A DNA stretch of 64,000 nucleotides, from the NCBI RefSeq assembly GCF_000178975.2, contig NC_015064.1, positions 1,798,001 to 1,862,000 on the forward strand, given 5' to 3'. The DNA comes from Granulicella tundricola MP5ACTX9. Its GTDB lineage: Bacteria > Acidobacteriota > Terriglobia > Terriglobales > Acidobacteriaceae. Below the pieces are notes generated by a model that was not told the origin of the DNA, did no database searches, and saw only the letters and a list, made by a program, of their open reading frames with translations. The position numbers and the translations under genes are program-made. Positions 1 through 64,000 of the stretch are shown in pieces; positions within the stretch are counted from its first letter, which is position 1, and each line of letters starts with the position of its first letter.

Positions 1-429
1 GATGCGGTGCTGGTTCGAGGTAAAGGTAAGAAGGAACGGCTGGTGCCTCTGGGGGATGAGGCTGCTGCTGCGGTGAGAGCCTATATGCCGCAGCGTGCGG
101 AGAGGTTGGCGGCTGCGGGGAAGGGTGGGTTGATTGGGGATGGGGCGCTGTTGATGAATGCCCGGATGAGGGGGACTTGCAGGTTGACTACGCGGAGTGT
201 GGGGCGGATTGTGAAGGCGATCGCGCAGAGCCGGGGGCTGGCGGCGGATGTTCATCCGCATACGCTGCGTCATGCTTTTGGGACGCATATGCTTGAGGAT
301 GGGGCGGATCTTAGGGCGATCCAGGAGATGCTGGGGCATGAGCGGTTATCGACGACGCAGCGGTATACGCAGTTGACGGTGGGGCAGGTGCAGAGGGTTT
401 ATGAGGAGTCGCATCCTCGGGCGCTTTAA
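1..429 (+). CDS. Tyrosine recombinase, XerC/XerD type, C-terminal part (5' end outside window)
   Basis: This is the catalytic end of a tyrosine site-specific recombinase; the reading frame is already open at base 1, so the N-terminal SAM-like domain lies outside the window. The visible part carries the family signature: HTLRH followed by a GH pair and the nucleophile in the TTQRYTQL segment near the C-terminus. The stretch [13 protein letters not shown] is typical of the chromosomal XerC/XerD group, which resolves chromosome dimers at dif. The visible part does not let me choose between XerC and XerD, or exclude a phage-type integrase. The stop is TAA at 427-429, and a REP-like repeat follows. 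Confidence 0.85.
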
Positions 430-448
430 GGTGGCTGACGATGCGAAG

Positions 449-540
449 AACAAGCAACGGCAGCAGCCCGGAGCTGAAGCCCCATGTTTTGGATGCTTTG
501 ACGGGGGCCTGAAGGCCCCCTCTAATCCGACAGCAAGTGC
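449..540 (+). repeat. REP-like intergenic repeat, family A
   Basis: Two short hairpins with the core GGGGCT-nn-AGCCCC (here in slightly degenerate form) are joined by a TTTGACGGGGG segment and followed by CTCTAATCCGA. A run with AGCAACGGCAGCAGC precedes them. The same arrangement recurs near 14.2, 27.1, 27.65, 35.9, 40.4, 40.7 and 41.7 kb. Confidence 0.75.
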
Positions 541-542
541 GG

Positions 543-1100
543 CTACTTGGAGAGGTCGTCGAGGAGGAGCTTGGCTTTGGTGGCGAGGGTGACGGCTCCG
601 TCGGCGTCGCCTGAGTCGAGGGCGGTGCGGGCTTCGTGCTGGAAGTAACGGACGCGGGCTATGGCGTCCTTCTGCTTGTCCTGGATGGTGGGGGCTAGTC
701 CGCTGAGGCGCTTTTCCAGGTCGCCGATCATGTCTGCGGCTCTCAGCTTCTTCTCTGGCGTGGCGTCACCGCCGGCGGTGAGGGCTCCGATGACATCACG
801 GGCCTCCGGTGTGGGTACGCCGGAGGACGCGATCTGGGTGGGGGCAGCCGTGGGGATGACCGGTTTCTTTTTCTTCGGCTTCTTCTTTTCCGGCAGCTTG
901 ACGGTTGTGACGGGAGTTGGGATGAGGGGAACCTGGGCAACTACGGGTGGTTTAGCGGGTTCCGGAGCGCTGGCCAAGGGAACCTGGGTGGGTGGCGCTG
1001 CAGGCAGGACGATGCGTGTCTTGTGGTGGAAGACGCAACCCGTATCCACAAGGCAAAGCAGCGACATTGTCAGCAACCTGAGATCACGACCCACAGACAT
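543..1100 (-). CDS. Predicted lipoprotein with Pro/Lys-rich linker
   Basis: A 185-residue exported protein of unknown function. The N-terminus is a lipoprotein signal peptide ending in a lipobox-like LVDTGC, so it should be anchored by an acylated Cys near residue 22. A Pro/Val/Lys-rich low-complexity region (about residues 30-95, with KKKPKKKK) follows, then a small helical C-terminal domain (about 110-185) with repeated Ala/Leu/Lys heptads. I chose the ATG at 1100, which overlaps the kinase stop as TGATG and has GGAGGG upstream; a TTG one codon earlier is possible. Tight coupling to the sensor kinase suggests joint expression and perhaps an envelope role, but no function can be assigned. 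Confidence 0.75.
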   Translation of the reverse strand: MSVGRDLRLLTMSLLCLVDTGCVFHHKTRIVLPAAPPTQVPLASAPEPAKPPVVAQVPLIPTPVTTVKLPEKKKPKKKKPVIPTAAPTQIASSGVPTPEARDVIGALTAGGDATPEKKLRAADMIGDLEKRLSGLAPTIQDKQKDAIARVRYFQHEARTALDSGDADGAVTLATKAKLLLDDLSK

Positions 1101-3073
1101 CAACTTGCCCTCCCCGCCATCAAACGCGAGCCTGTTCTATTGTCACTCAGAATCAGAGGAAGTCTCATCGTAAACGCTGCACCTGCACCAACTTCGGACG
1201 TTACTTCCATTGCACCGCCGTGCATCTGGATGATGCGGTAGGTCATGGCTAGCCCTATTCCACTGCCCTTGGGCTTGGTAGTGAAGTAGAGCTCAAAGAT
1301 TCGCGGCATCAACTCCGGGGGGATGCCGGGGCCCTCATCGGCTACGACGAGGAGGGCTGTATCGCCGTCGCGGCGGACGCCGACGCGGAGAATACCGCCC
1401 TGCTCCATGGCCTGCATGGCGTTGAGCATGAGGTTGAGCATGGCCTGGCGGAGCATTTCACCATCGGCGCGAACCATGACGGCGGGCTCCAGGGCGCAGC
1501 GGACTTCAACGTTATGCTCTGCCATCTCCGCTCCAGTGAGATCGACGACGCGCTCGACGACCTCACGGAGATCGATCTCGCTGAGGTGCAGCTCCATGGG
1601 ACGGGTGAAGTCGGCGAGGGTCTGGACGACGCGGTCGAGGCGTTCCATCTCACTGGCGAGGATGTCGACGTGGCGCTGTGCTCCCTGGAGGAATCCACGG
1701 CCTTGTCCGGCGGCCTCAAGCTTGGCGCGGAGGAGTTCAAGGTGCACGACCATGGCGTTGACGGGGTTCTTGACCTCATGGCCTACGCCTGCGGTGAGGC
1801 GGCCGATGGCGGCGAGGCGGCGAGAGACGTCAAGTTCCTGCTCCAACTGCTTGGCTGATCCAGCGTCACGAAGGGTCAGGAGGGTGCCCATGTGTTCCTT
1901 CCCACGGCCTGCGTCGATGCGATCAAGGCTGATCTCTACCTCGCGGCCGTCTTCGAGGCGGACGCGCTGGCCAGTGACCTTACCATCCTGCTCGAAGGCT
2001 GATCGTACTGCCTGACCGAGGGCTGTGGTGGGAAGAAAGATCTCTTCCAGCCTCTTTCCCATCATGGCACCGTGGGGAATGACGATCTGGCCAGCGGGGT
2101 CCGGGGTTCGTAGGAACTGGGCCACGGCGTCCGAGACCATGGCGGCGCGGCCCTCCGCCGTGAAGAGGATGACGCCCTCGCGGAGAGTGTCGAGCACGTG
2201 GTTGAAGTTGGCGCGGAGGTCGGTGTAGCCGGCTTCCGTGGTGCGGAGTTGTTGGCCGAGGCGATCGATGGTGTTGGTGACACGCACGACGGCGTCTGTT
2301 TTTGCGTCGGGAACGCTGCCCGGGAGTGCTCCGACGACGGGTCTGCCGCCGCCAAGTTCCATGCCGGCGGCGATGCTGTCATTGGAGAGGGTGAGGCGCT
2401 CCAGGCGGCGGCTGATCTCTTCAATAGGACGGACGGCGACGCTGGCGAGGAGCGCGGCTGCAACCATGGAACCGCCGCCTGCTACGAGGGCGAAGATGAG
2501 AGCGTCCCAGAGCCAGGGGGCGTAGTTGTCCTTGAGGAAGGAGGAGCGGATGCCGATGTGGACGATGAGAAAGGGTTTGTTGTTGCGCTGGAGCGGCAGG
2601 GAGACGTCCAGCACGCGCGGCTTGCCGAAGACCTCTCTCCATTGATAGGGAAGGTTGCCGTCCCGTACACGCTCAAAGGCGATGCGCGACGCGATGTGCT
2701 GGTTGACCATGGTGGGGTCCGTGCTGACCAGGGTGAGGCCGTTGGCATCCGTCACGCTGACCTCCTGCACGGCAGGACTGTAACGCACGAAAGAACTCAT
2801 GGTGTCGTTGAGAGGGTCGTGGCTTTGTAGGGCTTCCGCAACGGCATTCTGGAGAGCTTCGTTTGAGAGGTTCTCAGGCGGGTGAACGACCAGGCCGACC
2901 TCAACGGCCTGGCGGGTCATGAGCAGGACCTGACGGGCCATGACGTCGTTGGCGGAGGCGGTCTGTGCGATGCGCTGACGGAGCAACTCTCCCAGGAAGA
3001 GGGCGGAGAGGACGATGACGATGACGAAGGCTGAGCCTGTCGCGGCAAGCACGAGCTTGGTCTTCAGGCGCAT
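1100..3073 (-). CDS. Sensor histidine kinase (NtrB/AtoS-like)
   Basis: A membrane histidine kinase of 657 residues that should autophosphorylate and pass phosphate to the sigma-54 response regulator encoded just upstream. In order: TM helix (about 8-28), extracytoplasmic sensor region (about 30-185), second TM (about 188-213), HAMP-type linker, a PAS-like domain (about 285-400), the HisKA dimerisation helix with H432 in the GVGHEVKNP H-box, and an HATPase domain with LNLMLNAMQAM (N box), DEGPGIP (G1) and GSGIGLAM (G2). All catalytic motifs are intact. Its stop overlaps the lipoprotein start by one base. The signal sensed cannot be read from the sequence. Confidence 0.92.
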   Translation of the reverse strand: MRLKTKLVLAATGSAFVIVIVLSALFLGELLRQRIAQTASANDVMARQVLLMTRQAVEVGLVVHPPENLSNEALQNAVAEALQSHDPLNDTMSSFVRYSPAVQEVSVTDANGLTLVSTDPTMVNQHIASRIAFERVRDGNLPYQWREVFGKPRVLDVSLPLQRNNKPFLIVHIGIRSSFLKDNYAPWLWDALIFALVAGGGSMVAAALLASVAVRPIEEISRRLERLTLSNDSIAAGMELGGGRPVVGALPGSVPDAKTDAVVRVTNTIDRLGQQLRTTEAGYTDLRANFNHVLDTLREGVILFTAEGRAAMVSDAVAQFLRTPDPAGQIVIPHGAMMGKRLEEIFLPTTALGQAVRSAFEQDGKVTGQRVRLEDGREVEISLDRIDAGRGKEHMGTLLTLRDAGSAKQLEQELDVSRRLAAIGRLTAGVGHEVKNPVNAMVVHLELLRAKLEAAGQGRGFLQGAQRHVDILASEMERLDRVVQTLADFTRPMELHLSEIDLREVVERVVDLTGAEMAEHNVEVRCALEPAVMVRADGEMLRQAMLNLMLNAMQAMEQGGILRVGVRRDGDTALLVVADEGPGIPPELMPRIFELYFTTKPKGSGIGLAMTYRIIQMHGGAMEVTSEVGAGAAFTMRLPLILSDNRTGSRLMAGRAS

Positions 3074-3148
3074 CGTCCGCTCTCAGTCTGTTTGCCCATA
3101 GCTTTCAGAGGATAACGCCGGGCGACGTGCATTCCTGCTTGTTTCTTT

Positions 3149-4552
3149 TTATTCGAGGCCGGCAGCCGCGTACTCCTTGAGCTTGTTCTGGAGGGTCTTG
3201 GTGCTGACTCCGAGGATCTCCGCGGCGCGGGTCTTGTTGTTGTGCGTGGAGGTGAGGGTCTTGAGAATAAGCTGGCGCTCGGCTTCGTCGACCGTGGTGC
3301 CGACTTCTACGTGGACTGCGGTATCGCTGAGGGCAGGACCCTGGGCGGCGGGTGCGCCGGAGGCCTTGGGGGCGAAGCCGGCTTCGCCGAAGTGGGGCGG
3401 GAGATGCTCGACGCCGATGAGTCCTTTGCCGGCGAGGATGACGGCGCGTTCAATGGTGTTGCGAAGCTCGCGAACGTTGCCGGGCCACTTGTAGTTGAGG
3501 AGGCGGGACATGAGTTCTTCCGACGCGCCGGTGACGGAGCAGCCGTGGCGCTCATTCATGTCCGCGATCATCTTTTCCGCGATGATGGGGACGTCGCTGA
3601 CGTGGGCGCGGAGGGGGGGCATCTGAATGTTGAAGACGTTGAGGCGGTAGTAGAGATCGCCGCGCAGCTCGCCTGCGGAGACGGCGCGTTCCGGGTCCTT
3701 GTTGGTTGCGGCTACTACGCGGACGTCGACGGGGGTTTCTGTCTTGGAGCCGAGACGGCGAAGCTTGCGATCTTCCAGGACGCGGAGGAGCTTGGCCTGG
3801 GTTGCGGCGGGCATCTCGCCGATCTCGTCCAGGAGGAGGGTGCCTTCTTCGGCCAGCTCAAAGCAGCCGGCGCGGCGCTCGAGGGCTCCGGTGAAGGCGC
3901 CTTTTTCGTGGCCGAAGATCTCGCTTTCAATGAGGGTCTCCGGGATGGCGGCGCAGTTGACGGCGACGAAGGCCTTGTTGCGCCGGCCGCTGAGATCGTG
4001 GAGGGCGCGTGCAACGAGCTCTTTGCCGGTGCCGCTCTCTCCGGTGACGAGGACGCTGACGTTCGACGGGGCTACGCGCTCAATGAGCTTGAAGACGGCC
4101 TTCATTTCGGGCGAGGTGCCGACCATGTCGCCAAGGGTGTTTTCGCTTTTGGCGACGCGGATGGGAGTTTCGACGTCTTCATCGGCTTCCACCTGGCGGC
4201 TGGCGCTCTGGAGGATGGCCTTGAGGCGGGCGGGCTCCACGGGCTTGGGGAGGTAGTCGTATGCGCCCATGCGCATGGCTTCGACTGCGGACTCGATTGA
4301 GCCTTGGGCGGTGAGCATGACGACGCGAATGCGTTCGGGGCGCTCCGAAATGCGGTTGAGGAGTTCCATGCCATCCATGCGGGGCATCTTGAGATCTGTG
4401 ACAACGATGGCAGGGGACCAGCGGGTGACCATGTCCAGGCCTTCTGCCCCGTCTGCGGCACACTCCGTGCGGTAACCCCATGAGGCGACGAGCTCGGCGA
4501 GGCCGGTGCGTGCGTGGATCTCATCTTCGACAATCAGTACTTTCTCCTGCAA
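3149..4552 (-). CDS. Sigma-54-dependent response regulator (NtrC family)
   Basis: A 467-residue transcription activator: receiver domain (about 1-120, phospho-acceptor Asp in VVTDLKMP), AAA+ domain (about 145-380) with Walker A GESGTGKE, the sigma-54 contact loop GAFTGA and an intact Walker B region, and a C-terminal Fis-type helix-turn-helix (NNKTRAAEILGVSTKTL). The frame is open further upstream to 4762, but homology begins at LQEKVLIVEDE. I therefore place the start at the TTG at 4552, preceded by GAGAAAGG at good spacing; this also removes an overlap with the divergent rhodanese gene. It precedes its kinase by 75 bp and they are probably one operon. I found no clear -24/-12 sigma-54 promoter in the window. 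Confidence 0.9.
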   Translation of the reverse strand: MQEKVLIVEDEIHARTGLAELVASWGYRTECAADGAEGLDMVTRWSPAIVVTDLKMPRMDGMELLNRISERPERIRVVMLTAQGSIESAVEAMRMGAYDYLPKPVEPARLKAILQSASRQVEADEDVETPIRVAKSENTLGDMVGTSPEMKAVFKLIERVAPSNVSVLVTGESGTGKELVARALHDLSGRRNKAFVAVNCAAIPETLIESEIFGHEKGAFTGALERRAGCFELAEEGTLLLDEIGEMPAATQAKLLRVLEDRKLRRLGSKTETPVDVRVVAATNKDPERAVSAGELRGDLYYRLNVFNIQMPPLRAHVSDVPIIAEKMIADMNERHGCSVTGASEELMSRLLNYKWPGNVRELRNTIERAVILAGKGLIGVEHLPPHFGEAGFAPKASGAPAAQGPALSDTAVHVEVGTTVDEAERQLILKTLTSTHNNKTRAAEILGVSTKTLQNKLKEYAAAGLE

Positions 4553-4701
4553 ACTCGTACACCTTTCTCGTTCAGGGCAATGGAGCTGCGAACAGATACA
4601 CCAATGCGTATTCAGTGTGATGCAAAAAAACGAGCGGAGATGGAAGAGTGTTGAAACAAGATGGGGAGGAACCAGATTCTGAACTGGGAGCGGCTGGCTA
4701 G

Positions 4702-4707
4702 TATTCT
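4702..4707 (+). promoter_or_regulatory. -10 box TATTCT, 7 nt before the rhodanese ATG
   Basis: TATTCT followed by 7 nt and the ATG at 4715, with no clear Shine-Dalgarno sequence. This geometry would start the mRNA at or next to the A of the ATG. One of 13 such sites in the window. Confidence 0.5.
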
Positions 4708-4714
4708 GGAAGCT

Positions 4715-5053
4715 ATGACCGATCCTGAGATCACCCCTGATGCGTTTCAAGCCCTCCGCCAACAGACCGCCGGTACCGCCGGGGCGCCCGTTCTTTTAGA
4801 CGTGCGTGAGCCGTGGGAGATAGAGACTGCGTCGCTGGCGGGGTCCGTGAATATTCCAATGGGGGATATTCCTTCGCGGGCGCATGCGGAGTTGGACCCG
4901 GACCAGCCGATTGTGGTGATGTGCCACCATGGGGCGAGATCGCTTTCGGTGACGATGTGGCTCAGGCGGGAGGGGTTCGAGCAGGCTCAGTCGCTGGCGG
5001 GTGGGATCGATTACTGGTCTAGGGCGATCGATCCCACGGTGCCGAGGTACTAA
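4715..5053 (+). CDS. Rhodanese-like domain protein
   Basis: A 112-residue single-domain rhodanese (sulfurtransferase). The N-terminal DVREPWE motif and the active-site loop CHHGARS are present, so the catalytic Cys and the oxyanion Arg/Ser are kept. It has no signal peptide and is probably cytosolic, passing persulfide sulfur to unknown acceptors. The frame is open upstream to 4661, but I use the internal ATG at 4715 (MTDPEIT) because a TATTCT box sits 7 nt before it and the longer form would begin inside the regulator's leader. It is divergent from the response regulator and convergent with the peptidase. Confidence 0.85.
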   Translation: MTDPEITPDAFQALRQQTAGTAGAPVLLDVREPWEIETASLAGSVNIPMGDIPSRAHAELDPDQPIVVMCHHGARSLSVTMWLRREGFEQAQSLAGGIDYWSRAIDPTVPRY

Positions 5054-5069
5054 GAACAGGGCCTAGAGC

Positions 5070-7139
5070 CTAGACCGCCAGTTCGCGTAGGAGGAAGGCG
5101 TAGTCGAAGGCTACTTCTTTGAGGTAGTCGTAACGGCCGCTGGCTCCTCCGTGTCCGGCCTCCATGTTGATGTGGAGGAGGAGCGGGGGGGCGTCTTGTT
5201 TGAGGGTGCGGAGCTTGGCTACGTACTTGGCGGGCTCCCAGTACATGACCTGGGAGTCGTTGAGGCTGGTCTTGACGAGGATGCTGGGGAGGGGTTTCCC
5301 GGCCAGGGCGTCGAGGTTTTCGTAGGGGCTGTAGGTGAGCATGTAGGCGAAGGCCTCGGGCTCGTTGGGATTGCCCCACTCTTCGTACTCGGCGACGGTG
5401 AGGGGGAGGGTGGCATCGAGCATGGTGTTCATGACGTCGACGAAGGGGACGTGGGAGAGGACGGCTCGGAAGAGGTCCGGGCGGGCGTTGAGGACGGCAC
5501 CCATGAGGAGGCCGCCGGCGCTGCCGCCTTCTATGGCGACTCTTTTTGGTGAGCCGTATTTTTGCTGGACTAAGGCTTCTGTGACGGCGATGAAGTCGGT
5601 GAAGGTGTTGCGCTTCACCATCATCTTGCCGGCGTCGTGCCAGGTGTCGCCCAGTTCACCGCCGCCGCGGATGTGGGCGTAGGCGAGGACGAGGCCGCGG
5701 TCGAGGAGGCTTAGGCGGGTGGAGGAGAAGCCTACGGGGAGGGAGTAGCCGTAGGAGCCGTAACCATAGACGTAGAGGGGGTTGGTGGCGTCTTTGGCGA
5801 ACTGGTCGCGGCGGTAGACGAGGGAGACGGGGATTTGCACGCCGTCGGTTGCTGGGACCCAGAGGCGCTCCGAGGCGTAGTTGGCGGGGTCGAAGCCGCC
5901 GGGGACTGCTTGCTGCTTGAGGAGGGTGGAGGTGTTCGTGGCGATGTCGTAGGAGTAGACCGAGGCGGGGGCTACGAGGGAGGTGTAGGAGTAGCGGAAG
6001 ACGCGGGTGTCAAACTCTGCGTTGACGTGGGAGCCGGCGGTGTAGGTGGGCTCGGGGAAGGTGATTTCGCGGCGGTTGGTTAGGGTGGTCGTCAGGTCGT
6101 AGACGTCCAAGGTGGGGAGGCCGGATTTGCGTTCGGTGATGACGCAGAAGGATTGGAAGAGGTCGAAGTCTTCTATGGGGATATTGGGGGCGGCGGTGTA
6201 GAACTCGGTCCAATTGGTGCGGTCCGGGGTGGCTACGGGGGTGGTGACGATGCGGAAGTTGCGGGTGGTGTCGTTGGTGCGGATGTAGAAGAGGCCGTCG
6301 CGGTGGTCGGGGTAGTACTCCTGGTCGTCCTGGCGGGGGGCTATGAGGGTGAGGGGAGCGGTGGGGTCTGCGGAGGGGAAGAAGCGGTACTCGGAGGTGG
6401 TGTGGCTGCCGGCTTCGACCATGATGTACTTGCGGTCGCTGGTGCGGCCTACGCCGAGGTTGAAGCGTTCGTCTGTTTCCTCGTGGATGAGGGGATCGCG
6501 TTCGGTGGAACCGACGGTGTGGCGGAAGAGCTTGTCGTGGCGCTTGGTCTGCTCGTCTTCGGTGGTGTAGAAGAGTGTGCTGGAGTCGGCGGCCCAGGTG
6601 AAGGAGCCTGCGCGGAGGGCGGTGTCGGGGAGGTCTTCGTTGGTGGAGAGGTCACGGATGTGGAGGGTGTACTGGCGGAAGCCGGTGTTGTCTGTAGAGT
6701 AGGCGATGAGCTTGTTGTCCGGGCTGATGCTGAGACCGCCCACGGCCATGAAGGCCTGGCCTTCGGCTAGCTTGTTGACGTCGAGGAGGATGTGCTCGGG
6801 CGTGGTGGCGTCGAAGGTCTGGCGGCGGCAGTGGATGGGGTACTGGCTGCCTTCGAGGGTGCGGGTGAAGTAGAACCAACCGTTGCTGGGGTAGGGGACG
6901 GACTCGTCTGTCTCCTGGATGTGGGAGAGCATCTCTGCGTAGAGGGTCTTCTGGAGGGGCTCGGTGGGAGCCATGTTTGCGGCGGTCCAGGCGTTCTCTG
7001 CGGTGAGGTGGGCGATGACCTCTGGCGAGGATTTGTCGCGCATCCAGGCGTAGTCGTCGTGGAGGGTCTGGCCGTGGAGGGTGGTGGGGATGGGCTGGCG
7101 GCGGGCTACGGGGGGCTGCAGGGCTGCGTGATCGGACAT
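5070..7139 (-). CDS. S9 family serine peptidase (oligopeptidase B-like)
   Basis: A 689-residue prolyl-oligopeptidase-family enzyme: an N-terminal seven-bladed beta-propeller (about 70-410) that gates access, and a C-terminal alpha/beta hydrolase domain (about 430-689). The catalytic triad is visible: S540 in GGSAGG, D628 in SLNDSQVMYWEP and H663 in EAGHGG. The triad spacing and the SLNDSQVMYWEP segment fit oligopeptidase B (PtrB), which cuts short peptides after Arg/Lys; strict specificity is not proven. I chose the ATG at 7139 (MSDHAALQ); the upstream extension to 7403 is not similar to the family and overlaps the divergent gene. No signal peptide, so cytosolic. Confidence 0.9.
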   Translation of the reverse strand: MSDHAALQPPVARRQPIPTTLHGQTLHDDYAWMRDKSSPEVIAHLTAENAWTAANMAPTEPLQKTLYAEMLSHIQETDESVPYPSNGWFYFTRTLEGSQYPIHCRRQTFDATTPEHILLDVNKLAEGQAFMAVGGLSISPDNKLIAYSTDNTGFRQYTLHIRDLSTNEDLPDTALRAGSFTWAADSSTLFYTTEDEQTKRHDKLFRHTVGSTERDPLIHEETDERFNLGVGRTSDRKYIMVEAGSHTTSEYRFFPSADPTAPLTLIAPRQDDQEYYPDHRDGLFYIRTNDTTRNFRIVTTPVATPDRTNWTEFYTAAPNIPIEDFDLFQSFCVITERKSGLPTLDVYDLTTTLTNRREITFPEPTYTAGSHVNAEFDTRVFRYSYTSLVAPASVYSYDIATNTSTLLKQQAVPGGFDPANYASERLWVPATDGVQIPVSLVYRRDQFAKDATNPLYVYGYGSYGYSLPVGFSSTRLSLLDRGLVLAYAHIRGGGELGDTWHDAGKMMVKRNTFTDFIAVTEALVQQKYGSPKRVAIEGGSAGGLLMGAVLNARPDLFRAVLSHVPFVDVMNTMLDATLPLTVAEYEEWGNPNEPEAFAYMLTYSPYENLDALAGKPLPSILVKTSLNDSQVMYWEPAKYVAKLRTLKQDAPPLLLHINMEAGHGGASGRYDYLKEVAFDYAFLLRELAV

Positions 7140-7253
7140 TCTGGTTTTCGGCTCCAGGGTTAAGGATACAGCGACAGAGTGGGATGAATTGTGGGACGGG
7201 CGTGTTCTAATGCGCTTACAATGGCAGCCGATTTGATTTGCGGAGAGTGACGT

Positions 7254-7928
7254 ATGGGACGCAATCTTTACTACGGCTTTATTCTGAGCGGCGGTCTTTT
7301 GATGACTGCCCCGATGGCGTTGGGGCAGATCGATCCGAGCGGTAACTCGGCTTATGCGAGCAATGCCCAGATGCCGACCCCGGGACAACAGGCGGCGAGT
7401 CATGCGCAGCAGTCAGGGATGGAGCAGGAGTCGACGGCTGCGCGAACCGATCCGCAGACGATGAAGGACAAGATCTTCTTGCGGAAGGCTGCGGAGGGCG
7501 GGACGGCTGAAGAGGAGCTTGCGAAGCTGGCGTTGAGCAAGACCAGCAACGACGAGGTGAAGCAGTTCGCGCAGAAGATGCTGGACGACCATGCGAGCCT
7601 GGATGTGACGATGAAGCCGATCGCGCAGTCACTGGGCGTGATGACACCGAAGAAGATGAATAAAGAGGATCAGGCGGAGTTCGAGAAGCTGAAGGCTCTT
7701 TCCGGGACGGATTTCGATAAAGAGTATCTGGGGGCGATGATCAAGGATCATCGGATGGACCTGCACGAGTTTCGGCAGGAGTCGGCTACGGCCACGGACC
7801 CGGCTTTGAAGGATGCCGCTACGAGTGGGTCGAAGGTAATCCATGACCACCTGGTAGCGGCTTACAAGCTGGGGGTGGCGAATGGGGTGGAGGTTCCGAG
7901 GATGCCGAAGCCTGAGCCAGCCAGCTAA
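7254..7928 (+). CDS. Exported DUF4142 (ferritin-like fold) protein
   Basis: A 224-residue secreted protein: signal peptide (about 1-24, ending in ALGQ), a variable linker, then a four-helix DUF4142 domain (about 70-215) with the family's LAKLALSKTSNDEVKQFAQ and MIKDHRMDLHEF segments. The conserved His and Glu residues of helices 2-4 (DDHASL, KDHRMDLHEF, IHDHL) are kept and could form a metal site, as proposed from the ferritin-like fold; the function is unproven. The start is supported by GGAGAGTGA upstream. It precedes the TPM gene on the same strand. Confidence 0.85.
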   Translation: MGRNLYYGFILSGGLLMTAPMALGQIDPSGNSAYASNAQMPTPGQQAASHAQQSGMEQESTAARTDPQTMKDKIFLRKAAEGGTAEEELAKLALSKTSNDEVKQFAQKMLDDHASLDVTMKPIAQSLGVMTPKKMNKEDQAEFEKLKALSGTDFDKEYLGAMIKDHRMDLHEFRQESATATDPALKDAATSGSKVIHDHLVAAYKLGVANGVEVPRMPKPEPAS

Positions 7929-7953
7929 GGGAACTTGTAAGGGCTGTGCGGCG

Positions 7954-7959
7954 TAGACT
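7954..7959 (+). promoter_or_regulatory. -10 box TAGACT, 8 nt before the TPM-protein ATG
   Basis: TAGACT followed by 8 nt and the ATG at 7968, in a gap of only 39 bp after the DUF4142 stop. The same arrangement (TAGACT, 8 nt, GTGATG) occurs before rlmN at 17214. Confidence 0.5.
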
Positions 7960-7967
7960 TGGTTGTG

Positions 7968-8741
7968 ATGACGCTTCGTTTGCCACGCTTTCTGGTGTTG
8001 TTGCTCCTGCTGCTTCCGGCGGCGGGAGTGGTGCGTGCGGAGAAGGTTGCCGACCTTCCGCTGCCTACCTCCTATGTGAATGACTTTGCCGGGGTATTGA
8101 GTCCGGGGACGAAGCAGAACCTTGAAGACCTTTGTGTGCAGTTGCACCAGAAGGCCAATGCGGACGTCGCGGTGGTGACGATCAAGACGCTTGAAGATGA
8201 TGAGGACGTCGATGATTTTGCGGCGAAGCTTGAAGAGAAGTGGAAGCTGGGCAAGAAGGGCGAGGATCGCAGCCTGATCTACCTGCTGGTGCTGAATCCG
8301 CACAAGATGAAGGTGGAGGTTGGGTACGGGCTTGAGGGAATTCTGCCGGACGCAAGGGTGGGGCGAATCCTGGATACGGCGGTGCCTTCCGCGACGGCCG
8401 GGGACTACGATCAGGCTTTGCTGACGGGGACGCAGGGGCTGGCGGATGTGATTGCCGCCGATGCGCATGTGACACTGACCGGGACCGTGCATCACTATCG
8501 TCGAGAGGGTAGCGGGCAGAGGCAGCGGGGCGGATTCGGGCAGTTGATTGTGGTTGGGCTGTTTGTGCTGGTGCTGATCATCCTGGTGAGTACGGGGAAT
8601 ATCGGCTGGGCGTGGATGCTGCTTTCCATGTTTACAGGCGGGGGTGGTGGTGGCGGCGGGCGGGATGATGACCGGGGCGGCGGGTTTGGCGGGATGGGTG
8701 GTGGGTCTTCGGGCGGGGGCGGGGCTTCGAGGGACTTCTGA
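7968..8741 (+). CDS. TPM domain protein with Gly-rich tail (YgcG family)
   Basis: A 257-residue membrane-anchored protein: signal peptide (about 1-25), a TPM domain (about 30-170; LPTSYVNDFAGVLS and VGYGLEGILPDARVGRIL are family landmarks), one TM helix (about 190-212) and a Gly-rich C-terminus ending GGGGASRDF. TPM domains have reported phosphatase or scaffold roles, the latter in photosystem repair; in bacteria the role is poorly defined. It lies just before lemA, a pairing common in bacteria. The start could be GTG 7965 or TTG 7959; I prefer ATG 7968 from its -10 box. The tail motif recurs in the membrane protein at 54202-55404. Confidence 0.85.
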   Translation: MTLRLPRFLVLLLLLLPAAGVVRAEKVADLPLPTSYVNDFAGVLSPGTKQNLEDLCVQLHQKANADVAVVTIKTLEDDEDVDDFAAKLEEKWKLGKKGEDRSLIYLLVLNPHKMKVEVGYGLEGILPDARVGRILDTAVPSATAGDYDQALLTGTQGLADVIAADAHVTLTGTVHHYRREGSGQRQRGGFGQLIVVGLFVLVLIILVSTGNIGWAWMLLSMFTGGGGGGGGRDDDRGGGFGGMGGGSSGGGGASRDF

Positions 8742-8825
8742 GGTGGAACGGATCAGGGAAACGGTTCGTATGTATGAGAGTGGTAGAGTTTAGCCGGATG
8801 AGCTTTTGAAGGAACTGGAGGAACG

Positions 8826-9407
8826 ATGAAGGGTTTATGGGTTGCATTGGGTCTGGTGGGCGCGATTGTGCTGGTGCTGATCTTTGGCGCGGGCAGCTAC
8901 ATCAGCACCAAGAATGCGCTGGTGCAGAAGAATGAAGACGTCGATGCCGCTTATGCGCAGGTGAACGTGCAGCAGCAGCGCCGGATGGATCTGATTCCGA
9001 ATCTTGTGGCCTCGGTGAAGGGGTACGTGAGCGAGGAGACGACGGTCCTGACGAACATTGCGAACGCTCGTGCGGGTGTTCTGGGCGCTACGGATCGTGC
9101 AAGCAGCATCCAGGCGAACCAGAAGCTGGATGTGGCGATCAGCCCGCTGCTTCGGCTGCAGGAGGCTTATCCGAATCTGAAGTCGAGCGAGCAGTTCCGG
9201 ACGTTGACGGATGAACTGGCGGGGACGGAGAACAGAATCTCGATCGAGCGGCGGCGGTACGACCAGACGCTGCGCGACTACAACGTCTATGTGCAGCAGT
9301 TTCCGAACAGCTTCTTTGCGGGATTCGCCGGGTTCCACTACCGGAACGAGTACTTCAAGGGCGATGCTTCAAATGCCGTGGCTCCCAAGGTGGACTTCGG
9401 GAAGTAA
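8826..9407 (+). CDS. lemA: LemA family protein
   Basis: A 193-residue LemA protein: a short N-terminal TM helix (about 5-25) and a long helical coiled domain with the family landmarks NEDVDAAYAQVNVQQQRRMDLIPNLV and the internal ENRISIERRRYDQTLRDYN. LemA proteins are membrane-bound helical bundles of unknown mechanism. The start has a good Shine-Dalgarno (CTGGAGGAACG). It is 84 bp downstream of the TPM gene and probably co-transcribed, and is followed by a strong terminator at 9426-9457. Confidence 0.93.
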   Translation: MKGLWVALGLVGAIVLVLIFGAGSYISTKNALVQKNEDVDAAYAQVNVQQQRRMDLIPNLVASVKGYVSEETTVLTNIANARAGVLGATDRASSIQANQKLDVAISPLLRLQEAYPNLKSSEQFRTLTDELAGTENRISIERRRYDQTLRDYNVYVQQFPNSFFAGFAGFHYRNEYFKGDASNAVAPKVDFGK

Positions 9408-9425
9408 GGGCTGTTGCTGAAGATG

Positions 9426-9457
9426 AGCCGCCGCTGACTGCGGCGGCTTTTCTTTTT
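9426..9457 (+). terminator. Rho-independent terminator after lemA
   Basis: A perfect 9-bp stem AGCCGCCGC / GCGGCGGCT with a 5-nt loop, followed directly by TTTTCTTTTT. It ends the TPM-lemA transcript and separates it from the MgtE_N-CBS gene. Confidence 0.93.
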
Positions 9458-9495
9458 GGGTGGGTGGGGTAGGATTCGAGAAGGCGGATGGCTTT

Positions 9496-10767
9496 GTGAA
9501 CAGGCAGGCAAATCAACGGACGAGTGTTTCTGCGCTGATGGGCGTGGCGATCGCGGATGCGAGCGGGCGGCTGATGGGCCATGTCACGGAGTTTGCGGTG
9601 GCGCCTACGGTGGACGCGTGCCGGGTGGAATCGCTGGTGGTGCGGCGGAGCGGGGAGAGCAGGAAGGTTGCGCCGGCGATGGTGCGGGTGAGCTCGCTGT
9701 GCTGGAACGATGCGGGGAAGTTGCAGGTCGCGGATGGGGCTCCGACGGCGGTGGTGCTGGACGATACGGATAAATACCTGCTGCTGGAGCGTGATCTGCT
9801 GGATCAGCAGATTATCGATGTGCATGGGCACAAGGTCGTTCGGGTGAACGATGTGGATATGGTCTGGGAGGCGGGCGATGGGGATTGCGCGCTTTCGCTG
9901 CGGATTGCTGAGGTTGAGGTTGGGATTAGGGGGGCGGTGCGGAGGCTGCTGAAGGGGCTGCCGCAGGATGCGGTGGAGGCGCTGGCGAGCAGGGCGGGGG
10001 CTCGGGTGATTCCCTGGGATTTTGTGGATCTGATCGATCGGGATCCGGCTCGGCGGGTAAGGCTGAAGATCGAGCAGGATCGGCTCTCGAAGATGCATCC
10101 TTCCGACCTGGCGGACATTCTGGAAGAGCTTGCGCCGGCAGAAGGGCAGGCTTTGTTCTCAAGCCTGGACGAGGAGGTTGCTGCTGAGGCGCTGGAAGAG
10201 GTCGAGCTGAAGACGCAGAAGTCGCTGATCGAGTCTCTGGACTCGGAGACGGCGGCGGGGATTATCGAAGAGATGGACCCGGGGGCGGCGGCGGATCTGC
10301 TGGCGGAGTTGTCCGAAGAACGGTCTGACGCGATTTTGGAGGAGATGGGCGAGAAGGAGCGGCACGATGTCGAAGAGCTGCTGGAGCATGCGCCGGACTC
10401 TGCCGCCGGGTTGATGACGACTGACTTTGTGGCGGTGGGGGTGGATGGGAGTTTGGATGATGCCGTGAAGGCGCTGGAGGAGTTCGACGGCGACCTGGAG
10501 ACGGTGACGGAGATCTTTCTGGTAGACGAAGAGCGGCTGGTGGGGCAGGTGCCGATGGCTCGGCTGATGGTGACGAAGAGCGGCGGGTTGAAGGAGATTG
10601 CCGAGGAACATGTGGTGAGCACGGGTGAGGCGGAGAACGGGCGTAAGGTGGCGGAGCTGTTCGACAAGTACAACCTGCGGAGTCTGCCGGTGCTGGATGA
10701 GGATAAGAAGCTGGTGGGTGTGATCCGGGCGGAGCATGTGATTGGGTGGTTGAGGATGAAGCACTGA
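9496..10767 (+). CDS. Stand-alone MgtE_N-CBS regulatory protein with PRC-barrel-like N-terminus
   Basis: A soluble 423-residue protein with no TM segment. In order: a PRC-barrel-like region (about 1-75) and a second beta-rich stretch (to about 165), an MgtE intracellular N-domain (about 195-295; PSDLADILEELAP and repeated acidic helices such as IIEEMDPGAAADLLAEL), and a CBS pair (about 300-420). In MgtE channels these two domains sense cytosolic Mg2+ and gate the pore; here the pore is absent and an Nramp-family transporter follows. A start at 9460 would lie right on the terminator, so I use GTG 9496 with GAGAAGGCGG upstream. Probably a metal-dependent regulator of its neighbour (inference). 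Confidence 0.85.
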   Translation: MNRQANQRTSVSALMGVAIADASGRLMGHVTEFAVAPTVDACRVESLVVRRSGESRKVAPAMVRVSSLCWNDAGKLQVADGAPTAVVLDDTDKYLLLERDLLDQQIIDVHGHKVVRVNDVDMVWEAGDGDCALSLRIAEVEVGIRGAVRRLLKGLPQDAVEALASRAGARVIPWDFVDLIDRDPARRVRLKIEQDRLSKMHPSDLADILEELAPAEGQALFSSLDEEVAAEALEEVELKTQKSLIESLDSETAAGIIEEMDPGAAADLLAELSEERSDAILEEMGEKERHDVEELLEHAPDSAAGLMTTDFVAVGVDGSLDDAVKALEEFDGDLETVTEIFLVDEERLVGQVPMARLMVTKSGGLKEIAEEHVVSTGEAENGRKVAELFDKYNLRSLPVLDEDKKLVGVIRAEHVIGWLRMKH

Positions 10768-10929
10768 CGATGAGTTGAGGGTTAGGTTCAGGGTGGCGGG
10801 TTGGTGGGGTGAGGGGCAGGGTTTTGGGTTAGCCTTGTGGTGGGGACTCAGGATGATGCGTATGGAGCAAAAAGACGGTGGGCTGCTCTGTGCGGTTTGT
10901 GCCGGTTGCATCTTTGGGAGGGCTGACTG

Positions 10930-12192
10930 ATGGCCTTCTGGAAGAGCTGGCGGGTTCGGATCATTCTTTTCCTGGCGGTGCTGGGGCCGGGATTCATTAC
11001 GGCAAACGTGGACAACGATGCGGGTGGGATCTTTACCTACTCGCAGGCTGGGGCGGCGTATGGGTACACGCTGCTTTGGACGATGATCCCGATCACGCTG
11101 GCGCTGATCGTGGTGCAGGAGATGTGCGCGCGGATGGGCGTGGTCACGGGCAAGGGGCTAAGCGACCTGATCCGTGAGGAGTTTGGGCTGCGGATGACCT
11201 TTGTCGTCCTGATGCTGCTGGTGGTGGTGAACTTCACCAATGTGATCACTGAGTTCTCCGGCATTGCCGGGAGTATGAGTTTGTTTCACCTGAGCAAGTA
11301 CGTGAGCGTGCCGGTGTGCGCGGTGCTGGTGTGGGCGCTGGTGGTGAAGGGCGACTACAAGAAGGTCGAGAAGATCTTCCTGATTGCGAGTGTGTTCTAT
11401 ATCGCTTACATCATTGCGGGCGTGCTGAGCGAGCCGAACTGGCATGCGGCGCTGGTGGAGACGGTGAAGCTGCCGCCACGCAATGTGTGGGGCGATAAAA
11501 GCTATGTGTATACGACGGTGGCGGTGATCGGGACGACGATTACGCCGTGGATGCAGTTTTATCTGCAGTCGTCGATTGTGGAGAAGGGCGTCAGCGTGAA
11601 GCAATACAAGGCTTCACGGCTGGATGTGATTGTGGGGTCGATCTTTACGGATGTGGTGGCGTGGTTCATCGTGGTGGCTTGCGCGGCTACGCTGTTTACG
11701 CATGGGATCAAGGACATTCCGGATGCTTCCGTAGCAGCTCAGGCGATGAAGCCTCTGGCTGGGGACTATGCGTTTATTTTGTTTGCTGCCGGGCTGTTCA
11801 ATGCTTCGCTGTTCGCGGCTTCGATCCTGCCGCTTTCGACCGCGTATACGGTATGTGAGGGGATGGGGTTCGAGAGCGGGCTGGATAAGACGTTCAAGGA
11901 AGCGCCGTTCTTTTACTGGTTCTATACGCTGCTGATCGCGCTGGGTGCGGCGGTGGTGCTGATTCCGAACTTCCCGATGCTGAAGGTGGCGATTCTCTCC
12001 CAGGTGCTAAATGGATTGCTGCTGCCGGTGGTGCTGATCTTCATGCTGCGGTTGATCAACAAGCATGAGCTGATGGGGAAGTATACGAATACGGTTTGGC
12101 TGAATGTGGTGGCCTGGGCGACCGCGATTATCGTGATTGGGCTTTCTGCGGTGATGGTGTTCAATAGTTTGAAGACGGTGATTAGTGGGTAG
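10930..12192 (+). CDS. Nramp-family metal transporter with altered metal site (NRMT-like)
   Basis: A 420-residue, about 11-TM transporter of the SLC11/Nramp family. The first TM begins GPGFIT as in MntH, but the metal-binding DPGN becomes D30-A31-G32-G33, and the MPH of TM6 becomes T205-P206-W207. In Mn/Fe transporters the TM6 Met is a soft ligand that discriminates against Mg2+ and Ca2+. Its loss, with the neighbouring MgtE_N-CBS gene, points to Mg2+ (or another hard cation), as in the described NRMT clade; this is inference. The start has GGGAGG 8 nt upstream. A long imperfect hairpin follows the stop. Confidence 0.88.
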   Translation: MAFWKSWRVRIILFLAVLGPGFITANVDNDAGGIFTYSQAGAAYGYTLLWTMIPITLALIVVQEMCARMGVVTGKGLSDLIREEFGLRMTFVVLMLLVVVNFTNVITEFSGIAGSMSLFHLSKYVSVPVCAVLVWALVVKGDYKKVEKIFLIASVFYIAYIIAGVLSEPNWHAALVETVKLPPRNVWGDKSYVYTTVAVIGTTITPWMQFYLQSSIVEKGVSVKQYKASRLDVIVGSIFTDVVAWFIVVACAATLFTHGIKDIPDASVAAQAMKPLAGDYAFILFAAGLFNASLFAASILPLSTAYTVCEGMGFESGLDKTFKEAPFFYWFYTLLIALGAAVVLIPNFPMLKVAILSQVLNGLLLPVVLIFMLRLINKHELMGKYTNTVWLNVVAWATAIIVIGLSAVMVFNSLKTVISG

Positions 12193-12288
12193 CTAAAGCG
12201 AATCACAGAGGGCACGGAGGAAGAGAGAGGGCACAGAGATTTTCTGTGTTCTCTTTGTTTGCTCTGTGTTCTCTGCGGTTTGCTTTCT
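12193..12288. repeat. Long imperfect inverted repeat between convergent genes
   Basis: A left arm with CACAGAGGGCACGGAGG...GGGCACAGAGA and a right arm with CTGTGTTCTC...GCTCTGTGTTCTCTGCGG face each other across TTTT. They form an imperfect hairpin with arms of about 45 nt. It fills the gap between the convergent Nramp and Nudix genes and may act as a two-way terminator. Confidence 0.7.
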
Positions 12289-12289
12289 G

Positions 12290-12769
12290 TTAGAGGAGCT
12301 TTCCTTCGGAAAGGTCTTTGATGAGACCGAGGTCGGCGGCGAGGAAGTCGTAAGTGGGGAGGGCGGCGAGGGGGGACCAGCGGACGTCGTTGAAGATGCG
12401 GTTTTCCAGCGCGCCGGTGAAGGCGTCTACGAGGAAGAACTGGAGGTCGATGGCTCCGCCGTTGCGGTACTTGTGGCGGACACGGGCGACCTGGCGGCCG
12501 ATAGTGGCGGTGATGCCTAGTTCTTCTTCGAGCTCGCGTGCGAGGGCCTGCTCGCTGGTTTCACCGTTTTCAATCTTGCCGCCGGGGAACTCCCACTTGA
12601 GGCTCATGGGCTGGTCTGGCTTGCGCTGGCAGATGAGGACCTCGCGGGCGTTGGCGGGGAGGCCCAAAGTCGGGAGGTCACGCAGGATGAGGGCCGCGAC
12701 GACGAGGCGCGTGGGCCGCGGGGGATTGAAAGCACCGTTTGCATCGAGCTTGCGAATGGGTTCTTTCAT
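12290..12769 (-). CDS. Nudix hydrolase, MutT/8-oxo-dGTPase type
   Basis: A 159-residue Nudix enzyme. The Nudix box is complete: GGKIENGETSEQALARELEE followed by ELGI, matching GX5EX7REUXEEXGU. Flanking features (an ICQRKPDQPMSLKWEFPGG segment) fit the MutT subgroup that hydrolyses 8-oxo-dGTP and related oxidised nucleotides; other Nudix substrates cannot be excluded. There is no Shine-Dalgarno, but TAAACT lies 6 nt before the ATG. It is followed on the same strand by nothing before the convergent transporter. Confidence 0.88.
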   Translation of the reverse strand: MKEPIRKLDANGAFNPPRPTRLVVAALILRDLPTLGLPANAREVLICQRKPDQPMSLKWEFPGGKIENGETSEQALARELEEELGITATIGRQVARVRHKYRNGGAIDLQFFLVDAFTGALENRIFNDVRWSPLAALPTYDFLAADLGLIKDLSEGKLL

Positions 12770-12775
12770 CTGCTC

Positions 12776-12781
12776 AGTTTA
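12776..12781 (-). promoter_or_regulatory. -10 box TAAACT, 6 nt before the Nudix ATG
   Basis: Read on the minus strand: TAAACT, GAGCAG, ATG. It fits leaderless initiation; the HAD gene at 13515 has an almost identical TAAACTGA context. Confidence 0.5.
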
Positions 12782-12804
12782 GACGCGCACGGCGGGTTAT
12801 TGGA

Positions 12805-13515
12805 TTAGATAGGGCGGACCGATGCCGGGAAGTAAACAGGCCAGCCCTCTGCGGCGCTGCGATCGATGAGGGCGGGGGTGGGGTTGACGGGGTAGGCCTG
12901 GCGGGCGATGGCGAGCATGGCGGCGTCGTGGACGGAGTTGCCGAAGACGGCGTCGGGTGTGAGGATGCCAGCGCGGCGGAGGGAGTCGACCTTGCCCTGA
13001 TCGGTTGGGACGTCGAGGACCTTGTCGGTGACGATGCCGTTTTCGATGGCGACGCGGGCGGAGAGGACGCGGTTGGCGGGGATGTTGAAGCGGCGGACAC
13101 CTTCCTCGATGACCCAGTCGTTGGTGGAGGAGACGGCCCAGATGTCAGTTCCGGTGGCCTGGAGGTTGGCGATGACGCGGGCCAGCTCTGGGAAGATGTT
13201 GGGTTCGATGCGGGTGCTGAAGAACTCAGCTGCTGCTGCGCGCATGGTGGCTTCGGGGATGCCGCGGTAGACTTGGACCATTTCGCCGCAGATGGCGAGC
13301 TCTGAGACCTGGCCGGCTTTGTAACCCTGGTAACGGTCGTTAAGCCAGTTGACGGCTTCGGTTGAAAGGAGACCGGTTTCGATGGTCCAGACCATGAAGG
13401 AGGAGCCTGCGTCCCCGGACCAGAGGGTGCCGTCGCAATCGAAGACGGCGGTGCGAGGGGCGATGTGGGTGATGGAGGACTCGAAGGCTTCTGTGGAGAG
13501 GTGGGTGGCGGTCAT
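12805..13515 (-). CDS. HAD-superfamily phosphatase (phosphoserine-phosphatase-like)
   Basis: A 236-residue HAD-IB-type hydrolase. Motif I is FDCDGTLW (nucleophile and acid Asp), motif II the Ser in VSSTND, motif III the Lys in TDQGKVDSL and motif IV GNSVHDAAML, where the usual GDS is GNS but the second Asp is kept. A helical cap lies between motifs I and II. It resembles SerB-like phosphatases, but the substrate is unknown. The frame is open to 13695; I start at the ATG at 13515 because homology begins there and TAAACT sits 7 nt upstream. It is divergent from the FMN-binding-type gene. Confidence 0.85.
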   Translation of the reverse strand: MTATHLSTEAFESSITHIAPRTAVFDCDGTLWSGDAGSSFMVWTIETGLLSTEAVNWLNDRYQGYKAGQVSELAICGEMVQVYRGIPEATMRAAAAEFFSTRIEPNIFPELARVIANLQATGTDIWAVSSTNDWVIEEGVRRFNIPANRVLSARVAIENGIVTDKVLDVPTDQGKVDSLRRAGILTPDAVFGNSVHDAAMLAIARQAYPVNPTPALIDRSAAEGWPVYFPASVRPI

Positions 13516-13522
13516 CTTTTTC

Positions 13523-13528
13523 AGTTTA
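13523..13528 (-). promoter_or_regulatory. -10 box TAAACT, 7 nt before the HAD-phosphatase ATG
   Basis: Read on the minus strand: TAAACT, GAAAAAG, ATG. No Shine-Dalgarno is present, which supports the internal start at 13515. Confidence 0.5.
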
Positions 13529-13671
13529 GCGGATGAAGGAAGCCCCAGAGACAAAGCAAGGCGTAACGAGGATAAGAACGATAAGGGCGGGATAGGAGCG
13601 ATAGGGCGAGATGAGAGGTGCTGGGCGACCCGCGGGATGAGGGCGGGCATCAGAGGTGTTCGGAGGGTCAC

Positions 13672-14187
13672 ATGAGCGCTACGAGTGAGACACATGATCT
13701 GAGTGGGCAGGATGCGGTGAAGAAGATCGGCGAACTGATCAAGGATGTGCGGATCTGCATGATGGTTACGGCGGGGAGCGATGGGTCGTTCGACAGCCGG
13801 CCGATGGCGACGCAGGCGACGGAGTTCGATGGGACGGTTTACTTCTTGACGCGAGGGGATTCAGGGAAGGTTGGGGAGATTCAGCAGGATCAGCATGTGG
13901 GGCTGATCTACTCGGACCCTTCCAATCACAATTATGTGACGGCGAAGGGTAAGGCTTCGGTCAGCCATGACAAAGCCAAGATTCATGAGCTTTGGAATCC
14001 GATGTTCAAGGCCTGGTTTCCGGAGGGGGAGGATGATCCCGAAGTTACGGTGATCAAGGTGACGGTGAGCGAGGCGCAGTATTGGGAGGCTTCTAGTTCG
14101 AAGCTGGTGTTTGGGATTAAGTATCTGGCGGCTGCGGTTACCGGGGGGAAGGTGGATGTGGGGGAGACGGGGAAGTTGGTGCCTTAG
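13672..14187 (+). CDS. Pyridoxamine-5'-phosphate-oxidase-like (general stress) protein
   Basis: A 171-residue split-barrel flavin/F420-binding-type protein. Landmarks of the general-stress-protein-26 group are visible: CMMVTAGSDGSFDSRPMATQ near residue 30, VYFLTRGDSGKVGEI, and NYVTAKGKASVS. Such proteins bind FMN or FAD, but their reaction is usually unknown. The ATG at 13672 has GGAGGG 4-5 nt upstream; the longer frame from 13618 has no support. It is divergent from the HAD phosphatase and followed by a REP-like repeat. Confidence 0.85.
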   Translation: MSATSETHDLSGQDAVKKIGELIKDVRICMMVTAGSDGSFDSRPMATQATEFDGTVYFLTRGDSGKVGEIQQDQHVGLIYSDPSNHNYVTAKGKASVSHDKAKIHELWNPMFKAWFPEGEDDPEVTVIKVTVSEAQYWEASSSKLVFGIKYLAAAVTGGKVDVGETGKLVP

Positions 14188-14282
14188 CTGCGACGGCCCG
14201 GGGCTAAAGCCCCTTGTTCGCGGCGACGGTTGACGGGGGGCTAAAGCCCCCCTCTAATCCGAACAGCAACAGCAACAGCCAA
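14188..14282 (+). repeat. REP-like intergenic repeat, family A
   Basis: Two hairpins (GGGGCTAAAGCCCC and GGGGGGCTAAAGCCCCCC) are joined by a GTTGACGG linker and followed by TCTAATCCGAACAGCAACAGC. It lies between convergent genes. Confidence 0.85.
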
Positions 14283-14329
14283 TACGGGGTTTCTTACCCT
14301 TACAGGGTCAGGGTGACGGATGTAGCGGA

Positions 14330-14992
14330 TTAGATGGGGGGGGCACCGGTGATGATGGTGACTCCCGGGGGTGGGGTGAACTGGAAGTCGGCGTTGGTGG
14401 CGGGGATGTTTTCCTTCATTTCGGTGAAGGTGAACTCGGTCTTGGCTCCGTCGATCTCTTCTACCTGCATGGCGGTGATCAGGCCTTCGGGGGTGACTTG
14501 CAGCCCGAGTTGATGGATGCGCTGCTGCATGCCTTTGGGGATGCCGGTGATTCGGAACTCAGTGCCTACGGGTGTGACTTTGATCTGGTCGAGCTCTTTT
14601 TTTAGTTGGGTGTGGCCTAGCAGGAAGCGGAGGGGGGTGTGCAGGTCGTCCATCTGCTTGGCGGGGATCTTCTGGGCCTGGGGGTCGCCGGGGGTGTAGA
14701 ACCAGGCGAATTTGCCGTCGAAGACGAAGAGCTTGCCGGCGGGGACGTCGTAGTGCCAAGCCATGCGGCCGGGCTTCTTGAGCAGGAGGGTGCCTGACTC
14801 GGAGCGGTCCATGCCCATGCCGGTGTAGTGCTCGCGGTAACGGGCGCGGAGGCTGGCAAGGTGGTTGTAGTGGTCGTCTACTTTTTGGAGCAGGGCATCT
14901 TGCGGGGATTGGGCTGCCGCTGATGCGGCGAGCATCAATGCAAGGCTGAGGGTGATTTGAGATTGCAAGGTAAGGTACCGTTTCAAGTGCAA
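14330..14992 (-). CDS. lolA: Outer-membrane lipoprotein carrier LolA
   Basis: A 220-residue periplasmic chaperone that ferries lipoproteins from the LolCDE exporter to the outer membrane. A signal peptide (about 1-27, ending ASAAAQ) is followed by a LolA half-barrel domain with the family landmarks ARYREHY, KPGRMAWHYD, KLFVFDGKFAWFYTP and LLGH. The start codon is TTG at 14992 with AGGA 6 nt upstream; a second TTG two codons on is equally possible. It shares strand with, but is not tightly linked to, the pilin-like gene. It fits the Tol-Pal and lipoprotein genes elsewhere in the window. Confidence 0.88.
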   Translation of the reverse strand: MHLKRYLTLQSQITLSLALMLAASAAAQSPQDALLQKVDDHYNHLASLRARYREHYTGMGMDRSESGTLLLKKPGRMAWHYDVPAGKLFVFDGKFAWFYTPGDPQAQKIPAKQMDDLHTPLRFLLGHTQLKKELDQIKVTPVGTEFRITGIPKGMQQRIHQLGLQVTPEGLITAMQVEEIDGAKTEFTFTEMKENIPATNADFQFTPPPGVTIITGAPPI

Positions 14993-15049
14993 ATGCGTCC
15001 TAACGCCGGACGGGCGGTGCTTCGCACGGTGCTGGACGCTTCGCGTTTC

Positions 15050-15571
15050 TTACTGCAGGGTGGTGGTGCAGTTGGTGCCGCCGGCTGCGTCGGTCTTCAT
15101 GATGTTGTTTTCATCCATACAGAAGCCTCGGTCGCCGGAACGCCCGATGGAGGTGGGGACGGCGGTGATCTCGTAGCCGGTGAACATGTCCTGATTGTTG
15201 ACGGTGACCTTGGTGCAGTTGGTGATGTTGAAGGTATAGCCCTGCTTCTGGCCGGCTGCGAGGGTGGGGTCGAGGATCTGTGCGGCCTGGGCAGAGGGCG
15301 CGCCGGAGCCGGGGACGCCGCCCATGGAGGCGAGGGAGCAGGAGAAGCCATTCTGGGGATAGGCGGAGTTGTAAGACAGCTCGGCCTGTCCGATGGCCTT
15401 CACGGAGGCGATGGCGGAGGTTTCTGCGGCGGTCTTGCGGAGCTTGAGGAGCTGGGGGATGGCGAGGGTCATGAGGATGAGCATGACGGACATGACGATG
15501 AGGAGCTCGATGAGAGTGAAGCCTTCTTCATGGTTTCCCTGGAGCGCGGAGCGGATCTTTTTGGAGTTCAT
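15050..15571 (-). CDS. Type IV pilin-like / pseudopilin protein
   Basis: A 173-residue protein with a class III signal: a short basic leader ending in EEG, cleaved before the methylated Phe of FTLIELLIVMSVMLILMTLA, then a hydrophobic assembly helix and a globular domain with four Cys that may form two disulfides (SCSLAS, TNCTKV, GFCMDE, TNCTTT). It could be a major pilin, minor pilin or type II secretion pseudopilin; no other pilus gene is nearby, so the machinery must lie elsewhere. AGAGGA lies just before the ATG. Confidence 0.87.
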   Translation of the reverse strand: MNSKKIRSALQGNHEEGFTLIELLIVMSVMLILMTLAIPQLLKLRKTAAETSAIASVKAIGQAELSYNSAYPQNGFSCSLASMGGVPGSGAPSAQAAQILDPTLAAGQKQGYTFNITNCTKVTVNNQDMFTGYEITAVPTSIGRSGDRGFCMDENNIMKTDAAGGTNCTTTLQ

Positions 15572-15654
15572 GGGTCCTCTGAGCTTGCTTGATCTTCCAA
15601 CAAGACTTTATCAGGTGTTGGGTGATGGGTTAAAGACGTATGGCGGAGGGAAAG

Positions 15655-15785
15655 GGGTTGCGCGGCTAAGAACAGGCAACGGCAACTACGGAGATTCTCC
15701 GCTTCGCGCAGAATGACAGACCAAAACAAGCGACGGCAACGGCAAAGGCCACTACGGAGGTTCTTCGCTTCGCTCAGAATGACCC
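15655..15785. repeat. Intergenic repeats, family B (two copies)
   Basis: Two copies of a unit made of CAACGGCAA-rich sequence, TACGGAG, and a short hairpin around TTCTxxGCTTCGCxCAGAATGAC. The same unit recurs near 22.1, 40.5, 43.2 and 43.3 kb. Confidence 0.8.
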
Positions 15786-15798
15786 GCTATGGGGGCGG

Positions 15799-17109
15799 TC
15801 AGCAGGCGAGGTCGGCGCGGGATACTTTCATGGGGCCGAGGTTGCCTAGCAGGGTGAGGGCGAGGAGCTCGGGGCGGAAGAGGTCGTTGGCGATGCGCTG
15901 GAGGTCGGCGGGGTTGACGGCGTCGATCTCCTGGACGATGTCTTCTACCGTGAAGAAGCGGCTGAAGTACATCTGCTGGCGTGCGAGGTTGGACATGCGG
16001 CTGGACGAGCTTTCGAGGCCGAGGACGATGTTGGACTTCATCTGGTCTTTGGCGCGCTTGAGCTCGGCGTCCGGGACGATTTCTTCTTTGAGGCGGCGGA
16101 GCTCGGAGAGGGTGAGCTGGAGGGTCTTTTCGGTTTTATCAAGGGAGACGCCGGCGTAGATGGAGAGGGAGCCGGTGTCGCGGAAGGGGCTGAGCTCGGA
16201 GAAGATGCTGTAGGCGAGGCCTTGCTCTTCGCGAACGGACTGGAAGAGGCGCGAGCTCATGCCGCCGCCGAGGATGGTGTTGAGGATGTAGAGGGCGAAG
16301 CGGTCTGTGCTCTGGACGGGCGGGGCGGGCATGCCGAGGCAGAGCTGGACCTGCTCCAAAGACTTTTTCTTCTTGAGGGTGATGTGGGGGGTGATGGTGG
16401 GGTGCTGGTCGATCTGGGGGGATGGCGGGGCGGCGGGGAGATGGCCGAAGGCGCGCTCGACTCGTTCTACGAAGGCGTCATGCTCAAGGTGGCCGGCGGC
16501 GGAGAAGACGATGTTGGCTGGGGTGAAGCGGTGTTTGTGGTGGTCGATGACGGTCTGCTGGTTGAAGCTGGAGACGGTCTTGACGGTGCCGAGGATGGGG
16601 CGGCCGAGGGGGTGATTCTTCCAGAAGTTCTGGGTGAAGACCTCGTGGACGACGGAGTCGGGGGAGTCTTCGTCCATCTTGATCTCTTCAAGGATGACGC
16701 CTTGCTCGCGCTCCAGATCTTCAGGGGAGAATTTTGGATTCAGGACCAGGTCTGAGAGGACGTCCATGGCGGGCGGGAGGTTTTCGTCGAGGACCTTGAT
16801 GTTGAAGCAGACGGTTTCCTTGCCGGTGAAGGCGTCGAGGTTGCCGCCGATTGAATCGACTTCACGGGCGATGTCCTGTGCGGAGCGGGTGGGGGTGCCC
16901 TTGAAGACCATGTGCTCGACGAAGTGTGAGATGCCGTTTTCCGGGGCGGACTCGTCGCGGGAGCCTTGTTTGATCCAGGCGCCCATGGAGATGGAACGCA
17001 TGTGCGCCATGGACTCGGTGAGGACGAGCATGCCGTTGGGGAGGATGGTCTTGCGGATGTTGCGGGGGGCGTGGGTGCGGGGGTGCTCGGCGGACTGGGT
17101 TGCGGACAT
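15799..17109 (-). CDS. M16 family zinc metallopeptidase (processing-peptidase type)
   Basis: A 436-residue M16B peptidase. The inverted zinc motif HFVEH near residue 70 and a downstream acidic residue in the ENLPPAMDVLSD region mark the active N-terminal half; the C-terminal half (about 215-436) is the inactive twin domain with the R/Y pair typical of the clamshell fold. Bacterial homologues degrade peptides or process exported precursors. I chose the ATG at 17109 (MSATQS), preceded by AAGGAGAAGC; the longer frame begins inside an intergenic AGCT-rich repeat. It is divergent from rlmN. Confidence 0.9.
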   Translation of the reverse strand: MSATQSAEHPRTHAPRNIRKTILPNGMLVLTESMAHMRSISMGAWIKQGSRDESAPENGISHFVEHMVFKGTPTRSAQDIAREVDSIGGNLDAFTGKETVCFNIKVLDENLPPAMDVLSDLVLNPKFSPEDLEREQGVILEEIKMDEDSPDSVVHEVFTQNFWKNHPLGRPILGTVKTVSSFNQQTVIDHHKHRFTPANIVFSAAGHLEHDAFVERVERAFGHLPAAPPSPQIDQHPTITPHITLKKKKSLEQVQLCLGMPAPPVQSTDRFALYILNTILGGGMSSRLFQSVREEQGLAYSIFSELSPFRDTGSLSIYAGVSLDKTEKTLQLTLSELRRLKEEIVPDAELKRAKDQMKSNIVLGLESSSSRMSNLARQQMYFSRFFTVEDIVQEIDAVNPADLQRIANDLFRPELLALTLLGNLGPMKVSRADLAC

Positions 17110-17159
17110 GCTTCTCCTTGAACTCCTTATTGTTTCATATGGTGGCTTGCGGGTTCGGG

Positions 17160-17212
17160 CGGGGTTTTCTTCCAGCCGCCAGCTTCCAGCTATGAGCTGC
17201 CAGCTTGAGGCG
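17160..17212. repeat. AGCT-rich low-complexity intergenic element
   Basis: A 50-bp stretch built of near-repeats of GCCAGCTTCCAGCT and GAGCTGCCAGCTT between the divergent M16 and rlmN genes. Function unknown. Confidence 0.5.
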
Positions 17213-17213
17213 G

Positions 17214-17219
17214 TAGACT
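17214..17219 (+). promoter_or_regulatory. -10 box TAGACT, 8 nt before the rlmN ATG
   Basis: TAGACT, GGTATGTG, ATG, with no Shine-Dalgarno. Same layout as the TPM gene at 7954. Confidence 0.5.
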
Positions 17220-17227
17220 GGTATGTG

Positions 17228-18343
17228 ATGACAGGTTTAGGCAATGGCGGGGCGTTGTTTGGGTTGAGTGGGGCGGAGCTTCGGGCGCTGGTTGAAGATA
17301 TGGGGGAGCGTCCGTTTCGGGCTAAACAGTTAATTGACGGGCTTTACAAGCAGCGGGTTGGGGCGGTGGAGGAGATTACGACGCTGCCGATCGCTGTGCG
17401 GGAGAGGCTGGCTGCGGAGGGTTGGGTGGTTGGGCTGCCGGAGTTGGCGCAGACGGCTAAGTCTGTGGATGGGACGGAGCGGTACCTGGTGAGGCTGGCG
17501 GATGGGGAGACGGTCGAGACGGTCTGGATGCCGGGTGGGGATGGGGCGGAACTTCAAGAAGGGGATGAAGGTCCGGGGTATAAACGGGCTACGATCTGTG
17601 TTTCCAGCCAAGTGGGATGTGCGGTGAATTGCCAGTTCTGTTTGACGGCGAAGCTGGGGATGCGGCGGAATCTGACTGCGGGGGAGATCGCAGGGCAGGT
17701 GACTGCGGTGCTGAACCGGCAGGGAATTGTGATTGGCAAGGACCGGATCAATCTGGTGTTTATGGGGATGGGTGAGCCGTTTTTGAACTACGACTCGTTC
17801 ATGGATGCGGTACGGCTGCTGGTGAACGAGATGGGAATTCCGGCTTCACGGATGACGGTCTCTACGAGCGGGATCGAGCCGGCGATACGGCGGTTTGCGC
17901 TGGAGCCGATCAGGCCGAATCTGGCGCTGAGTTTGAATGCCTCGAACGATGTGGTGCGGGAGAGCATCATGCCGATTACGCGGAAATGGGATATCGAGGC
18001 GCTGCTGGATGCGGTGAAGTCGGTTCCGCTGCGGCGGCAGGAGTATGTGACGTTTGAGTATGTGCTGCTGGGTGGGGTGAACGATCAGCCGGAGCATGCC
18101 CGGGAGGTGCTTGCCTTGCTGAAGGGGATGCAGGCCAAGGTAAATCTGATTGTGTGGAATCCTGGGCCGGGGGTGGCTTATGAGCAGCCCTCACAGGAGG
18201 CTGCGGATGCTTTTCACAAGATGCTGGTGGTGGGTGGGGTTCCAGCGTTTACCCGGCGGCCGCGGGGTAGGGATATTTATGCGGCTTGTGGGCAGTTGAA
18301 AAGGACCGTAGAGGAGCCGGGGTTGGTGACGATTGGGGCTTAG
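17228..18343 (+). CDS. rlmN: Dual-specificity 23S rRNA/tRNA methyltransferase RlmN
   Basis: A 371-residue radical-SAM enzyme that methylates C2 of A2503 in 23S rRNA (and A37 of some tRNAs). The [4Fe-4S] cysteines are C131, C135 and C138 in CAVNCQFC. The two mechanistic cysteines are present: C124 in ICVSSQ and C354 in ACGQL, matching E. coli C118 and C355. GMGEPFLNY and STSGIEPAI are further landmarks. A much longer frame is open upstream, but similarity starts at MTGLGNG (17228); GTG 17225 is possible. A hairpin follows the stop. Confidence 0.95.
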   Translation: MTGLGNGGALFGLSGAELRALVEDMGERPFRAKQLIDGLYKQRVGAVEEITTLPIAVRERLAAEGWVVGLPELAQTAKSVDGTERYLVRLADGETVETVWMPGGDGAELQEGDEGPGYKRATICVSSQVGCAVNCQFCLTAKLGMRRNLTAGEIAGQVTAVLNRQGIVIGKDRINLVFMGMGEPFLNYDSFMDAVRLLVNEMGIPASRMTVSTSGIEPAIRRFALEPIRPNLALSLNASNDVVRESIMPITRKWDIEALLDAVKSVPLRRQEYVTFEYVLLGGVNDQPEHAREVLALLKGMQAKVNLIVWNPGPGVAYEQPSQEAADAFHKMLVVGGVPAFTRRPRGRDIYAACGQLKRTVEEPGLVTIGA

Positions 18344-18356
18344 AGATCTCTGGAAA

Positions 18357-18382
18357 CCCACGTCCGAGAATTCGGACATGGG
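18357..18382. terminator. Hairpin between convergent rlmN and a small Cys-rich gene
   Basis: CCCACGTCCGA and TCGGACATGGG form an 11-bp stem with one mismatch and a 4-nt loop. There is no strong T-run on either side, so terminator activity is uncertain. Confidence 0.45.
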
Positions 18383-18403
18383 GAACCCAGTTTCGTCGCG
18401 GCT

Positions 18404-18664
18404 TTAGGCGCAGGAGGCTGTGGGTTGCTCGTGCTGCTCGGTCATCCAGCGCTCCATGAGGGTTCCGGCGCAGCGGTTGCCGCAGAGGTGGATGACACTC
18501 TCTTCATGAGCATGCTCCTGCTCCCAGCGGGTGAGCTTGATGAGGGGTTGGGTGCCTTCAGTGCGGACGAGGGGCAGGCAGTCCTGCCAGGCCAGGAACC
18601 ACTGGCCGCTGGTGCCTTTTTTGTCGCCGCAGATATCGCAGGTATAGCTTTCGGTGAAGGACAT
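18404..18664 (-). CDS. Small protein with putative zinc-binding cysteines
   Basis: An 86-residue cytosolic protein I do not recognise. It has a CDICGDKKG motif near residue 9 and a second Cys pair in HLCGNRCAGTLMERW near residue 63, about 50 residues apart, which could build a treble-clef-like zinc site. A Trp-rich middle (QWFLAWQD, LTRWEQEHAH) lies between. The start ATG is at 18664. It sits between rlmN and the YvcK-like gene without tight coupling. Confidence 0.7.
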   Translation of the reverse strand: MSFTESYTCDICGDKKGTSGQWFLAWQDCLPLVRTEGTQPLIKLTRWEQEHAHEESVIHLCGNRCAGTLMERWMTEQHEQPTASCA

Positions 18665-18725
18665 GATGGCAGTATAACGGCAGTTTGCAGGCAGTGGTGG
18701 AGTAGTGATGAGGCAGGAAGTACAA

Positions 18726-19754
18726 CTACAGGGCTAGTTTGAGGAGGGAGTCGGTGACTTTGTCGTAGTCGTGGCGAAGGACATCGCCTTCGTGGACGAA
18801 GGGGCCGGTGATGGGTTCCACGCCTAAGGAACGGATGCGGGCGAGGTCGGGCTCTATGGGTTGCTGGCCTTCGCGGGCGTATTGGGCCAAGAGGGTGGGG
18901 CTGATGGGGGCGGTGTTGATGAGGGCGTAGTCGAAGATGGGGTGCCCGCCGGCGTGCTGGAGGATCTTTTCGATGTGCTCGGATGCGGTGAGGCCGATGG
19001 ACTCGTTGGCCTGGGTCATGAGATTGCAGACGTAGACTCGGGTGGCTTTGGAGGCGGCGAGGGCTTCCGGGATGCCTTTGACCAGGAGGTTGGTGATGAG
19101 GCTGGTGTAGAGGGAGCCGGGGCCGAGGGTGATGAGGTCTGCGTTGCGGATGGCTTCGATGGCTTCAGGGAGGGGCTGGGCGTCTGCGGGCGAGAGGGTG
19201 AGCTCTACGATGCGGCGCTGGCTGGCGGTGATGTTGGTTTCACCGTTGACGATGGTGCCGTCGTCCATGCGGGCGGAGAGAGTGACGTCGGTGTTGGTGG
19301 CGGGGTAGATGACGCCTCGCGTGGCGAGGATCTGGGAGGACATCTGGACGGCCTGGGCGAAGTCGCCCGTGATGTGGGAGAGGGCGGCGAGGAAGAGGTT
19401 GCCGAAGGAGTGGCCCTGGAGGTCGCCCTGGGCGAAGCGGAACTGGAAGAGCTTGGAGAGGAGGTGCTCGTCTTCCGAGAGGGCGACCATGCAGTTGCGC
19501 ACGTCGCCGGGGGGAAGCATCTTGAAGTCTTCGCGAAGACGGCCTGAGGAGCCTCCATCGTCGGTGACGGTGACGACGGCGGCGAGATCCCGGATGAGGC
19601 AGGGGAGGTCTTTGCAGGCGGGGTCTTGGTTATTCGGGGGTGCGGTGCCGATGGGGGCGGCTACGTATCGCTTGAGGCCGCGGAGGAGGGTGGAGAGGCC
19701 GGTGCCGCCGCCTATGGCTACTACGCGGAGGGGAGTGGTGTGGGGGGGGGTCAT
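18726..19754 (-). CDS. YvcK/CofD-like protein (gluconeogenesis factor family)
   Basis: A 342-residue protein of the CofD/YvcK superfamily with the Rossmann-type GGGTGLSTLLRGLK near residue 14, TDDGGSSGRLRE, and LGPGSLYTSLITNLL. YvcK proteins bind UDP-sugars and affect cell-wall precursor supply and growth on gluconeogenic carbon; no catalytic activity is firmly assigned. I start at the ATG at 19754 (MTPPH); the frame stays open to 19892, overlapping the divergent DUF1800 start. Upstream sequence has only a weak AAAGAAG. Confidence 0.87.
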   Translation of the reverse strand: MTPPHTTPLRVVAIGGGTGLSTLLRGLKRYVAAPIGTAPPNNQDPACKDLPCLIRDLAAVVTVTDDGGSSGRLREDFKMLPPGDVRNCMVALSEDEHLLSKLFQFRFAQGDLQGHSFGNLFLAALSHITGDFAQAVQMSSQILATRGVIYPATNTDVTLSARMDDGTIVNGETNITASQRRIVELTLSPADAQPLPEAIEAIRNADLITLGPGSLYTSLITNLLVKGIPEALAASKATRVYVCNLMTQANESIGLTASEHIEKILQHAGGHPIFDYALINTAPISPTLLAQYAREGQQPIEPDLARIRSLGVEPITGPFVHEGDVLRHDYDKVTDSLLKLAL

Positions 19755-19890
19755 TGCTTCTTTGATTATGACGGATGGGTGGGTGGAATTTCCGTGCGGC
19801 TCCGTGCGGGCGTCGGGGAGTGGCAAAACAAAAGCGCGTTGGGCGCAACTTTGGGTGATAGTAGGGTTTGTTCTGGTAGGAGCCTTTCCC

Positions 19891-22017
19891 ATGACTGTTG
19901 ATTTGAAAGCACTTGGCCGGATGACGTTAGCGGTTTCGCTCTGTGGGTTGCTAGCGGGGGAGCCTTTGGTGGCGGCGGTTCCGGCTGGGACGGAGTTGCG
20001 GGGGGACGCGCGGGTGCTTCATGCGCTGAACCGGTTTACGTTTGGGCCGAGGCCGGGGGATGTGACGGCGGTGAAGGCGATGGGGTTGAAACGGTGGTTC
20101 GACCTGCAGCTTGAGCCGGGGAAGATCGATGATTCGGCGCTCGATGCCAGGCTGGCGCAGTTTCCGGCGATGGGGCTTTCGGTGGGGGAGTTGATGAGCC
20201 GGTATCCGGGGCCGCAGGCGATTCGGGCGATGGAGGCTGGACGGAGGGCGCTGCCGAGCGATCCTACGGCTCGGGTGATTGCGACGGATGAGGTTGCGTT
20301 TTACAAGATGCAGAAGGCACAGAAGGCGGGGAAAGAGACTCTGAAGCAGGCGGCGGCTGAGCCGGTGGATGCGGATGGAATGATGGCTGCGGGGCAGTTG
20401 GCCCCGGGGCAGACTGCGGGAGACAAGCCGCTGGCTGCGAATGAGGTTTCGGCTGCGGAGCCGATGATGGATGGGCCGGTTGCGGGTGGGATGAGCCATG
20501 AGGCGGTGATGGCGATCGTCAATCAGCCTCCGGCGCAACGGTATGACAGTCTGCTGGCGTTGCCGGCGGGCGACCTGGTGAGTCTGCGGCGAGGGATGAA
20601 GCCGAGGGAGCTTTTGCAGTTGGTGGATGGGTTGACGCCGGTGCAGAAGGAGACGTTGCAGGCTCTGCCGGGTGCGGTGCGGATGGTGGCGCTGGAGAGC
20701 ATGGAGAGCCGGCTGGAGCGGGATATTTATAGCGACCGTCAGCTCGAAGCGGTGATGACGGACTTCTGGCTGAACCACTTTAATGTGTATCTGCGGAAGA
20801 ACCAGCAGGAGCCTTATCTGATTCCGACGTATGAGCGGGAGACGATTCGGCCACATGCGCTGGGGAGCTTTGAAGACCTGTTGGTGGCGACGGCGAAGAG
20901 TCCGGCGATGCTGATGTATCTGGACAACTGGCGGAGCACGGGGCCGGACTCGCAGGCGGCGGCGAGGATCAAGCGGATTCAGCAGATGCGTCCGAATGGG
21001 CCGATTGCGAAGAATGCCAGTGCTGGGCTGAACGAGAACTACGGGCGCGAGTTGATGGAACTGCATACGCTGGGTGTGGGGGGCGGGTATTCGCAGGCGG
21101 ATGTGACGCAGGTGGCGAAGGTGTTTACGGGGTGGACGATTGATAAGCCGTATGGACAGGCGGAGGATGGGGCGGGTGGGTTCGTGTTCGACGGGCGGCG
21201 GCATGAGCCGGGCGCGAAGGTGGTGATGGGGCAGACGATCAAGGAAGGGGGCGAGAAGGAAGGGCTCGAGGTGCTGCATATGCTGGCGACGAGCCCGGCT
21301 ACGGCTCGGTTTATTTCGACCAAGCTGGCGGTTCGGTTTGTGAGCGATGCGCCTCCGCAGGCGCTGATCGACCGGATGACGACTAGCTTTCTGGCGAGCC
21401 ATGGGGATATCAAGACGGTGCTGCGGACGATGTTCGATGCGCCGGAGTTCTGGGCTCCAGATGTGGAGCGGGCGAAGGTGAAGACGCCGTTGGAGTTTGT
21501 GGTTTCTGCGGTGAGGGCGGGTGGGGTTGAGGTGAATAACGCGCAGCCGCTGGTGAAGGCGCTGGATAAGCTGGGGATGCCGCTGTACGGGATGCAGACG
21601 CCGAATGGGTATAGCTGGATGAAGGATGGTTGGGTGAGCACGGGGGCGTTGGTGAGCCGGATGAACTTTGCGCTGGTGCTGACGGATGACCGGATGCCTG
21701 GGGCTCGGACGGAGTGGGGGCGGCTGCTGGGGGGTGTTCAGAATGTTTCCTACGAGGCGGATGCCAAGGAACGGCGGCTGGAGGGGATACTGCTGGGGTT
21801 TGCGGTAAGTGAGAAGACTCGGGCGGCGGTGCTGAGTCAATCCAAGGATGGGGGGATTGCGGATCAGGCTGCGGCTCAGTTTGATTTGAGTGGCGGGGGG
21901 AAGAAAGGTGCGGGGAAGGGCTTGAGGGTGATGGCTGGGGGTGGATCTCCGGATGATGCTCAGGCTGCGGTGATGGCTGGGCTTTTGTTGGGGTCTCCGG
22001 AGTTTCAGCGGCGGTAG
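19891..22017 (+). CDS. Exported DUF1800 protein
   Basis: A 708-residue protein: signal peptide (about 1-30, MTLAVSLCGLLAG then AVPAG), then a DUF1800 domain with the landmark ALNRFTFGPRPGDV near residue 46, DFWLNHFNVY, ENYGRELMELHTLGVGGGYSQADV and a C-terminal LGSPEFQRR ending. An Ala/Met-rich insert (about residues 155-215) is unusual. The family is secreted and almost always paired with DUF1501, as here; the function is unknown. ATG 19891 has GTAGGAG 9 nt upstream. Confidence 0.9.
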   Translation: MTVDLKALGRMTLAVSLCGLLAGEPLVAAVPAGTELRGDARVLHALNRFTFGPRPGDVTAVKAMGLKRWFDLQLEPGKIDDSALDARLAQFPAMGLSVGELMSRYPGPQAIRAMEAGRRALPSDPTARVIATDEVAFYKMQKAQKAGKETLKQAAAEPVDADGMMAAGQLAPGQTAGDKPLAANEVSAAEPMMDGPVAGGMSHEAVMAIVNQPPAQRYDSLLALPAGDLVSLRRGMKPRELLQLVDGLTPVQKETLQALPGAVRMVALESMESRLERDIYSDRQLEAVMTDFWLNHFNVYLRKNQQEPYLIPTYERETIRPHALGSFEDLLVATAKSPAMLMYLDNWRSTGPDSQAAARIKRIQQMRPNGPIAKNASAGLNENYGRELMELHTLGVGGGYSQADVTQVAKVFTGWTIDKPYGQAEDGAGGFVFDGRRHEPGAKVVMGQTIKEGGEKEGLEVLHMLATSPATARFISTKLAVRFVSDAPPQALIDRMTTSFLASHGDIKTVLRTMFDAPEFWAPDVERAKVKTPLEFVVSAVRAGGVEVNNAQPLVKALDKLGMPLYGMQTPNGYSWMKDGWVSTGALVSRMNFALVLTDDRMPGARTEWGRLLGGVQNVSYEADAKERRLEGILLGFAVSEKTRAAVLSQSKDGGIADQAAAQFDLSGGGKKGAGKGLRVMAGGGSPDDAQAAVMAGLLLGSPEFQRR

Positions 22018-22074
22018 GAGGGAAGGTGCCGCTTCATGGCGAACAGACTGAGTTGATCAAGATTGATAAGAGCG

Positions 22075-22170
22075 ATCGAGACTGATAGGACAGACAAAGA
22101 CAAGAGCAAGAGCAACGGCAACGACCAATACGGAGGTTCTGAGCTTCGCTCAGAATGACGACGTAAGATG
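22075..22170. repeat. Intergenic repeat, family B, between the DUF1800 and DUF1501 genes
   Basis: AGAGCAACGGCAACGACCAATACGG followed by the GTTCTGAGC-TTC-GCTCAGAA hairpin and TGACGAC. It splits an otherwise likely two-gene operon. Confidence 0.8.
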
Positions 22171-22219
22171 AGCAACTTTGTTGTAGGCGTAGAGTTTTAC
22201 TGAGTAGGGGTTATCTGAC

Positions 22220-23554
22220 ATGGCGAACATTCGGCAGACACTGATGGACCGGAGCGACTGGGGTTGCGATATGCAGGGGCGGGATGTCGCGCGGCGCGGG
22301 TTGGCGGGTGGGGCTACTCGGCGAGGGTTTATGAAAGGTGGGGCGCTGGCGCTGATTGGGACCTCTGTGATTCCGGGGTTTCTGCTGCGGAGCGTGATGG
22401 CGGAGGCTACTACGGCGGCGGCCTCGAACAAGAGGCTGGTGGTTCTGTTTCAGCGTGGGGCTGCGGATGGACTGAACATTGTCGTGCCTTATCAAGAGAA
22501 GAACTACTATGCGATGCGGCCTACGATCGCGATTCAGCAGAAGGATGTGCTGGACCTGAATGGGTTCTTTGGGTTGCATCCGGCGATGGCGGCCTTCAAA
22601 CCGCTGTATGACCAGGGACATCTGGCGGTGATTCATGCGGCGGGGTCGACGGATACGACGCGGTCGCACTTTGATGCGCAGGATTTTATGGAGTCGGGGA
22701 CTCCTGGGGTGAAGTCGACCCAGGATGGCTGGTTGAATCGGGCGCTGCTGGCTGGGCCGGTGCCGGCGGGTGCGCCTTCGGCGTTTCGGGCGGTGGCGCT
22801 GGGGACACAGGTGCCGCGGACGCTGCAGGGGAAGATGCCGGCGATTGCGGTGAGTAATCTGGCGGATTTTTCTGTGGGCGGGAAAGGTCCGACCACTTCG
22901 GCGATTTCGAATGCGTTTCAGGCGATGTATGACGAGAGCTCCGACGCGGTGCTGCATGGGACGGGGCAGGAGACGTTTGAGGCGGTGAAGATGCTGAAGG
23001 CTGCCGATCCGGCGCACTATCAGCCGGCGGCGGGGGTGACGTATCCGAATACTCCGTTTGGGAACTCGCTGAAGCAGATTGCGCAGTTGATGAAGGCGAA
23101 CCTTGGGGTAGAGGCTGCGTTTTCAGATATCGGGGGATGGGATACGCACCAGAACCAGGGGGCGGCTACGGGGCAGTTGGCGAATCGGCTGACCGAGTTT
23201 GCGAATGGGATTGCGGCGTTCTGGAAGGATATGGGCGACGGCGCGGAGAACATTACGCTGGTGACGATGAGCGAGTTCGGCCGGACGGCGAAGCAGAATG
23301 GGACGGGCGGGACCGACCACGGACATGCGAATGCGATGTTCGTGCTGGGCGGTACGGTGAAGGGTGGGAAGGTGTATGGAAAGTGGCCGGGGCTGGATAA
23401 CGCTCAGTTGAATGAGGGCAGGGACCTGGCGGTGACGACGGATTTCCGCCGGGTGCTGGGCGAGGCTGCTTATAAGACTTTGGGTGCGCGGAAGCTGGAG
23501 ACGGTGTTTCCGGGTGCACAGCTTGATCCTTCAGGGTTCCTGAATTTTGTGTAA
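22220..23554 (+). CDS. Exported DUF1501 protein (alkaline-phosphatase-like fold)
   Basis: A 444-residue protein with a twin-arginine signal: RRGFMKGGALALIG at about residues 35-48, so it is folded, perhaps with metal, before export. Family landmarks: KRLVVLFQRGAADGLNIVVPY, AHFD-like SHFDAQDFMESG, DIGGWDTHQNQ and LVTMSEFGRTAKQNGTGGTDHGHA. The Asp and His residues in the last two match the metal-site positions of the sulfatase/phosphatase superfamily, although activity is unproven. It is the usual partner of DUF1800, encoded 202 bp upstream. Confidence 0.9.
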   Translation: MANIRQTLMDRSDWGCDMQGRDVARRGLAGGATRRGFMKGGALALIGTSVIPGFLLRSVMAEATTAAASNKRLVVLFQRGAADGLNIVVPYQEKNYYAMRPTIAIQQKDVLDLNGFFGLHPAMAAFKPLYDQGHLAVIHAAGSTDTTRSHFDAQDFMESGTPGVKSTQDGWLNRALLAGPVPAGAPSAFRAVALGTQVPRTLQGKMPAIAVSNLADFSVGGKGPTTSAISNAFQAMYDESSDAVLHGTGQETFEAVKMLKAADPAHYQPAAGVTYPNTPFGNSLKQIAQLMKANLGVEAAFSDIGGWDTHQNQGAATGQLANRLTEFANGIAAFWKDMGDGAENITLVTMSEFGRTAKQNGTGGTDHGHANAMFVLGGTVKGGKVYGKWPGLDNAQLNEGRDLAVTTDFRRVLGEAAYKTLGARKLETVFPGAQLDPSGFLNFV

Positions 23555-23737
23555 CCCGCTTGGTTTCAGTACTGGTGCGTTGGTTGTAGAGACGACTTTG
23601 GGATAGTACCCTTATTCTTCATTTACGGAACAACTTTTTCGCGGGTTCCGCGTCTTAATGAATGTAGCAAGCGCCGAACTTTCAGTTCCCTCGGTTCGGT
23701 TTCCCCTATCTGCAACACCACTCCCTACCTATATGTA
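23555..23737. other. Intergenic region without a gene, lower GC, ending in a terminator
   Basis: About 180 bp with no convincing reading frame. It contains a CGCGGGTTCCGCG partial palindrome near 23640-23652 and pyrimidine-rich tracts. With the strong terminator at its end it could be a 3' untranslated region or a small RNA gene; I cannot tell which. Confidence 0.35.
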
Positions 23738-23770
23738 AGGCGCCCTGAATATCGGGCGCCTTCACTTCTT
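23738..23770 (+). terminator. Rho-independent terminator
   Basis: A perfect 9-bp stem AAGGCGCCC / GGGCGCCTT with an 8-nt loop, followed by CACTTCTTT. It lies 184 bp after the DUF1501 stop. Confidence 0.85.
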
Positions 23771-23832
23771 TAAGACAGTGAAATGCAGTGTGGCGTTAGT
23801 GGTGAGGTAGTGGTGGGGCAGTGAGAAACCAG

Positions 23833-24258
23833 TTAGGAGAGGCCTAAGCGGCGATCGAGGGCGAGGGTGCCGGAGCCGGTGAGGACGAGGAGGAGGGCCA
23901 TGGCGATGAGGGCGAGGGTGTACTCGGAGCCGGCGTAGCCGTGGTGGAGGTTGACCTTGATGAGGGCTACGAGCATGTTGCCGGCGACCATGAAGGCGGC
24001 GGATCGGGTAAGGAAGCCGAGGACGAGGCAGAGGCCGCCGAGGAACTCTGTGCAGACGGAGACGTAGCCGAGCCAGTAGGGGAGGCCGAGGGAGACGACG
24101 AAGTGGTTGAAGTAGTCGAATCCGCCGAGGGGGTTGGAGCGGTGGAGGCCGCCGGGTGGGATGAGGTGCTGGTAGCCGTGGTAGGTCATGGCGACGCCGA
24201 GGACGATGCGGAGGAGGCAGATGCCCCAGGGTTGGAGTCGGTTGAGCTGGCGGGTCAT
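23833..24258 (-). CDS. DoxX family membrane protein
   Basis: A 141-residue, four-TM protein. The N-terminal GICLLRIVLGVAMTYHGYQHL and the middle EFLGGLCLVLGFLTRSAAFMVAGNMLVAL are typical of the DoxX family. The name comes from an archaeal quinol oxidase subunit, but most bacterial members have unknown roles, some in redox stress. It is followed closely on the same strand by nothing recognisable and is preceded (34 bp) by the alpha/beta hydrolase gene, so the two may be co-transcribed. Confidence 0.87.
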   Translation of the reverse strand: MTRQLNRLQPWGICLLRIVLGVAMTYHGYQHLIPPGGLHRSNPLGGFDYFNHFVVSLGLPYWLGYVSVCTEFLGGLCLVLGFLTRSAAFMVAGNMLVALIKVNLHHGYAGSEYTLALIAMALLLVLTGSGTLALDRRLGLS

Positions 24259-24291
24259 TTGGGTTGATTCTAAGCGATTTCCTGCGCGAAT

Positions 24292-25203
24292 TTAGTGGAG
24301 GTATTCGTCAAGGAAACGTTGGATGACGGTGGGGAACTGAGGGTCCTGGGGGGAGATGAGGTGGGTGGTGCGGCTGGGGGCGTGGGCATTGCGGTAGAGG
24401 GTTTCCGGGGTTGCGTGGGGGGTGATGGGGCTGGGGCCGGTGGTGAGGAGGAGCTTGGGGGTGGTGAGGGTGGAGAGGGTGGGGGCGATGAGGAATTGCT
24501 CGTGGAAGAGAAGGGAGAGGGGGACGAGGCCGGCGCGGGAGTCGGCGCGGGCCTGGGTTAGGACGTCGGGGACGGCGGATTCGAGGATAACGGCGGGGAG
24601 CTCGGGGTGGCGGGCGGCAAGGGTGGCGGCGAGGGATGCGCCGAGGCCGACGCCGTAGGGGACGATGGTCTGGGGGCGGATGTGGCGGGTGTTGATGAGG
24701 TAGTCGAGTGCGGACTCGGCATCTTCGGTCATGCGCAGCTCGGTGGGGTGCTGGGTGCGGGCGCTGGCGCCGAAGCCGCGGTAGTCGAAGGCGAAGAGAT
24801 TGAGGGGGAGGGTGTGGAGCTGGGTGAGGGTGGCGGCGTTGGCGGCGAGGCTGCCGGTGGCGTCGGGGAGGTAGAGGATGGTGCGGTCTGAGGGGGTTGA
24901 GGCGGGAAGGTAGAGGCCGGAGAGGGCTGGCTGGCCGGTTTCGGCTGCGCCGAAGCGGATGGTGGTGGCGTCGGGGAGGGTAAGGGCCTCGGTGGAGACG
25001 GTAGGGTGGAGGACGAGCTGCCATTGGCCCTGATAGACGAGGAGGCAGAGGGTGAGATAGGCGCAGATGAGTGCGGCGGCGATGGTGATGCCGACGGCTT
25101 TGAGGAGCCAGATAGGATTGACGACTTCTGGTGGGCCTGCGGGGGGTCGCGGAGGGTATTGACGAGGGGTGGGGACGTGCTTCTTCTGCTTAGGGTTTGC
25201 CAT
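24292..25203 (-). CDS. Membrane-anchored alpha/beta hydrolase lacking its nucleophile serine
   Basis: A 303-residue protein: a basic, Pro-rich N-terminus, one TM helix (about 33-58) and a BEM46/ABHD-like alpha/beta hydrolase domain. FDYRGFGAS and the strand-helix nucleophile elbow are clear, but the elbow reads YGVGLGAS, with Gly186 where GxSxG needs Ser. The late acid and His positions are also not obvious (LISPQDPQFPTV). It is therefore probably not a classical esterase unless another residue replaces Ser. The ATG at 25203 has AGAGGAACC upstream; the frame beyond is unrelated. Confidence 0.82.
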   Translation of the reverse strand: MANPKQKKHVPTPRQYPPRPPAGPPEVVNPIWLLKAVGITIAAALICAYLTLCLLVYQGQWQLVLHPTVSTEALTLPDATTIRFGAAETGQPALSGLYLPASTPSDRTILYLPDATGSLAANAATLTQLHTLPLNLFAFDYRGFGASARTQHPTELRMTEDAESALDYLINTRHIRPQTIVPYGVGLGASLAATLAARHPELPAVILESAVPDVLTQARADSRAGLVPLSLLFHEQFLIAPTLSTLTTPKLLLTTGPSPITPHATPETLYRNAHAPSRTTHLISPQDPQFPTVIQRFLDEYLH

Positions 25204-25260
25204 CTGGTTCCTCTGCGAGGGTAGCAGAGTGAGGTCGTTTAAGATGGAGGTGAGGTGCTT

Positions 25261-25572
25261 ATGGCGCAGTGGGTTCGATTGTTTGGGGTGGGTGAGGGGC
25301 CGGAAGAAGGCAAGGTGATGGAGGCGGAGGTCGAGGGGGTTTCGATCTGCGTGGCGAAGACGGGTGGGGAGCTTTGTGCGGTGGATAACTGGTGTCCGCA
25401 TCGGCGGGGGCCGCTGGGGCAGGGGTGGATGGAGGGAAACGCGGTGGTGTGTCCGTGGCACTCGTGGGCGTTCGATGTGAGGACAGGGATTGCGGACTAT
25501 CCGGAGAAGGAACGGGTGGATGTGTTTCCGCTGAAGGTTGAAGGGGACGATGTGCTGGTGGACATTTCCTGA
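25261..25572 (+). CDS. Rieske [2Fe-2S] ferredoxin-like protein
   Basis: A 103-residue soluble Rieske protein. The cluster motifs are complete: C-P-H in DNWCPHRRGPLGQG and C-P-W-H in VCPWHSWAFD. It resembles the small NirD-type or dioxygenase-ferredoxin proteins that pass electrons to an oxygenase or reductase, but no partner is nearby. ATG 25261 has a strong GGAGGT 8 nt upstream; a GTG two codons earlier is less likely. It is divergent from the alpha/beta hydrolase. Confidence 0.92.
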   Translation: MAQWVRLFGVGEGPEEGKVMEAEVEGVSICVAKTGGELCAVDNWCPHRRGPLGQGWMEGNAVVCPWHSWAFDVRTGIADYPEKERVDVFPLKVEGDDVLVDIS

Positions 25573-25628
25573 AGCCGGATTGCGATTTGAATGATTTCCA
25601 CATGAGAATGGTTGGGGAAAGAAACTCT

Positions 25629-25657
25629 TTGCACTGATTGTGTGTCACACCCTATAT
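25629..25657 (+). promoter_or_regulatory. Promoter of the His-rich peptide gene
   Basis: TTGCAC (25629-25634) and CTATAT (25652-25657) are separated by 17 bp, a good sigma-70-type pair. It lies about 58 bp before the ATG at 25716, giving a normal leader with a strong ribosome site. Confidence 0.65.
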
Positions 25658-25715
25658 GCTGCGAATGGCCCAACCGTGCGGACGGCTGCACGGTGGATCG
25701 TTGGAGGAGAAAGAT

Positions 25716-25835
25716 ATGAAGCTACGCAATCTTTTGCTCGCTGTATTTGGTCTGGTTGTGCTTGCCGGTTCCGTTATCCCGGCCAGCGCTGAGTACCACC
25801 ACCACCGCCGTCATCATCACTATCACCATCGCTAG
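25716..25835 (+). CDS. Tiny exported histidine-rich peptide
   Basis: A 39-residue peptide: a clean Sec signal peptide (residues 1-25, MKLRN then a hydrophobic core, ending PASA), then a mature peptide of only 14 residues, EYHHHRRHHHYHHR, with eight His and three Arg. GGAGGAGAAAG lies right before the ATG, a promoter lies upstream and a perfect terminator downstream, so it is a complete single-gene unit. It could bind Ni, Cu or Zn in the periplasm, or act as a basic peptide; both are inference. I know no named family for it. Confidence 0.8.
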   Translation: MKLRNLLLAVFGLVVLAGSVIPASAEYHHHRRHHHYHHR

Positions 25836-25858
25836 ACTGCGGTCTGCAAGCGAGAGCG

Positions 25859-25887
25859 AAACCCGGCCAAGTGCCGGGTTTTTCTTT
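25859..25887 (+). terminator. Rho-independent terminator after the His-rich peptide gene
   Basis: A 9-bp stem AAACCCGGC / GCCGGGTTT with a 5-nt loop and a TTTCTTT tail. Confidence 0.92.
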
Positions 25888-25962
25888 GCGTGGTTGTAAT
25901 GAGAATGAGAGGTTTCAGCCTGATAGAATTGATTGAATCTACGCCAAAAAGCAGGAGATGCA

Positions 25963-27105
25963 ATGCAGGCTGTGCTGGCGCTCGAAGACGGGCGCATCTT
26001 TCGCGGTAAAGGATACGGGGCCGCGACCGAATGCTCCGGTGAGGTGGTGTTCAATACCTCGTTGACCGGCTACCAGGAGATCTTTACCGATCCTTCTTAT
26101 GCGGGTCAGATTGTCGTTCTGACGAATCCTCACATTGGGAACTATGGGACTACTCCGCATGATGCGGAGAGTGCGAAGCCGATGATCGAAGGGCTGATTG
26201 TGCGGGAGTTTTCGCCGATGAGCTCGAACTGGCGGTCGACCGAAGTTGCCGATGAGTATCTGGAGCGGAATGGGATTCCGGTGATCGGCGAGGTGGATAC
26301 GCGGGCCGTGGTGCGACATCTGCGGGCCAACGGTGTGATGCGCGGCGTGATTGCCAGCGGCGAGAGCCTGGATGAGGCGGCGCTGGTGGCGAAGGCCAAG
26401 GCGATCCGCAAGATGGATGGGAACGATCTGGCTTCGGTTGTGACGACGAAGGTTATCTATGAGTGGTCTTCGACGGAGCCTAAGAATCAGACTGGCGACA
26501 AGTGGCTGCCGGCTGAGGACTCCGCCAAGGATAGCGACGAGATGCATGTGGTCGCGTATGACTTTGGGATCAAGGACAACATTCTGCGGATGCTGACGCG
26601 TGAGGGTTGCCGCGTGACTGTGGTGCCTGCTCGGACGTCTGCTGAGGATGTCATGGCGTTGAAGCCGGATGGGATTTTCTTCTCGAACGGGCCGGGCGAT
26701 CCGGAGCCTCTGGACTATGCGATTGAGAATGTGCAGAAGCTGAAAGGACAGGCTCCGCTGTTTGGGATCTGTCTTGGGCACCAGATCTTTGGGCTGGCGC
26801 TTGGGGGCAAGACCTACAAGCTGAAGTTTGGGCATCACGGCGGGAACCATCCGATTCTGAATCACCGGACGGGGAAGGTGGAGATCACGGCGCAGAACCA
26901 TAACTACAACGTCGATCCTGAGAGTCTGCCGAGCGATGTGGAGAAGACGCATACGAACCTGAACGATCAGACGCTGGCTGGACTGCGGCATAAGACCGAT
27001 CCGATGTTCAGCGTGCAGTATCACCCGGAGGCTAGCCCGGGGCCGCATGACTCGCATTATCTTTTCAGGGATTTTCGGAAGATGATGGAAGAGTGGAAGA
27101 AGTAA
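25963..27105 (+). CDS. carA: Carbamoyl-phosphate synthase small subunit
   Basis: A 380-residue glutaminase subunit that feeds ammonia to CarB for arginine and pyrimidine synthesis. The N-terminal CPSase domain ([17 protein letters not shown]) and the class I glutamine amidotransferase domain are complete: nucleophile Cys in [15 protein letters not shown], then H/E in [13 protein letters not shown]. The ATG at 25963 has GCAGGAGA upstream; the frame starts earlier at 25933 without support. carB follows, but only after a transposase gene of about 640 bp. Confidence 0.95.
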
Positions 27106-27113
27106 GGCTTTGA

Positions 27114-27178
27114 AAGGGCGCGGCTTCAGCCGCGCCAATTTGTATGAAGAGAATGGGGCTTCAGCCCCCGAGGGAGCC
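27114..27178 (+). repeat. REP-like hairpins upstream of the RAYT gene
   Basis: Two perfect palindromes, GGCGCGGCT-TC-AGCCGCGCC and GGGGCT-TC-AGCCCC, lie 45 and 15 bp before the transposase start. The AGGGAG that serves as its ribosome site is in the tail of the second one. Confidence 0.85.
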
Positions 27179-27179
27179 G

Positions 27180-27821
27180 ATGAGACCGACGCGCGAGGTA
27201 GCCACGAATAACGGGCAAACCTACTTCGTGACTTCGAATTCGGCTGGACGACAATGCTTTTTTCGGAATGAGCGGTGGGCTGATTTGTTTACCGCTAGCT
27301 TGCTTTCTTATAGGCCTGATCGGTTTGCGCTTCATGCGTTTACCGTGATGCCTGATCATTTCCATGCTTTGCTTACACCCAGAGATAGCCTTGAACGAGC
27401 GGTTCAGTTCATCAAGGGCGGGTTTTCGTTTCGGGCTAAGAAAGAGCTGGGATGGAATGGCGATGTGTGGGTTGCGGGTTTTTCCGATCATCGGATTCGA
27501 GATGTGGCGGATTGTGACGTGCATATTCAGTACATCGAGCGGAATGCGGTGAAGGCCGGAATTGTGAGTAGGGCAGAGGAGTATTTATATTGCTCGGCTT
27601 CGGGGAGATTTGAGTTGGATGAACTCCCTCGGGGGCTAAAGCCCGGTTTTGTGGTGGGCCTTGACGGCGGGGCTAAAGCCCTGCCCTTTCAAAGCAACGG
27701 ACAAAGCAACAGCAGCAGCCAAAGCAAAAGCAACGGACGAAGCAACAGCAGCAGCCAAAGCAACGGCAACAACATGGATGGCGGGATGGATGTCGCGCCG
27801 CTAGAACGTAAGGAAAGCTAA
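27180..27821 (+). CDS. REP-associated tyrosine transposase (RAYT, Y1/IS200-like)
   Basis: A 213-residue HUH single-strand transposase. The metal-binding motif is H60-F61-H62 in [10 protein letters not shown], and the catalytic Tyr is probably in the C-terminal [18 protein letters not shown] helix. Strand Y-F-V-T at the N-terminus and RSAFVAA-like helices fit the RAYT group. The enzyme core ends near residue 148; residues 149-213 are Gly, Ser, Asn and Gln-rich and come from translation of REP-like repeats. ATG 27180 has AGGGAG upstream. It sits between carA and carB (4-bp gap to carB) and is flanked by the hairpins it presumably mobilises or maintains. Confidence 0.9.
27622..27775 (+). repeat. 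REP-like hairpins and AGCAACGG-type repeats inside the RAYT 3' end
   Basis: GGGCT-AA-AGCCC, then a TTGACGGC linker, GGCGGGGCT-AA-AGCCCTGCC and TTTCAAAGC, followed by about 80 bp of ACAAAGCAACAGCAGCAGCC-type repeats. All of it is in frame with the transposase. Confidence 0.85.
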
Positions 27822-27825
27822 GAAG

Positions 27826-30800
27826 ATGCCGCGTAGGAATGATATTGCGAAGATTTTGGTGATCGGCTCTGGGCCGATTGTGATTGGGCAGTCGGCTGAG
27901 TTCGATTACTCGGGGACACAGGCTTGTAAGGCTCTGAAGGCTGAGGGCTATGAGGTCGTGCTGGTGAACTCTAACCCGGCTTCGATCATGACTGATCCTG
28001 AGGTGGCGGATCGGACTTATATTGAGCCTCTGACGACGACTTATGTTGAGGAGATTCTGCGGGTTGAAGTGGAGATGCTCGCGGCGTCCGGGAAGAAGGG
28101 GGTGTTTGCGGTGCTGCCTACGGTGGGTGGGCAGACGGCGCTGAATCTGGCGGTGGATCTGGCGGATTCCGGCGTGCTCGAGAAGTACGGCGTGGAGCTG
28201 ATTGGGGCGAAGCTGGAGGCAATCAAGAAGGCTGAGGACCGGCTTCTGTTCAAGGATGCGATGAACAAGATCGGGCTGGATATGCCGAAGTCGCAGCTTG
28301 TGAACAATGTCAGCGATGGTCTGGCGTTTGCGGGGAAGATCGGGTTTCCGGCGGTGATTCGGCCGAGCTTTACGCTGGGCGGAAGTGGCGGCGGCATCGC
28401 CTATAACCGCCAGGAGATGACTGAGATTCTCTCCCGCGGCATCGATCTCTCGCCGGTCTCCGAGTGCTTGATCGAAGAGAGCGTTCTGGGCTGGAAGGAG
28501 TACGAGCTCGAGGTCGTACGCGACCTCAAAGATAACGTCATCATCATCTGCTCGATTGAAAACTTTGACCCCATGGGCGTGCATACGGGCGACTCGATTA
28601 CCGTGGCTCCGGCGCAGACGCTGACCGACCGCGAGTATCAGGCGATGCGCGATGCGGCGATTGCGGTGATCCGTGAGATCGGCGTCGAGACCGGCGGCAG
28701 CAACGTGCAGTTCGCGGTCAATCCGCAGAACGGCCGCATGACCGTGATCGAGATGAATCCGCGTGTGTCGCGGTCTTCTGCTCTAGCTTCAAAGGCTACT
28801 GGATTTCCGATTGCGAAGATCGCTGCCCGCCTTGCGGTTGGCTACACGCTGGATGAGTTGCAGAACGACATTACCAAGGCCACGCCCGCTTGTTTCGAAC
28901 CCACCATCGACTATGTCGTCGTCAAGATTCCCAAGTGGCAGTTCGAGAAGTTTCCCGGTGCGGACGAGAACCTGTCCGTTCAGATGAAGTCTGTCGGCGA
29001 GGTCATGGCGATTGGGCGGACCTTCAAGGAAGCGATGATGAAGGCGGTTCGGTCGCTGGAGACGGGCAAGAAGGCTACGGCGGATGACATTGAGCCGAGG
29101 CGTTTGACGCAGAGGCTGGTTACGCCGCATCCGGAGCGTTTGAGCTACGTGCGGTATGCGTTTGAGCGTGGGATGACGGTGCGTGAGGTCTCACGCATGA
29201 CGGGGATGGACCCGTGGTTCCTGCACCAGATGAAGCAGATCACGGATGAGATCAAGGCTATCGGGTCTGCGACGATGGAGACTGTGACGGCTGAGGAGCT
29301 GCGTGCGGCGAAGCGGATGGGGATCTCCGATGAGCGGCTGGCTGCGGGTTGGGGGCTGACGGGCGCGGAGGGTACGGCGGCTGTTCGGGCGCTGCGCAAG
29401 AAGCTGAACGTGATGCCGGTGTACAAGATGGTGGATACGTGTGCGGGCGAGTTCGAGAGCTTCACGCCGTACCTGTATAGCTGCTACGACGAAGAGGACG
29501 AGGCGGCGCCGACGGGGAAGAAGAAGATTCTGATTCTGGGCAGTGGGCCGAACCGGATCGGGCAGGGGATCGAGTTCGACTACTGCTGCTGCCATGCGGC
29601 GTTTGCGCTGCGTGAGGATGGCTACGAGACCATCATGGTCAACTGCAATCCGGAGACGGTTTCGACGGACTACGACACCTCCGATCGGCTTTACTTTGAG
29701 CCGCTGACGCTGGAGGACGTGCTTGGGGTTTATGAGCATGAGGCGCAGAGCGGTGCGGAGATCGGGATGATCGTGCAGTTTGGCGGGCAGACTCCGCTGA
29801 ACCTTTCGCTGCCGCTGAAGAAGGCCGGCGTGCCGATCATTGGGACTTCGCCGGAGTCGATCGACCTGGCTGAGGACCGGAAACGGTTCGGCAAGCTGAT
29901 TGAAGAGTTGGAGATCCCTCAGCCTGAGGGTGCGCTGGCTACCAGTGTTGCCGAGGCTGTGGCGGGCGCGAATCGCGTGGGGTACCCGGTGCTGGTCAGG
30001 CCCAGCTATGTGCTGGGCGGACGGGCGATGGTGATCGCATATGACGATGAGGCGGTGATCAAGTACATGAGCACGGCGATCGAATACTCGCAGGAGCGGC
30101 CGGTGCTGATCGACCACTTCCTGGAGGATGCGACGGAGTGTGATGTGGACGCGCTTTGCGATGGCGACGATGTGGTCATTGCGGGGATCATGCAGCATAT
30201 CGAAGAGGCTGGGATTCACTCGGGCGACTCTTCTTGTGTGCTGCCTTCGGTCGATTTGACGGATGAGGTCAAGGAGACGATTCGGACGTACACGCGGGCG
30301 CTGGCGAAGGCGCTGGATGTGATCGGGCTGGTGAATATCCAGTTTGCGATTCAGCGTGGCAAGGTGTTTGTGATCGAGGTGAATCCTCGTGCGTCGCGCA
30401 CGGTGCCTTATGTTTCGAAGGCTACAGGCGTGCCGCTGGCTAAGATTGCAAGCCGTATCATGGTGGGGCGGAAGCTGAAGGAGTTGCTGCCGGAGTATGT
30501 GGCGAGCGGTCAGGATCTGGGGACGGGGTCGCACTACTTTGTGAAGTCGCCTGTGTTCCCTTGGGGCAAGTTCCCGGGCGTGGATACGGTGCTTGGGCCG
30601 GAGATGAAGTCGACCGGTGAGGTGATGGGCGTGGCGGATAACTTTGGCGAGGCGTTTGCGAAGGCGCAGATTGCCGCGGGCCAGGTGCTGCCGATGCAGG
30701 GGACGGTGTTCCTGAGCGTCAACGACCATGACAAGGATGGCGCGGTGAAGCTGGCACGACAGTTTGTGGAGATGGGGTTCCACCTGGTGGCGACGCATGG

Positions 30801-31125
30801 GACTGCGGCGGTGCTCGAAGAGGCTGGGCTGCAGCCGGAGCGGGTGTTCAAGGTGAAGGAAGGGCGGCCGAATGTCGTCGACTTGATCAAGGGCGACCGG
30901 ATTCAGATGATCATCAACACGCCGCGCGGGCAGGATACGTTCTTCGACGAGAAGGCGATTCGGCGGGCTGCGGTGCTGGCGAGGATTCCTACGATCACGA
31001 CGCTGGCTGCGGCCAGGGCTGCGGCTGAAGGGATTCAGTCGTTGCAGTCCGGGGAGTTGAGTGTGGTGGCCTTGCAGGAGTTGCATGCGTGTCGGGTGAT
31101 GGAGACGGCTCAGGCTTTGAAGTAG
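27826..31125 (+). CDS. carB: Carbamoyl-phosphate synthase large subunit
   Basis: A 1099-residue subunit that makes carbamoyl phosphate from bicarbonate, ammonia and two ATP. Both ATP-grasp halves are visible: the first starts [22 protein letters not shown], the second [22 protein letters not shown], each with EMNPR or EVNPR metal-binding segments, and the C-terminal MGS-like allosteric domain begins near residue 960 ([14 protein letters not shown]). Length is close to E. coli CarB (1073). AAGGAAAG precedes the ATG and overlaps the transposase end, so translation may depend on transcription through that gene. Confidence 0.96.
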
Positions 31126-31440
31126 GCTGAGTCGTCTTTGTGGGGCTTCAGGTCTGGCCAGTTTTGATCAGAGCGTTCATGCTGGCCGGACCAATCGACC
31201 ATTTTTTGGGTGTTTGTGGGGATTTGTGGTGAGTTTTAGGCTTTGCTTCGGTTTTTCTACCTTTTTCTTTGGGTTTTCCGGGCAAAGGAGTGCGGCTTTG
31301 TGGTGAGAACTGCACCGCAAATGACCACAAGAACACCATACAGGCACCACAAAGTCACCACGAACCTGGAGGCCGTGATTACCGAAAACAACGACTTTCA
31401 GGGTGACTCGAACGTTTGCACACTTTATCAATCCGAGCAG
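31126..31440. repeat. Gene-free stretch with CACCACAAA-type inverted repeats
   Basis: This 340-bp gap holds no convincing gene. On one side is TTTGTGGGGATTTGTGGTGAG (31212-31234), on the other a run of ACCACAAGAACACC, CACCACAAAGTCACCACG (31322-31364), roughly its reverse complement. A related run lies at 53073-53116. The unit GTGATTACCGAAAACAACGACTTT near 31374-31397 begins a separate repeat set described below. Confidence 0.6.
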
Positions 31441-31451
31441 TTCCGAGTCGT

Positions 31452-31457
31452 TATGAT
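31452..31457 (+). promoter_or_regulatory. -10 box TATGAT, 6 nt before the GTG of the orphan membrane protein
   Basis: TATGAT, CGTGGG, GTG at 31464. No Shine-Dalgarno; supports this start over the TTG at 31416. Confidence 0.45.
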
Positions 31458-31463
31458 CGTGGG

Positions 31464-31922
31464 GTGCCTAAAAGCTCCGCAAGAGTTCTCGTCGCAGGGT
31501 TGATCCTTGGAAGCGTTCCCGGCTTGTATCCATCACGATTGCATCTTCTCGCCGATACTTCTCTCCTCGTTGGGGTGCTACTCATCGTCTTCGCCTCGTT
31601 GCGAGGTGGGTTGAATCAACCAAAAAGAGCATTGATTCTTATCGGCTATTGCAATCTAGCTTTCTGGCTCTCCTACGTCGTGTGGATGCTTCGACTAAAG
31701 ATGGTGGGGCCTTCACCTGACATTGGGATCGACCCTTTCGCCGGAGTGCTTGCAGAGTGGTTTGTGCTGTTAGTCCTCGGCTCAGCCTATGAAGTGATTG
31801 TCTTTACACGGGGGATCTTCTCTCAACAGCAACGACGCATCGCACTGGTGGGAATGGGAGTCTTGCTTATCCAGATCCTCACATCCATTCAGGTCTCTTA
31901 TCGCCTTTTGCAGGGGATCTAG
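31464..31922 (+). CDS. Orphan four-TM membrane protein
   Basis: A 152-residue protein I do not recognise. It has about four TM helices (about 8-25, 30-50, 55-78, 95-150 as two), a Gln/Arg-rich cytosolic loop (SQQQRRIALVG) and no catalytic motif. Base composition is less GC-rich than the flanking carB. The frame opens at 31416, but GTG 31464 has a well-placed -10 box. First of three orphan genes in the accessory stretch 31.4-33.8 kb, each preceded by a related intergenic repeat. Confidence 0.65.
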   Translation: MPKSSARVLVAGLILGSVPGLYPSRLHLLADTSLLVGVLLIVFASLRGGLNQPKRALILIGYCNLAFWLSYVVWMLRLKMVGPSPDIGIDPFAGVLAEWFVLLVLGSAYEVIVFTRGIFSQQQRRIALVGMGVLLIQILTSIQVSYRLLQGI

Positions 31923-31934
31923 ACCGGACCTGCC

Positions 31935-32025
31935 GCAAAACGGGGTTGTCGGCAACTTCGAGCGCCTCAGACGGCCCAAAAAGTCGTCATTGCCGAAAAC
32001 GACGACTTTGCGGGAACCTCGACGA
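31935..32025. repeat. Intergenic repeat, family F, copy 2
   Basis: AAACGGGGTTGTCGGCAACTTCGA near 31938 and GTCATTGCCGAAAACGACGACTT near 31985. Copy 1 (second half only) is at 31374-31410, copy 3 at 32613-32700. Confidence 0.65.
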
Positions 32026-32090
32026 TTGCTCCGTCATCTGAACTTTTCGCTGGGGGGCCACACGGCGAAGGTGAACGAGTGGCGTAGGTG

Positions 32091-32096
32091 TATTCT
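32091..32096 (+). promoter_or_regulatory. -10 box TATTCT, 6 nt before GTG 32103
   Basis: TATTCT, CACAAT, GTG. It decides the start of the next gene, as a GTG five codons earlier overlaps the box. Confidence 0.45.
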
Positions 32097-32102
32097 CACA
32101 AT

Positions 32103-32555
32103 GTGGCTTTCGACCCTCAATTAATCGAAGCACAAATGAAGCTCGGTACGATCCACCCAGAGGAGATGCCCGCTCTGGCTTGGGACGCGCTGGAGGCAGG
32201 TTTTGATGGTCCTTGCATCCGGAGGGTCGCAGCGATGATCAGACCTTCGGGGTGGGAAGTAGATCAGCAGATGCCTGGCTTTATGGGAGAAGCTGGCCTC
32301 AAGAACATTCCGCTTGAAGAAGCGTCGATCCGAGTAGCACGGCAACTTGCGAGCAGGATCCTGTCAGAGCGGCGGGACCCACTTGAATATTCTAAAGACT
32401 TTGAGCTGATCTGGATCCAATCAAACTATGCCAAAGCAATTCAGGATGTCGGGTCACTCGATGATCAGAAAGCTGTTGGTCTACAAACAGAGGCCAAACT
32501 TCGCGAGTACGCTCGCAGCCTGCTTCTAGAGTTGCTAGACAACCCTCTTCCTTAG
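32103..32555 (+). CDS. Orphan helical protein
   Basis: A 150-residue soluble protein of unknown function, predicted mostly helical, with acidic N-terminal half (TIHPEEMPALAWDALEAGFDGP) and a C-terminal helix rich in Leu and Arg. It has no signal peptide, TM segment or recognisable motif. EEMPALAWDALEAGFDGPCIRR has the look of a small immunity-type or HEAT-like repeat protein, but this is weak. Start GTG 32103 chosen from its -10 box; GTG 32088 is possible. Confidence 0.6.
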   Translation: MAFDPQLIEAQMKLGTIHPEEMPALAWDALEAGFDGPCIRRVAAMIRPSGWEVDQQMPGFMGEAGLKNIPLEEASIRVARQLASRILSERRDPLEYSKDFELIWIQSNYAKAIQDVGSLDDQKAVGLQTEAKLREYARSLLLELLDNPLP

Positions 32556-32612
32556 CCAAGCCGACCTTGTCGTCACTGAACCCCGCATCGACTAAGTACA
32601 GCGTTGCGCCTT

Positions 32613-32700
32613 GGAACGGCGTTTTGAGCAACTTCGACCCGGTCGGACTGCCAAGCCGGGCGTGATTGCCGAAGACGAGACTTTGAGGGAGTTGACGGCT
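32613..32700. repeat. Intergenic repeat, family F, copy 3
   Basis: GGAACGGCGTTTTGAGCAACTT near 32613 and GTGATTGCCGAAGACGAGACTT near 32662. It precedes the third orphan gene as copies 1 and 2 precede the first two. Confidence 0.65.
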
Positions 32701-32739
32701 CCTATCTTCGTTCAAGAAGAACCGATTGTTTTGGCGCTG

Positions 32740-32745
32740 TAGAAT
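32740..32745 (+). promoter_or_regulatory. -10 box TAGAAT, 7 nt before ATG 32753
   Basis: TAGAAT, CCCCGGT, ATG, without Shine-Dalgarno. Confidence 0.5.
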
Positions 32746-32752
32746 CCCCGGT

Positions 32753-33763
32753 ATGCTTCTGAAAAGTTTCCTCTTCTGCGCCTTCGCAATGATGGGTGCT
32801 GGCTCAGGTTTGGCACAGCAAGATATGGAACACATGGTGTTGAAAGTGGGCGGGGTTTACTACTTCGGCTACGGCGGTGTGGACCTGTCCAAGTTACGTG
32901 CGCTCTTGCCGTTACACGCGGGAGACAACTTCAGCTATGCAACGTTCGATGAAGATGAAGCAGCGGCTGCTGTGACCCACGTGACAGGCAAGCCGCCAAC
33001 CGATATCAGCGAAGTCTGCTGCGATGAAGCCAAGAAGGTGACTTTCTATGTCGGCCTTGCGGGAACAACGTCTCGAACGCTGCCGTCAAATGTTCCTCCC
33101 ACAGGTGCCGACCACGTAGCACCTGAGGCGCTTGCGCTCTACGATGCGGAGATGACAGCCCTCGGGCTAGCGATGGCTGCGGGGCGAAACGGCGAAGATG
33201 ATTCGCAGGGTTACACGCTTTTGAATGATCCTGCATCCCATGCGATCAACCTGAAGATGCGTGCCTATGCCGTCGGCCGAGAGGCAGAGATCACGAGGGT
33301 GCTCGAACACGCCTCAAATGTCAAACAGCGGCAGGTGGCGGCGGCCTTGCTGGGGTATGTCCAGCGATCGTCAACGCAGGTGAGCGCTTTGGAACGGGCG
33401 ATTCTGGATGCAGATGGCGGCACACGGAACAACGCCGTGCGGGCGCTGGCGGTTCTAGCTGCTGCCCAGGACGCCACACCGTTCGAGATTGATCCAAATC
33501 CTTTGATAGCGTTGTTGTACTCGGGGAAGTGGACAGATCGCAATAAAGCGAGCGCTTTGCTGAGTCGGATCACGGAAAAGGAAAATCCTGCGCTTTTAAG
33601 GGCGCTGCGGCAGCAAGCTCTTCCCGTTCTAATCGAAGGAGCCTCCTGGGACGAAGGGCATGGGATCGCGTTTGTCCTAATCCTTGGACGTGTTCTTGGT
33701 GTCACGCCGGGGAGTGTGAAAGAGATGATTGCGGCTGGGACATGCTGCGGCGAACGCAGATAG
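32753..33763 (+). CDS. Exported protein with HEAT-like helical repeats
   Basis: A 336-residue secreted protein of unknown function. A signal peptide (about 1-22, MLLKSFLFCAFAMMG to GLAQ) is followed by a beta-rich region (about 25-100) that includes a CC pair in SEVCCDEAKK, and a helical repeat region (about 150-320) with units such as RQVAAALLGYVQRSSTQ, NNAVRALAVLAAAQ and NKASALLSRITEKEN, typical of HEAT or PBS-lyase-like scaffolds. It ends with another CC. No catalytic motif was seen. Possibly a periplasmic protein-binding scaffold. Confidence 0.72.
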   Translation: MLLKSFLFCAFAMMGAGSGLAQQDMEHMVLKVGGVYYFGYGGVDLSKLRALLPLHAGDNFSYATFDEDEAAAAVTHVTGKPPTDISEVCCDEAKKVTFYVGLAGTTSRTLPSNVPPTGADHVAPEALALYDAEMTALGLAMAAGRNGEDDSQGYTLLNDPASHAINLKMRAYAVGREAEITRVLEHASNVKQRQVAAALLGYVQRSSTQVSALERAILDADGGTRNNAVRALAVLAAAQDATPFEIDPNPLIALLYSGKWTDRNKASALLSRITEKENPALLRALRQQALPVLIEGASWDEGHGIAFVLILGRVLGVTPGSVKEMIAAGTCCGERR

Positions 33764-33782
33764 CGCTATAGGCTTCGTTCAA

Positions 33783-34013
33783 GAAAACGGGGTTTTGGGA
33801 AGTGTGGAGGAGAACGGTCGTTTGCTTCCGCAAACGATGCCCACCCTCACCGACGATAGGACCGTCGGTGAGGATGGGGCACACGGAGGTTGTGGTTTGT
33901 TGGTATAAACGGGGTTTTGGGAAACATGGTGAGACGGTCGTTTGCTAGCGCAAACGATACCCCACCCTATCCAACGATGAAACCGTTGTCTGAGGATGGG
34001 GCACCCGATTGTT
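33783..34013. repeat. Tandem pair of two-hairpin elements, family D
   Basis: Two copies of about 105 bp (33783-33895 and 33906-34013). Each begins AAACGGGGTTTTGGGAA, has a CGTTTGC-4 nt-GCAAACG hairpin, then CCCACCCT ... GAGGATGGGGCAC with an inner stem that differs between copies (CACCGACG/CGTCGGTG against CAACG/CGTTG). A single related half is at 37084-37135. Confidence 0.8.
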
Positions 34014-34018
34014 GCGGG

Positions 34019-34501
34019 TTATTCGTCGAGGGCTAGTTTGGCGCCGATGGCGTAGCCGATCATGGAGAGGGGAATCCAGGTGCCGACGAGGAGTCCGTCG
34101 CCGCCCATGAGGCCGGAGCCGTTGCTGATGTCGAAGAAGGTGCGGTAGAGCTTCTCGGCGGCGCCGCATTTTTCGCAGAGACCGTTGCCGGTGGGGAGGT
34201 CGAGGACCCAGACGCAGATGATGGAGAAGAAGACCAGGCCGGCGATCCAGACGTACTTGGCGATGGGGTTGGGTTCGACCTTCATCATGATGAAGCCGAC
34301 GACCATGGGCATCAGGAGCGCGAGGGCGGTGCCGAGGATCTTGGGGCCGCTGGCCTCGATGCTGGGGCCGGTGAGGGAGATGATGAAGACGACGGTGGCG
34401 AGGACGAGGACGGCGACCAGGGCGTGTGCGGCAAACCACATGGACTCGCGTCCGAGGTCTCCTGCGGACTTGCCGTGCGAGTATTCAAATTCATCGATCA
34501 T
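34019..34501 (-). CDS. Orphan four-TM membrane protein
   Basis: A 160-residue protein of unknown function with about four TM helices (about 20-42, 55-75, 82-102, 135-155). The loop between helices 3 and 4 has a CEKC pair (NGLCEKCGAAEKL), which could bind metal or form a disulfide. The N-terminus is acidic and cytosolic (MIDEFEYSHGKSAG). ATG at 34501. It is divergent from the DapA-like gene. I do not recognise a family. Confidence 0.7.
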   Translation of the reverse strand: MIDEFEYSHGKSAGDLGRESMWFAAHALVAVLVLATVVFIISLTGPSIEASGPKILGTALALLMPMVVGFIMMKVEPNPIAKYVWIAGLVFFSIICVWVLDLPTGNGLCEKCGAAEKLYRTFFDISNGSGLMGGDGLLVGTWIPLSMIGYAIGAKLALDE

Positions 34502-34659
34502 GGCTTTGTTTATACGGTATCCGGGTGGATTTTTGTATGTCTTTCTTCGGTGTGAATCTGGGTTTGGCGCGGGTGGTCCTGAGTGGTTACGGAGGGAGCC
34601 GGGGAGAATTCGTTTTGGGTTTCGTTCCGGCGTGCAGGATGAGGGTACTCGCTGGCTCT

Positions 34660-34665
34660 TAGAAT
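34660..34665 (+). promoter_or_regulatory. -10 box TAGAAT, 6 nt before the DapA-like ATG
   Basis: TAGAAT, AGGAAG, ATG 34672. AGGAAG could also serve as a very close ribosome site, so this case is less clear than the others. Confidence 0.4.
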
Positions 34666-34671
34666 AGGAAG

Positions 34672-35697
34672 ATGCTGCTTGAAGGAATCTTTCTGCCGTT
34701 GACGACGCCGTTCCGTCCTGAGGGACGGTTGTACCTGCCGAAGCTGGAATATAACGTGGATCGCTATAGCCGGACGCCGGCTGCGGGGATGCATATCCTG
34801 GGGGCGAATGGGGAGGCCGATGGGCTGACCGACCATGAGGCTTGCGAGGTGCTGGGAACGGCGATTGCGGCGGCGGCGAAGGAGAAGGTGATGATCGCGG
34901 GGGTGGGGCGGGAGAGTGTATTTGCGACGCTGGCGCTGGTGGAGGCTGCTGCTGCTGCGGGGTATGATGCTGTGTCGCTGGGAGGGCCTGCGTTTGCTCA
35001 GGACGGTGGGATGAGGCTGGAGGTTGTGACTTACTTTCAGGCTGTGGCGGATCGGTCTCCGTTGCCGGTGGTGCTGGTGAGCCGTGATGGGCGGGAGTTG
35101 GGGACGGAGTTGATTGGGGAGCTTGCGGGGCATCCGCAGGTGATTGGGGTTATCGATGATAGTGATCGGGTGGGGGAGATTGGGGCAGTGACTACCGGGG
35201 TGAGCCGGGAGGTTGAGGTTACGACCGTTTTTGCGGCGGCTACGGGGCGGATGTCGCGGAAGGGGGCGAGTGGGGATTTTGTTTCGGCGGCCAGCTTGGG
35301 GGGTGGGACTGCGCTTACTGTTGCGGCGGGGCCGGCGATCAAGACCCGTAGGAAGAAGGTTGGGTTCCAGGTGCTCGCCGGCAAGACTGCTGGGATGCTG
35401 GGGGCTTGGGAGAATGGGGCTGTGGGGGCGGTGCCTCGGCTGGGGGCGGCGGCTCCGCAGGCTTGTTGTGAGGTCTTTCAGGCTTGGAAGGATCAGGACC
35501 CGGAGTTGGCTCGGGTGAAGCAGGAGCGGGTGCTGGAGGTTGCGGGGCGGATGGAGGGGTTTGGTGGGGTGGCCTGGAGTAAGTATGGGGCAGATTGGAA
35601 TGGGTATTTTGGGGGGCGGGTGCGGCTGCCGCTTCTTGGGCTTACGGGGGAGAAGCGCGGTGAGTTGGAGGAGATGTTGGGGGGGATGCGGAATTAG
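34672..35697 (+). CDS. DapA-fold (DHDPS/NAL family) protein with missing catalytic residues
   Basis: A 341-residue TIM-barrel protein of the dihydrodipicolinate synthase/N-acetylneuraminate lyase family. The start GIFLPLTTPFRPEG and the GANGEADGLT segment (family: GTTGE) fit well. But the Schiff-base Lys, normally in GIKD, is Ile161 in VIGVIDDSD, and the usual YNxP Tyr is missing (LPVVLVSRDG). The protein therefore cannot use the classical aldolase mechanism. It may be a regulator, a different lyase, or a decayed copy, although the frame is intact. It ends near a tandem-repeat region. Confidence 0.82.
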   Translation: MLLEGIFLPLTTPFRPEGRLYLPKLEYNVDRYSRTPAAGMHILGANGEADGLTDHEACEVLGTAIAAAAKEKVMIAGVGRESVFATLALVEAAAAAGYDAVSLGGPAFAQDGGMRLEVVTYFQAVADRSPLPVVLVSRDGRELGTELIGELAGHPQVIGVIDDSDRVGEIGAVTTGVSREVEVTTVFAAATGRMSRKGASGDFVSAASLGGGTALTVAAGPAIKTRRKKVGFQVLAGKTAGMLGAWENGAVGAVPRLGAAAPQACCEVFQAWKDQDPELARVKQERVLEVAGRMEGFGGVAWSKYGADWNGYFGGRVRLPLLGLTGEKRGELEEMLGGMRN

Positions 35698-36097
<400 letters not shown>

Positions 36098-37045
36098 TTA
36101 GGTGCGGGGGCGGGCGGGGACTCCGAGGGCGTTTAGTTTGGCGCGGGCCTGGGTGGCTTCCGGGGAGCTGGGGAAGCGCTGGATGAGGGCGCGGAGTTCG
36201 CGGACGCCGGCGTCGGTCTGCTTGAGCTCTATGAGGGCCTGGCCCTTGTGGAGGTAGGCGGCGGGGATCTTATTGTTGTCGGGGAACTGCTCGAGGACGC
36301 GGTCGTAGCTGCGGGCGGCGGTTGCGTACTTGCCGGCGCGGTAGTCGATCTCGCCGAGGTAGTAGTAGGCGTTGCCGGCGAGGGTGTCGTTGGGGTAGGC
36401 CTTGATGATGTCGCCGAACTCGGAGGAGGCTACGGGGTACTTGGCGGCCATGTAGTCGCCGTAGGCGGACTTGTAGAGCTCCTGGGCTGTGGGGCCGTCG
36501 GCTGCCTGGGGGATGGCGGCGCTGGGCTTGCCGCCGCGTGTGGTGGTGGGAGGCAGGGCCGAGGTGGGGGGGATGTAAGGCTGAGGCTGGGGTTGGGCGT
36601 CAGGCTGGGAGGGGGCGGGAGAGCCGGAGGCCGGTGCGTTGTTCTGGAGGGCTGCGCCGATGGTCTGCTGCTGGCTCTGGACGTCGTTGAGGATCTTTTC
36701 AAGGCGGACCATGCGGGCCTTGATCTCGTCGATGGAGTCGTTGATGCCCTGGACCTGACCGGAGACCTGGTCGGTCTTGCCGCCCTGTGCGTTCTGCTGC
36801 GCGGCGAGCTGCTTCTGGAGGGCATCTACGTTGACGGAGAGACGGTTGACGCTGTCTGCGGACTGCTGGACGAGGTCTTTGAGGACGCCCATGCGCTCGT
36901 CGTTGGACTGCTGGAGGCGGGCGACGGAGTCCTGGACCTCCTGAATCTGGGTCTGGAGGCGGATGGTGTCTTTGCTCTGCGCGAAGGCGGGGGCGATGGT
37001 GAAGAGGGCGGTCATACAGACCAGGGTCAGGCGGAGGTTTCGCAT
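36098..37045 (-). CDS. cpoB: Tol-Pal system protein CpoB/YbgF
   Basis: A 315-residue periplasmic protein that in other bacteria links Tol-Pal with peptidoglycan synthesis at division. Signal peptide (about 1-23, ending PAFAQ), coiled-coil trimerisation region (about 25-130, with long Gln-rich heptads), a Pro-rich linker (about 135-180) and three TPR-like repeats (about 185-310: KSAYGDYMAAKYPVASSEF, AYYYLGEIDYRAGKY, AYLHKGQALIELKQ). Start at ATG 37045 (MRNLRL); the upstream frame is not conserved in type. Last gene of the tol-pal set. Confidence 0.9.
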   Translation of the reverse strand: MRNLRLTLVCMTALFTIAPAFAQSKDTIRLQTQIQEVQDSVARLQQSNDERMGVLKDLVQQSADSVNRLSVNVDALQKQLAAQQNAQGGKTDQVSGQVQGINDSIDEIKARMVRLEKILNDVQSQQQTIGAALQNNAPASGSPAPSQPDAQPQPQPYIPPTSALPPTTTRGGKPSAAIPQAADGPTAQELYKSAYGDYMAAKYPVASSEFGDIIKAYPNDTLAGNAYYYLGEIDYRAGKYATAARSYDRVLEQFPDNNKIPAAYLHKGQALIELKQTDAGVRELRALIQRFPSSPEATQARAKLNALGVPARPRT

Positions 37046-37083
37046 GGCTTGAACTCTGCTTTCTGAGGAACCGGGTGAGGGGA

Positions 37084-37135
37084 TACTTCCCACCCTATCG
37101 CGATGAAGCTGCGAGAGGGTGGGGCACACGGGCCT
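37084..37135. repeat. Family D hairpin between pal and cpoB
   Basis: CCCACCCT-A-TCGC and GCGA-G-AGGGTGGG form a 12-bp interrupted stem, followed by GCACACGG as in the copies at 33.8 kb. Confidence 0.75.
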
Positions 37136-37165
37136 TGTTTGGTTAGTTCAGGTTTGGTTCGCGGA

Positions 37166-38011
37166 CTACCTGTCGATGCTGAACTGGGCGCGGCGGTTCT
37201 GCTGCCAGCAGGCTTCGTTGGCTTCGGTGCAGAACTGCTTTTCCTTGCCGTAGCTGATGGTGCGGATACGGTTTGCAGCTACACCGGCGTTGACCAATGC
37301 GGTCTTGGCGGCGTTGGCGCGGTTCTCACCGAGGGCGAGGTTGTACTCCGCCGAACCACGCTCATCGCAGTAACCGCCGACGAGGATGTGCAGGTTGGGG
37401 TGCTGGGACATGTAGGTTGCGGCCTGGACGGCGGCGGTCTGTCCGTCAGGGCGAAGCTCGATGCTGTCGTAGTCGAAGAAGACGTCCTGGACTGCGGCGT
37501 GGAAGGCTGCGTCGGTGACGTTGCCGCCGTTGGCTGCTGCGTCAAGGCCGCTGGTGGTGCCGCCTACGGGCACGCTGGAGGTGCGGACGGTGACGCGGAC
37601 GTTGGCTTCGGTGGTGCCGCCGTCACCCTTGGCGACGAGGTGGAAGTTGGTGGAGTTCGACGGGGAGACGGTCTGGGTTCCGTTGACGTTGACCTGGCCG
37701 ATGCCGTCGATGGAGACGCTGGAGGCGTTCATGGTGCGCCAGTTGAGGACGACGGTCTGGCCGAGGTCGATGGCGAGGGGGTCGGCGGTGATGGTGGCGG
37801 TGGGTGCGGGGATGGGGGTGTTGTCGGTGGTGTTGGTGGGTCCGAGGCTGCTGGGATCGATGCCGCTGTTCTTCTTATGGCATCCGGTGACCAGCGAGAG
37901 GCTTGTCCCGGCGATGGCGAGAAGGGTCAGGGTGCGAAGGGCGGAATGCTTGGAGAAGTTCAAGGTTTTAGGCTCCGTGTTGTGCTTGTTCAGTGTAAGA
38001 AGTGAGGTCAT
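37166..38011 (-). CDS. pal: Peptidoglycan-associated lipoprotein Pal
   Basis: A 281-residue outer-membrane lipoprotein. Lipobox LVTGC, then a non-typical insert (about 60-150) of two beta-rich stretches, and a C-terminal OmpA domain (about 165-281) with DYDSIELRPDGQ, GYCDERGSAEYNLALGENRA and the peptidoglycan-binding Asp and Arg. The ATG at 38011 overlaps the tolB stop (ATGA) and has GGAG before it. A TTG at 37963 with GGAG at 9 nt would give a shorter, more typical signal peptide; both are plausible. Part of tolB-pal-cpoB. Confidence 0.9.
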   Translation of the reverse strand: MTSLLTLNKHNTEPKTLNFSKHSALRTLTLLAIAGTSLSLVTGCHKKNSGIDPSSLGPTNTTDNTPIPAPTATITADPLAIDLGQTVVLNWRTMNASSVSIDGIGQVNVNGTQTVSPSNSTNFHLVAKGDGGTTEANVRVTVRTSSVPVGGTTSGLDAAANGGNVTDAAFHAAVQDVFFDYDSIELRPDGQTAAVQAATYMSQHPNLHILVGGYCDERGSAEYNLALGENRANAAKTALVNAGVAANRIRTISYGKEKQFCTEANEACWQQNRRAQFSIDR

Positions 38012-39357
38012 TTCCAGCTCCAGTTGGGCATGTCAGAGCCTGCGCCGGTGAGGGCGTGACGATCGGTTCCGTCAGCCAGCATGGTGAAGATCTTTGAGCT
38101 GCTGGCGCGGCCGTTGGGTGAGTTGGCGAAGACGATGTGGCGGCCATCGGGGGACCAGGAGGGGAAGTCGCATGGACCCATGTCATGGGTGAGCTGAATC
38201 CAGCGCTTGCTGGCGATCTCCATGACGTAGATGTCCTGGCCGCCGGGTGCGCCGGGGCCGTACTTGCGGTTCCAGGCGAAGGCGAGGAACTGGCCGTTGG
38301 GGGACCAAGAGGGCGAGGTGGCGTAGCCGCCGTCGGTGAGGCGGGTGACGCCGGAGCCGTCGGTTTCCATGGTGTAGAGCTGGGGGAGGCCGGAGCGGCC
38401 GCTGATCCAGGCGATCTGGGCTCCGCTGCGGGGGTTGAAGACGGGCGAGACGTCAGGGCCGGCGAAGCTGGTGATGCGGCGGCTGGAGCCTCCGTTGGCG
38501 TCTGCGATGTAGATCTCGTTGTCTCCGGTGCGGGAGGAGGAGAAGGCAAGTTGCTTGCCGTCAGACGACCAGGCCGGGGAGACGTTGGTGCCTCCGCCGC
38601 CTGCCGGGAAGGAGACCATGCGGTTGAGCAGGAGCGAGAACATCTTGATCTGGAAGCCGTCCTTGCCGAGAGACGAGAAGGCGAGGCGGGTGTTGTCCGG
38701 GGAGACGCGGGGGGAGACGGAGACGCTGCCGAGGGAGGTGACGGGATGCTGGTTGGAGCCGTCGTAGTCCATCTCCCAGATCTCCTTGTTGCCGCCGTCG
38801 AGATGGACGAAGTAGATCTTGGTTTCGGCGATGCCGTTGGTGCCGCCGGAGAGGCGCAGGATGATCTCGTCCGCGAAGCGATGGGCGATCTGGCGGGCTG
38901 CGTCTTCGCTGGCTTCCTCACCGTATTGCTTGGCGAGGACCTGGGGGAACTGGGTGTTTTTTACGTCGAAGAGGAAGCCGTTGACGGCCAGGCGGGTGCC
39001 GGTGACTCCGAGGGCTCCAAAGGCGACCATGGAGGCGTTGACCGGGGCACCGGACCATTGGGGGAGATTGATCTCTGTGGGTGAGCCGGGGGTGGCCTGC
39101 GGAGCCATGGACTTGGAGACCATGTCGAAGATGCCGGCGTTGTGGAGATCGTCGTAGAGGACGGTGTCGAAGGTGTGGCGGAGGGCGTCGTTTTTAGGGT
39201 CGAGCGTGCCGGACTTGAAGTTGGCGGTGGCGAGGCGGATGCGATCCGCGCCGCTACCGGAGAGCTCCAGCTTGATGTCGCCCTGGGCGTGAAGGGTGGC
39301 GGTGAGGAGGACGAGGAGGGCGGCTGCGAAGAGGCGGAGATGAGGCTTGGTTTGCAT
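38008..39357 (-). CDS. tolB: Tol-Pal periplasmic protein TolB
   Basis: A 449-residue protein: signal peptide (about 1-24, ending TLHAQ), N-terminal alpha/beta domain (about 30-160) and a six-bladed propeller (about 180-440) with repeated WSPDG-type motifs (SPRVSPDNTRLAFSS, SPAWSSDGKQLAFSS, SPSWSPNGQFLAFAW, FPSWSPDGRHIVFAN). It binds Pal and the TolA C-terminus. Its stop overlaps the pal start. Upstream lies the orphan 39547 gene rather than tolA, so the tol-pal set is interrupted here. A TACCAT box 8 nt before the ATG could be a new promoter. Confidence 0.95.
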   Translation of the reverse strand: MQTKPHLRLFAAALLVLLTATLHAQGDIKLELSGSGADRIRLATANFKSGTLDPKNDALRHTFDTVLYDDLHNAGIFDMVSKSMAPQATPGSPTEINLPQWSGAPVNASMVAFGALGVTGTRLAVNGFLFDVKNTQFPQVLAKQYGEEASEDAARQIAHRFADEIILRLSGGTNGIAETKIYFVHLDGGNKEIWEMDYDGSNQHPVTSLGSVSVSPRVSPDNTRLAFSSLGKDGFQIKMFSLLLNRMVSFPAGGGGTNVSPAWSSDGKQLAFSSSRTGDNEIYIADANGGSSRRITSFAGPDVSPVFNPRSGAQIAWISGRSGLPQLYTMETDGSGVTRLTDGGYATSPSWSPNGQFLAFAWNRKYGPGAPGGQDIYVMEIASKRWIQLTHDMGPCDFPSWSPDGRHIVFANSPNGRASSSKIFTMLADGTDRHALTGAGSDMPNWSWK

Positions 39358-39546
39358 TCGTCTCTATGGTAGACGGAAAGGGGGGTGGGAAGACAGCGGG
39401 AGTGACATTCGAGGGTATCTAGGGCAATACCGCTTTGGGGGGATTTTGGGGGGTGGAGGGCTGGTGAAATTAGGTGTGCAAGGCTCTAAACGAGGCAGTT
39501 CAGGTCTGGAGTTGGTAGTGTCCGAATTTCGCTTCTGTTACCAGTG

Positions 39547-40326
39547 CTATGTGCATTCCAAGTAGGCCTCGTTACCCACTACGGAAATCGGTTCATAAGG
39601 ATCATCGTCCATTGCGATGCAATATCGACTGTGCCGACGTTTTGGAGATATTCCGTCAAAATATGTGACCTGTCCATAAGTGATATGGTCGACGTCTGTC
39701 ATCTGAAGATTTTTCTTCGTAGCATCGTAAAACCTCTCCATTCTGGTCCACTTGGGAGCTATCTTTGCGACAATCCAAGCCTCGTTAGGAGCTAACCACT
39801 CCTGAATACCCTCAAGGTCATTTCCATAATCGGGAGGCATGGCAGTAAGATCAGCCAACCTCATGGTGGCGTAGATAGGTTTGCTGATCTCTATCTTTCG
39901 CGCCGGAACCCGTCCATAATTGACGATTTTCAAAGTGAGCATTTCGCCGCTCTCATCCATTTCTGCCTTGAAAAGTAAAATAGCTCTTTCCGCGTTTATG
40001 ACGGATTGAACGTTAAGAAGAGCAGCTTCAGCAGATACACGCGTGAAATAGCTTTGTTCAGCGATAGCTACCATTGTCACGAACAGGCCAATTACCCCTA
40101 TCCCGCTTGGCCATCCAAACACCAGATAACCGAATGCCCAAAGTGACGAATCGTGTTCGGTCTCTTCGACGTTTTCTTTAGCATCTGGAGCGCCAGGTTT
40201 GGCTCGCGGTTGCTTTGTCTCTTCTATGTTTATGGATTTGGCATATTGAGAATCATTCTCGTGATGGACGGTTACGATACCCGACAGCAAAAGAATCGCC
40301 ACCGCAAACCAGAGATATTTCTTCAT
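39547..40326 (-). CDS. Orphan membrane protein inserted in the tol-pal region
   Basis: A 259-residue protein with two TM segments (about 3-20 and 65-88) and a cytosolic C-terminal domain. The stretch LLNVQSVINAERAILLFKAEMDESG then LKIVNYGRVPARKI resembles a widespread uncharacterised family with an INAER helix and an N-GxxPA motif. Base and codon use is clearly more AT-rich than its neighbours, and 65-bp direct repeats lie just upstream, so recent acquisition is likely. No link to Tol function is visible. Confidence 0.75.
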   Translation of the reverse strand: MKKYLWFAVAILLLSGIVTVHHENDSQYAKSINIEETKQPRAKPGAPDAKENVEETEHDSSLWAFGYLVFGWPSGIGVIGLFVTMVAIAEQSYFTRVSAEAALLNVQSVINAERAILLFKAEMDESGEMLTLKIVNYGRVPARKIEISKPIYATMRLADLTAMPPDYGNDLEGIQEWLAPNEAWIVAKIAPKWTRMERFYDATKKNLQMTDVDHITYGQVTYFDGISPKRRHSRYCIAMDDDPYEPISVVGNEAYLECT

Positions 40327-40758
40327 CGTTGGGGAAATTTATCACAAAAACAGCCCACGGCCCGGATTCTCTTTTGGACTTGAGCGGCGGGGCTAAAGCC
40401 CCGCCCTTTCAAAGCTAGTGGTGCCCTTCAGACTACGCATACCGATCTGGGGATGTGCGGACGGGTGTGAACACACAATAGCAACGACAAAGACTAATAC
40501 GGAGGTTCTGAGCTTCGCTCAGAATGACGACGTAAAACGAACAACGGCAAAAAACAAGCAAAGACAAATTCGGGGGTCCCTCCATTCCGGCGCAAAAGCG
40601 CGCCTCCGGTCGGGATGACCTCTTGTTTTGAGTGAGATGGTCGATGTGCGGGATGGGCGAAGATTTTTGTTGTTACAGCCCACGGCCCGGATTCTCTTTT
40701 GGACTTGAGCGGCGGGGCTGAAGCCCCGCCCTTCAAAGCGAGCCGTGCCCCTTGAAGG
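40327..40758. repeat. Gene-free composite of repeats flanked by 65-bp direct repeats
   Basis: The direct repeats 40350-40415 and 40675-40739 differ at only two places and carry the GGCGGGGCT-RA-AGCCCCGCC hairpin. Between them are one family B unit (40484-40535) and one family C unit with GGGGGTCCCTCC and GGTCGGGATGACCTC (40571-40622). No gene. Confidence 0.85.
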
Positions 40759-41622
40759 CTATTGGGCGTGGAAGTCGAAGGAGAAGTCTACGGAGATGTG
40801 GTCGCCCTGGGGTAGGGGGCCGAAGCCGTCTACGCTCTGGATGGCTCGGAGGGCGGCGGCGTCAAGGGAGGAGGAGCCGCTGCGGGTGTTGACGCGGGCT
40901 TCGGTGGGGGTGCCGTCGCGGTTGATGGTGAAGGTGATGGTGGCGCGCTTGCCGTTGGAGGAGCGGGCGTCTACCTGCTGTTGTTGCTGGAGCCACTGCT
41001 CATTAACCTTCTGGCTGATGAGGCGGATGTAGTAGGCGTAGCGGTTGCCGAAGCTGCGCTCCTCAACCGTGATGGCGGAGGTGCCGTTCTTGAGCTGGGT
41101 GGTGGATTGGGGGATGGCGGTGGCGCTGGTCTCGCCGGTGGTGGCTTTGGGGGTTGGGGGCGGTGGGGTGGCGGGAGCGCGACGGGGCGGCTCGGGGGTC
41201 TCGCGCTCAGCGACCTTGGGGGTCGGCTTTGGAGGCGTGGCTTTGGTCGGGATGAGGACTTCTTTGGGCTTTGGGGGTGGCTCGGCCTTGGGTTTTACGG
41301 GCTCGGCCTTGGCCTTGGGGGGGATGGGGGTTGGGGGTGGTGGGGTGGGGGCTATGCTGGGCTTTTCCGTGGCTAGGACGGACTCTTCGATGGGCTTGGG
41401 ACGGGGGGGGAGCGGGAGGGCGGTGACCATGCTGGCCTGGATGGAGCCGGCGATGGGGCTTTCGTCGCCCCAGCGCTTGGTGGACGGGCGGAGGTAGGCG
41501 TAGCCGATGACGAGGGCGATGATGCCGGCGTGGACGCCGAGCGCGAGGGCGAAGCCGCCTTCGCGGGGCTTCTTTTCCTCGGGGGTGGTGTCGGGACGGG
41601 TTGGGAGGTGGTCGGTGGGCAT
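40759..41622 (-). CDS. TonB-family energy transducer, TolA-position protein
   Basis: A 287-residue protein: cytosolic N-terminus, one TM helix (about 27-45), a long Pro/Lys/Ala-rich periplasm-spanning region (about 70-170) and a C-terminal TonB domain (about 195-285; YYIRLISQKVNEQWLQ, FTINRDGTPTEARVNTRSGSSSLDAAALRAI). Placed after tolQ-tolR, it most likely plays the TolA role toward TolB/Pal; TonB function for receptors is the alternative. No Shine-Dalgarno was seen before the ATG. Followed by repeats and the orphan 39547 gene. Confidence 0.87.
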   Translation of the reverse strand: MPTDHLPTRPDTTPEEKKPREGGFALALGVHAGIIALVIGYAYLRPSTKRWGDESPIAGSIQASMVTALPLPPRPKPIEESVLATEKPSIAPTPPPPTPIPPKAKAEPVKPKAEPPPKPKEVLIPTKATPPKPTPKVAERETPEPPRRAPATPPPPTPKATTGETSATAIPQSTTQLKNGTSAITVEERSFGNRYAYYIRLISQKVNEQWLQQQQQVDARSSNGKRATITFTINRDGTPTEARVNTRSGSSSLDAAALRAIQSVDGFGPLPQGDHISVDFSFDFHAQ

Positions 41623-41687
41623 GGGGCGGTGGTTAGTGGGTGGTGGTTAGTTCTCAGTTCTCAGGGGTGGCGGTTTGGGCTTGGGAG

Positions 41688-41790
41688 AGAAGGCCCGGGG
41701 CTGAAGCCCGGTTTCTTCTTTGCCTTTGACGGGGGGCTGAAGCCCCCCTCTAATCCGAACGGCAACGGCAAGTGCAACAGCAGATTCCCT
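41688..41790 (+). repeat. REP-like repeat, family A, between tolR and the TonB-type gene
   Basis: GGGGCTGAAGCCC and GGGGGGCTGAAGCCCCCC hairpins with a TTTGACG linker, then TCTAATCCGAACGGCAACGGC and a short TTCCC-TTC-GGGAA hairpin. Confidence 0.85.
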
Positions 41791-41828
41791 TCGGGAATGA
41801 CAAACAAAATGACGAACGGTAGACGAGG

Positions 41829-42254
41829 TTACTTTTCGTAGGGTTGGGTGACGATGCTGATGTTGGTGATGCCGGCGGATTTTACGGATTCCATGACGGT
41901 GGCGAAGGCTCCGAAGGGGACACGTTCGTCGGCGCGGACGTAGACGGTTTTGGTGCTGGGGTCCTTTTCGTTGACCTTGAGGCGGGTGCCGAGGTCGGCT
42001 ACGTTGATGGGTTTGTCCTGGAGGAAGACGTTCTGGTCTTTATCGATGGTGATGACGACTCGCTCGTCCGTCATGGTGGAGGTGGCGCGGGTGTGGGGGA
42101 TGGCGACTTCAATGCCCGATTGCAGGACCGGGGCGGTGAGCATGAAGATGAGCAGCAGGACGAGGACCACGTCCACGAGGGGCGTGATGTTGATGTCCGC
42201 CATGGCGGTCTGGGTGCGGGTCTTGCCTCCGGCTCCGCGGGCTGAGAAGGCCAT
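41829..42254 (-). CDS. tolR: ExbD/TolR biopolymer transport protein
   Basis: A 141-residue proton-channel subunit. A short cytosolic N-terminus leads to MADINITPLVDVVLVLLLIFMLTA, whose Asp in the TM helix (LVDVVLVLL) is the proton carrier, followed by a periplasmic domain (about 45-138) ending in ITNISIVTQP. It forms the motor with TolQ, encoded 3 bp upstream. Assigned TolR rather than ExbD from the tolB-pal-cpoB context. Confidence 0.92.
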   Translation of the reverse strand: MAFSARGAGGKTRTQTAMADINITPLVDVVLVLLLIFMLTAPVLQSGIEVAIPHTRATSTMTDERVVITIDKDQNVFLQDKPINVADLGTRLKVNEKDPSTKTVYVRADERVPFGAFATVMESVKSAGITNISIVTQPYEK

Positions 42255-42257
42255 GGG

Positions 42258-43028
42258 TTACTGTTGCCTCCGGCGCTCTTCAGGCGCGCCTGGGTTCATG
42301 GGCTGGAAGGCTGCGGCGTTCTCGATGGCGTTGAGGAGCTCGCGGCCGAAGTCGTCGGTGCGTGCGGCGAAGTCGCGTAGCTGGGAGGTGAGGTGGTTGT
42401 AACCGACTACCGCGGGGACGGCTACGACGATGCCGGCGGCGGTGGTGATGAGGGCCTCCGAGATGCCGGGGGCGACGGCGCGGAGGGTGGCGGTGCCGCT
42501 TGCGCCGAGGCCGTGGAAGGCGTCGATGATGCCCATGACGGTGCCGAAGAGACCGATGAAGGGGGCGATGTTGGCGATGGTGGCGAGCCAGGTGACGCGC
42601 TCTTCCATTACTGTCAGCGCTTCGCTTGACGCCGTCGCCGCGGCGCGCTCGAGGCCGTTGGGATTCTTGGGGAGGCCGCGTCCGTTGGTCTGGCGGTAGT
42701 ACTCGTCGTTGATCTCTGTGAAGACTGCGACGAGGGGTGAGGGGCGGAACTGCTCGGCTACGGCGGAGATTTCAGAGAGGCGGCCGGATTTGCGGAAGGC
42801 TCGGAGGAAGCGCTTGGACTGGGTGTTGGCGGCGCCGAAGCTGCGCCATTTGGAGATCATGACGGTCCAGGAGAGGAGACTGGCGAGGCCGAGGACGATG
42901 AGCACCGTCATGGCAACGGGGCCGGAGTTGTGGAGCATGTCGCCGAGTGCGCTGGTGTGGGCGGGGGTGATGGGTGCGGGGGCGGCTAGATCTGAGGCGG
43001 CGGTCTGGAGGAGAGTGAGGAGGGTCAT
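42258..43028 (-). CDS. tolQ: ExbB/TolQ proton-channel protein
   Basis: A 256-residue inner-membrane protein with three TM helices (about 35-58, 150-175, 190-215). Family landmarks: LSWTVMISKWRSF, the TLATIANIAPFIGLFGTVMGIIDAFHGLG segment and AVAPGISEALITTAAGIVVAVPAVVGYN, with the Thr residues of the proton path. First gene of the tol-pal set on this strand; its stop lies 3 bp from tolR, so they are coupled. Confidence 0.93.
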   Translation of the reverse strand: MTLLTLLQTAASDLAAPAPITPAHTSALGDMLHNSGPVAMTVLIVLGLASLLSWTVMISKWRSFGAANTQSKRFLRAFRKSGRLSEISAVAEQFRPSPLVAVFTEINDEYYRQTNGRGLPKNPNGLERAAATASSEALTVMEERVTWLATIANIAPFIGLFGTVMGIIDAFHGLGASGTATLRAVAPGISEALITTAAGIVVAVPAVVGYNHLTSQLRDFAARTDDFGRELLNAIENAAAFQPMNPGAPEERRRQQ

Positions 43029-43475
43029 AGTTTGATCTGTTGTTCTTCTGTAATTCTATGGATCAGTGTATCTAGGGTGAGACGGTGTGAGGGGGGAGTT
43101 GGTGATTTGGGGGAAGCGGGGGAGATACCCCGGGGTGCGGGCGCGCAGGAACGATCCGAGGGAAGAGCAACGGCAAGTGCAACGGCCAAAGCCAATACGG
43201 AGGTTCTGAGCTTCGCTCAGAATGACGAACTTAAAACAAACAACGGCAAGGGCAAAAGCAACCGCAAAAGCAGCTACAGAGGTTCTGAGCTTCGCTCAGA
43301 ATGACGAACTTAAACAAACAACGGCAAGAGCAAGTGCCAATTCGGGGGTCCCTCCGCTACGGCGGCAGATGCGCGGCCTTCGGTCGGGATGACCTCAGAT
43401 GTTTTTCAAGGTTGAAGAGAAGACGGTGGCTGACGTGCTACGCTTTGCGCAGCGAAGGTGAGGCGAAGCGAAGGT
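43029..43475. repeat. Gene-free stretch with two family B units and one family C unit
   Basis: Family B hairpins GTTCTGAGC-TTC-GCTCAGAA at 43203-43222 and 43283-43302, each preceded by CAACGGCAA-type sequence, and a family C unit at 43343-43394. It also holds the divergent leaders of tolQ and recN. No gene. Confidence 0.8.
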
Positions 43476-45173
43476 ATGTTGCTGGAGTTGCGTGCGGAGA
43501 ACTATGCGGTCATCGATCGGGCTGCGGCGCGGTTTGGCCGGGGGCTGAATCTTTTGACGGGTGAGACGGGGGCGGGAAAGTCGATCCTGATCGATGCGCT
43601 GGCGCTGCTGCTGGGTGGCAAGGCTTCGGCTGACTTTATACGGCATGGGGCTGAAAAGGCTGTCGTGGGGTGCGTGTTCGAGGCTACGCCGGGGGCGATT
43701 GCGGTGCTCGAAGCGAATGGGATCGATGCCGACAGCGAGAGTGAAGGGATTCTGCTGCGGCGGGAGATTGTGGTTAGCGGCAAGGGCAGGGTGTTCATCA
43801 ATAATCAGCCGGCGACCGTGGGGGTGCTGAGGCTGCTGGCTCCGGAGCTGGCGCTGGTGCATGCGCAGGGGGAGACGCTGGGGGCTTTCGATCAGGCGCA
43901 GCAGCGGATCTTGCTGGATCGGTTTGCGGGCTGCTCGCTGGAAGAGGTGGGGAAGGCGTATTCGGCCTGGCGGGGGACTGTGGCGAAGCTGGAGGAGATG
44001 AACTCGGCTGAGCAGGACCGGCTGCGGATGGCGGATCTCTGGCGGTTTCAGAGTATGGAGATCTCTGACGCGGGGATTGCGGGTGAGAGTGAGGATGCGG
44101 AGCTCGAAGGCGAGAAGCGGGTGCTGGCGAATGCGGAGAAGCTGTATACAGCCGCTATGAATGCGCATGAGCTGCTGTATGAATCTGAGGACTCTGCGGA
44201 GACGAAGCTGGGTGCGGCTTTGAAGCTGGTGGAGGAGTTGGCCCGGTATGACGCGCGATTTGTGGAGGCGGCGGGGCAGTTGGCGGCGGCGAAGGCTACG
44301 GTCGAAGATTTGAGTGCGACGGTGAGGGACTTTGCGGAGAATGTGCAGAGCGGGCCGGAGCGGCTGGCGGAGATTGAGGATCGGCTGGCGGTGCTGGACC
44401 GGCTGAAACGGAAGTATGGCAAGACGCTGGCGGAGGTGATCGCATTTGGGGAGAGTTCGGCTCGGTCTTTGGCGGAGGTGGAGAATCGTGACGCGCTGCT
44501 GGCGGAGTTGAGGGTGGTGGAGGCGAAGCAGGCGGAGAGTTATTGTGCGGCTGCGGGAGAGTTGACGCGGGTGCGGGGTGAGGCTGCGGCGAAGCTGGAA
44601 CGGCTGGCGGAGAAGCAGATTAATGACCTGGCGATGAGTGTGAGGTTTTCCATCCAGGTGCTGGCGAATGAGGAGCGGGTGCATTGGGGCGCGGGGGGCT
44701 GGGATGAGGTTCGGTATCTGATTGCGACGAATGCGGGCGAGCCGCTGAAGCCGCTGGAGGAGATTGCTTCGGGCGGCGAGATGTCTCGCGTGATGCTGGC
44801 GCTGAAGGTGACGGTGGAGGAGGGTGTCGCGGGGCGGGGGAGTAAGCGGAAGACGGCGCTGCCGCGGACGCTGGTGTTCGACGAGATCGATATTGGGATT
44901 GGCGGGCGGGCCGCGGAGGCGGTGGGGCAGAAGCTGAAGATGCTCTCCCGGACGCAGCAGGTGCTGTGTATTACGCATCTGCCGCAGATTGCGGCGTTTG
45001 GGGATCTGCACTTTGTGATTGAGAAGAAAGAGGTTGGGGGGCGGACGCAGACGAACATCCGGCAGATGGAGGATGTGGAACGCGTGAACGAGGTGGCGAG
45101 GATGCTGAGTGGGGCGAAGCTGACGGAGACGAGTCTGAAGCATGCGCAGAGTTTGATCGACGCGAGCCGCTGA
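43476..45173 (+). CDS. recN: DNA repair protein RecN
   Basis: A 565-residue SMC-like ATPase for double-strand-break repair. Walker A GETGAGKSILIDALALLLGG near residue 30, a long coiled-coil middle (about 160-400), then the ABC signature ASGGEMSRVMLALK, Walker B VFDEIDIGIGGRAAE and CITHLPQIAAFGDLHF. These are diagnostic for RecN. I start at ATG 43476 (MLLELRAENYAVID), where family similarity begins; the frame opens 18 bp earlier. Confidence 0.96.
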   Translation: MLLELRAENYAVIDRAAARFGRGLNLLTGETGAGKSILIDALALLLGGKASADFIRHGAEKAVVGCVFEATPGAIAVLEANGIDADSESEGILLRREIVVSGKGRVFINNQPATVGVLRLLAPELALVHAQGETLGAFDQAQQRILLDRFAGCSLEEVGKAYSAWRGTVAKLEEMNSAEQDRLRMADLWRFQSMEISDAGIAGESEDAELEGEKRVLANAEKLYTAAMNAHELLYESEDSAETKLGAALKLVEELARYDARFVEAAGQLAAAKATVEDLSATVRDFAENVQSGPERLAEIEDRLAVLDRLKRKYGKTLAEVIAFGESSARSLAEVENRDALLAELRVVEAKQAESYCAAAGELTRVRGEAAAKLERLAEKQINDLAMSVRFSIQVLANEERVHWGAGGWDEVRYLIATNAGEPLKPLEEIASGGEMSRVMLALKVTVEEGVAGRGSKRKTALPRTLVFDEIDIGIGGRAAEAVGQKLKMLSRTQQVLCITHLPQIAAFGDLHFVIEKKEVGGRTQTNIRQMEDVERVNEVARMLSGAKLTETSLKHAQSLIDASR

Positions 45174-45243
45174 TGGGGCGGTGACATCTCGGGGTGGTGT
45201 GTCGGCATCCCAACAGACGAACGTGAATCCCTGGAGGAACACA

Positions 45244-45393
45244 ATGTCTGAGACGAAGAAATGTGCGCACGAGACGTGTAGCTGTATGGCCGCTGAGGGC
45301 TCGAAGTACTGCTCGCCGTTCTGCGAGGATTCGGTTGGGAAGACGACGCTGGGGTGCGATTGCCCGCATTCTGGTTGCAGCGGACACATTTAG
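45244..45393 (+). CDS. Bacterial metallothionein (SmtA/BmtA family)
   Basis: A 49-residue Cys-rich protein with eight Cys and three His: CAHETCSC, YCSPFCED and GCDCPHSGC. The order matches cyanobacterial SmtA (CxCxxCxC, YCSxxC, CxHxGCxC), which chelates Zn, Cd and Cu in a four-metal core. The start ATG 45244 has CTGGAGGAACAC upstream. It lies 70 bp after recN and is closed by a strong terminator. No SmtB-type repressor is adjacent. Confidence 0.9.
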   Translation: MSETKKCAHETCSCMAAEGSKYCSPFCEDSVGKTTLGCDCPHSGCSGHI

Positions 45394-45458
45394 GGGCTGG
45401 ATTTGGTCTCTGGCGATGCCGGAGGGCGCTAAAAGGTTCACTTTTGAACAAGTTTCAT

Positions 45459-45507
45459 AGGGACAGAGGATGCACCGTAAATGGTTCATCCTCTGTCCTT
45501 GTTTGTT
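45459..45507 (+). terminator. Strong rho-independent terminator before ispH
   Basis: A 16-bp stem GGACAGAGGATGCACC / GGTTCATCCTCTGTCC with one mismatch and a 6-nt loop, then TTGTTTGTT. It ends the recN-metallothionein transcripts just before the ispH promoter. Confidence 0.88.
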
Positions 45508-45517
45508 ACGGAAGCGT

Positions 45518-45523
45518 TATACT
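45518..45523 (+). promoter_or_regulatory. -10 box TATACT, 7 nt before the ispH GTG
   Basis: TATACT, GGGAGGC, GTG 45531. The GGGAGG is too close (1 nt) to act as a normal ribosome site, so a leaderless mRNA is the simpler reading. Confidence 0.5.
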
Positions 45524-45530
45524 GGGAGGC

Positions 45531-46553
45531 GTGACTGCCTCTACTCTTGACCACGTTAGCAACGACCAGGGTGCCGATCAGGCGCCTGTGACCAAACGAG
45601 TTCTTCTCCTGAAGCCGCGTGGATTTTGCGCCGGCGTCGTACGCGCGATCGACATTGTGCAGATTGCGCTGGAAGCGTTTGGTGCGCCGATCTATGTCCG
45701 TAAGGAGATCGTCCATAACAGCTATGTTGTGAACGACCTGGCTACCAAGGGTGCGATCTTCGTCAATGAACTGGATGAGGTGCCTGAGGGCGCGCGTGTG
45801 ATTTATTCGGCGCACGGGGTTTCTCCTGCTGTGCGTGAGGCGGCCAAGGCTCGTGGTCTGAAGGTTGTGGACGCGACCTGTCCGCTGGTGACAAAGGTGC
45901 ATGTGGAGGCGATCAAGTTCGCCAAGCAGGGGTATTCGCTGGTGCTGGTGGGGCATCGCGACCATGAAGAGGTCGAGGGCACGCAGGGTGAGGCTCCGGA
46001 TGTGACGCAGGTGGTCTCGACGCTGGAGGAGGTTGAGGCGCTGGTAGTGCCGGACCCGGATAAGGTGGCCTACCTGACGCAGACGACGCTGTCTCTGGAT
46101 GAGGCGCGGTACATGATCGAGGCGCTGAAGGTGAAGTTCCCGAACATCGTTGGGCCGCATGCGCAGGATATTTGCTATGCGACGGAGAATCGCCAGGTGG
46201 CGGTGAAGAACGTGGCGCATGGTGCGGACCTGGTGCTGGTGGTGGGGTCGCGGAACAGCTCAAACTCGAACCGGCTGGTTGAGGTTTCTAAGAATCTGGA
46301 TACGAACTCTTACCTGATCGATTCCGCCGACGCGATTCAGCCGGAGTGGCTGAATGGCGTGAAGACGGTTGCGGTGACTGCGGGTGCTTCGGCTCCTGAG
46401 GTGCTGGTGAAGGATGTTGTGGAGTATCTGCAGGCGCAGGGCTTTGGCGACGTGGATGAGGTTGAGGTGATGCCGGAGAATGTGCGGTTTGGTCTGCCGC
46501 CTGAGATCGTTCAGGCGATTGCCTCGGCTCCGAAGCCGGCCGTGGTTCAGTAG
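45531..46553 (+). CDS. ispH: 4-hydroxy-3-methylbut-2-enyl diphosphate reductase IspH (LytB)
   Basis: A 340-residue iron-sulfur enzyme, last step of the MEP pathway, giving IPP and DMAPP for squalene and hopanoids. The three cluster Cys are in PRGFCAGVVRAI, VDATCPLVTKVH and QDICYATENRQ; the HNSYVVNDL and VVGSRNSSNSNRL segments are intact. Start GTG 45531 follows a -10 box at 7 nt; GTG 45588 (MTKRVLLLKPRGF) would give a length closer to E. coli IspH and cannot be excluded. 56 bp before shc, likely one transcript. Confidence 0.95.
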   Translation: MTASTLDHVSNDQGADQAPVTKRVLLLKPRGFCAGVVRAIDIVQIALEAFGAPIYVRKEIVHNSYVVNDLATKGAIFVNELDEVPEGARVIYSAHGVSPAVREAAKARGLKVVDATCPLVTKVHVEAIKFAKQGYSLVLVGHRDHEEVEGTQGEAPDVTQVVSTLEEVEALVVPDPDKVAYLTQTTLSLDEARYMIEALKVKFPNIVGPHAQDICYATENRQVAVKNVAHGADLVLVVGSRNSSNSNRLVEVSKNLDTNSYLIDSADAIQPEWLNGVKTVAVTAGASAPEVLVKDVVEYLQAQGFGDVDEVEVMPENVRFGLPPEIVQAIASAPKPAVVQ

Positions 46554-46609
46554 GTCTGGATAGCTTGGTTTACGACCACCTCGATGAGGTGCAGAGAGTT
46601 TTGAAATCG

Positions 46610-48631
46610 ATGAGTGCAGCAACACCAATCAATCCGGAGGCCACAAAACAGCCGCGCTTCGGCCGGATTGACCTTGGGCTGGAAGTTATTGCGAATGGTA
46701 TCAAACGCTCCGCGGAGTGGCTGCTGGGACTGCAGCATCCGGACGGGTACTGGTGTGGGGAGCTGGAAGCGGACTCGATGCTGGAGTCCGACTATATCTT
46801 TGTCCATACGCTGCTGGGGACGGGCGATCCGGGGCGACTCTCTCGCGCGCTGAACGAGATTCTGCGGCACCAGAACGACGATGGCGGATGGAGTTTGTAT
46901 CCGGGTGGGCCTTCCAATGTGAACTATGGGGTGAAGGCTTATCTGGCGCTGAAGCTGATGGGTTATACGGCCGATCATCCGGTGATGGTGAAGGCTCGGG
47001 AGTGCGTGCTGCGGCTGGGTGGGGTGGTGGAGTGCAACACGTTTACGAAGATCTACCTCTGCGGTCTGGGGCAGTATGACTACGATGCCGTGCCGGCTGT
47101 GCCGCCGGAGATCGTTCTGTTTCCGGACTGGTTCTACTTCAATATCTATGAGATCAGCGCGTGGTCGCGTGCGATCCTGGTTCCGCTTTCGATCATCTAT
47201 GCGAAGAAGCCGTTCAAGAAGCTGACGCCGGAGCAGGGGATCGACGAGCTGTTTGTGGGTGGACGCGCCGGGGCGAACCTGAGGCTGCGTTGGGATAAGA
47301 AGCATCCGCTTTCGTGGCGGAATGTCTTTCTGTTTCTGGATCGTGTGGCTCATCTTGCAGAACGGGTTCACATTCGGCCGCTGCGGTCGATTGCCTTGAA
47401 GAAGGCCGAGCGTTGGATGCTGGATCACTTTGAGCGTTCGGACGGGCTCGGGGCGATCTATCCGGCGATGCTGAATGCGATTGTGGCTTTGCGCTGCCTG
47501 GGCTACTCGGCTGATGACCCGCAGGTGATCCGGGCGATGGATGAGTTTGAACGGCTGGGGATCGATTGCCCTGAAGGTACGCCGGACTATCCGACTCCTA
47601 CGTTCCGGATGCAGCCTTGCTTCTCTCCGGTGTGGGATACGGCTCAGGTGCTTTCTACCCTGGGTGACTGTGGGTTGCCGCGTAACGACGAGCGGTTGGT
47701 GAAGGCGGCGGACTGGCTGCTTTCGAAGGAGATCCGCTACAAGGGCGACTGGTCGCACACGGTGAAGAATGTCGATGCAAGCTGCTGGTGCTTCTTCTTC
47801 AACAACGATCATCAGCCGGATGTGGACGACACGGGCGAGGTGTTGCTGGCGCTGAAGGCTGTCGATAATCCGCGTGAGCGTTATCAGCATGAGACGGCGC
47901 AGCGTGCGATCGAATGGGTGTTTGCGATGCAGTGCAAGAACGGCGGATGGGCGTCGTTCGACAAGGACAACACGAAGAAGATCTTCGAGTCGATTCCGTT
48001 TGCGGATCACAATGCGATGATCGATCCGCCGAGCGTGGATATCACGGGGCGCATCCTGGAGATGCTGGCCGGCTACGGATATACGCGGCGAGATCCGCGG
48101 ATTGAGAAGGCGGTTCAGTTCATTCTGCGAGAGCAGGAGCCGGACGGATGCTGGTTTGGCCGCTGGGGTGTGAACTATCTGTATGGAACGTTCCTGGTGC
48201 TGCGCGGTCTGCAGTCGATGGAGTACGACCCGTATGAGCCTGCGGTGCAGCAGGCTGCGGAGTGGATCAGGATGGTGCAGAACTCCGACGGCGGCTGGGG
48301 CGAGACGTGCGGGACGTATGACAATCCGAGTTTGAAGGGCACCGGGCCTTCGACGCCTTCGCAGACGGCATGGGCTTTGTTAGGGCTCCTCGCGGCGAAC
48401 GATACGCGGTCGGATTCGGTGGCTAAGGGTGTGCGTTGGTTGATCGATCGGCAGCACGAAGACGGTAGCTGGGATGAGTTGGCTGCGGGCCGTAACGGCG
48501 AGAGCCATTACACGGGGACAGGGTTCCCTACAGTGTTTTATCTGGGTTATCACCTGTATAAGCAGTATTTTCCTCTGCTTGCGTTGACGACGTACAAGCA
48601 GGCGATGGAACGGGAATCAGCCGCGGCCTAG
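46610..48631 (+). CDS. shc: Squalene-hopene cyclase
   Basis: A 673-residue class II terpene cyclase that folds squalene into hopene/hopanol at the membrane. The protonating motif is D404-V-D-D-T-G409 (family DxDDTA; the last Ala is Gly here). QW repeats are scattered (QHPDGYWCGEL, QNDDGGWSLYPGG, QEPDGCWFGRWG, QNSDGGWGETC, QHEDGSWDE). ATG 46610 (MSAATPIN) chosen; a longer frame from 46565 starts in the ispH-shc gap. First of the tight hopanoid genes. Confidence 0.96.
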   Translation: MSAATPINPEATKQPRFGRIDLGLEVIANGIKRSAEWLLGLQHPDGYWCGELEADSMLESDYIFVHTLLGTGDPGRLSRALNEILRHQNDDGGWSLYPGGPSNVNYGVKAYLALKLMGYTADHPVMVKARECVLRLGGVVECNTFTKIYLCGLGQYDYDAVPAVPPEIVLFPDWFYFNIYEISAWSRAILVPLSIIYAKKPFKKLTPEQGIDELFVGGRAGANLRLRWDKKHPLSWRNVFLFLDRVAHLAERVHIRPLRSIALKKAERWMLDHFERSDGLGAIYPAMLNAIVALRCLGYSADDPQVIRAMDEFERLGIDCPEGTPDYPTPTFRMQPCFSPVWDTAQVLSTLGDCGLPRNDERLVKAADWLLSKEIRYKGDWSHTVKNVDASCWCFFFNNDHQPDVDDTGEVLLALKAVDNPRERYQHETAQRAIEWVFAMQCKNGGWASFDKDNTKKIFESIPFADHNAMIDPPSVDITGRILEMLAGYGYTRRDPRIEKAVQFILREQEPDGCWFGRWGVNYLYGTFLVLRGLQSMEYDPYEPAVQQAAEWIRMVQNSDGGWGETCGTYDNPSLKGTGPSTPSQTAWALLGLLAANDTRSDSVAKGVRWLIDRQHEDGSWDELAAGRNGESHYTGTGFPTVFYLGYHLYKQYFPLLALTTYKQAMERESAAA

Positions 48632-48668
48632 TTGGCGTGGCAGTAAGAGTTTTGAAGGAGAGTTCAGT

Positions 48669-49805
48669 ATGGCAGTTCCTATCTCGCAGGCTTGGACCGT
48701 CGCGACGTATGTGTTGAAGCAGAAGTTTGCCGGCCGCAAGAAGTATCCGCTGGTGCTGATGCTGGAGCCGCTGTTTCGCTGCAACCTGGCGTGTGCGGGC
48801 TGCGGCAAGATCCAGTATCCGGCGCATATTCTGAAGGCTGAGCTTAGCCCGGAAGACTGCTTCCGCGCGGTGGACGAGTGCGGTACGCCGATGGTGGCGA
48901 TTCCGGGCGGCGAGCCGTTGCTGCATCCGCAGATGCCGGAGATTGTGGCCGGGCTGGTGGCTCGGAAGAAGTATGTCTACATGTGCACGAATGCGCTTCT
49001 GCTGAAGGAGAAGCTGCACCTGTTCAAGCCGAGCAAGTATCTTTCCTTCTCGGTGCATATGGATGGACAGCGCGAGCATCATGACTTCTCGGTCTGCCGT
49101 GAGGGTGGATACGATATCGCGATGGAAGGTGTTCGGGTGGCGGTTGAGGCGGGGTTCCGCGTTACGACGAATACGACGCTGTTCGACGGCGCGGACCCGA
49201 ACAGCGTGCGGGCTCACTTTGACGAGTTGATGGTTGCGGGCGTGGAGAGCATGATGGTCTCGCCCGGGTACACGTATGACAAGGCTCCGGATCAGAATCA
49301 CTTCCTGGGGCGTGCGAAGTCTCGCAAGATGTTCCGTGCGATTCTTTCCAACCGGAAGAAGAGCTGGCGCTTCAATGCCTCGCCCATGTTCATGGAGTTT
49401 CTGATGGGCAAGAAGGATCTGACCTGCACGCCGTGGGGAATGCCGACGTTCTCGATCTTCGGCTGGCAGAAGCCTTGCTATCTGCTGCAGGATGGCTACG
49501 CCGACAGCTTCAAGGAGCTGATGGAGACGGTGGAGTGGGAGAACTACGGGACCGAGTCCGGGAATCCGCGCTGCGCGAACTGCATGGTGCATTCGGGCTA
49601 TGAGGCGAGCGGTGTGAACTACACGTTCGGATCGATCAAGGGTCTGCTGCAGACGGCGAAGGCGATGTTCTCCAGCTATAAGGATGACGGCGCTTCACGG
49701 ATTCTGAATGACTGGAAGCCGGCGCAGCATGGTCCGCTGGTACAGATTGGCTCGGCACAGACTGCAGCACAGGCTTCCGAGCTGCAGAGCGTTTCAGGAG
49801 ACTAG
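48669..49805 (+). CDS. hpnH: Adenosyl-hopene transferase HpnH (radical SAM)
   Basis: A 378-residue radical-SAM enzyme that joins 5'-deoxyadenosine to hopene, giving adenosylhopane, the first extended hopanoid. Cluster Cys C38, C42, C45 in RCNLACAGCGK; IPGGEPLLHP and SFSVHMDGQREHHD are typical, and a C-terminal Cys set (CTPWGMP, CYLLQDGY, NPRCANCMVHSGYE) is kept. GAAGGAGAG lies before the ATG. Between shc and the unknown 49812 gene, which starts 6 bp after its stop. Confidence 0.95.
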   Translation: MAVPISQAWTVATYVLKQKFAGRKKYPLVLMLEPLFRCNLACAGCGKIQYPAHILKAELSPEDCFRAVDECGTPMVAIPGGEPLLHPQMPEIVAGLVARKKYVYMCTNALLLKEKLHLFKPSKYLSFSVHMDGQREHHDFSVCREGGYDIAMEGVRVAVEAGFRVTTNTTLFDGADPNSVRAHFDELMVAGVESMMVSPGYTYDKAPDQNHFLGRAKSRKMFRAILSNRKKSWRFNASPMFMEFLMGKKDLTCTPWGMPTFSIFGWQKPCYLLQDGYADSFKELMETVEWENYGTESGNPRCANCMVHSGYEASGVNYTFGSIKGLLQTAKAMFSSYKDDGASRILNDWKPAQHGPLVQIGSAQTAAQASELQSVSGD

Positions 49806-49811
49806 TTCTAT

Positions 49812-50258
49812 ATGGCAACGGATCAGCAGGAAGCAGCGAAGATTGAGCAGTTGGCGCATCTGTCGCCAGACGATTTGGATCATGCGGCGGGGCGTGAGCG
49901 GGAGCAGCTCGAAGGCTGGGTTCCGGAGCTTGCGTCCGATACCGAGGTTCGCGAGGCGCTGGAGAAGGCGTTCGACTACCGTGGCAACGTCACGGTGACG
50001 AAGAAGGATGGCTCGGTGGTTGAGGGTTATCTGTTTGATCGGCGGACGGGGAACTCGCTGTCTGATTCGTTTGCGCGGATTATTCCGGTGAGCGATAAGA
50101 CGAAGGTCAATGTGGCGTATGTCGATATTGCTGCGTTGAAGTTCTCCGATCGCGATCCGGCTGCGGGCAAGACCTTTGAGGCCTGGGTGAAGAAGTACTG
50201 GGAGAAGAAGGCTGCGGGCGAGAAGAATATCCAGATTGAGCCGGAGAAGCTGGATTGA
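49812..50258 (+). CDS. Unknown small protein embedded in the hopanoid operon
   Basis: A 148-residue soluble acidic/basic protein with no signal peptide or TM segment. An N-terminal helical part (about 5-55, Glu/Ala/Leu-rich) leads to a beta-rich domain (about 57-120): NVTVTKKDGSVVEGYLFDRR, then VNVAYVDIAALKFSDRD, which resembles a small SH3/Sm-like barrel; a charged tail follows. Its AGGAGA ribosome site is inside the end of hpnH, so translation is coupled. Function unknown; an accessory to HpnH or HpnA/HpnG is possible from position alone. Confidence 0.8.
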   Translation: MATDQQEAAKIEQLAHLSPDDLDHAAGREREQLEGWVPELASDTEVREALEKAFDYRGNVTVTKKDGSVVEGYLFDRRTGNSLSDSFARIIPVSDKTKVNVAYVDIAALKFSDRDPAAGKTFEAWVKKYWEKKAAGEKNIQIEPEKLD

Positions 50259-50259
50259 A

Positions 50260-50294
50260 GCAGGGACTAGGGCCTAGGGACTAGGGCCTAGCGG
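50260..50294. repeat. Short tandem of CTAGGG/GGACTAGGGCC
   Basis: AGGGACTAGGGCCT occurs twice head to tail (50264-50290) in the 54-bp gap before hpnA. A similar GGGCCTAGAGCCTAG lies at 5058-5073. Function unknown. Confidence 0.55.
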
Positions 50295-50311
50295 GTAAAG
50301 GCTTAGTGTCG

Positions 50312-51331
50312 ATGAAGGTTTTTATCACTGGTGCGACGGGGTTTGTGGGGGCTCATGTCGCGCGGGCGTATGCGGCGCAGGGTGCTTCTCTGCGTCTGCT
50401 GACTCGCTCATCCAGCAATCTGGCCGGGATTGAAGGGCTTGAGGCGGAGACCGTGGTTGGGGATCTGCGGCAGGTTGAGGGGCTGCGAGTTGCGCTGACG
50501 GGGTGCGATGCGCTGGTGCATGTGGCGGCGGATTATCGGCTTTGGGTGCGTGATCCTGAAGAGATGATGGCGGCGAATGTGGGGGGGACGCGGGAGCTGC
50601 TAAGGGTGGCTCGCGAGGTGGGGGTGCCGAAGGTGGTTTATACCTCCTCCGTTGCGACGATGGGCTTTCTGACCGATGGGACGATTGTGGATGAGGCTAC
50701 GCCGGTGTCCGTTGAGGCGATGATTGGGGTTTACAAGCGGTCCAAATACCTGGCGGAGCTGGAGGCGATTGCGGCGGCGAAGGCGGGGCAGCATGTGATG
50801 ATTCTGAATCCGACGACGCCGATTGGGCCGGGGGATCGGAAGCCTACGCCTACGGGCGGGATTCTGGTGGACTTTCTGAACCGCAAGTTTCCGGCTTATG
50901 TAGATACGGGGCTGAACCTGGTGGATGTGGGTGAGGTGGCTCGGATGCATGTGGTGGCACTGGAGCGGGGGACGCCGGGGGAGAGGTACATCCTGGGTGG
51001 GGAGAACCTGACGCTGAAGCAGATTCTGGATCGGCTTTCTACGATTACGGGGCTGCCTTCGCCGACGATCAAGGTGCCTCATGCGGTGGCGATGGCGTTT
51101 GCGTTCTTCGACGAGAACTTTACGGGGCGCCTGCTTGGGAAGGAGCCCAGAGCTACGGTTGAGGCGGTGCGGATGGGAAAGAAGATGATGTTTGCGAGCT
51201 CGGCCAAGGCGGAGCGTGAGCTTGGATTCAAGGTGGTGCCGGTGTATGGGGCGATGCGGGCGGCGGTGGAATGGTTTCTGGCGAATGGGTATGCGCCGGC
51301 GCTGAAGGCAGACGTGGGGCGTGCGGTTTAG
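50312..51331 (+). CDS. hpnA: Hopanoid-associated sugar epimerase/dehydratase HpnA
   Basis: A 339-residue extended short-chain dehydrogenase/reductase. The NAD(P) site GATGFVGAHVA is at the N-terminus, the catalytic Tyr-Lys pair appears in VYKRSKYLAELEA and Ser in YTSSVATMG. HpnA is a standing member of hopanoid clusters; its substrate is not settled. I use ATG 50312 (MKVFITG); GTG 50306 is possible with AAGG at 4 nt. The stop overlaps the next gene by one base (TAGTG). Confidence 0.88.
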   Translation: MKVFITGATGFVGAHVARAYAAQGASLRLLTRSSSNLAGIEGLEAETVVGDLRQVEGLRVALTGCDALVHVAADYRLWVRDPEEMMAANVGGTRELLRVAREVGVPKVVYTSSVATMGFLTDGTIVDEATPVSVEAMIGVYKRSKYLAELEAIAAAKAGQHVMILNPTTPIGPGDRKPTPTGGILVDFLNRKFPAYVDTGLNLVDVGEVARMHVVALERGTPGERYILGGENLTLKQILDRLSTITGLPSPTIKVPHAVAMAFAFFDENFTGRLLGKEPRATVEAVRMGKKMMFASSAKAERELGFKVVPVYGAMRAAVEWFLANGYAPALKADVGRAV

Positions 51332-51996
51332 TGGGAATTCCAGCGATTATTGCAGCTTTGCCCCGGGAGGTGAGGGCGTTTGTGCGGGGGGTGCAGCCTG
51401 ATCCGGCGCAGAAGCGGGCGGGAGTGTATGTGTATCGGCTGCCGGGGGCGGTGGTGGTTTGCGCTGGCATGGGCGCGGTGCGGGCGGGAATGGCGGTGCA
51501 GGCGGCGCTTGGGGCTGGGGAGATTTCTGTGCTGGTGAGCGCTGGACTGGCGGGGGGGTGCGATCCGGGGCTGGCGGTGGGGCGGGTGATGGAGGCTCGG
51601 ACGGTGGTGGATTCCGCGTCCGGAGAGAGGTTTGAGACGGAGTGCGGGGGGGATTGTGGGGTGCTGGTGACGAGCCATGCGATTGCTGGGGTGAGGGAGA
51701 AAGAGCGTTTGTTTGCAACGTATGGGGCGGGTTTGGTGGATATGGAGGCGGCGACCGTGGCTCGGATGGCGGTGATGCATGGGCTGCCGTTTCGGGCGAT
51801 CAAGGCGGTTTCCGATGCGCATGATTTTGAGTTGAGCTCGCTGAGCCGGTTTGCTACGGTTCATGGGCATTTTCGAACAGGGGCTTTTGCGCTGCATACG
51901 GCTGTTCGGCCGGCTAGCTGGCGTCATGCGATGAAGCTTGGCTCCGGGAGTCAGTTGGCTTTGCTTGGGTTGACTGAGGCGCTTAAACAGTTGTAA
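51331..51996 (+). CDS. hpnG: Hopanoid-associated nucleoside phosphorylase, HpnG-like
   Basis: A 221-residue enzyme of the nucleoside phosphorylase / MTA-SAH nucleosidase fold. In hopanoid synthesis HpnG releases adenine from adenosylhopane. Family features: IIAALPREVRAF at the N-terminus, VVCAGMGAVRAGMAVQAAL, VSAGLAGGCDPGLAVG, the DMEAATVARMA substrate loop and AIKAVSDAHDFE with the catalytic Asp. GTG 51331 overlaps the hpnA stop, which points to translational coupling. 13 bp before the alcohol dehydrogenase. Confidence 0.86.
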   Translation: MGIPAIIAALPREVRAFVRGVQPDPAQKRAGVYVYRLPGAVVVCAGMGAVRAGMAVQAALGAGEISVLVSAGLAGGCDPGLAVGRVMEARTVVDSASGERFETECGGDCGVLVTSHAIAGVREKERLFATYGAGLVDMEAATVARMAVMHGLPFRAIKAVSDAHDFELSSLSRFATVHGHFRTGAFALHTAVRPASWRHAMKLGSGSQLALLGLTEALKQL

Positions 51997-52009
51997 AGAA
52001 AGGGTTTGT

Positions 52010-53071
52010 ATGGCTGGGATGATGAAGGCAGCGGTTTATCGGGATGTGGATATGGTGGTTTGCGAGGAGATTCCTGTGCCCGAGATTGGGGCCGGGGAGG
52101 TGCTGGTCCGGATCGATACGTGTGGGGTGTGTGGGACGGATCTGAAGAAGATTCATACCGGGTCTCATGCGGCTCCGCGGGTGTTCGGGCATGAGATGGC
52201 GGGTACGATTGCGGCGATTGGTGTTGATGTCAAAGGGTTTAGCATCGGGGAACGGGTGATGGCGTTTCATCATATTCCTTGTGGGGTTTGTTTTTACTGT
52301 AAAAAGCAGACTTTTGCGCAGTGTGAGACCTATAAGAAGGTGGGGACTACGGCGGGTTTTGAGGCTGCGGGTGGGGGGTTCGCGGAGTATATCCGGGTGA
52401 TGGATTGGATTGTGGCTAAGGGGCTGGTGAAGGTGCCGGATGACATTCCGTTTGAGCAGGCGGCGTTTATCGAGCCGGTGAACACCTGCTATAAGGCTAT
52501 TAGAATGTTGAACTTAGAGGCGGACGACACGGTGCTGGTGATTGGGCAGGGGTCGATCGGGGTGATCCTGGCGGCGCTGGCGAAGCGGACCGGGGCTACG
52601 GTTTTGACTTCGGATTTGTATGCTGAGAGGCACAAGGTGGCGGCGGGATTTGGGCTGGATCGACCGATCGATGCGCGGGGAGATGTGGTTGCGGAGGCGA
52701 AAAAAGCGACTTCAAGTAGAGGTGTGGATGTAGTGCTTGTAGCTGTGGGGGCTGACTCGTTGATAACACAGGCGATGGATGCAGTTCGGGCGGGTGGTCG
52801 GGTGATGCTGTTTGCAAGCACGCAACATGGGACTGCGGCCTATGATCCTACGGCGGTTTGCATGGATGAGAAGACGCTGATGGGGTCCTATTCGGCCAGC
52901 GTGGCGATCCAGGATGAGGGCGTTGAGCTTGTTTTTCAAGGGTTTAGGGATGGGTCTCTGGATCTGACGAAGCTGATCTCGCACCGGTTTGGGCTGGAGG
53001 ATTGCGCGGAGGCGGTGCGGCTTGCGTCGAATCCTGAGCCTGGTTCGATGAAGATCGTTTTTAAGCCGTAA
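52010..53071 (+). CDS. Zinc-dependent medium-chain alcohol dehydrogenase in the hopanoid operon
   Basis: A 353-residue MDR enzyme. The catalytic zinc ligands are in TCGVCGTDLKKI and GHEMAG; the structural zinc Cys set is PCGVCFYCKKQTFAQC. The Rossmann site is VLVIGQGSIGVILAALAKRTG followed by an Asp (TSDL), suggesting NAD. It begins 13 bp after hpnG with AAAGAAAGG before the ATG, so it is almost surely in the operon. A role in reducing the ribosyl/aldehyde side chain toward bacteriohopanetetrol fits but is inference; sorbitol-type polyol oxidation is an alternative. Confidence 0.88.
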   Translation: MAGMMKAAVYRDVDMVVCEEIPVPEIGAGEVLVRIDTCGVCGTDLKKIHTGSHAAPRVFGHEMAGTIAAIGVDVKGFSIGERVMAFHHIPCGVCFYCKKQTFAQCETYKKVGTTAGFEAAGGGFAEYIRVMDWIVAKGLVKVPDDIPFEQAAFIEPVNTCYKAIRMLNLEADDTVLVIGQGSIGVILAALAKRTGATVLTSDLYAERHKVAAGFGLDRPIDARGDVVAEAKKATSSRGVDVVLVAVGADSLITQAMDAVRAGGRVMLFASTQHGTAAYDPTAVCMDEKTLMGSYSASVAIQDEGVELVFQGFRDGSLDLTKLISHRFGLEDCAEAVRLASNPEPGSMKIVFKP

Positions 53072-53072
53072 C

Positions 53073-53116
53073 GCACCACAAATCACCACATACTCACCAC
53101 GTTTACACCACAAAGT
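53073..53116. repeat. CACCACAAA-type repeat after the hopanoid operon
   Basis: GCACCACAAATCACCACATA, CTCACCACG and ACACCACAAAG in tandem, like the run at 31322-31364. No terminator hairpin was seen in this gap. Confidence 0.55.
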
Positions 53117-53245
53117 TTTTCGCTCTGGCGGCCAGGCCCTAGCACCGGTTAATCGAGTGGGTTCGCGGGGTGGGGGGCGCAGTAATCCACGGGGGATGAT
53201 CCCAGACTCGGCTCAGGTTGGTAGAGCTTGAGAATGGGGTGTGCG

Positions 53246-54205
53246 ATGTGGAAGAGGCTGGTTGTGCTGGTGATCTGGGTGGCGGCCTGGGGTGGGATGC
53301 CGGGGGCGGCGCAGGGTGTGTGGCAGCCTTTGGCGGGGCATGTGCAGATGGCGATCTGGCCGGGGGCGGTGCCGGACGCCCGGGCGGAGACGGGGGCTGA
53401 GGTTCTGAAGACTGCCAGTGATCCCAAGGATCAGGTGGCGGGGCGGCAGTGGCTTTCGGTGGAGCAGGTTTCGCGGCCGACGATGACGGTGTACTCGCCG
53501 AAGAGCGGGAATACGGGAGCGGCGGTGGTGGTGTTTCCGGGCGGCGGGTATTCGGTCCTGGCGATCGACCTGGAGGGGACGGAGGTCTGTGACTGGCTGA
53601 CCTCGCGTGGGATCACGTGCGTGGTGTTGAAGTACAGGGTTCCGGACTCCGGGCCGGCGTATCACAACGATTGCCATTGCAATATTCGTCCGAAGGCGCA
53701 GACGGCTTTGCAGGATGCACAGAGGACGATGGGGTTGGTGCGGCTTCATGCCGCCGAGTGGCATATCGATCCGCACAAGGTTGGGGTGATGGGGTTTTCG
53801 GCGGGTGGACATATGGTCGCCAATATCAGCACGCACTTTGAGAGGCGGGCGTATGCGCCGGTGGATGCGGCCGACAAGCTGAGCTGCCGCCCGGACTTTG
53901 CGGTGGCGGTTTATCCGGGGCACATGACGGAGCATACGACGAGGGAGTTCGAGCTGAACCCGGAGGTTCCGGTTACGGCAAAGACGCCGCCCACGTTTCT
54001 GGTGCAGGCGGAGGATGACCATGTGGATGGGGTGAAGCAGTCGCTGACTTACTATATTGCGTTGATGAAGGCCGGGGTTCCGGTGGAGATGCACCTGTAT
54101 GCGCAGGGTGGGCATGCGTTTGGGCTGCGGCGGACGAAGCTGCCGATCACGCATTGGCCGGAGTTGGTAGAGGTCTGGTTGAGGACGATTGGGGTTATGG
54201 GTTAA
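53246..54205 (+). CDS. Exported alpha/beta hydrolase (BD-FAE / acetyl-esterase-like)
   Basis: A 319-residue secreted hydrolase. Signal peptide (about 1-23, MWKRLVVLVIWVAAWGG to GAAQG). The oxyanion HGGG-like segment is FPGGGYSVLA; nucleophile Ser in GFSAGGHMVAN, Asp in QAEDDHVDG and His in GGHAFGLRR complete a triad. This class often deacetylates plant polysaccharides (xylan or pectin), though the substrate is unproven. ATG 53246 chosen; ATG 53234 and TTG 53228 are alternatives. Its stop overlaps the stop of the convergent gene by two bases. Confidence 0.85.
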   Translation: MWKRLVVLVIWVAAWGGMPGAAQGVWQPLAGHVQMAIWPGAVPDARAETGAEVLKTASDPKDQVAGRQWLSVEQVSRPTMTVYSPKSGNTGAAVVVFPGGGYSVLAIDLEGTEVCDWLTSRGITCVVLKYRVPDSGPAYHNDCHCNIRPKAQTALQDAQRTMGLVRLHAAEWHIDPHKVGVMGFSAGGHMVANISTHFERRAYAPVDAADKLSCRPDFAVAVYPGHMTEHTTREFELNPEVPVTAKTPPTFLVQAEDDHVDGVKQSLTYYIALMKAGVPVEMHLYAQGGHAFGLRRTKLPITHWPELVEVWLRTIGVMG

Positions 54206-55404
54206 AACTCGCGGCTGGCTCCTGCGCCGCCGGAGGCTCCGTCGCCCGACTTCAGATCAGGGTTGTGATGTTGCGGGGCGGGGGTGAGGGACTGGGGGGT
54301 GACGAAGCCTAACAAGGCGGAGCCGGTGTTGATATGGCGCTTGTCCCGGGCTGAGAGGTTGGAGGCGGTGAAGCCGTGACGGATTCCATCGGGGCCTTGC
54401 GCAAGCCAGCGGCGCAGGTAGTAGGAGGCGGCGGTAAGGACGATACCGAGCAACATGGGGTCCCAGGTGTGGCGGGTCCAGCCGAGGTATGGCTTGTTGG
54501 TGATGAAGGTTAGGAGGAGGGTGAGGGCGCCGGCCTCCATGACGAAGCGATCTTTCTGGCGGATGCCGCGCGCGAGGATGATGGGCGGCAGGCACCAGAT
54601 GAGGACCCAGGTGATCCAGTAGAAGGAGCTCGCGGGTTCTTGGGTAAGGCGAGTGGGCATGCGGGACCAGGGCATGAGCAGGTTCGTTGCCGAAAGCTGG
54701 AGATTGAGGGCGATGTAAATGCCGAGCCAGAGGAAGGCTTCGGCGAGGGAATAGGTGGAGTTGAGATAGCTCAGGCGGTGGCGGCGGCGGATGACTGCAA
54801 CGGCGATGAGAGCGCCGATGTAAAAGACGGCCGTGATGACGGGTCGCGCGATGGAGGAGGAGGTCCAATAGGCGGGTAGGAGTGAGACGAGAATCATCGC
54901 GGCGGGGAAGGTATACCAGAGATTGAAGCGGTGCCAGATCCAGAGGGCGAGGATGGCGCAGGTGGCGGGGATGAGGAACTCGAAGGGGTGCGACTTGACT
55001 GAACGTGGATTGAGGGCCAGGTCCAATCCCAGAAAGAGGAGATAGATGGACGAGACGGCGAGTGCCTCCTCGATGCCGTGGCGGTAGAAGCGGGCCTGGG
55101 AGACGGCGGTCTCGGCTGCGGCATAGCAGGCGCTGGCGAAGAAGAGGAAGATGACACCGGCGAGTTGTCCGGAGGCGTGCGAGAGGAAGGCGACGTCGAA
55201 TAGCCCGGCGATGGCAGCGATGCCGATCAGGGTGAAGAAGAAGAGGACTATTCTCAGGAAGAGATTGGTGGTGCTGAGGTCAGGGACGAGATCCTGATTG
55301 AAGAGTTCGCGCTGGTCGTGGGTGAGGAGGCCTTCGGCGACCCATTCTTTAAGGAGGTCGCGGGTGCGGAGGTTTTCCTGGCTGGCTGCTGAGTAGATTC
55401 TCAT
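54202..55404 (-). CDS. Multi-TM DUF2157-like membrane protein with GASREF tail
   Basis: A 400-residue membrane protein with about ten TM helices. The N-terminal cytosolic helix LLKEWVAEGLLTHDQRELF is DUF2157-like (W..GLI...Q). The C-terminus is a Gly-rich tail ending GGAGASREF, much like the end of the TPM protein (GGGGASRDF). The ATG at 55404 overlaps the previous gene's stop (ATGA), so the two are coupled; the longer frame to 56169 is an antisense-type artefact. Function unknown. Confidence 0.82.
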   Translation of the reverse strand: MRIYSAASQENLRTRDLLKEWVAEGLLTHDQRELFNQDLVPDLSTTNLFLRIVLFFFTLIGIAAIAGLFDVAFLSHASGQLAGVIFLFFASACYAAAETAVSQARFYRHGIEEALAVSSIYLLFLGLDLALNPRSVKSHPFEFLIPATCAILALWIWHRFNLWYTFPAAMILVSLLPAYWTSSSIARPVITAVFYIGALIAVAVIRRRHRLSYLNSTYSLAEAFLWLGIYIALNLQLSATNLLMPWSRMPTRLTQEPASSFYWITWVLIWCLPPIILARGIRQKDRFVMEAGALTLLLTFITNKPYLGWTRHTWDPMLLGIVLTAASYYLRRWLAQGPDGIRHGFTASNLSARDKRHINTGSALLGFVTPQSLTPAPQHHNPDLKSGDGASGGAGASREF

Positions 55405-56348
55405 GTAGTCCTCCAGAAGTGTTGTGAGATCTTGACCAGCATAACGAGCATTGCGATTGCGGTGACGACGAAGTATCCGAGGATGAAGATGGCGTCGTTG
55501 GAGTTGCGGATGATGAGCGAACTGATGCCGATGTAGCCGTAGACGGCGGCGTACGCGACGAAGACGAATTGGCGGCGGTTCAGTCCCCATGCGAGGGATG
55601 CGCCGCAGGTGGCAAGCAGACCGATCACCCACAGCCCGTAGTTTTCGTGCTCGAAGACTCCGGAGAGTGTGGTCCAGAAGAGTACGTTGGCTACGAGGTT
55701 GAGATAGGTTCCGAAGAAGTGCGGTTTGAGCTTGAAGTGCTGAAGCAGAACTGTGCCTGCGCCGACGATAAGGCAGTAGAGGAGGGCGTAGGGACGGAGG
55801 CGTCCTTCCAAGTCTTCTAATGGTCCGTGGGAGAGGGCGAGCCCGAACCATCCGGCGAATCCGGACAAGGCCAGCGAGAGGACGAAGCGGTTGTCGAAAC
55901 GGTAGGCAAGAGCGAAGAAGAGGGCGGCGGTGAGGAGAAGATACAAGTCCCATTGTCCGGAGAGGAGATGGAAACGCTGCTCGACGTATGCGAGTTCCAG
56001 GGACCAGACGAGGCAGGCGAGGTAGAGGACGTAATCGACAAACGGGCTGGAGGCGGAGGTCTCTGCGGGCGACCAGGTGGGGACTCGGGCGAAGCAGAAC
56101 CAGAGGGATGCAGCAAGGATGAGAGTGAGAGCGGTGAGGATGGCGAGCGTGCCAAGCTGCTGGGACCACGTGGAGATCGTCCAGCCGAGGCCGGCGACGA
56201 AGGCGAGGACGCCGGCGTAGAGGAGGACGTTGAGTTCAAGCGAGAGGGAGAAGGGCTGTTCAAGGGCGAGGTTCGTCAGGAGAGCTTCCTGATCAGGCGA
56301 GATGTTGCCTTGATCCTTCCAGTCTCTGATTCTTGAAAGGATTGTCAT
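55401..56348 (-). CDS. DUF2157 family membrane protein
   Basis: A 315-residue protein with about ten TM helices and the N-terminal DUF2157 helix IRDWKDQGNISPDQEALLTN. DUF2157 proteins are widespread inner-membrane proteins with no known activity. It is the first gene of a two-gene unit with the 55404 gene (4-bp overlap). GGAG lies about 12 nt before the ATG. Confidence 0.83.
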   Translation of the reverse strand: MTILSRIRDWKDQGNISPDQEALLTNLALEQPFSLSLELNVLLYAGVLAFVAGLGWTISTWSQQLGTLAILTALTLILAASLWFCFARVPTWSPAETSASSPFVDYVLYLACLVWSLELAYVEQRFHLLSGQWDLYLLLTAALFFALAYRFDNRFVLSLALSGFAGWFGLALSHGPLEDLEGRLRPYALLYCLIVGAGTVLLQHFKLKPHFFGTYLNLVANVLFWTTLSGVFEHENYGLWVIGLLATCGASLAWGLNRRQFVFVAYAAVYGYIGISSLIIRNSNDAIFILGYFVVTAIAMLVMLVKISQHFWRTT

Positions 56349-56427
56349 CGAACTCTATTCTCCGGCCTCTTGCCTGGATGGCGCACTGCCCATGCCGTGT
56401 TCGATCCAGCTTAGCCCACTTCCTGCC

Positions 56428-57456
56428 TCAGTCGATTTCGATCTTCGATGACTTTGTATCGAGATCGACGAGTGGACCGCCGGAACCGATCCTGCCCTTG
56501 AAGCTGCGCTGGTCTTTCTGATCTTTGGTCTTTGCGAAGGCTTCTGTTGCTTTGCCGGAGATCTTTCCTTTGATCGACTGAGCGTCCAGGTCATAGCCGC
56601 CGCCGCTGGCGAGCTCGACGTGGATGGCGCCGGAGCTGGAGAGGGCACGGATGGGCGCGGGCTGCGACTGGGAGATGCGGATGGAGCCGGAGGAGGTCTC
56701 GGCGTTGACGGAGCTGCCGGACTGGAAGGACTCAATGCTGCCTGAGAGATTGCGCGCGTTGACCCCGCCCTTGATGCCGTCGAGGCGGATGCTGGCGGAG
56801 CGGGTGGCTGAGTGTACGTCGCCTGTGACGTCGCTGATTTCGATGCGTCCGTTGGTGGTCTCGGCGGTGACGCTGCCGTGGACGCCGTGCATGAGAATGC
56901 CGCCTGACTGGTTGGTAATGGAGACATCGTTGCCCGCATCCTGGACGACGAGACCGCCGGCGCGTGCGGTCATCTTCAGGGCGGCCTGGATGCCAGAGAC
57001 TTCTGTGTGGCCGGCGTCGTTGGTGGTTTCGACCGGGCCCTGCACGCCGTCGATGCGGATACCGCCTGCGTCGGCTGAGGCGTTGACCTGCGTTTGGCGG
57101 GGGGTCTCGATGTCGTAGGTGACGGTGACGCCCTTGAGGATGGCCTGGTCTGCGACGTAGCCGATGCGGATGTCGTTGCCGTGCTGCTCGATGGGCGGAT
57201 TCTGTTCGAGGGCGCGGATGTTGGCGTCGGCAAGGCCGGGATCGAAGCGTCCGAGGACAGAGCGGATGACGGCATGGACGACCACGGTATCGGACGAGCC
57301 GACGGAGATCTTGATTCCTCCGGGGCCGCTCTTGACGTCGAGCTTTACGGGGCCGGAGACCGTCAGTGTCTTGTTGAAGCTGCCGGGCTCAGAGGCTGCA
57401 GCGTAGCCGCTGAGGAGCAGGGGTGTTGCGAGGAGGAGAGCGGAAAACTTGTTCAT
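56428..57456 (-). CDS. Exported DUF4097-type beta-repeat protein
   Basis: A 342-residue protein: signal peptide (about 1-21, ending AAAS), then a right-handed beta-helix-like series of short repeats (GGIKISVG, GGIRIDGVQG, GGLVVQDAG, GGILMHGVHG, NGRIEISDVTG, SASIRLDGIKG, SGSIRISQSQ), the DUF4097/adhesin-like pattern. Likely a periplasmic or surface protein; function unknown. A good GGAGGG lies before the ATG. Last gene before the strand-composition switch near 57.5 kb. Confidence 0.87.
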   Translation of the reverse strand: MNKFSALLLATPLLLSGYAAASEPGSFNKTLTVSGPVKLDVKSGPGGIKISVGSSDTVVVHAVIRSVLGRFDPGLADANIRALEQNPPIEQHGNDIRIGYVADQAILKGVTVTYDIETPRQTQVNASADAGGIRIDGVQGPVETTNDAGHTEVSGIQAALKMTARAGGLVVQDAGNDVSITNQSGGILMHGVHGSVTAETTNGRIEISDVTGDVHSATRSASIRLDGIKGGVNARNLSGSIESFQSGSSVNAETSSGSIRISQSQPAPIRALSSSGAIHVELASGGGYDLDAQSIKGKISGKATEAFAKTKDQKDQRSFKGRIGSGGPLVDLDTKSSKIEID

Positions 57457-57592
57457 TCTAAAGACCCTCCCCTCAAGGTTACAGGATGCAGGCTCCTGCG
57501 CCTATCGTCCCGCGTCGAGCAAAAAGGTGAGCCAAGGGCCGCCCATCCGACAGGCCACCCCTGGCTCATACAGCGAACATCACATCAGGCTG

Positions 57593-58102
57593 TTACTTCG
57601 CGTCCACCAACTCCGCAACGATCTCAGCCACCTTATCGAGGATCTGGTTCCAGCCCTCGAGTTGACCGCTATCCTTTGCGCTCTCCGCGGGCTCATTGCC
57701 GATGAAGGTCAGCTTCGTCCGCCCATCGCCAAGATCCTCAAAGAGGGTCACGTCGTACGCACCTTCGATGGCCTCATGCTCGATCCCCAAGTCCGCGGCC
57801 TCGACCTTGTTGCCCTCGGAGTCGGCAAAGTACATGGACGAAGCAATTTTCTCGAACGGAATAATCTCGTGGTATTCCCCTGCATTCCAGAACGTCTGCC
57901 CATCCGGCGACTTCATGCCGTAGAGAAACTTCCCGCCCACGCGAAAATCCATTTTGCAGACCGGGCAGGTAAACTCCTTCGGTCCCCACCACTGCATCAC
58001 GTACTTCGGGTCGGTCCAGGCTTTCCAAACCAGCTCGCGTGGCGCGTCAAAGATCCGTGTCACCGTCATCCGCTCTACTTCACTTCCTGTCTTTTGTGTC
58101 AT
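57593..58102 (-). CDS. SRPBCC/AHSA1-type START-like protein
   Basis: A 169-residue protein of the Aha1/CalC (SRPBCC) fold: RIFDAPRELVWKAWTDPKYVMQWWGP at the N-terminus, GGKFLYGMKSPDG, and TKLTFIGNEPA with a C-terminal helix GWNQILDKVAEIVAEL. Such proteins bind hydrophobic ligands. The CPVCK pair near residue 44 is unusual. It overlaps the ArsR-type regulator by 23 bp, an arrangement seen in many bacteria where the regulator controls the pair. Confidence 0.87.
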   Translation of the reverse strand: MTQKTGSEVERMTVTRIFDAPRELVWKAWTDPKYVMQWWGPKEFTCPVCKMDFRVGGKFLYGMKSPDGQTFWNAGEYHEIIPFEKIASSMYFADSEGNKVEAADLGIEHEAIEGAYDVTLFEDLGDGRTKLTFIGNEPAESAKDSGQLEGWNQILDKVAEIVAELVDAK

Positions 58103-58430
58103 GTCCTGCCTCCTCTTTCTTCATTTGATTGAGAACCACATCCAACTTGTCGAAACTCTCTTCCCAGAATCGGCGATAGTTCATCGCCCACTCGCTGACC
58201 GTCTTGATCGCCTCCGGCCGAAGCGTGCACACACTCTCCCGCCCACGCTTCGTCTTGACGACGAGCCGCGCGCGAACCAGGTAGGCGATATGTTTTGAAA
58301 TCATCTGCTGCGACAGTGCAAACGGCTCCGTCAACCCATGCACCGAGGCAGGCCCCTGTGAGAGCCGTTCGATCATGGCCCGGCGGGTCGGGTCTGACAA
58401 AGCCGCAAATGCTGTGCCCAATTGATCCAC
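58080..58430 (-). CDS. ArsR-family transcriptional regulator
   Basis: A 116-residue winged-helix regulator (LSDPTRRAMIERLSQGPASV, then ALSQQMISKHIAYLVRARLV as the recognition helix). It lacks the metal-binding ELCVCDL Cys box, so it belongs to the non-metal group usually paired with SRPBCC proteins. I choose the GTG at 58430 (MDQLGTAF) over TTG 58436 because a near-consensus promoter ends 6 nt before it. It probably represses its own operon. Confidence 0.88.
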   Translation of the reverse strand: MDQLGTAFAALSDPTRRAMIERLSQGPASVHGLTEPFALSQQMISKHIAYLVRARLVVKTKRGRESVCTLRPEAIKTVSEWAMNYRRFWEESFDKLDVVLNQMKKEEAGHDTKDRK

Positions 58431-58436
58431 AACCAA

Positions 58437-58464
58437 AGGGTAGTGGATTTATCGCGGATGTCAA
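58437..58464 (-). promoter_or_regulatory. Promoter of the ArsR-SRPBCC operon, leaderless type
   Basis: On the minus strand TTGACA (58464-58459) and TACCCT (58442-58437) are 16 bp apart, and the GTG follows after 6 nt. The perfect -35 makes this the best-supported leaderless promoter of the window. Confidence 0.75.
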
Positions 58465-58577
58465 GCAGGAATTTGCAATCCATGTCGGATGGTCTCAACT
58501 CGCGACTGGCTCATCCGAAGCCGTCGCAGTCGCCCTTCGCGCCTACTCAATGACCTCTTGTCGAGGACCGCGTCGCT

Positions 58578-59855
58578 CTAGAGACCTTGCCGGTAGAGCC
58601 TTCTTGGATTGGTGACCGTGGCTTCCTCAACGGTGTGCGCTTGCTTTCGCGCATAGAGCTGATTGTCTGCGACGCGCAGCAGATTTGTGATGGCTTCAGC
58701 GCCGGATGACCCCTGGGCATCGAGTGGGAAGATGGCGGTGCCAATGCTCGCATTCACCACGATGGTGAGGTTCCGGCCCAGGAGAATAGGCTTGGAAAGA
58801 GCCTCCTGGACTGAGCCGTTGAGGGTAAGGATGTCACGGTTAGAGATAATCAGGAACTCATCGCCACCTAACCGCGCAAGCGTCTCTTCTTCGGTCACAC
58901 ATTGAGTGAGCCTCTCCGCGATCTGCTGCAGCAGTTCATCCCCGGCGAGATGTCCGTGGGTGTCATTGATCTGTTTAAATCCGTTGAGATCCAACAGCAG
59001 GATGGAGGTATGTCCAGTTGAGATCGCCGATGTCAGTCTTAGCTCCATCAAGCGCCGGTTCGCAAGGCCTGTCAGTTGATCTCTCATGGCCAGCGCTTCA
59101 TTTTCTCTGGCTTCACTTTCCAGCAGAATAAGCAGCATGCTGACGCTCACAATGAACTTCTGAATGCTCCAGATGTTCTCCGCCATCATCCGTAATTTAG
59201 GGTGGGGGAAAACATAGGAATGTGTGAAAAAGGAAGCAGACCAGACAAAAAGGCTCAGGACGAGGGCCACGCGTCCGATGGTGTTGCGAGGAAGCCGATA
59301 CCAGAGATGAAGACCGGCCGCCGCAAAGACGCCGCCAAGTCCCCAGTAGGCTGAAGCACGATAGTTGCCGAGGACGGCGAAGGTTGCAATGGCGAACCAT
59401 AAAATGACCTGTGCCACCGGGATGATCGAGCTTCGCTTCCGTAAAACGGCAACAGCCACGCTGATGACTGCTCCTGCGGCGGCGCAGAGGACATAGGGCC
59501 AGGGCGTAAAGACCTCCAGCCCAAAGATCAGTTCGAGAGCAAAAAAAGGAACCGCATTCCAGAGAAGCTTGAAGTCATGGTCGGATGTCGCAGAGAGCTT
59601 GCGCCCGGTGAAAAAAAGAAACGCAACCCCGGCCAGGAGATCGGAGCACAGCCTGACGGTATGCATCGCGATATGCCAGCCAGCCGAAATCTCAATGAAG
59701 TACCCGGAGATCTCTGAGATGACAGTGAAGCCAAGAGCGAAGATCCAGCTATTGATCGCGAGTCGAGGAAGTCGCCTCTGCAAGATCAGGAGGGTTGCGA
59801 TGAGAGTCGCGCTGACGACGAGGTACGGGAGGTTTTCAAATTGCCTGTCGTTCAA
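58578..59855 (-). CDS. Membrane diguanylate cyclase (GGDEF)
   Basis: A 425-residue protein: about seven or eight N-terminal TM helices (about 8-235) as sensor or anchor, then a GGDEF domain (about 255-415) with DQLTGLANRRLME, LDLNGFKQINDTHGHLAGD and the active loop ARLGGDEFLII. All catalytic residues are present, so it should make c-di-GMP from GTP. The inhibitory RxxD site is absent (TEEE in that position). The start codon is TTG at 59855. No partner gene is adjacent. Confidence 0.9.
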   Translation of the reverse strand: MNDRQFENLPYLVVSATLIATLLILQRRLPRLAINSWIFALGFTVISEISGYFIEISAGWHIAMHTVRLCSDLLAGVAFLFFTGRKLSATSDHDFKLLWNAVPFFALELIFGLEVFTPWPYVLCAAAGAVISVAVAVLRKRSSIIPVAQVILWFAIATFAVLGNYRASAYWGLGGVFAAAGLHLWYRLPRNTIGRVALVLSLFVWSASFFTHSYVFPHPKLRMMAENIWSIQKFIVSVSMLLILLESEARENEALAMRDQLTGLANRRLMELRLTSAISTGHTSILLLDLNGFKQINDTHGHLAGDELLQQIAERLTQCVTEEETLARLGGDEFLIISNRDILTLNGSVQEALSKPILLGRNLTIVVNASIGTAIFPLDAQGSSGAEAITNLLRVADNQLYARKQAHTVEEATVTNPRRLYRQGL

Positions 59856-60192
59856 GTGAGCTCACACTTTCAGCGTGTATCGTTCAAAGCGCTTACCGAA
59901 GGGTCTCCCCCTCGCCAGGCATAAGTCATGCTTTTACACACCGATGGACCTGATTTCAGCTCTTCAGCCAACAGGCCGGGAGTCAAAAGTTCGGTCTCGC
60001 CGTCTCCATGACCTGAGCTTCCGGATCAAGTTCAGCTGTGAACATTGTAATGTGCTGCAAGCGACATTGTCGGCCCGGTCCCAAGGCTGATCCCGCCGAA
60101 ACCTTTGCTCAACGCAACGTGCGACTGCAGGAGGGGTCACCTGCTTCCTGACGGTCTATCCCTGAAAGCACAACACTTACTTGATCCCCAAC
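59856..60192. other. Gene-free stretch of about 340 bp between divergent genes
   Basis: No credible reading frame, hairpin or repeat of the families above was seen. It carries the leaders of the diguanylate cyclase and hemD. It lies near the composition switch, but I could not recognise a dif site in it. Confidence 0.4.
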
Positions 60193-60198
60193 TAGAAT
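60193..60198 (+). promoter_or_regulatory. -10 box TAGAAT, 7 nt before the hemD GTG
   Basis: TAGAAT, CGACTTC, GTG 60206, with no Shine-Dalgarno. Confidence 0.5.
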
Positions 60199-60205
60199 CG
60201 ACTTC

Positions 60206-60982
60206 GTGCCCGCACCTCTTCAAGACCGCCGCATCCTCATTACTCGCGCAGCCGGCCAGGCCTCTACGCTTGCCACCCTCCTCGCCGAACGAGGCGCTAT
60301 CCCCATCCTCATCCCCACCATCGAGTTGGCCCCGCCAACCTTCTGGCAGCCCCTCGATCAAGCCATCCAAACCATCCAGACCTACGACTGGCTCCTCTTC
60401 ACCAGCGCCAATGCGGTAGAGGCTTACGTCCAGCGCGCCCGCACCCTGAACCTCCCGGCCCAGGCTCGCCGCATCGCCGCCATCGGCCCCGCCACCGCAC
60501 GAGCAGTGCAGGGAACCGGTCTAGCCCAGGCAGTAGACCTCATTCCCGCGCGGTACGTAGCCGAGTCCTTCGCCGAAGCGCTGCTCCCCCATGCCCCCAA
60601 CGCCCGCATGATCTTAGTTCGAGCAGCCGAAGCTCGCGACCATCTTACCCAGACCCTCATGGCCGCTGGAGCCCACCTCACCATCGCCGAAGCCTACCGC
60701 ACCATCGTCCCGCCGGCCTCCATCGAAGCCCTGAAGTACGCCTTCAGCAATCAAGCAGAACCCCTGGACGCCATCACCTTCACCAGCGCCAGCACCGCCC
60801 GCAACCTCGCCACCCTCATGGAATCCGCAGCCCTGCTGATCCCGCACGGCACCACCCTCGCCTCGATAGGTCCGATCACCTCGCAAGCCATGCGAGACCT
60901 GAATTTGACCCCCACGATAGAAGCCAAAGACTCCACCATCCCATCCCTGGTAGAAGCCCTGACCCAGCTTTTCATCAACTAG
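60206..60982 (+). CDS. hemD: Uroporphyrinogen-III synthase
   Basis: A 258-residue enzyme that cyclises hydroxymethylbilane with ring-D inversion, on the way to haem and sirohaem. Landmarks: RILITRAAGQASTLATLLAERGA at the N-terminus, WLLFTSANAVEAY, IAAIGPATARAV, ARMILVRAAEARDHL and a second-domain ITFTSASTARNLATL with SIGPITSQAM. GTG start at 60206 supported by the -10 box. hemD is poorly conserved in general, but these motifs are clear. The HemQ-like gene lies 1 kb away on the other strand. Confidence 0.88.
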   Translation: MPAPLQDRRILITRAAGQASTLATLLAERGAIPILIPTIELAPPTFWQPLDQAIQTIQTYDWLLFTSANAVEAYVQRARTLNLPAQARRIAAIGPATARAVQGTGLAQAVDLIPARYVAESFAEALLPHAPNARMILVRAAEARDHLTQTLMAAGAHLTIAEAYRTIVPPASIEALKYAFSNQAEPLDAITFTSASTARNLATLMESAALLIPHGTTLASIGPITSQAMRDLNLTPTIEAKDSTIPSLVEALTQLFIN

Positions 60983-61044
60983 CAAAAAGAAGCAGCTCTT
61001 ATCCGTCGTTATCCTCTTTATCCGCGTTACGCCTTGCTCTGGAC

Positions 61045-61872
61045 TCAGTGAGAAGACCAGGTCTTATCCGTCGAGTTGCAAACCCGCTCCAGCGAACAAT
61101 CCACACACCGAGGCTTACGCGCGATACAAACCTGCCGCCCATGATGAATCAACTCATGGCTGAACTGGATCCACCGATCCTGCGGAATCACCTTGATCAG
61201 ATCCTGTTCCACCTTGACCGGATCGTCGTTCTTGGTCAGCTCCAGCCGCCGAGAGAGCCGCAGCACATGCGTATCCACCACTACGCCTGACGCGATCCCA
61301 TACCAGCTTCCCAGCACCACATTCGCCGTCTTCCGCGCGACCCCCGGCAGCTCGATCATCTCCGCAATCGTCTTCGGCACCTCGCCGCCAAAGCGCTCCA
61401 CCAGCACCCTCGCCGCCCCCTGGATGTTCTTAGCCTTGGCTCGATAGAACCCCGTCGTCTTGATCAGCCGTTCGACTTCCAAGGTTGGTGCCTCAGCCAG
61501 CTTCTTCGGCGTCGGATACATCTTGAACAGCTCCGGTGTGGCCTTATTCACACCAACATCGGTCGTCTGCGCGGAAAGGATCGTTGCAATGGTCAGCTCA
61601 AACGCATTCCGATGCGTCAACGCACAAACCACCCCCGGATACGTCTTCCGCAGCCCATCTAGAATCGCCGCCACCCGATCCTGAGCCAGCGGCTTGGCCG
61701 TCCGGCCATTCTTCAACTTTGGAAACACCGGCTCAGAGCTCGCAATCTCGTGCGCCTTCTCCGCTGGCACACCTTCAATCGCAGCCTTACGGCTGGCCCC
61801 ACTCAACCTCTGAGGTGGAACCAGCCCCTTAGCCGCCGACTTTTTAGCAACAGTCTTCTTTACTGAAGGCAT
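61045..61872 (-). CDS. nth: Endonuclease III
   Basis: A 275-residue base-excision-repair glycosylase/AP lyase for oxidised pyrimidines. The helix-hairpin-helix carries the catalytic Lys in LPGVARKTANVVL and the Asp in VVDTHVLRL. The [4Fe-4S] motif is intact: C-x6-C-x2-C-x5-C in VCIARKPRCVDCSLERVC. A Lys-rich N-terminal extension of about 60 residues (KKTVAKKSAAKG) is longer than E. coli Nth (211). ATG 61872 has AGGA 8 nt upstream; GTG 61878 is possible. Confidence 0.95.
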   Translation of the reverse strand: MPSVKKTVAKKSAAKGLVPPQRLSGASRKAAIEGVPAEKAHEIASSEPVFPKLKNGRTAKPLAQDRVAAILDGLRKTYPGVVCALTHRNAFELTIATILSAQTTDVGVNKATPELFKMYPTPKKLAEAPTLEVERLIKTTGFYRAKAKNIQGAARVLVERFGGEVPKTIAEMIELPGVARKTANVVLGSWYGIASGVVVDTHVLRLSRRLELTKNDDPVKVEQDLIKVIPQDRWIQFSHELIHHGRQVCIARKPRCVDCSLERVCNSTDKTWSSH

Positions 61873-61926
61873 TCGCACTATCCTGCCGTTATCCGTCTTT
61901 ACCTTTTGATCCGTGGTAAGTCTTCC

Positions 61927-62784
61927 TTACCCAAGGCGGTTGAGCATCTCCATCGGCTGCAATCTCACGCAGCTGAAGATCGGCGTGTCCTCCAGCGTGT
62001 AGAGCGAGATCTCAGTCTCCCGAAGCTGCTGCACAAGGTCAAGAAAGTCCTCCGGGAAGTTGGTCTCGAACGCTACCACAAACTCCTGGTCGTCGATCCC
62101 GAACGAGTACGTCGTATTCAGCTTCACGCGCGGATACATCAGGCCGATGCGGATATGCTCATCCATCAACCGCTTCCGCTCCGTCGCGCTCAGCAGATAC
62201 CACGGACGTGTCTTCCAGAACGGATAGATGAAAATGTACTTCTGCCCGCCGGGCCGGATCGCGCCGCGGCCTTCGCCTTCACTCTCGTCCGGACGATCGA
62301 TCTGGTACTGCGACCGCTTCGTCATCGCCAGGAAGTTATGCGGAGAGTCGAGATACCCGCCCAGCGGCGTGCTCATCAGCTCACTGCGCATCTGGTTCAG
62401 CTCATCGATCGCATAGCCGATGGACCAAACGCACATATCCACATCGCCCCGTGTGCCCACGGTGGAGTAGGTCAGCGAAAGAAACTCACCCGGCTTGTTC
62501 CACCGGTTGAGCACTTCAACAAACGCATCCTTATGCGCCTGCTTTTCATGGGCCGGGAGCCGACGCCACTTCGGTTGAACTTTGTAGAAGCTGAAGCAGA
62601 CGATCTGCCGCTTGGCAGGAGGCCCTTCCTTGTGCGCGCCATACGGACTGGCCGGACGAGCCACCGGCTCAACACCCGCACCTTCAGGCCGATAAGCCGG
62701 GCGCTCGCCCGACGCCGATGCAATTGCTTTCTCTGTCACTCTGCGCTCCGGTACTTCATTCTTGGGAGGGATGAAATCTGCCAT
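61927..62784 (-). CDS. Chlorite-dismutase-family haem protein, HemQ-like
   Basis: A 285-residue member of the chlorite dismutase / coproheme decarboxylase family. The family core YIFIYPFWKTRPWYLL (with the Tyr used by HemQ) and FSFYKVQPKWRRLP are visible, and a disordered N-terminal extension of about 60 residues precedes the domain. In the coproporphyrin-dependent pathway HemQ makes haem b; the nearby hemD agrees with a haem role, but chlorite dismutase proper was not excluded because the distal Arg cannot be placed by eye. Confidence 0.85.
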   Translation of the reverse strand: MADFIPPKNEVPERRVTEKAIASASGERPAYRPEGAGVEPVARPASPYGAHKEGPPAKRQIVCFSFYKVQPKWRRLPAHEKQAHKDAFVEVLNRWNKPGEFLSLTYSTVGTRGDVDMCVWSIGYAIDELNQMRSELMSTPLGGYLDSPHNFLAMTKRSQYQIDRPDESEGEGRGAIRPGGQKYIFIYPFWKTRPWYLLSATERKRLMDEHIRIGLMYPRVKLNTTYSFGIDDQEFVVAFETNFPEDFLDLVQQLRETEISLYTLEDTPIFSCVRLQPMEMLNRLG

Positions 62785-62858
62785 AACCGCTGTATCCTCT
62801 GTATCCTCGATATCGTCTTTTCAATAGCCTAACAATCATTCGACGCTATCGCAGCAGC

Positions 62859-62864
62859 TATACT
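62859..62864 (+). promoter_or_regulatory. -10 box TATACT, 8 nt before the DedA ATG
   Basis: TATACT, GCACCAGC, ATG 62873, without Shine-Dalgarno. Confidence 0.5.
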
Positions 62865-62872
62865 GCACCAGC

Positions 62873-63493
62873 ATGTCTGAAAAAATCATTGCCCTCCTGA
62901 TTGCCGCCATCGCCGCCGGCGGCTACGCCAGCGTAGTCCTGCTCATGGCTCTCCAATCGGCCTGCGTTCCCATCCCGTCTGAGGTCATCATGCCCTTCGC
63001 CGGGTACGCCCTGGCCCACTCTCAGATGGACCTCATCATCCTGGCGACGCTGGCCTCCTTCGCCTCCAACCTAGGCTCGATTCCCGCATACTGGGCCGGT
63101 GCCAAAGGCGGACGCCCGATGGTCGAAAAATACGGCAGCTACGTCCTGCTCAGCCATCATGACCTGGACCTCGTCGACGGCTTCTTCGTGCGTTTCGGCT
63201 CTATGGCCGTATTGATCGGACGGATGCTCCCCATCGTTCGCACGTTCATCGCCTTCCCCGCGGGCGTGGCGAAGATGAACCAGTTCCGCTTCCACCTCTA
63301 TACCTTCATCGGCTCGTGGCCCTGGTGCTACGCGCTGGCGTACATCGGGATGAAGCTGGGCCGGCAGTTTGAGACCAATCCGGCCTTCAAATCGGCCTTC
63401 CACCGCTTTCATCTGGGCGTGGAAGCCTTCCTGCTGGTCGGAATCATCTGGTTCGTCGCCTCCCACTGGAAGAACCGCATCCGCACCGCGTAA
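62873..63493 (+). CDS. DedA family membrane protein
   Basis: A 206-residue inner-membrane protein of the DedA/SNARE-associated (VTT) family, linked to undecaprenyl phosphate or lipid flipping. Landmarks: the first re-entrant segment with QSACVPIPSEVIMPFAGY, LGSIPAYWAGAKGG, and the second half RFGSMAVLIGRMLPIVRTFIAFPAGVAKMN with the conserved Arg and Pro. The C-terminal TM is present. Followed by the inositol phosphate synthase gene 123 bp on. Confidence 0.92.
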   Translation: MSEKIIALLIAAIAAGGYASVVLLMALQSACVPIPSEVIMPFAGYALAHSQMDLIILATLASFASNLGSIPAYWAGAKGGRPMVEKYGSYVLLSHHDLDLVDGFFVRFGSMAVLIGRMLPIVRTFIAFPAGVAKMNQFRFHLYTFIGSWPWCYALAYIGMKLGRQFETNPAFKSAFHRFHLGVEAFLLVGIIWFVASHWKNRIRTA

Positions 63494-63616
63494 CCAGCGT
63501 ACTTTTCGATACCCGCACAATTACCACACCATGTTTGCACCCACCATCCCCAATAAGCGATACTTAACCGTTCCGCATCAACCGGAAAATCGCATTGGAA
63601 GAAGGGTCTTGCCCGC

Positions 63617-64000
63617 ATGTCTAACACCCCCGCCGCGAACACTGAAGCGGCCAGCATCAAGCCTCACACTGGAAAACTTGGCGTCATGATTCCCGGCATG
63701 GGAGCCGTCGCCACCACCCTCATCGCAGGCGTCGAAGCCATCCGCCGCGGTCTCGCCAAGCCCATCGGCTCCCTGACGCAGATGGGAACCATCCGCCTCG
63801 GCAAGCGCACGGACAACAACTCCCCGCTCATCAAGGACTTTGCCGGCCTCTGCCCGCTGGAAGACCTGGTCTTCACCGGCTGGGATATCTTCGGCGGCAA
63901 CCTCTACGACGCAGCCAAGACCGCACAGGTGCTCGACCGCGACCAGCTTGAAGAGATCCGTCCCTTCCTCGAGTCCATCGAGCCCATGCCCGCCGTCTTC
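63617..64000 (+). CDS. Inositol-3-phosphate synthase family, N-terminal part (runs off the window)
   Basis: An open frame of 128 codons that continues past the window end. It starts MSNTPAANTEAAS, then KLGVMIPGMGAVATTLIAGVEA (NAD-binding loop), PIGSLTQMGTIRLGKRTDNN and LEDLVFTGWDIFGGNLYDAA, which match the Bacteroidota/Acidobacteria type of myo-inositol-1-phosphate synthase (NAD-dependent conversion of glucose 6-phosphate). The ATG at 63617 has AAGAAGGG about 10 nt upstream. Inositol would serve phosphatidylinositol-type lipids or osmolytes. Confidence 0.88.
   Translation, partial: MSNTPAANTEAASIKPHTGKLGVMIPGMGAVATTLIAGVEAIRRGLAKPIGSLTQMGTIRLGKRTDNNSPLIKDFAGLCPLEDLVFTGWDIFGGNLYDAAKTAQVLDRDQLEEIRPFLESIEPMPAVF

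Follow-up and report, generated by a model that had tools for sequence, protein, structure and literature searches.

A channel-less MgtE-like protein paired with an NRMT-type carrier in Granulicella tundricola: a candidate magnesium importer and its putative regulator

At one locus of Granulicella tundricola MP5ACTX9, a gene for the cytosolic modules of the magnesium channel MgtE, with no channel of its own, stands directly before a gene for an Nramp-type carrier whose metal site has been altered. Which metal does such a pair handle, and does the soluble protein control the carrier? These questions were addressed for a stretch of 64,000 nucleotides (NC_015064.1, positions 1,798,001 to 1,862,000, forward strand; hereafter, the window), and in comparisons with other genomes of the class. 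A first-pass annotation, made from the letters alone, had proposed a two-part magnesium uptake system in which the carrier is gated in trans by the MgtE-type protein. Both of its open reading frames are indeed open at the positions given below.

9425..9449, + strand: intrinsic-terminator-like hairpin between the upstream gene and the pair (consensus match only)
9496..10767, + strand: partner gene P0001, 423 aa, open frame from GTG 9496
9496..10020, + strand: N-terminal PRC-barrel region of P0001, about residues 1-175 (Pfam PRC in homologues, AlphaFold model)
10093..10398, + strand: MgtE_N domain of P0001, residues 200-301 (PF03448, E 1.5e-24)
10393..10764, + strand: CBS pair of P0001, residues 300-423 (Pfam, structural alignment)
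10930..12192, + strand: NRMT-clade Nramp carrier P0002, 420 aa (Nramp PF01566, E 4.4e-95)
11017..11028, + strand: alpha-1 metal-site motif D-A-G-G of P0002, residues 30-33 (canonical DPGN; alignment)
11533..11550, + strand: alpha-6 metal-site motif T-T-I-T-P-W of P0002, residues 202-207 (canonical A-x-x-M-P-H; alignment)

The two genes share a strand, with P0001 upstream and a spacing of 162 bp; an alternative GTG start for P0001 lies at 9460. The gene upstream of the hairpin is presumably LemA-like, and terminator-like sites number 6 in the stretch against 2.4 expected. A riboswitch scan of the window locus found none at the pair; its single match, mir-2545 at 12197-12284, fell below the gathering score and was taken as chance. 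No P0001-P0002 fusion, which would have spoken for contact between the proteins, was seen: the longest open frame at any carrier match of at least 380 bits (549 aa) is too short for both.

Previous work on NrmT and its neighbour

The pairing itself is not new. NrmT was named and described by Shin et al. 2014 (PMC4072509), who state, in the available text, that most members of the NrmT group adjoin a gene homologous to the MgtE cytoplasmic domain, and who proposed a cytoplasmic feedback or chaperone role for it. P0001 is such a neighbour, a separate homologue of the MgtE cytosolic domain 162 bp upstream of an NrmT gene. The first-pass annotation had called trans regulation by such a protein not established; as a hypothesis, gating was already present in Shin et al. 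2014 (PMC4072509, available text). The pair is of an already known type.

The same two genes in the same order are described, in the available text of PMC4072509, for Acidobacterium capsulatum (ACP_2976/ACP_2977) and Clostridium acetobutylicum (Ca_c0685). In C. acetobutylicum, a magnesium riboswitch controls the operon and the partner gene comes in two parts, whereas no riboswitch was found at the window locus; for the clostridial NrmT, the published data support Mg2+ transport (PMC4072509). The A. capsulatum carrier gave full manganese rescue, and its magnesium rescue was partial and seen only with low millimolar magnesium; co-expression of the partner did not improve magnesium rescue further, and the authors concluded that this carrier is likely a manganese transporter (PMC4072509). 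Transport of Mn2+ and not of Mg2+ had been named at the outset as the result that would overturn the proposal; by this account the close relative leans that way, with magnesium rescue partial and not absent. A search of open-licence PMC papers found no later work on the MgtE-like partner of NrmT; some of the papers listed, as far as their available text goes, bring up Nramp only in a different context or refer to NrmT as a fourth class of importer.

The carrier belongs to the NRMT clade

Alignment bore out the altered metal site that had first drawn attention to P0002: DPGN is replaced by DAGG (D30-A-G-G33) and MPH by TPW (T202-x-x-T205-P-W), and the methionine ligand is absent. P0002 therefore has neither of the canonical MntH motifs (DPGN and MPH). 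It carries the NRMT signature, DxxG with TxxA/T, where canonical proteins have DxxN with A/CxxM. Among 111 carriers of the class sample, DxxG is present in 109 and TxxA/T in 100; at position 205, 91 carriers have Ala, 18 have Thr and two have Ser. Genome G191, which we take to be Acidobacterium capsulatum, encodes a carrier 71% identical and a partner 53% identical to those of the window, the latter being the single P0001 match found there in a family search of 200 genomes, an indirect sign that G191 has no MgtE. The carrier motifs of the two differ, with DAGG...TxxT in the window and DPNG...TxxA in G191.

Not only the signature but also overall similarity places P0002 among NRMTs (377 bits against EleNRMT 7qia; 96 bits against the best MntH). 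A carrier tree (46 rows, a chosen subset, midpoint root) groups P0002 with EleNRMT, the Alicyclobacillus plasmid carrier and the G191 carrier, apart from MntH, and the EleNRMT-side branch that contains P0002 has a support of 95/86 and recurs in 93% of 200 bootstrap trees. For this tree, 27 carriers of the class were hand-picked and 26 used, G139 being left out (stop codon). Bit scores, tree and signature all support the NRMT-like identity first suggested for the carrier.

Compared with EleNRMT (PDB 7qia; Ramanadane et al. 2022, PMC8806188), P0002 is 48% identical and shares DxxG-TxxA/T, the published NRMT signature. Asp55 and Glu133 of EleNRMT are conserved as D30 and E108, and Trp replaces the first alpha-6 histidine in both proteins, but the former methionine position is Thr in P0002 and not Ala. 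EleNRMT transports both Mg2+ and Mn2+, according to the available text of PMC8806188, and what is available of a 2026 preprint (PMC12873925) describes NRMT-like proteins as the sister group of canonical Nramps and notes proton-free Mn2+ transport by EleNRMT. As to a partner protein, the words 'CBS' and 'operon' are absent from the available text of the EleNRMT paper (PMC8806188). The second Nramp of the window genome is canonical and keeps DPGN and MPH.

The partner combines PRC barrels with an MgtE-type N/CBS module

P0001 had been described as an MgtE_N and CBS protein without a channel, and domain searches confirmed this. Besides the PF03448 match, CBS2 (residues 366-419) attains the Pfam cut-off, CBS1 is weaker, and TIGR00400 (mgtE) matches residues 194-417 under its cut-off, as expected for a partial protein. 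The channel domain PF01769 has no match in the window genome, by a search that was positive in 9 of 14 control genomes. Structural comparison with the MgtE cytosolic domain 2yvy gave Z 21.9 and an rmsd of 4.0 Å over 235 residues, and Foldseek against MgtE gave E 6e-17; the N/CBS fold is present.

The PRC-barrel-like region was also correctly recognised from the letters. PF05239 (PRC) has no Pfam match in P0001 itself; at E up to 0.1 it is found in 32 of the 40 homologues taken at full length and in 17 of the 21 N-terminal segments. Residues 1-190 were modelled by AlphaFold with a pLDDT of 89.6, and the top Foldseek matches of this part are CdpB1/B2 (E 2e-5), followed by a single-domain PRC-barrel protein and reaction-centre H subunits (E 0.005-0.05), with TM-scores of 0.26-0.46 by query length.

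Compared to the MgtE cytosolic domain (2yvy, 2zy9 and 8gpv), P0001 is alike in its MgtE_N and CBS pair (Z about 22) and keeps the equivalents of E59 and D95. It differs in having neither plug helix nor channel, in its added PRC barrels, in the loss of the ATP-site residues, and in the changes D226 to Asn and D91/D247 to Gly/His. Its last residue, 423, aligns to TtMgtE 256, ahead of the plug helix (described in the available text of PMC8104411), and the positions of TtMgtE E258 and D259 fall past its end. Because P0001 ends before the plug helix, any regulation of the carrier must go by docking, and by analogy with reaction-centre H subunits the PRC barrels may be the docking part.

Metal-site residues of the partner

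Site residues of MgtE were taken from the available text of PMC5882242 and PMC5529423, and the numbering was verified on residues named there. Residues were counted in 116 of 118 partners and in 111 of 117 carriers. The Mg4 pair D91/D247 is not kept in the window, where P0001 has G263 and H414. Among the 116 partners, Asp/Asp is found in 90 and both residues are lost in 22, and these 22 form one branch, in the window's family (SH-aLRT 100). Since the joint loss looks like a single event in the 116 sequences, it was counted once, and covariation of the two positions was set aside as repeated evidence. The G191 partner has Ser and His at these positions.

The other sites are kept in part. D226/D250 (Mg5) are replaced by N393 and G417 in the window, and the D226 position is Asn in 113 of 116 partners. 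D95 (Mg6) is kept as D267 (Asp in 112 of 116), and E59 (Mg7) as E231 (Glu or Asp in 79 of 116). Residues Y170, R187, D188, N203 and F227 of the ATP site are E, A, R, E and L in the window; Y170, R187 and D188 are kept in one of 40 homologues, the Alicyclobacillus partner alone, and F227 in none of the 40. The first-pass statement that P0001 has exactly the Mg2+-sensing modules of MgtE therefore holds for the domains, but the sensing residues are partly gone (D91/D247, D226 and the ATP site). With the inter-domain metal site lost in the window clade, the ligand or threshold of its regulator is probably unlike that of MgtE, as judged from these residues.

Carrier and partner are retained together

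Carrier and partner were each searched for in one set of 151 genomes of the class. Carrier matches separated cleanly: those of the 117 genomes counted as carrier genomes all score above 380 bits, and the best match below them reaches 236. The partner was found in 116 of the 117 carrier genomes and was absent from 32 of the 34 carrier-less ones, although Fisher values on these counts ignore kinship. Failure of the pair to occur together elsewhere had been named as grounds for abandoning the proposal; the survey found the opposite. All three mismatches (G038, G049 and G136) are at contig ends. In G038 (82% complete), the contig of the carrier is 3,827 bp long and leaves less than 500 bp upstream of the gene, and a weak P0001 match (E 2e-5) was not counted as a partner; in G049 the partner starts at base 174 of its contig and in G136 at base 145, in both cases towards the end at which the carrier would be expected.

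Close spacing is common and not universal. In 77 of the 116 pairs, the genes are within 300 bp (6-259); another 25 pairs keep to one strand with a distance of up to 12 kb, and 14 are farther apart or on other contigs, so that 39 of 116 genomes have them more than 300 bp apart. The association of carrier and partner also holds at a distance, in those 14 of the 116 pairs. Families f3 and f8 lack both genes, as do G015 of f7 and four genera of f5 (g33, g47, g49 and g65, the last in G129, while its congener G121 has both). Two genomes of f4, G092 and G148, also lack both, and these are 84% and 77% complete. Other phyla are represented by the Alicyclobacillus plasmid L113 alone.

Riboswitches and other magnesium importers

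Relatives of the pair are under riboswitch control. We found 25 M-boxes in 22 of the 151 genomes; 17 of them, all in family f4, precede the partner gene by 100-285 bp. The carrier follows on the same contig in 13 of these 17 cases, and in the other four (G049, G088, G096 and G136) the partner is at a contig end. Of 81 further loci, 40 were scanned, and in two of them, L095 (carrier 62% identical) and the Alicyclobacillus plasmid L113, an M-box directly precedes the pair. Under strict filters, no M-box was found in the 29 family f1 genomes of the sample.

Other magnesium importers were counted in the same set. CorA (at least 100 bits) was found in 38 of the 151 genomes, MgtE over cut-off in 30 and MgtA over cut-off in 32, compared with 14, 9 and 2 of the 14 control genomes, respectively. 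The MgtE channel is present in 8 of 117 carrier genomes versus 22 of 34 without a carrier. This inverse pattern is that of MgtE alone: CorA (29/117 with a carrier, 9/34 without) and MgtA (27/117 and 5/34) are about equally frequent either way. No other importer was seen in 59 of the 117 carrier genomes, including 29 of the 63 that are at least 98% complete, and one was present in the other 58; among carrier-less genomes, six of 34 had none, five of them at most 90% complete. These counts leave out 15 weak CorA-like matches (20.8-41.7 bits; 11 genomes over the Pfam cut-off), 13 of them in ORFs of 558-691 aa; counting them would change the importer-free genomes from 59 to 54 of 117 with a carrier and from 6 to 5 of 34 without. 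For MgtE, a below-cut-off match in G081 was dropped and the partial matches in G053 and G082 were counted.

The window genome itself (100% complete) belongs to the 59 importer-free carrier genomes: it has no CorA, MgtE or MgtA over the HMM thresholds used, and its P-type ATPase matches stay below the MgtA cut-off (best, 135 bits). No CorA or MgtA over cut-off was found in G191. M-boxes, the inverse pattern of MgtE and the absence of other importers all point, at the level of genome sequence, to the magnesium link that had been suggested for the pair.

Magnesium importer with a regulator, and competing readings

Taken together, the genomic evidence speaks for a magnesium importer that has a regulatory partner of its own. 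We give a little better than an even chance to the reading that the pair is an acidobacterial NrmT system made of a main magnesium importer and a regulator that restrains uptake. The carrier, an SLC11 protein of the NRMT clade without the soft methionine ligand, would most likely be a main cellular importer of magnesium and would possibly pass manganese also. The partner would be a soluble regulator in which PRC barrels are joined to an MgtE-type N/CBS module; it would most likely bind the carrier or the adjacent membrane and restrain uptake when cytosolic metal is sufficient, an MgtE-like sensor thus being re-used on an unrelated carrier. What we infer is the substrate in this organism, that the two proteins touch, and in which direction and by which ligand the regulation works.

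Over the whole class, the genomes favour magnesium as the metal of the pair, which is partly at odds with the one experiment done on a close orthologue. The pair in the window clade might instead have turned to manganese or to both metals, with a carrier that mainly imports Mn2+ and a partner that responds to manganese or to something else. We consider this unlikely, even though the A. capsulatum carrier gave manganese rescue and was taken by Shin et al. for a likely manganese transporter (PMC4072509, available text), and even though the missing M-boxes of the family f1 sample and the apparently one-step loss of D91/D247 on a single branch (22 of 116 partners) speak for it. Of the 22 genomes of that branch, 15 have a carrier with Thr or Ser at position 205, 20 have the two genes more than 600 bp apart or elsewhere (the window being one of the two exceptions), and 11 have a CorA. 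However, the window genome has its own canonical MntH with DPGN and MPH and lacks CorA, MgtE and MgtA, and G191 lacks CorA and MgtA. Manganese rescue is, moreover, compatible with magnesium as the main substrate, given that EleNRMT carries both Mg2+ and Mn2+ (PMC8806188, available text). Genomics and experiment can both be true provided that the carrier, like EleNRMT, transports the two metals and that its magnesium flux is understated by expression in B. subtilis.

That the partner does not gate the carrier at all, and acts as a metal chaperone, an assembly factor or a regulator of something else, retained with the carrier through a shared metal response, seems to us quite improbable. The missing plug helix and the frequent separation of the genes would fit such a role, but near one-to-one retention through several joint losses, even where the genes are unlinked, argues against it. 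The published rescue test is not decisive on this point, because an inhibitory regulator is not expected to improve rescue at low magnesium.

The reading of the pair as magnesium importer and restraining regulator has a more far-reaching form, to which we give slightly less than an even chance: uptake by an obligate two-part system, in which the sensor half of a channel, with PRC barrels added, exerts control in trans over an unrelated carrier of the LeuT fold in most of the class and replaces MgtE there, and in which the regulator of the window clade lost its inter-domain magnesium site in one step. What is new here is the near-perfect co-retention, the M-box in another family and the lack of other recognisable importers, which give the earlier proposal the shape of a specific, testable question. 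If confirmed, a sensor would have moved between unrelated transporters, and many acidobacteria would live on an NRMT for magnesium.

Possible rewiring in the window clade

The window clade may have been rewired, to judge from its lost Mg4 site, the lack of an M-box, the often changed selectivity residue 205 and the often separated genes, and this possibility is the main uncertainty. If true, the site loss would offer a natural before/after comparison of metal sensing. Across the class sample, Thr or Ser at position 205 is found in 17 of the 30 carriers whose gene is elsewhere or over 600 bp from that of the partner, and in 3 of the remaining 81. These counts are real but clustered in few lineages, and the link between residue 205 and gene separation was set aside as evidence of its own. 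As a separate observation on the partner, H/E pairs at the D91/D247 positions in two further loci (L097 and L100) hint at other losses.

Divergent NRMT-like carriers and further gene pairs

A second NRMT-like subfamily, with the motif DAGA-TxxA (loci L238, L240, L241, L242, L243, L245, and L246), shares 33–35% identity with the Nramp carrier of the window (P0002), and the sequence stretches examined around these loci contained no match to P0001, its channel-less PRC-barrel/MgtE_N/CBS partner. Because an M-box (magnesium riboswitch) is located 400–540 bp upstream of the matched part in L238, L240, L241, and L242, we consider this subfamily a candidate additional magnesium carrier. Three other loci carry the pair as follows:

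L237:2630-6011, M-box, divergent NRMT, divergent MgtE_N-CBS-like match, in this order
L033:1898-2980, same strand, 360 aa ORF between partner and carrier (Granulicella rosea)
L113 (NZ_CP104068.1), M-box, CBS-domain protein, and Nramp, consecutive (Alicyclobacillus fastidiosus plasmid)

Compared to the window, gene order is reversed in L237, where the carrier (DAGG and TxxA motifs; 35% identity) precedes the MgtE_N-CBS-like match (28% identity). The ORF interrupting the Granulicella rosea pair presumably resembles a CgeB-type glycosyltransferase. The L113 pair, an occurrence in Bacillota, is plasmid-borne; a recombinase gene precedes it, and two transposase genes follow.

Unexpected records, weak matches, and repeats

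Carriers 83% and 64% identical to that of the window were found in records titled Rhodanobacteraceae (L034) and Bifidobacterium breve (L091), respectively, both probably mislabelled metagenome bins. Weak matches (22–42 bits) to CorA, another magnesium importer, occurred within ORFs of 558–691 aa in 13 genomes of family f5, for example:

G021:C1:4948771-4949097, weak CorA-like match

Elsewhere in the window, dispersed repeats are present at positions 15714, 22090, 40459, 43157, and 43236, with a second series at 496, 14196, 35907, and 41692; one of the dispersed repeats contains the hairpin GGGGGGCTGAAGCCCCCC. An AACGGC-rich array spans 35973-36104.
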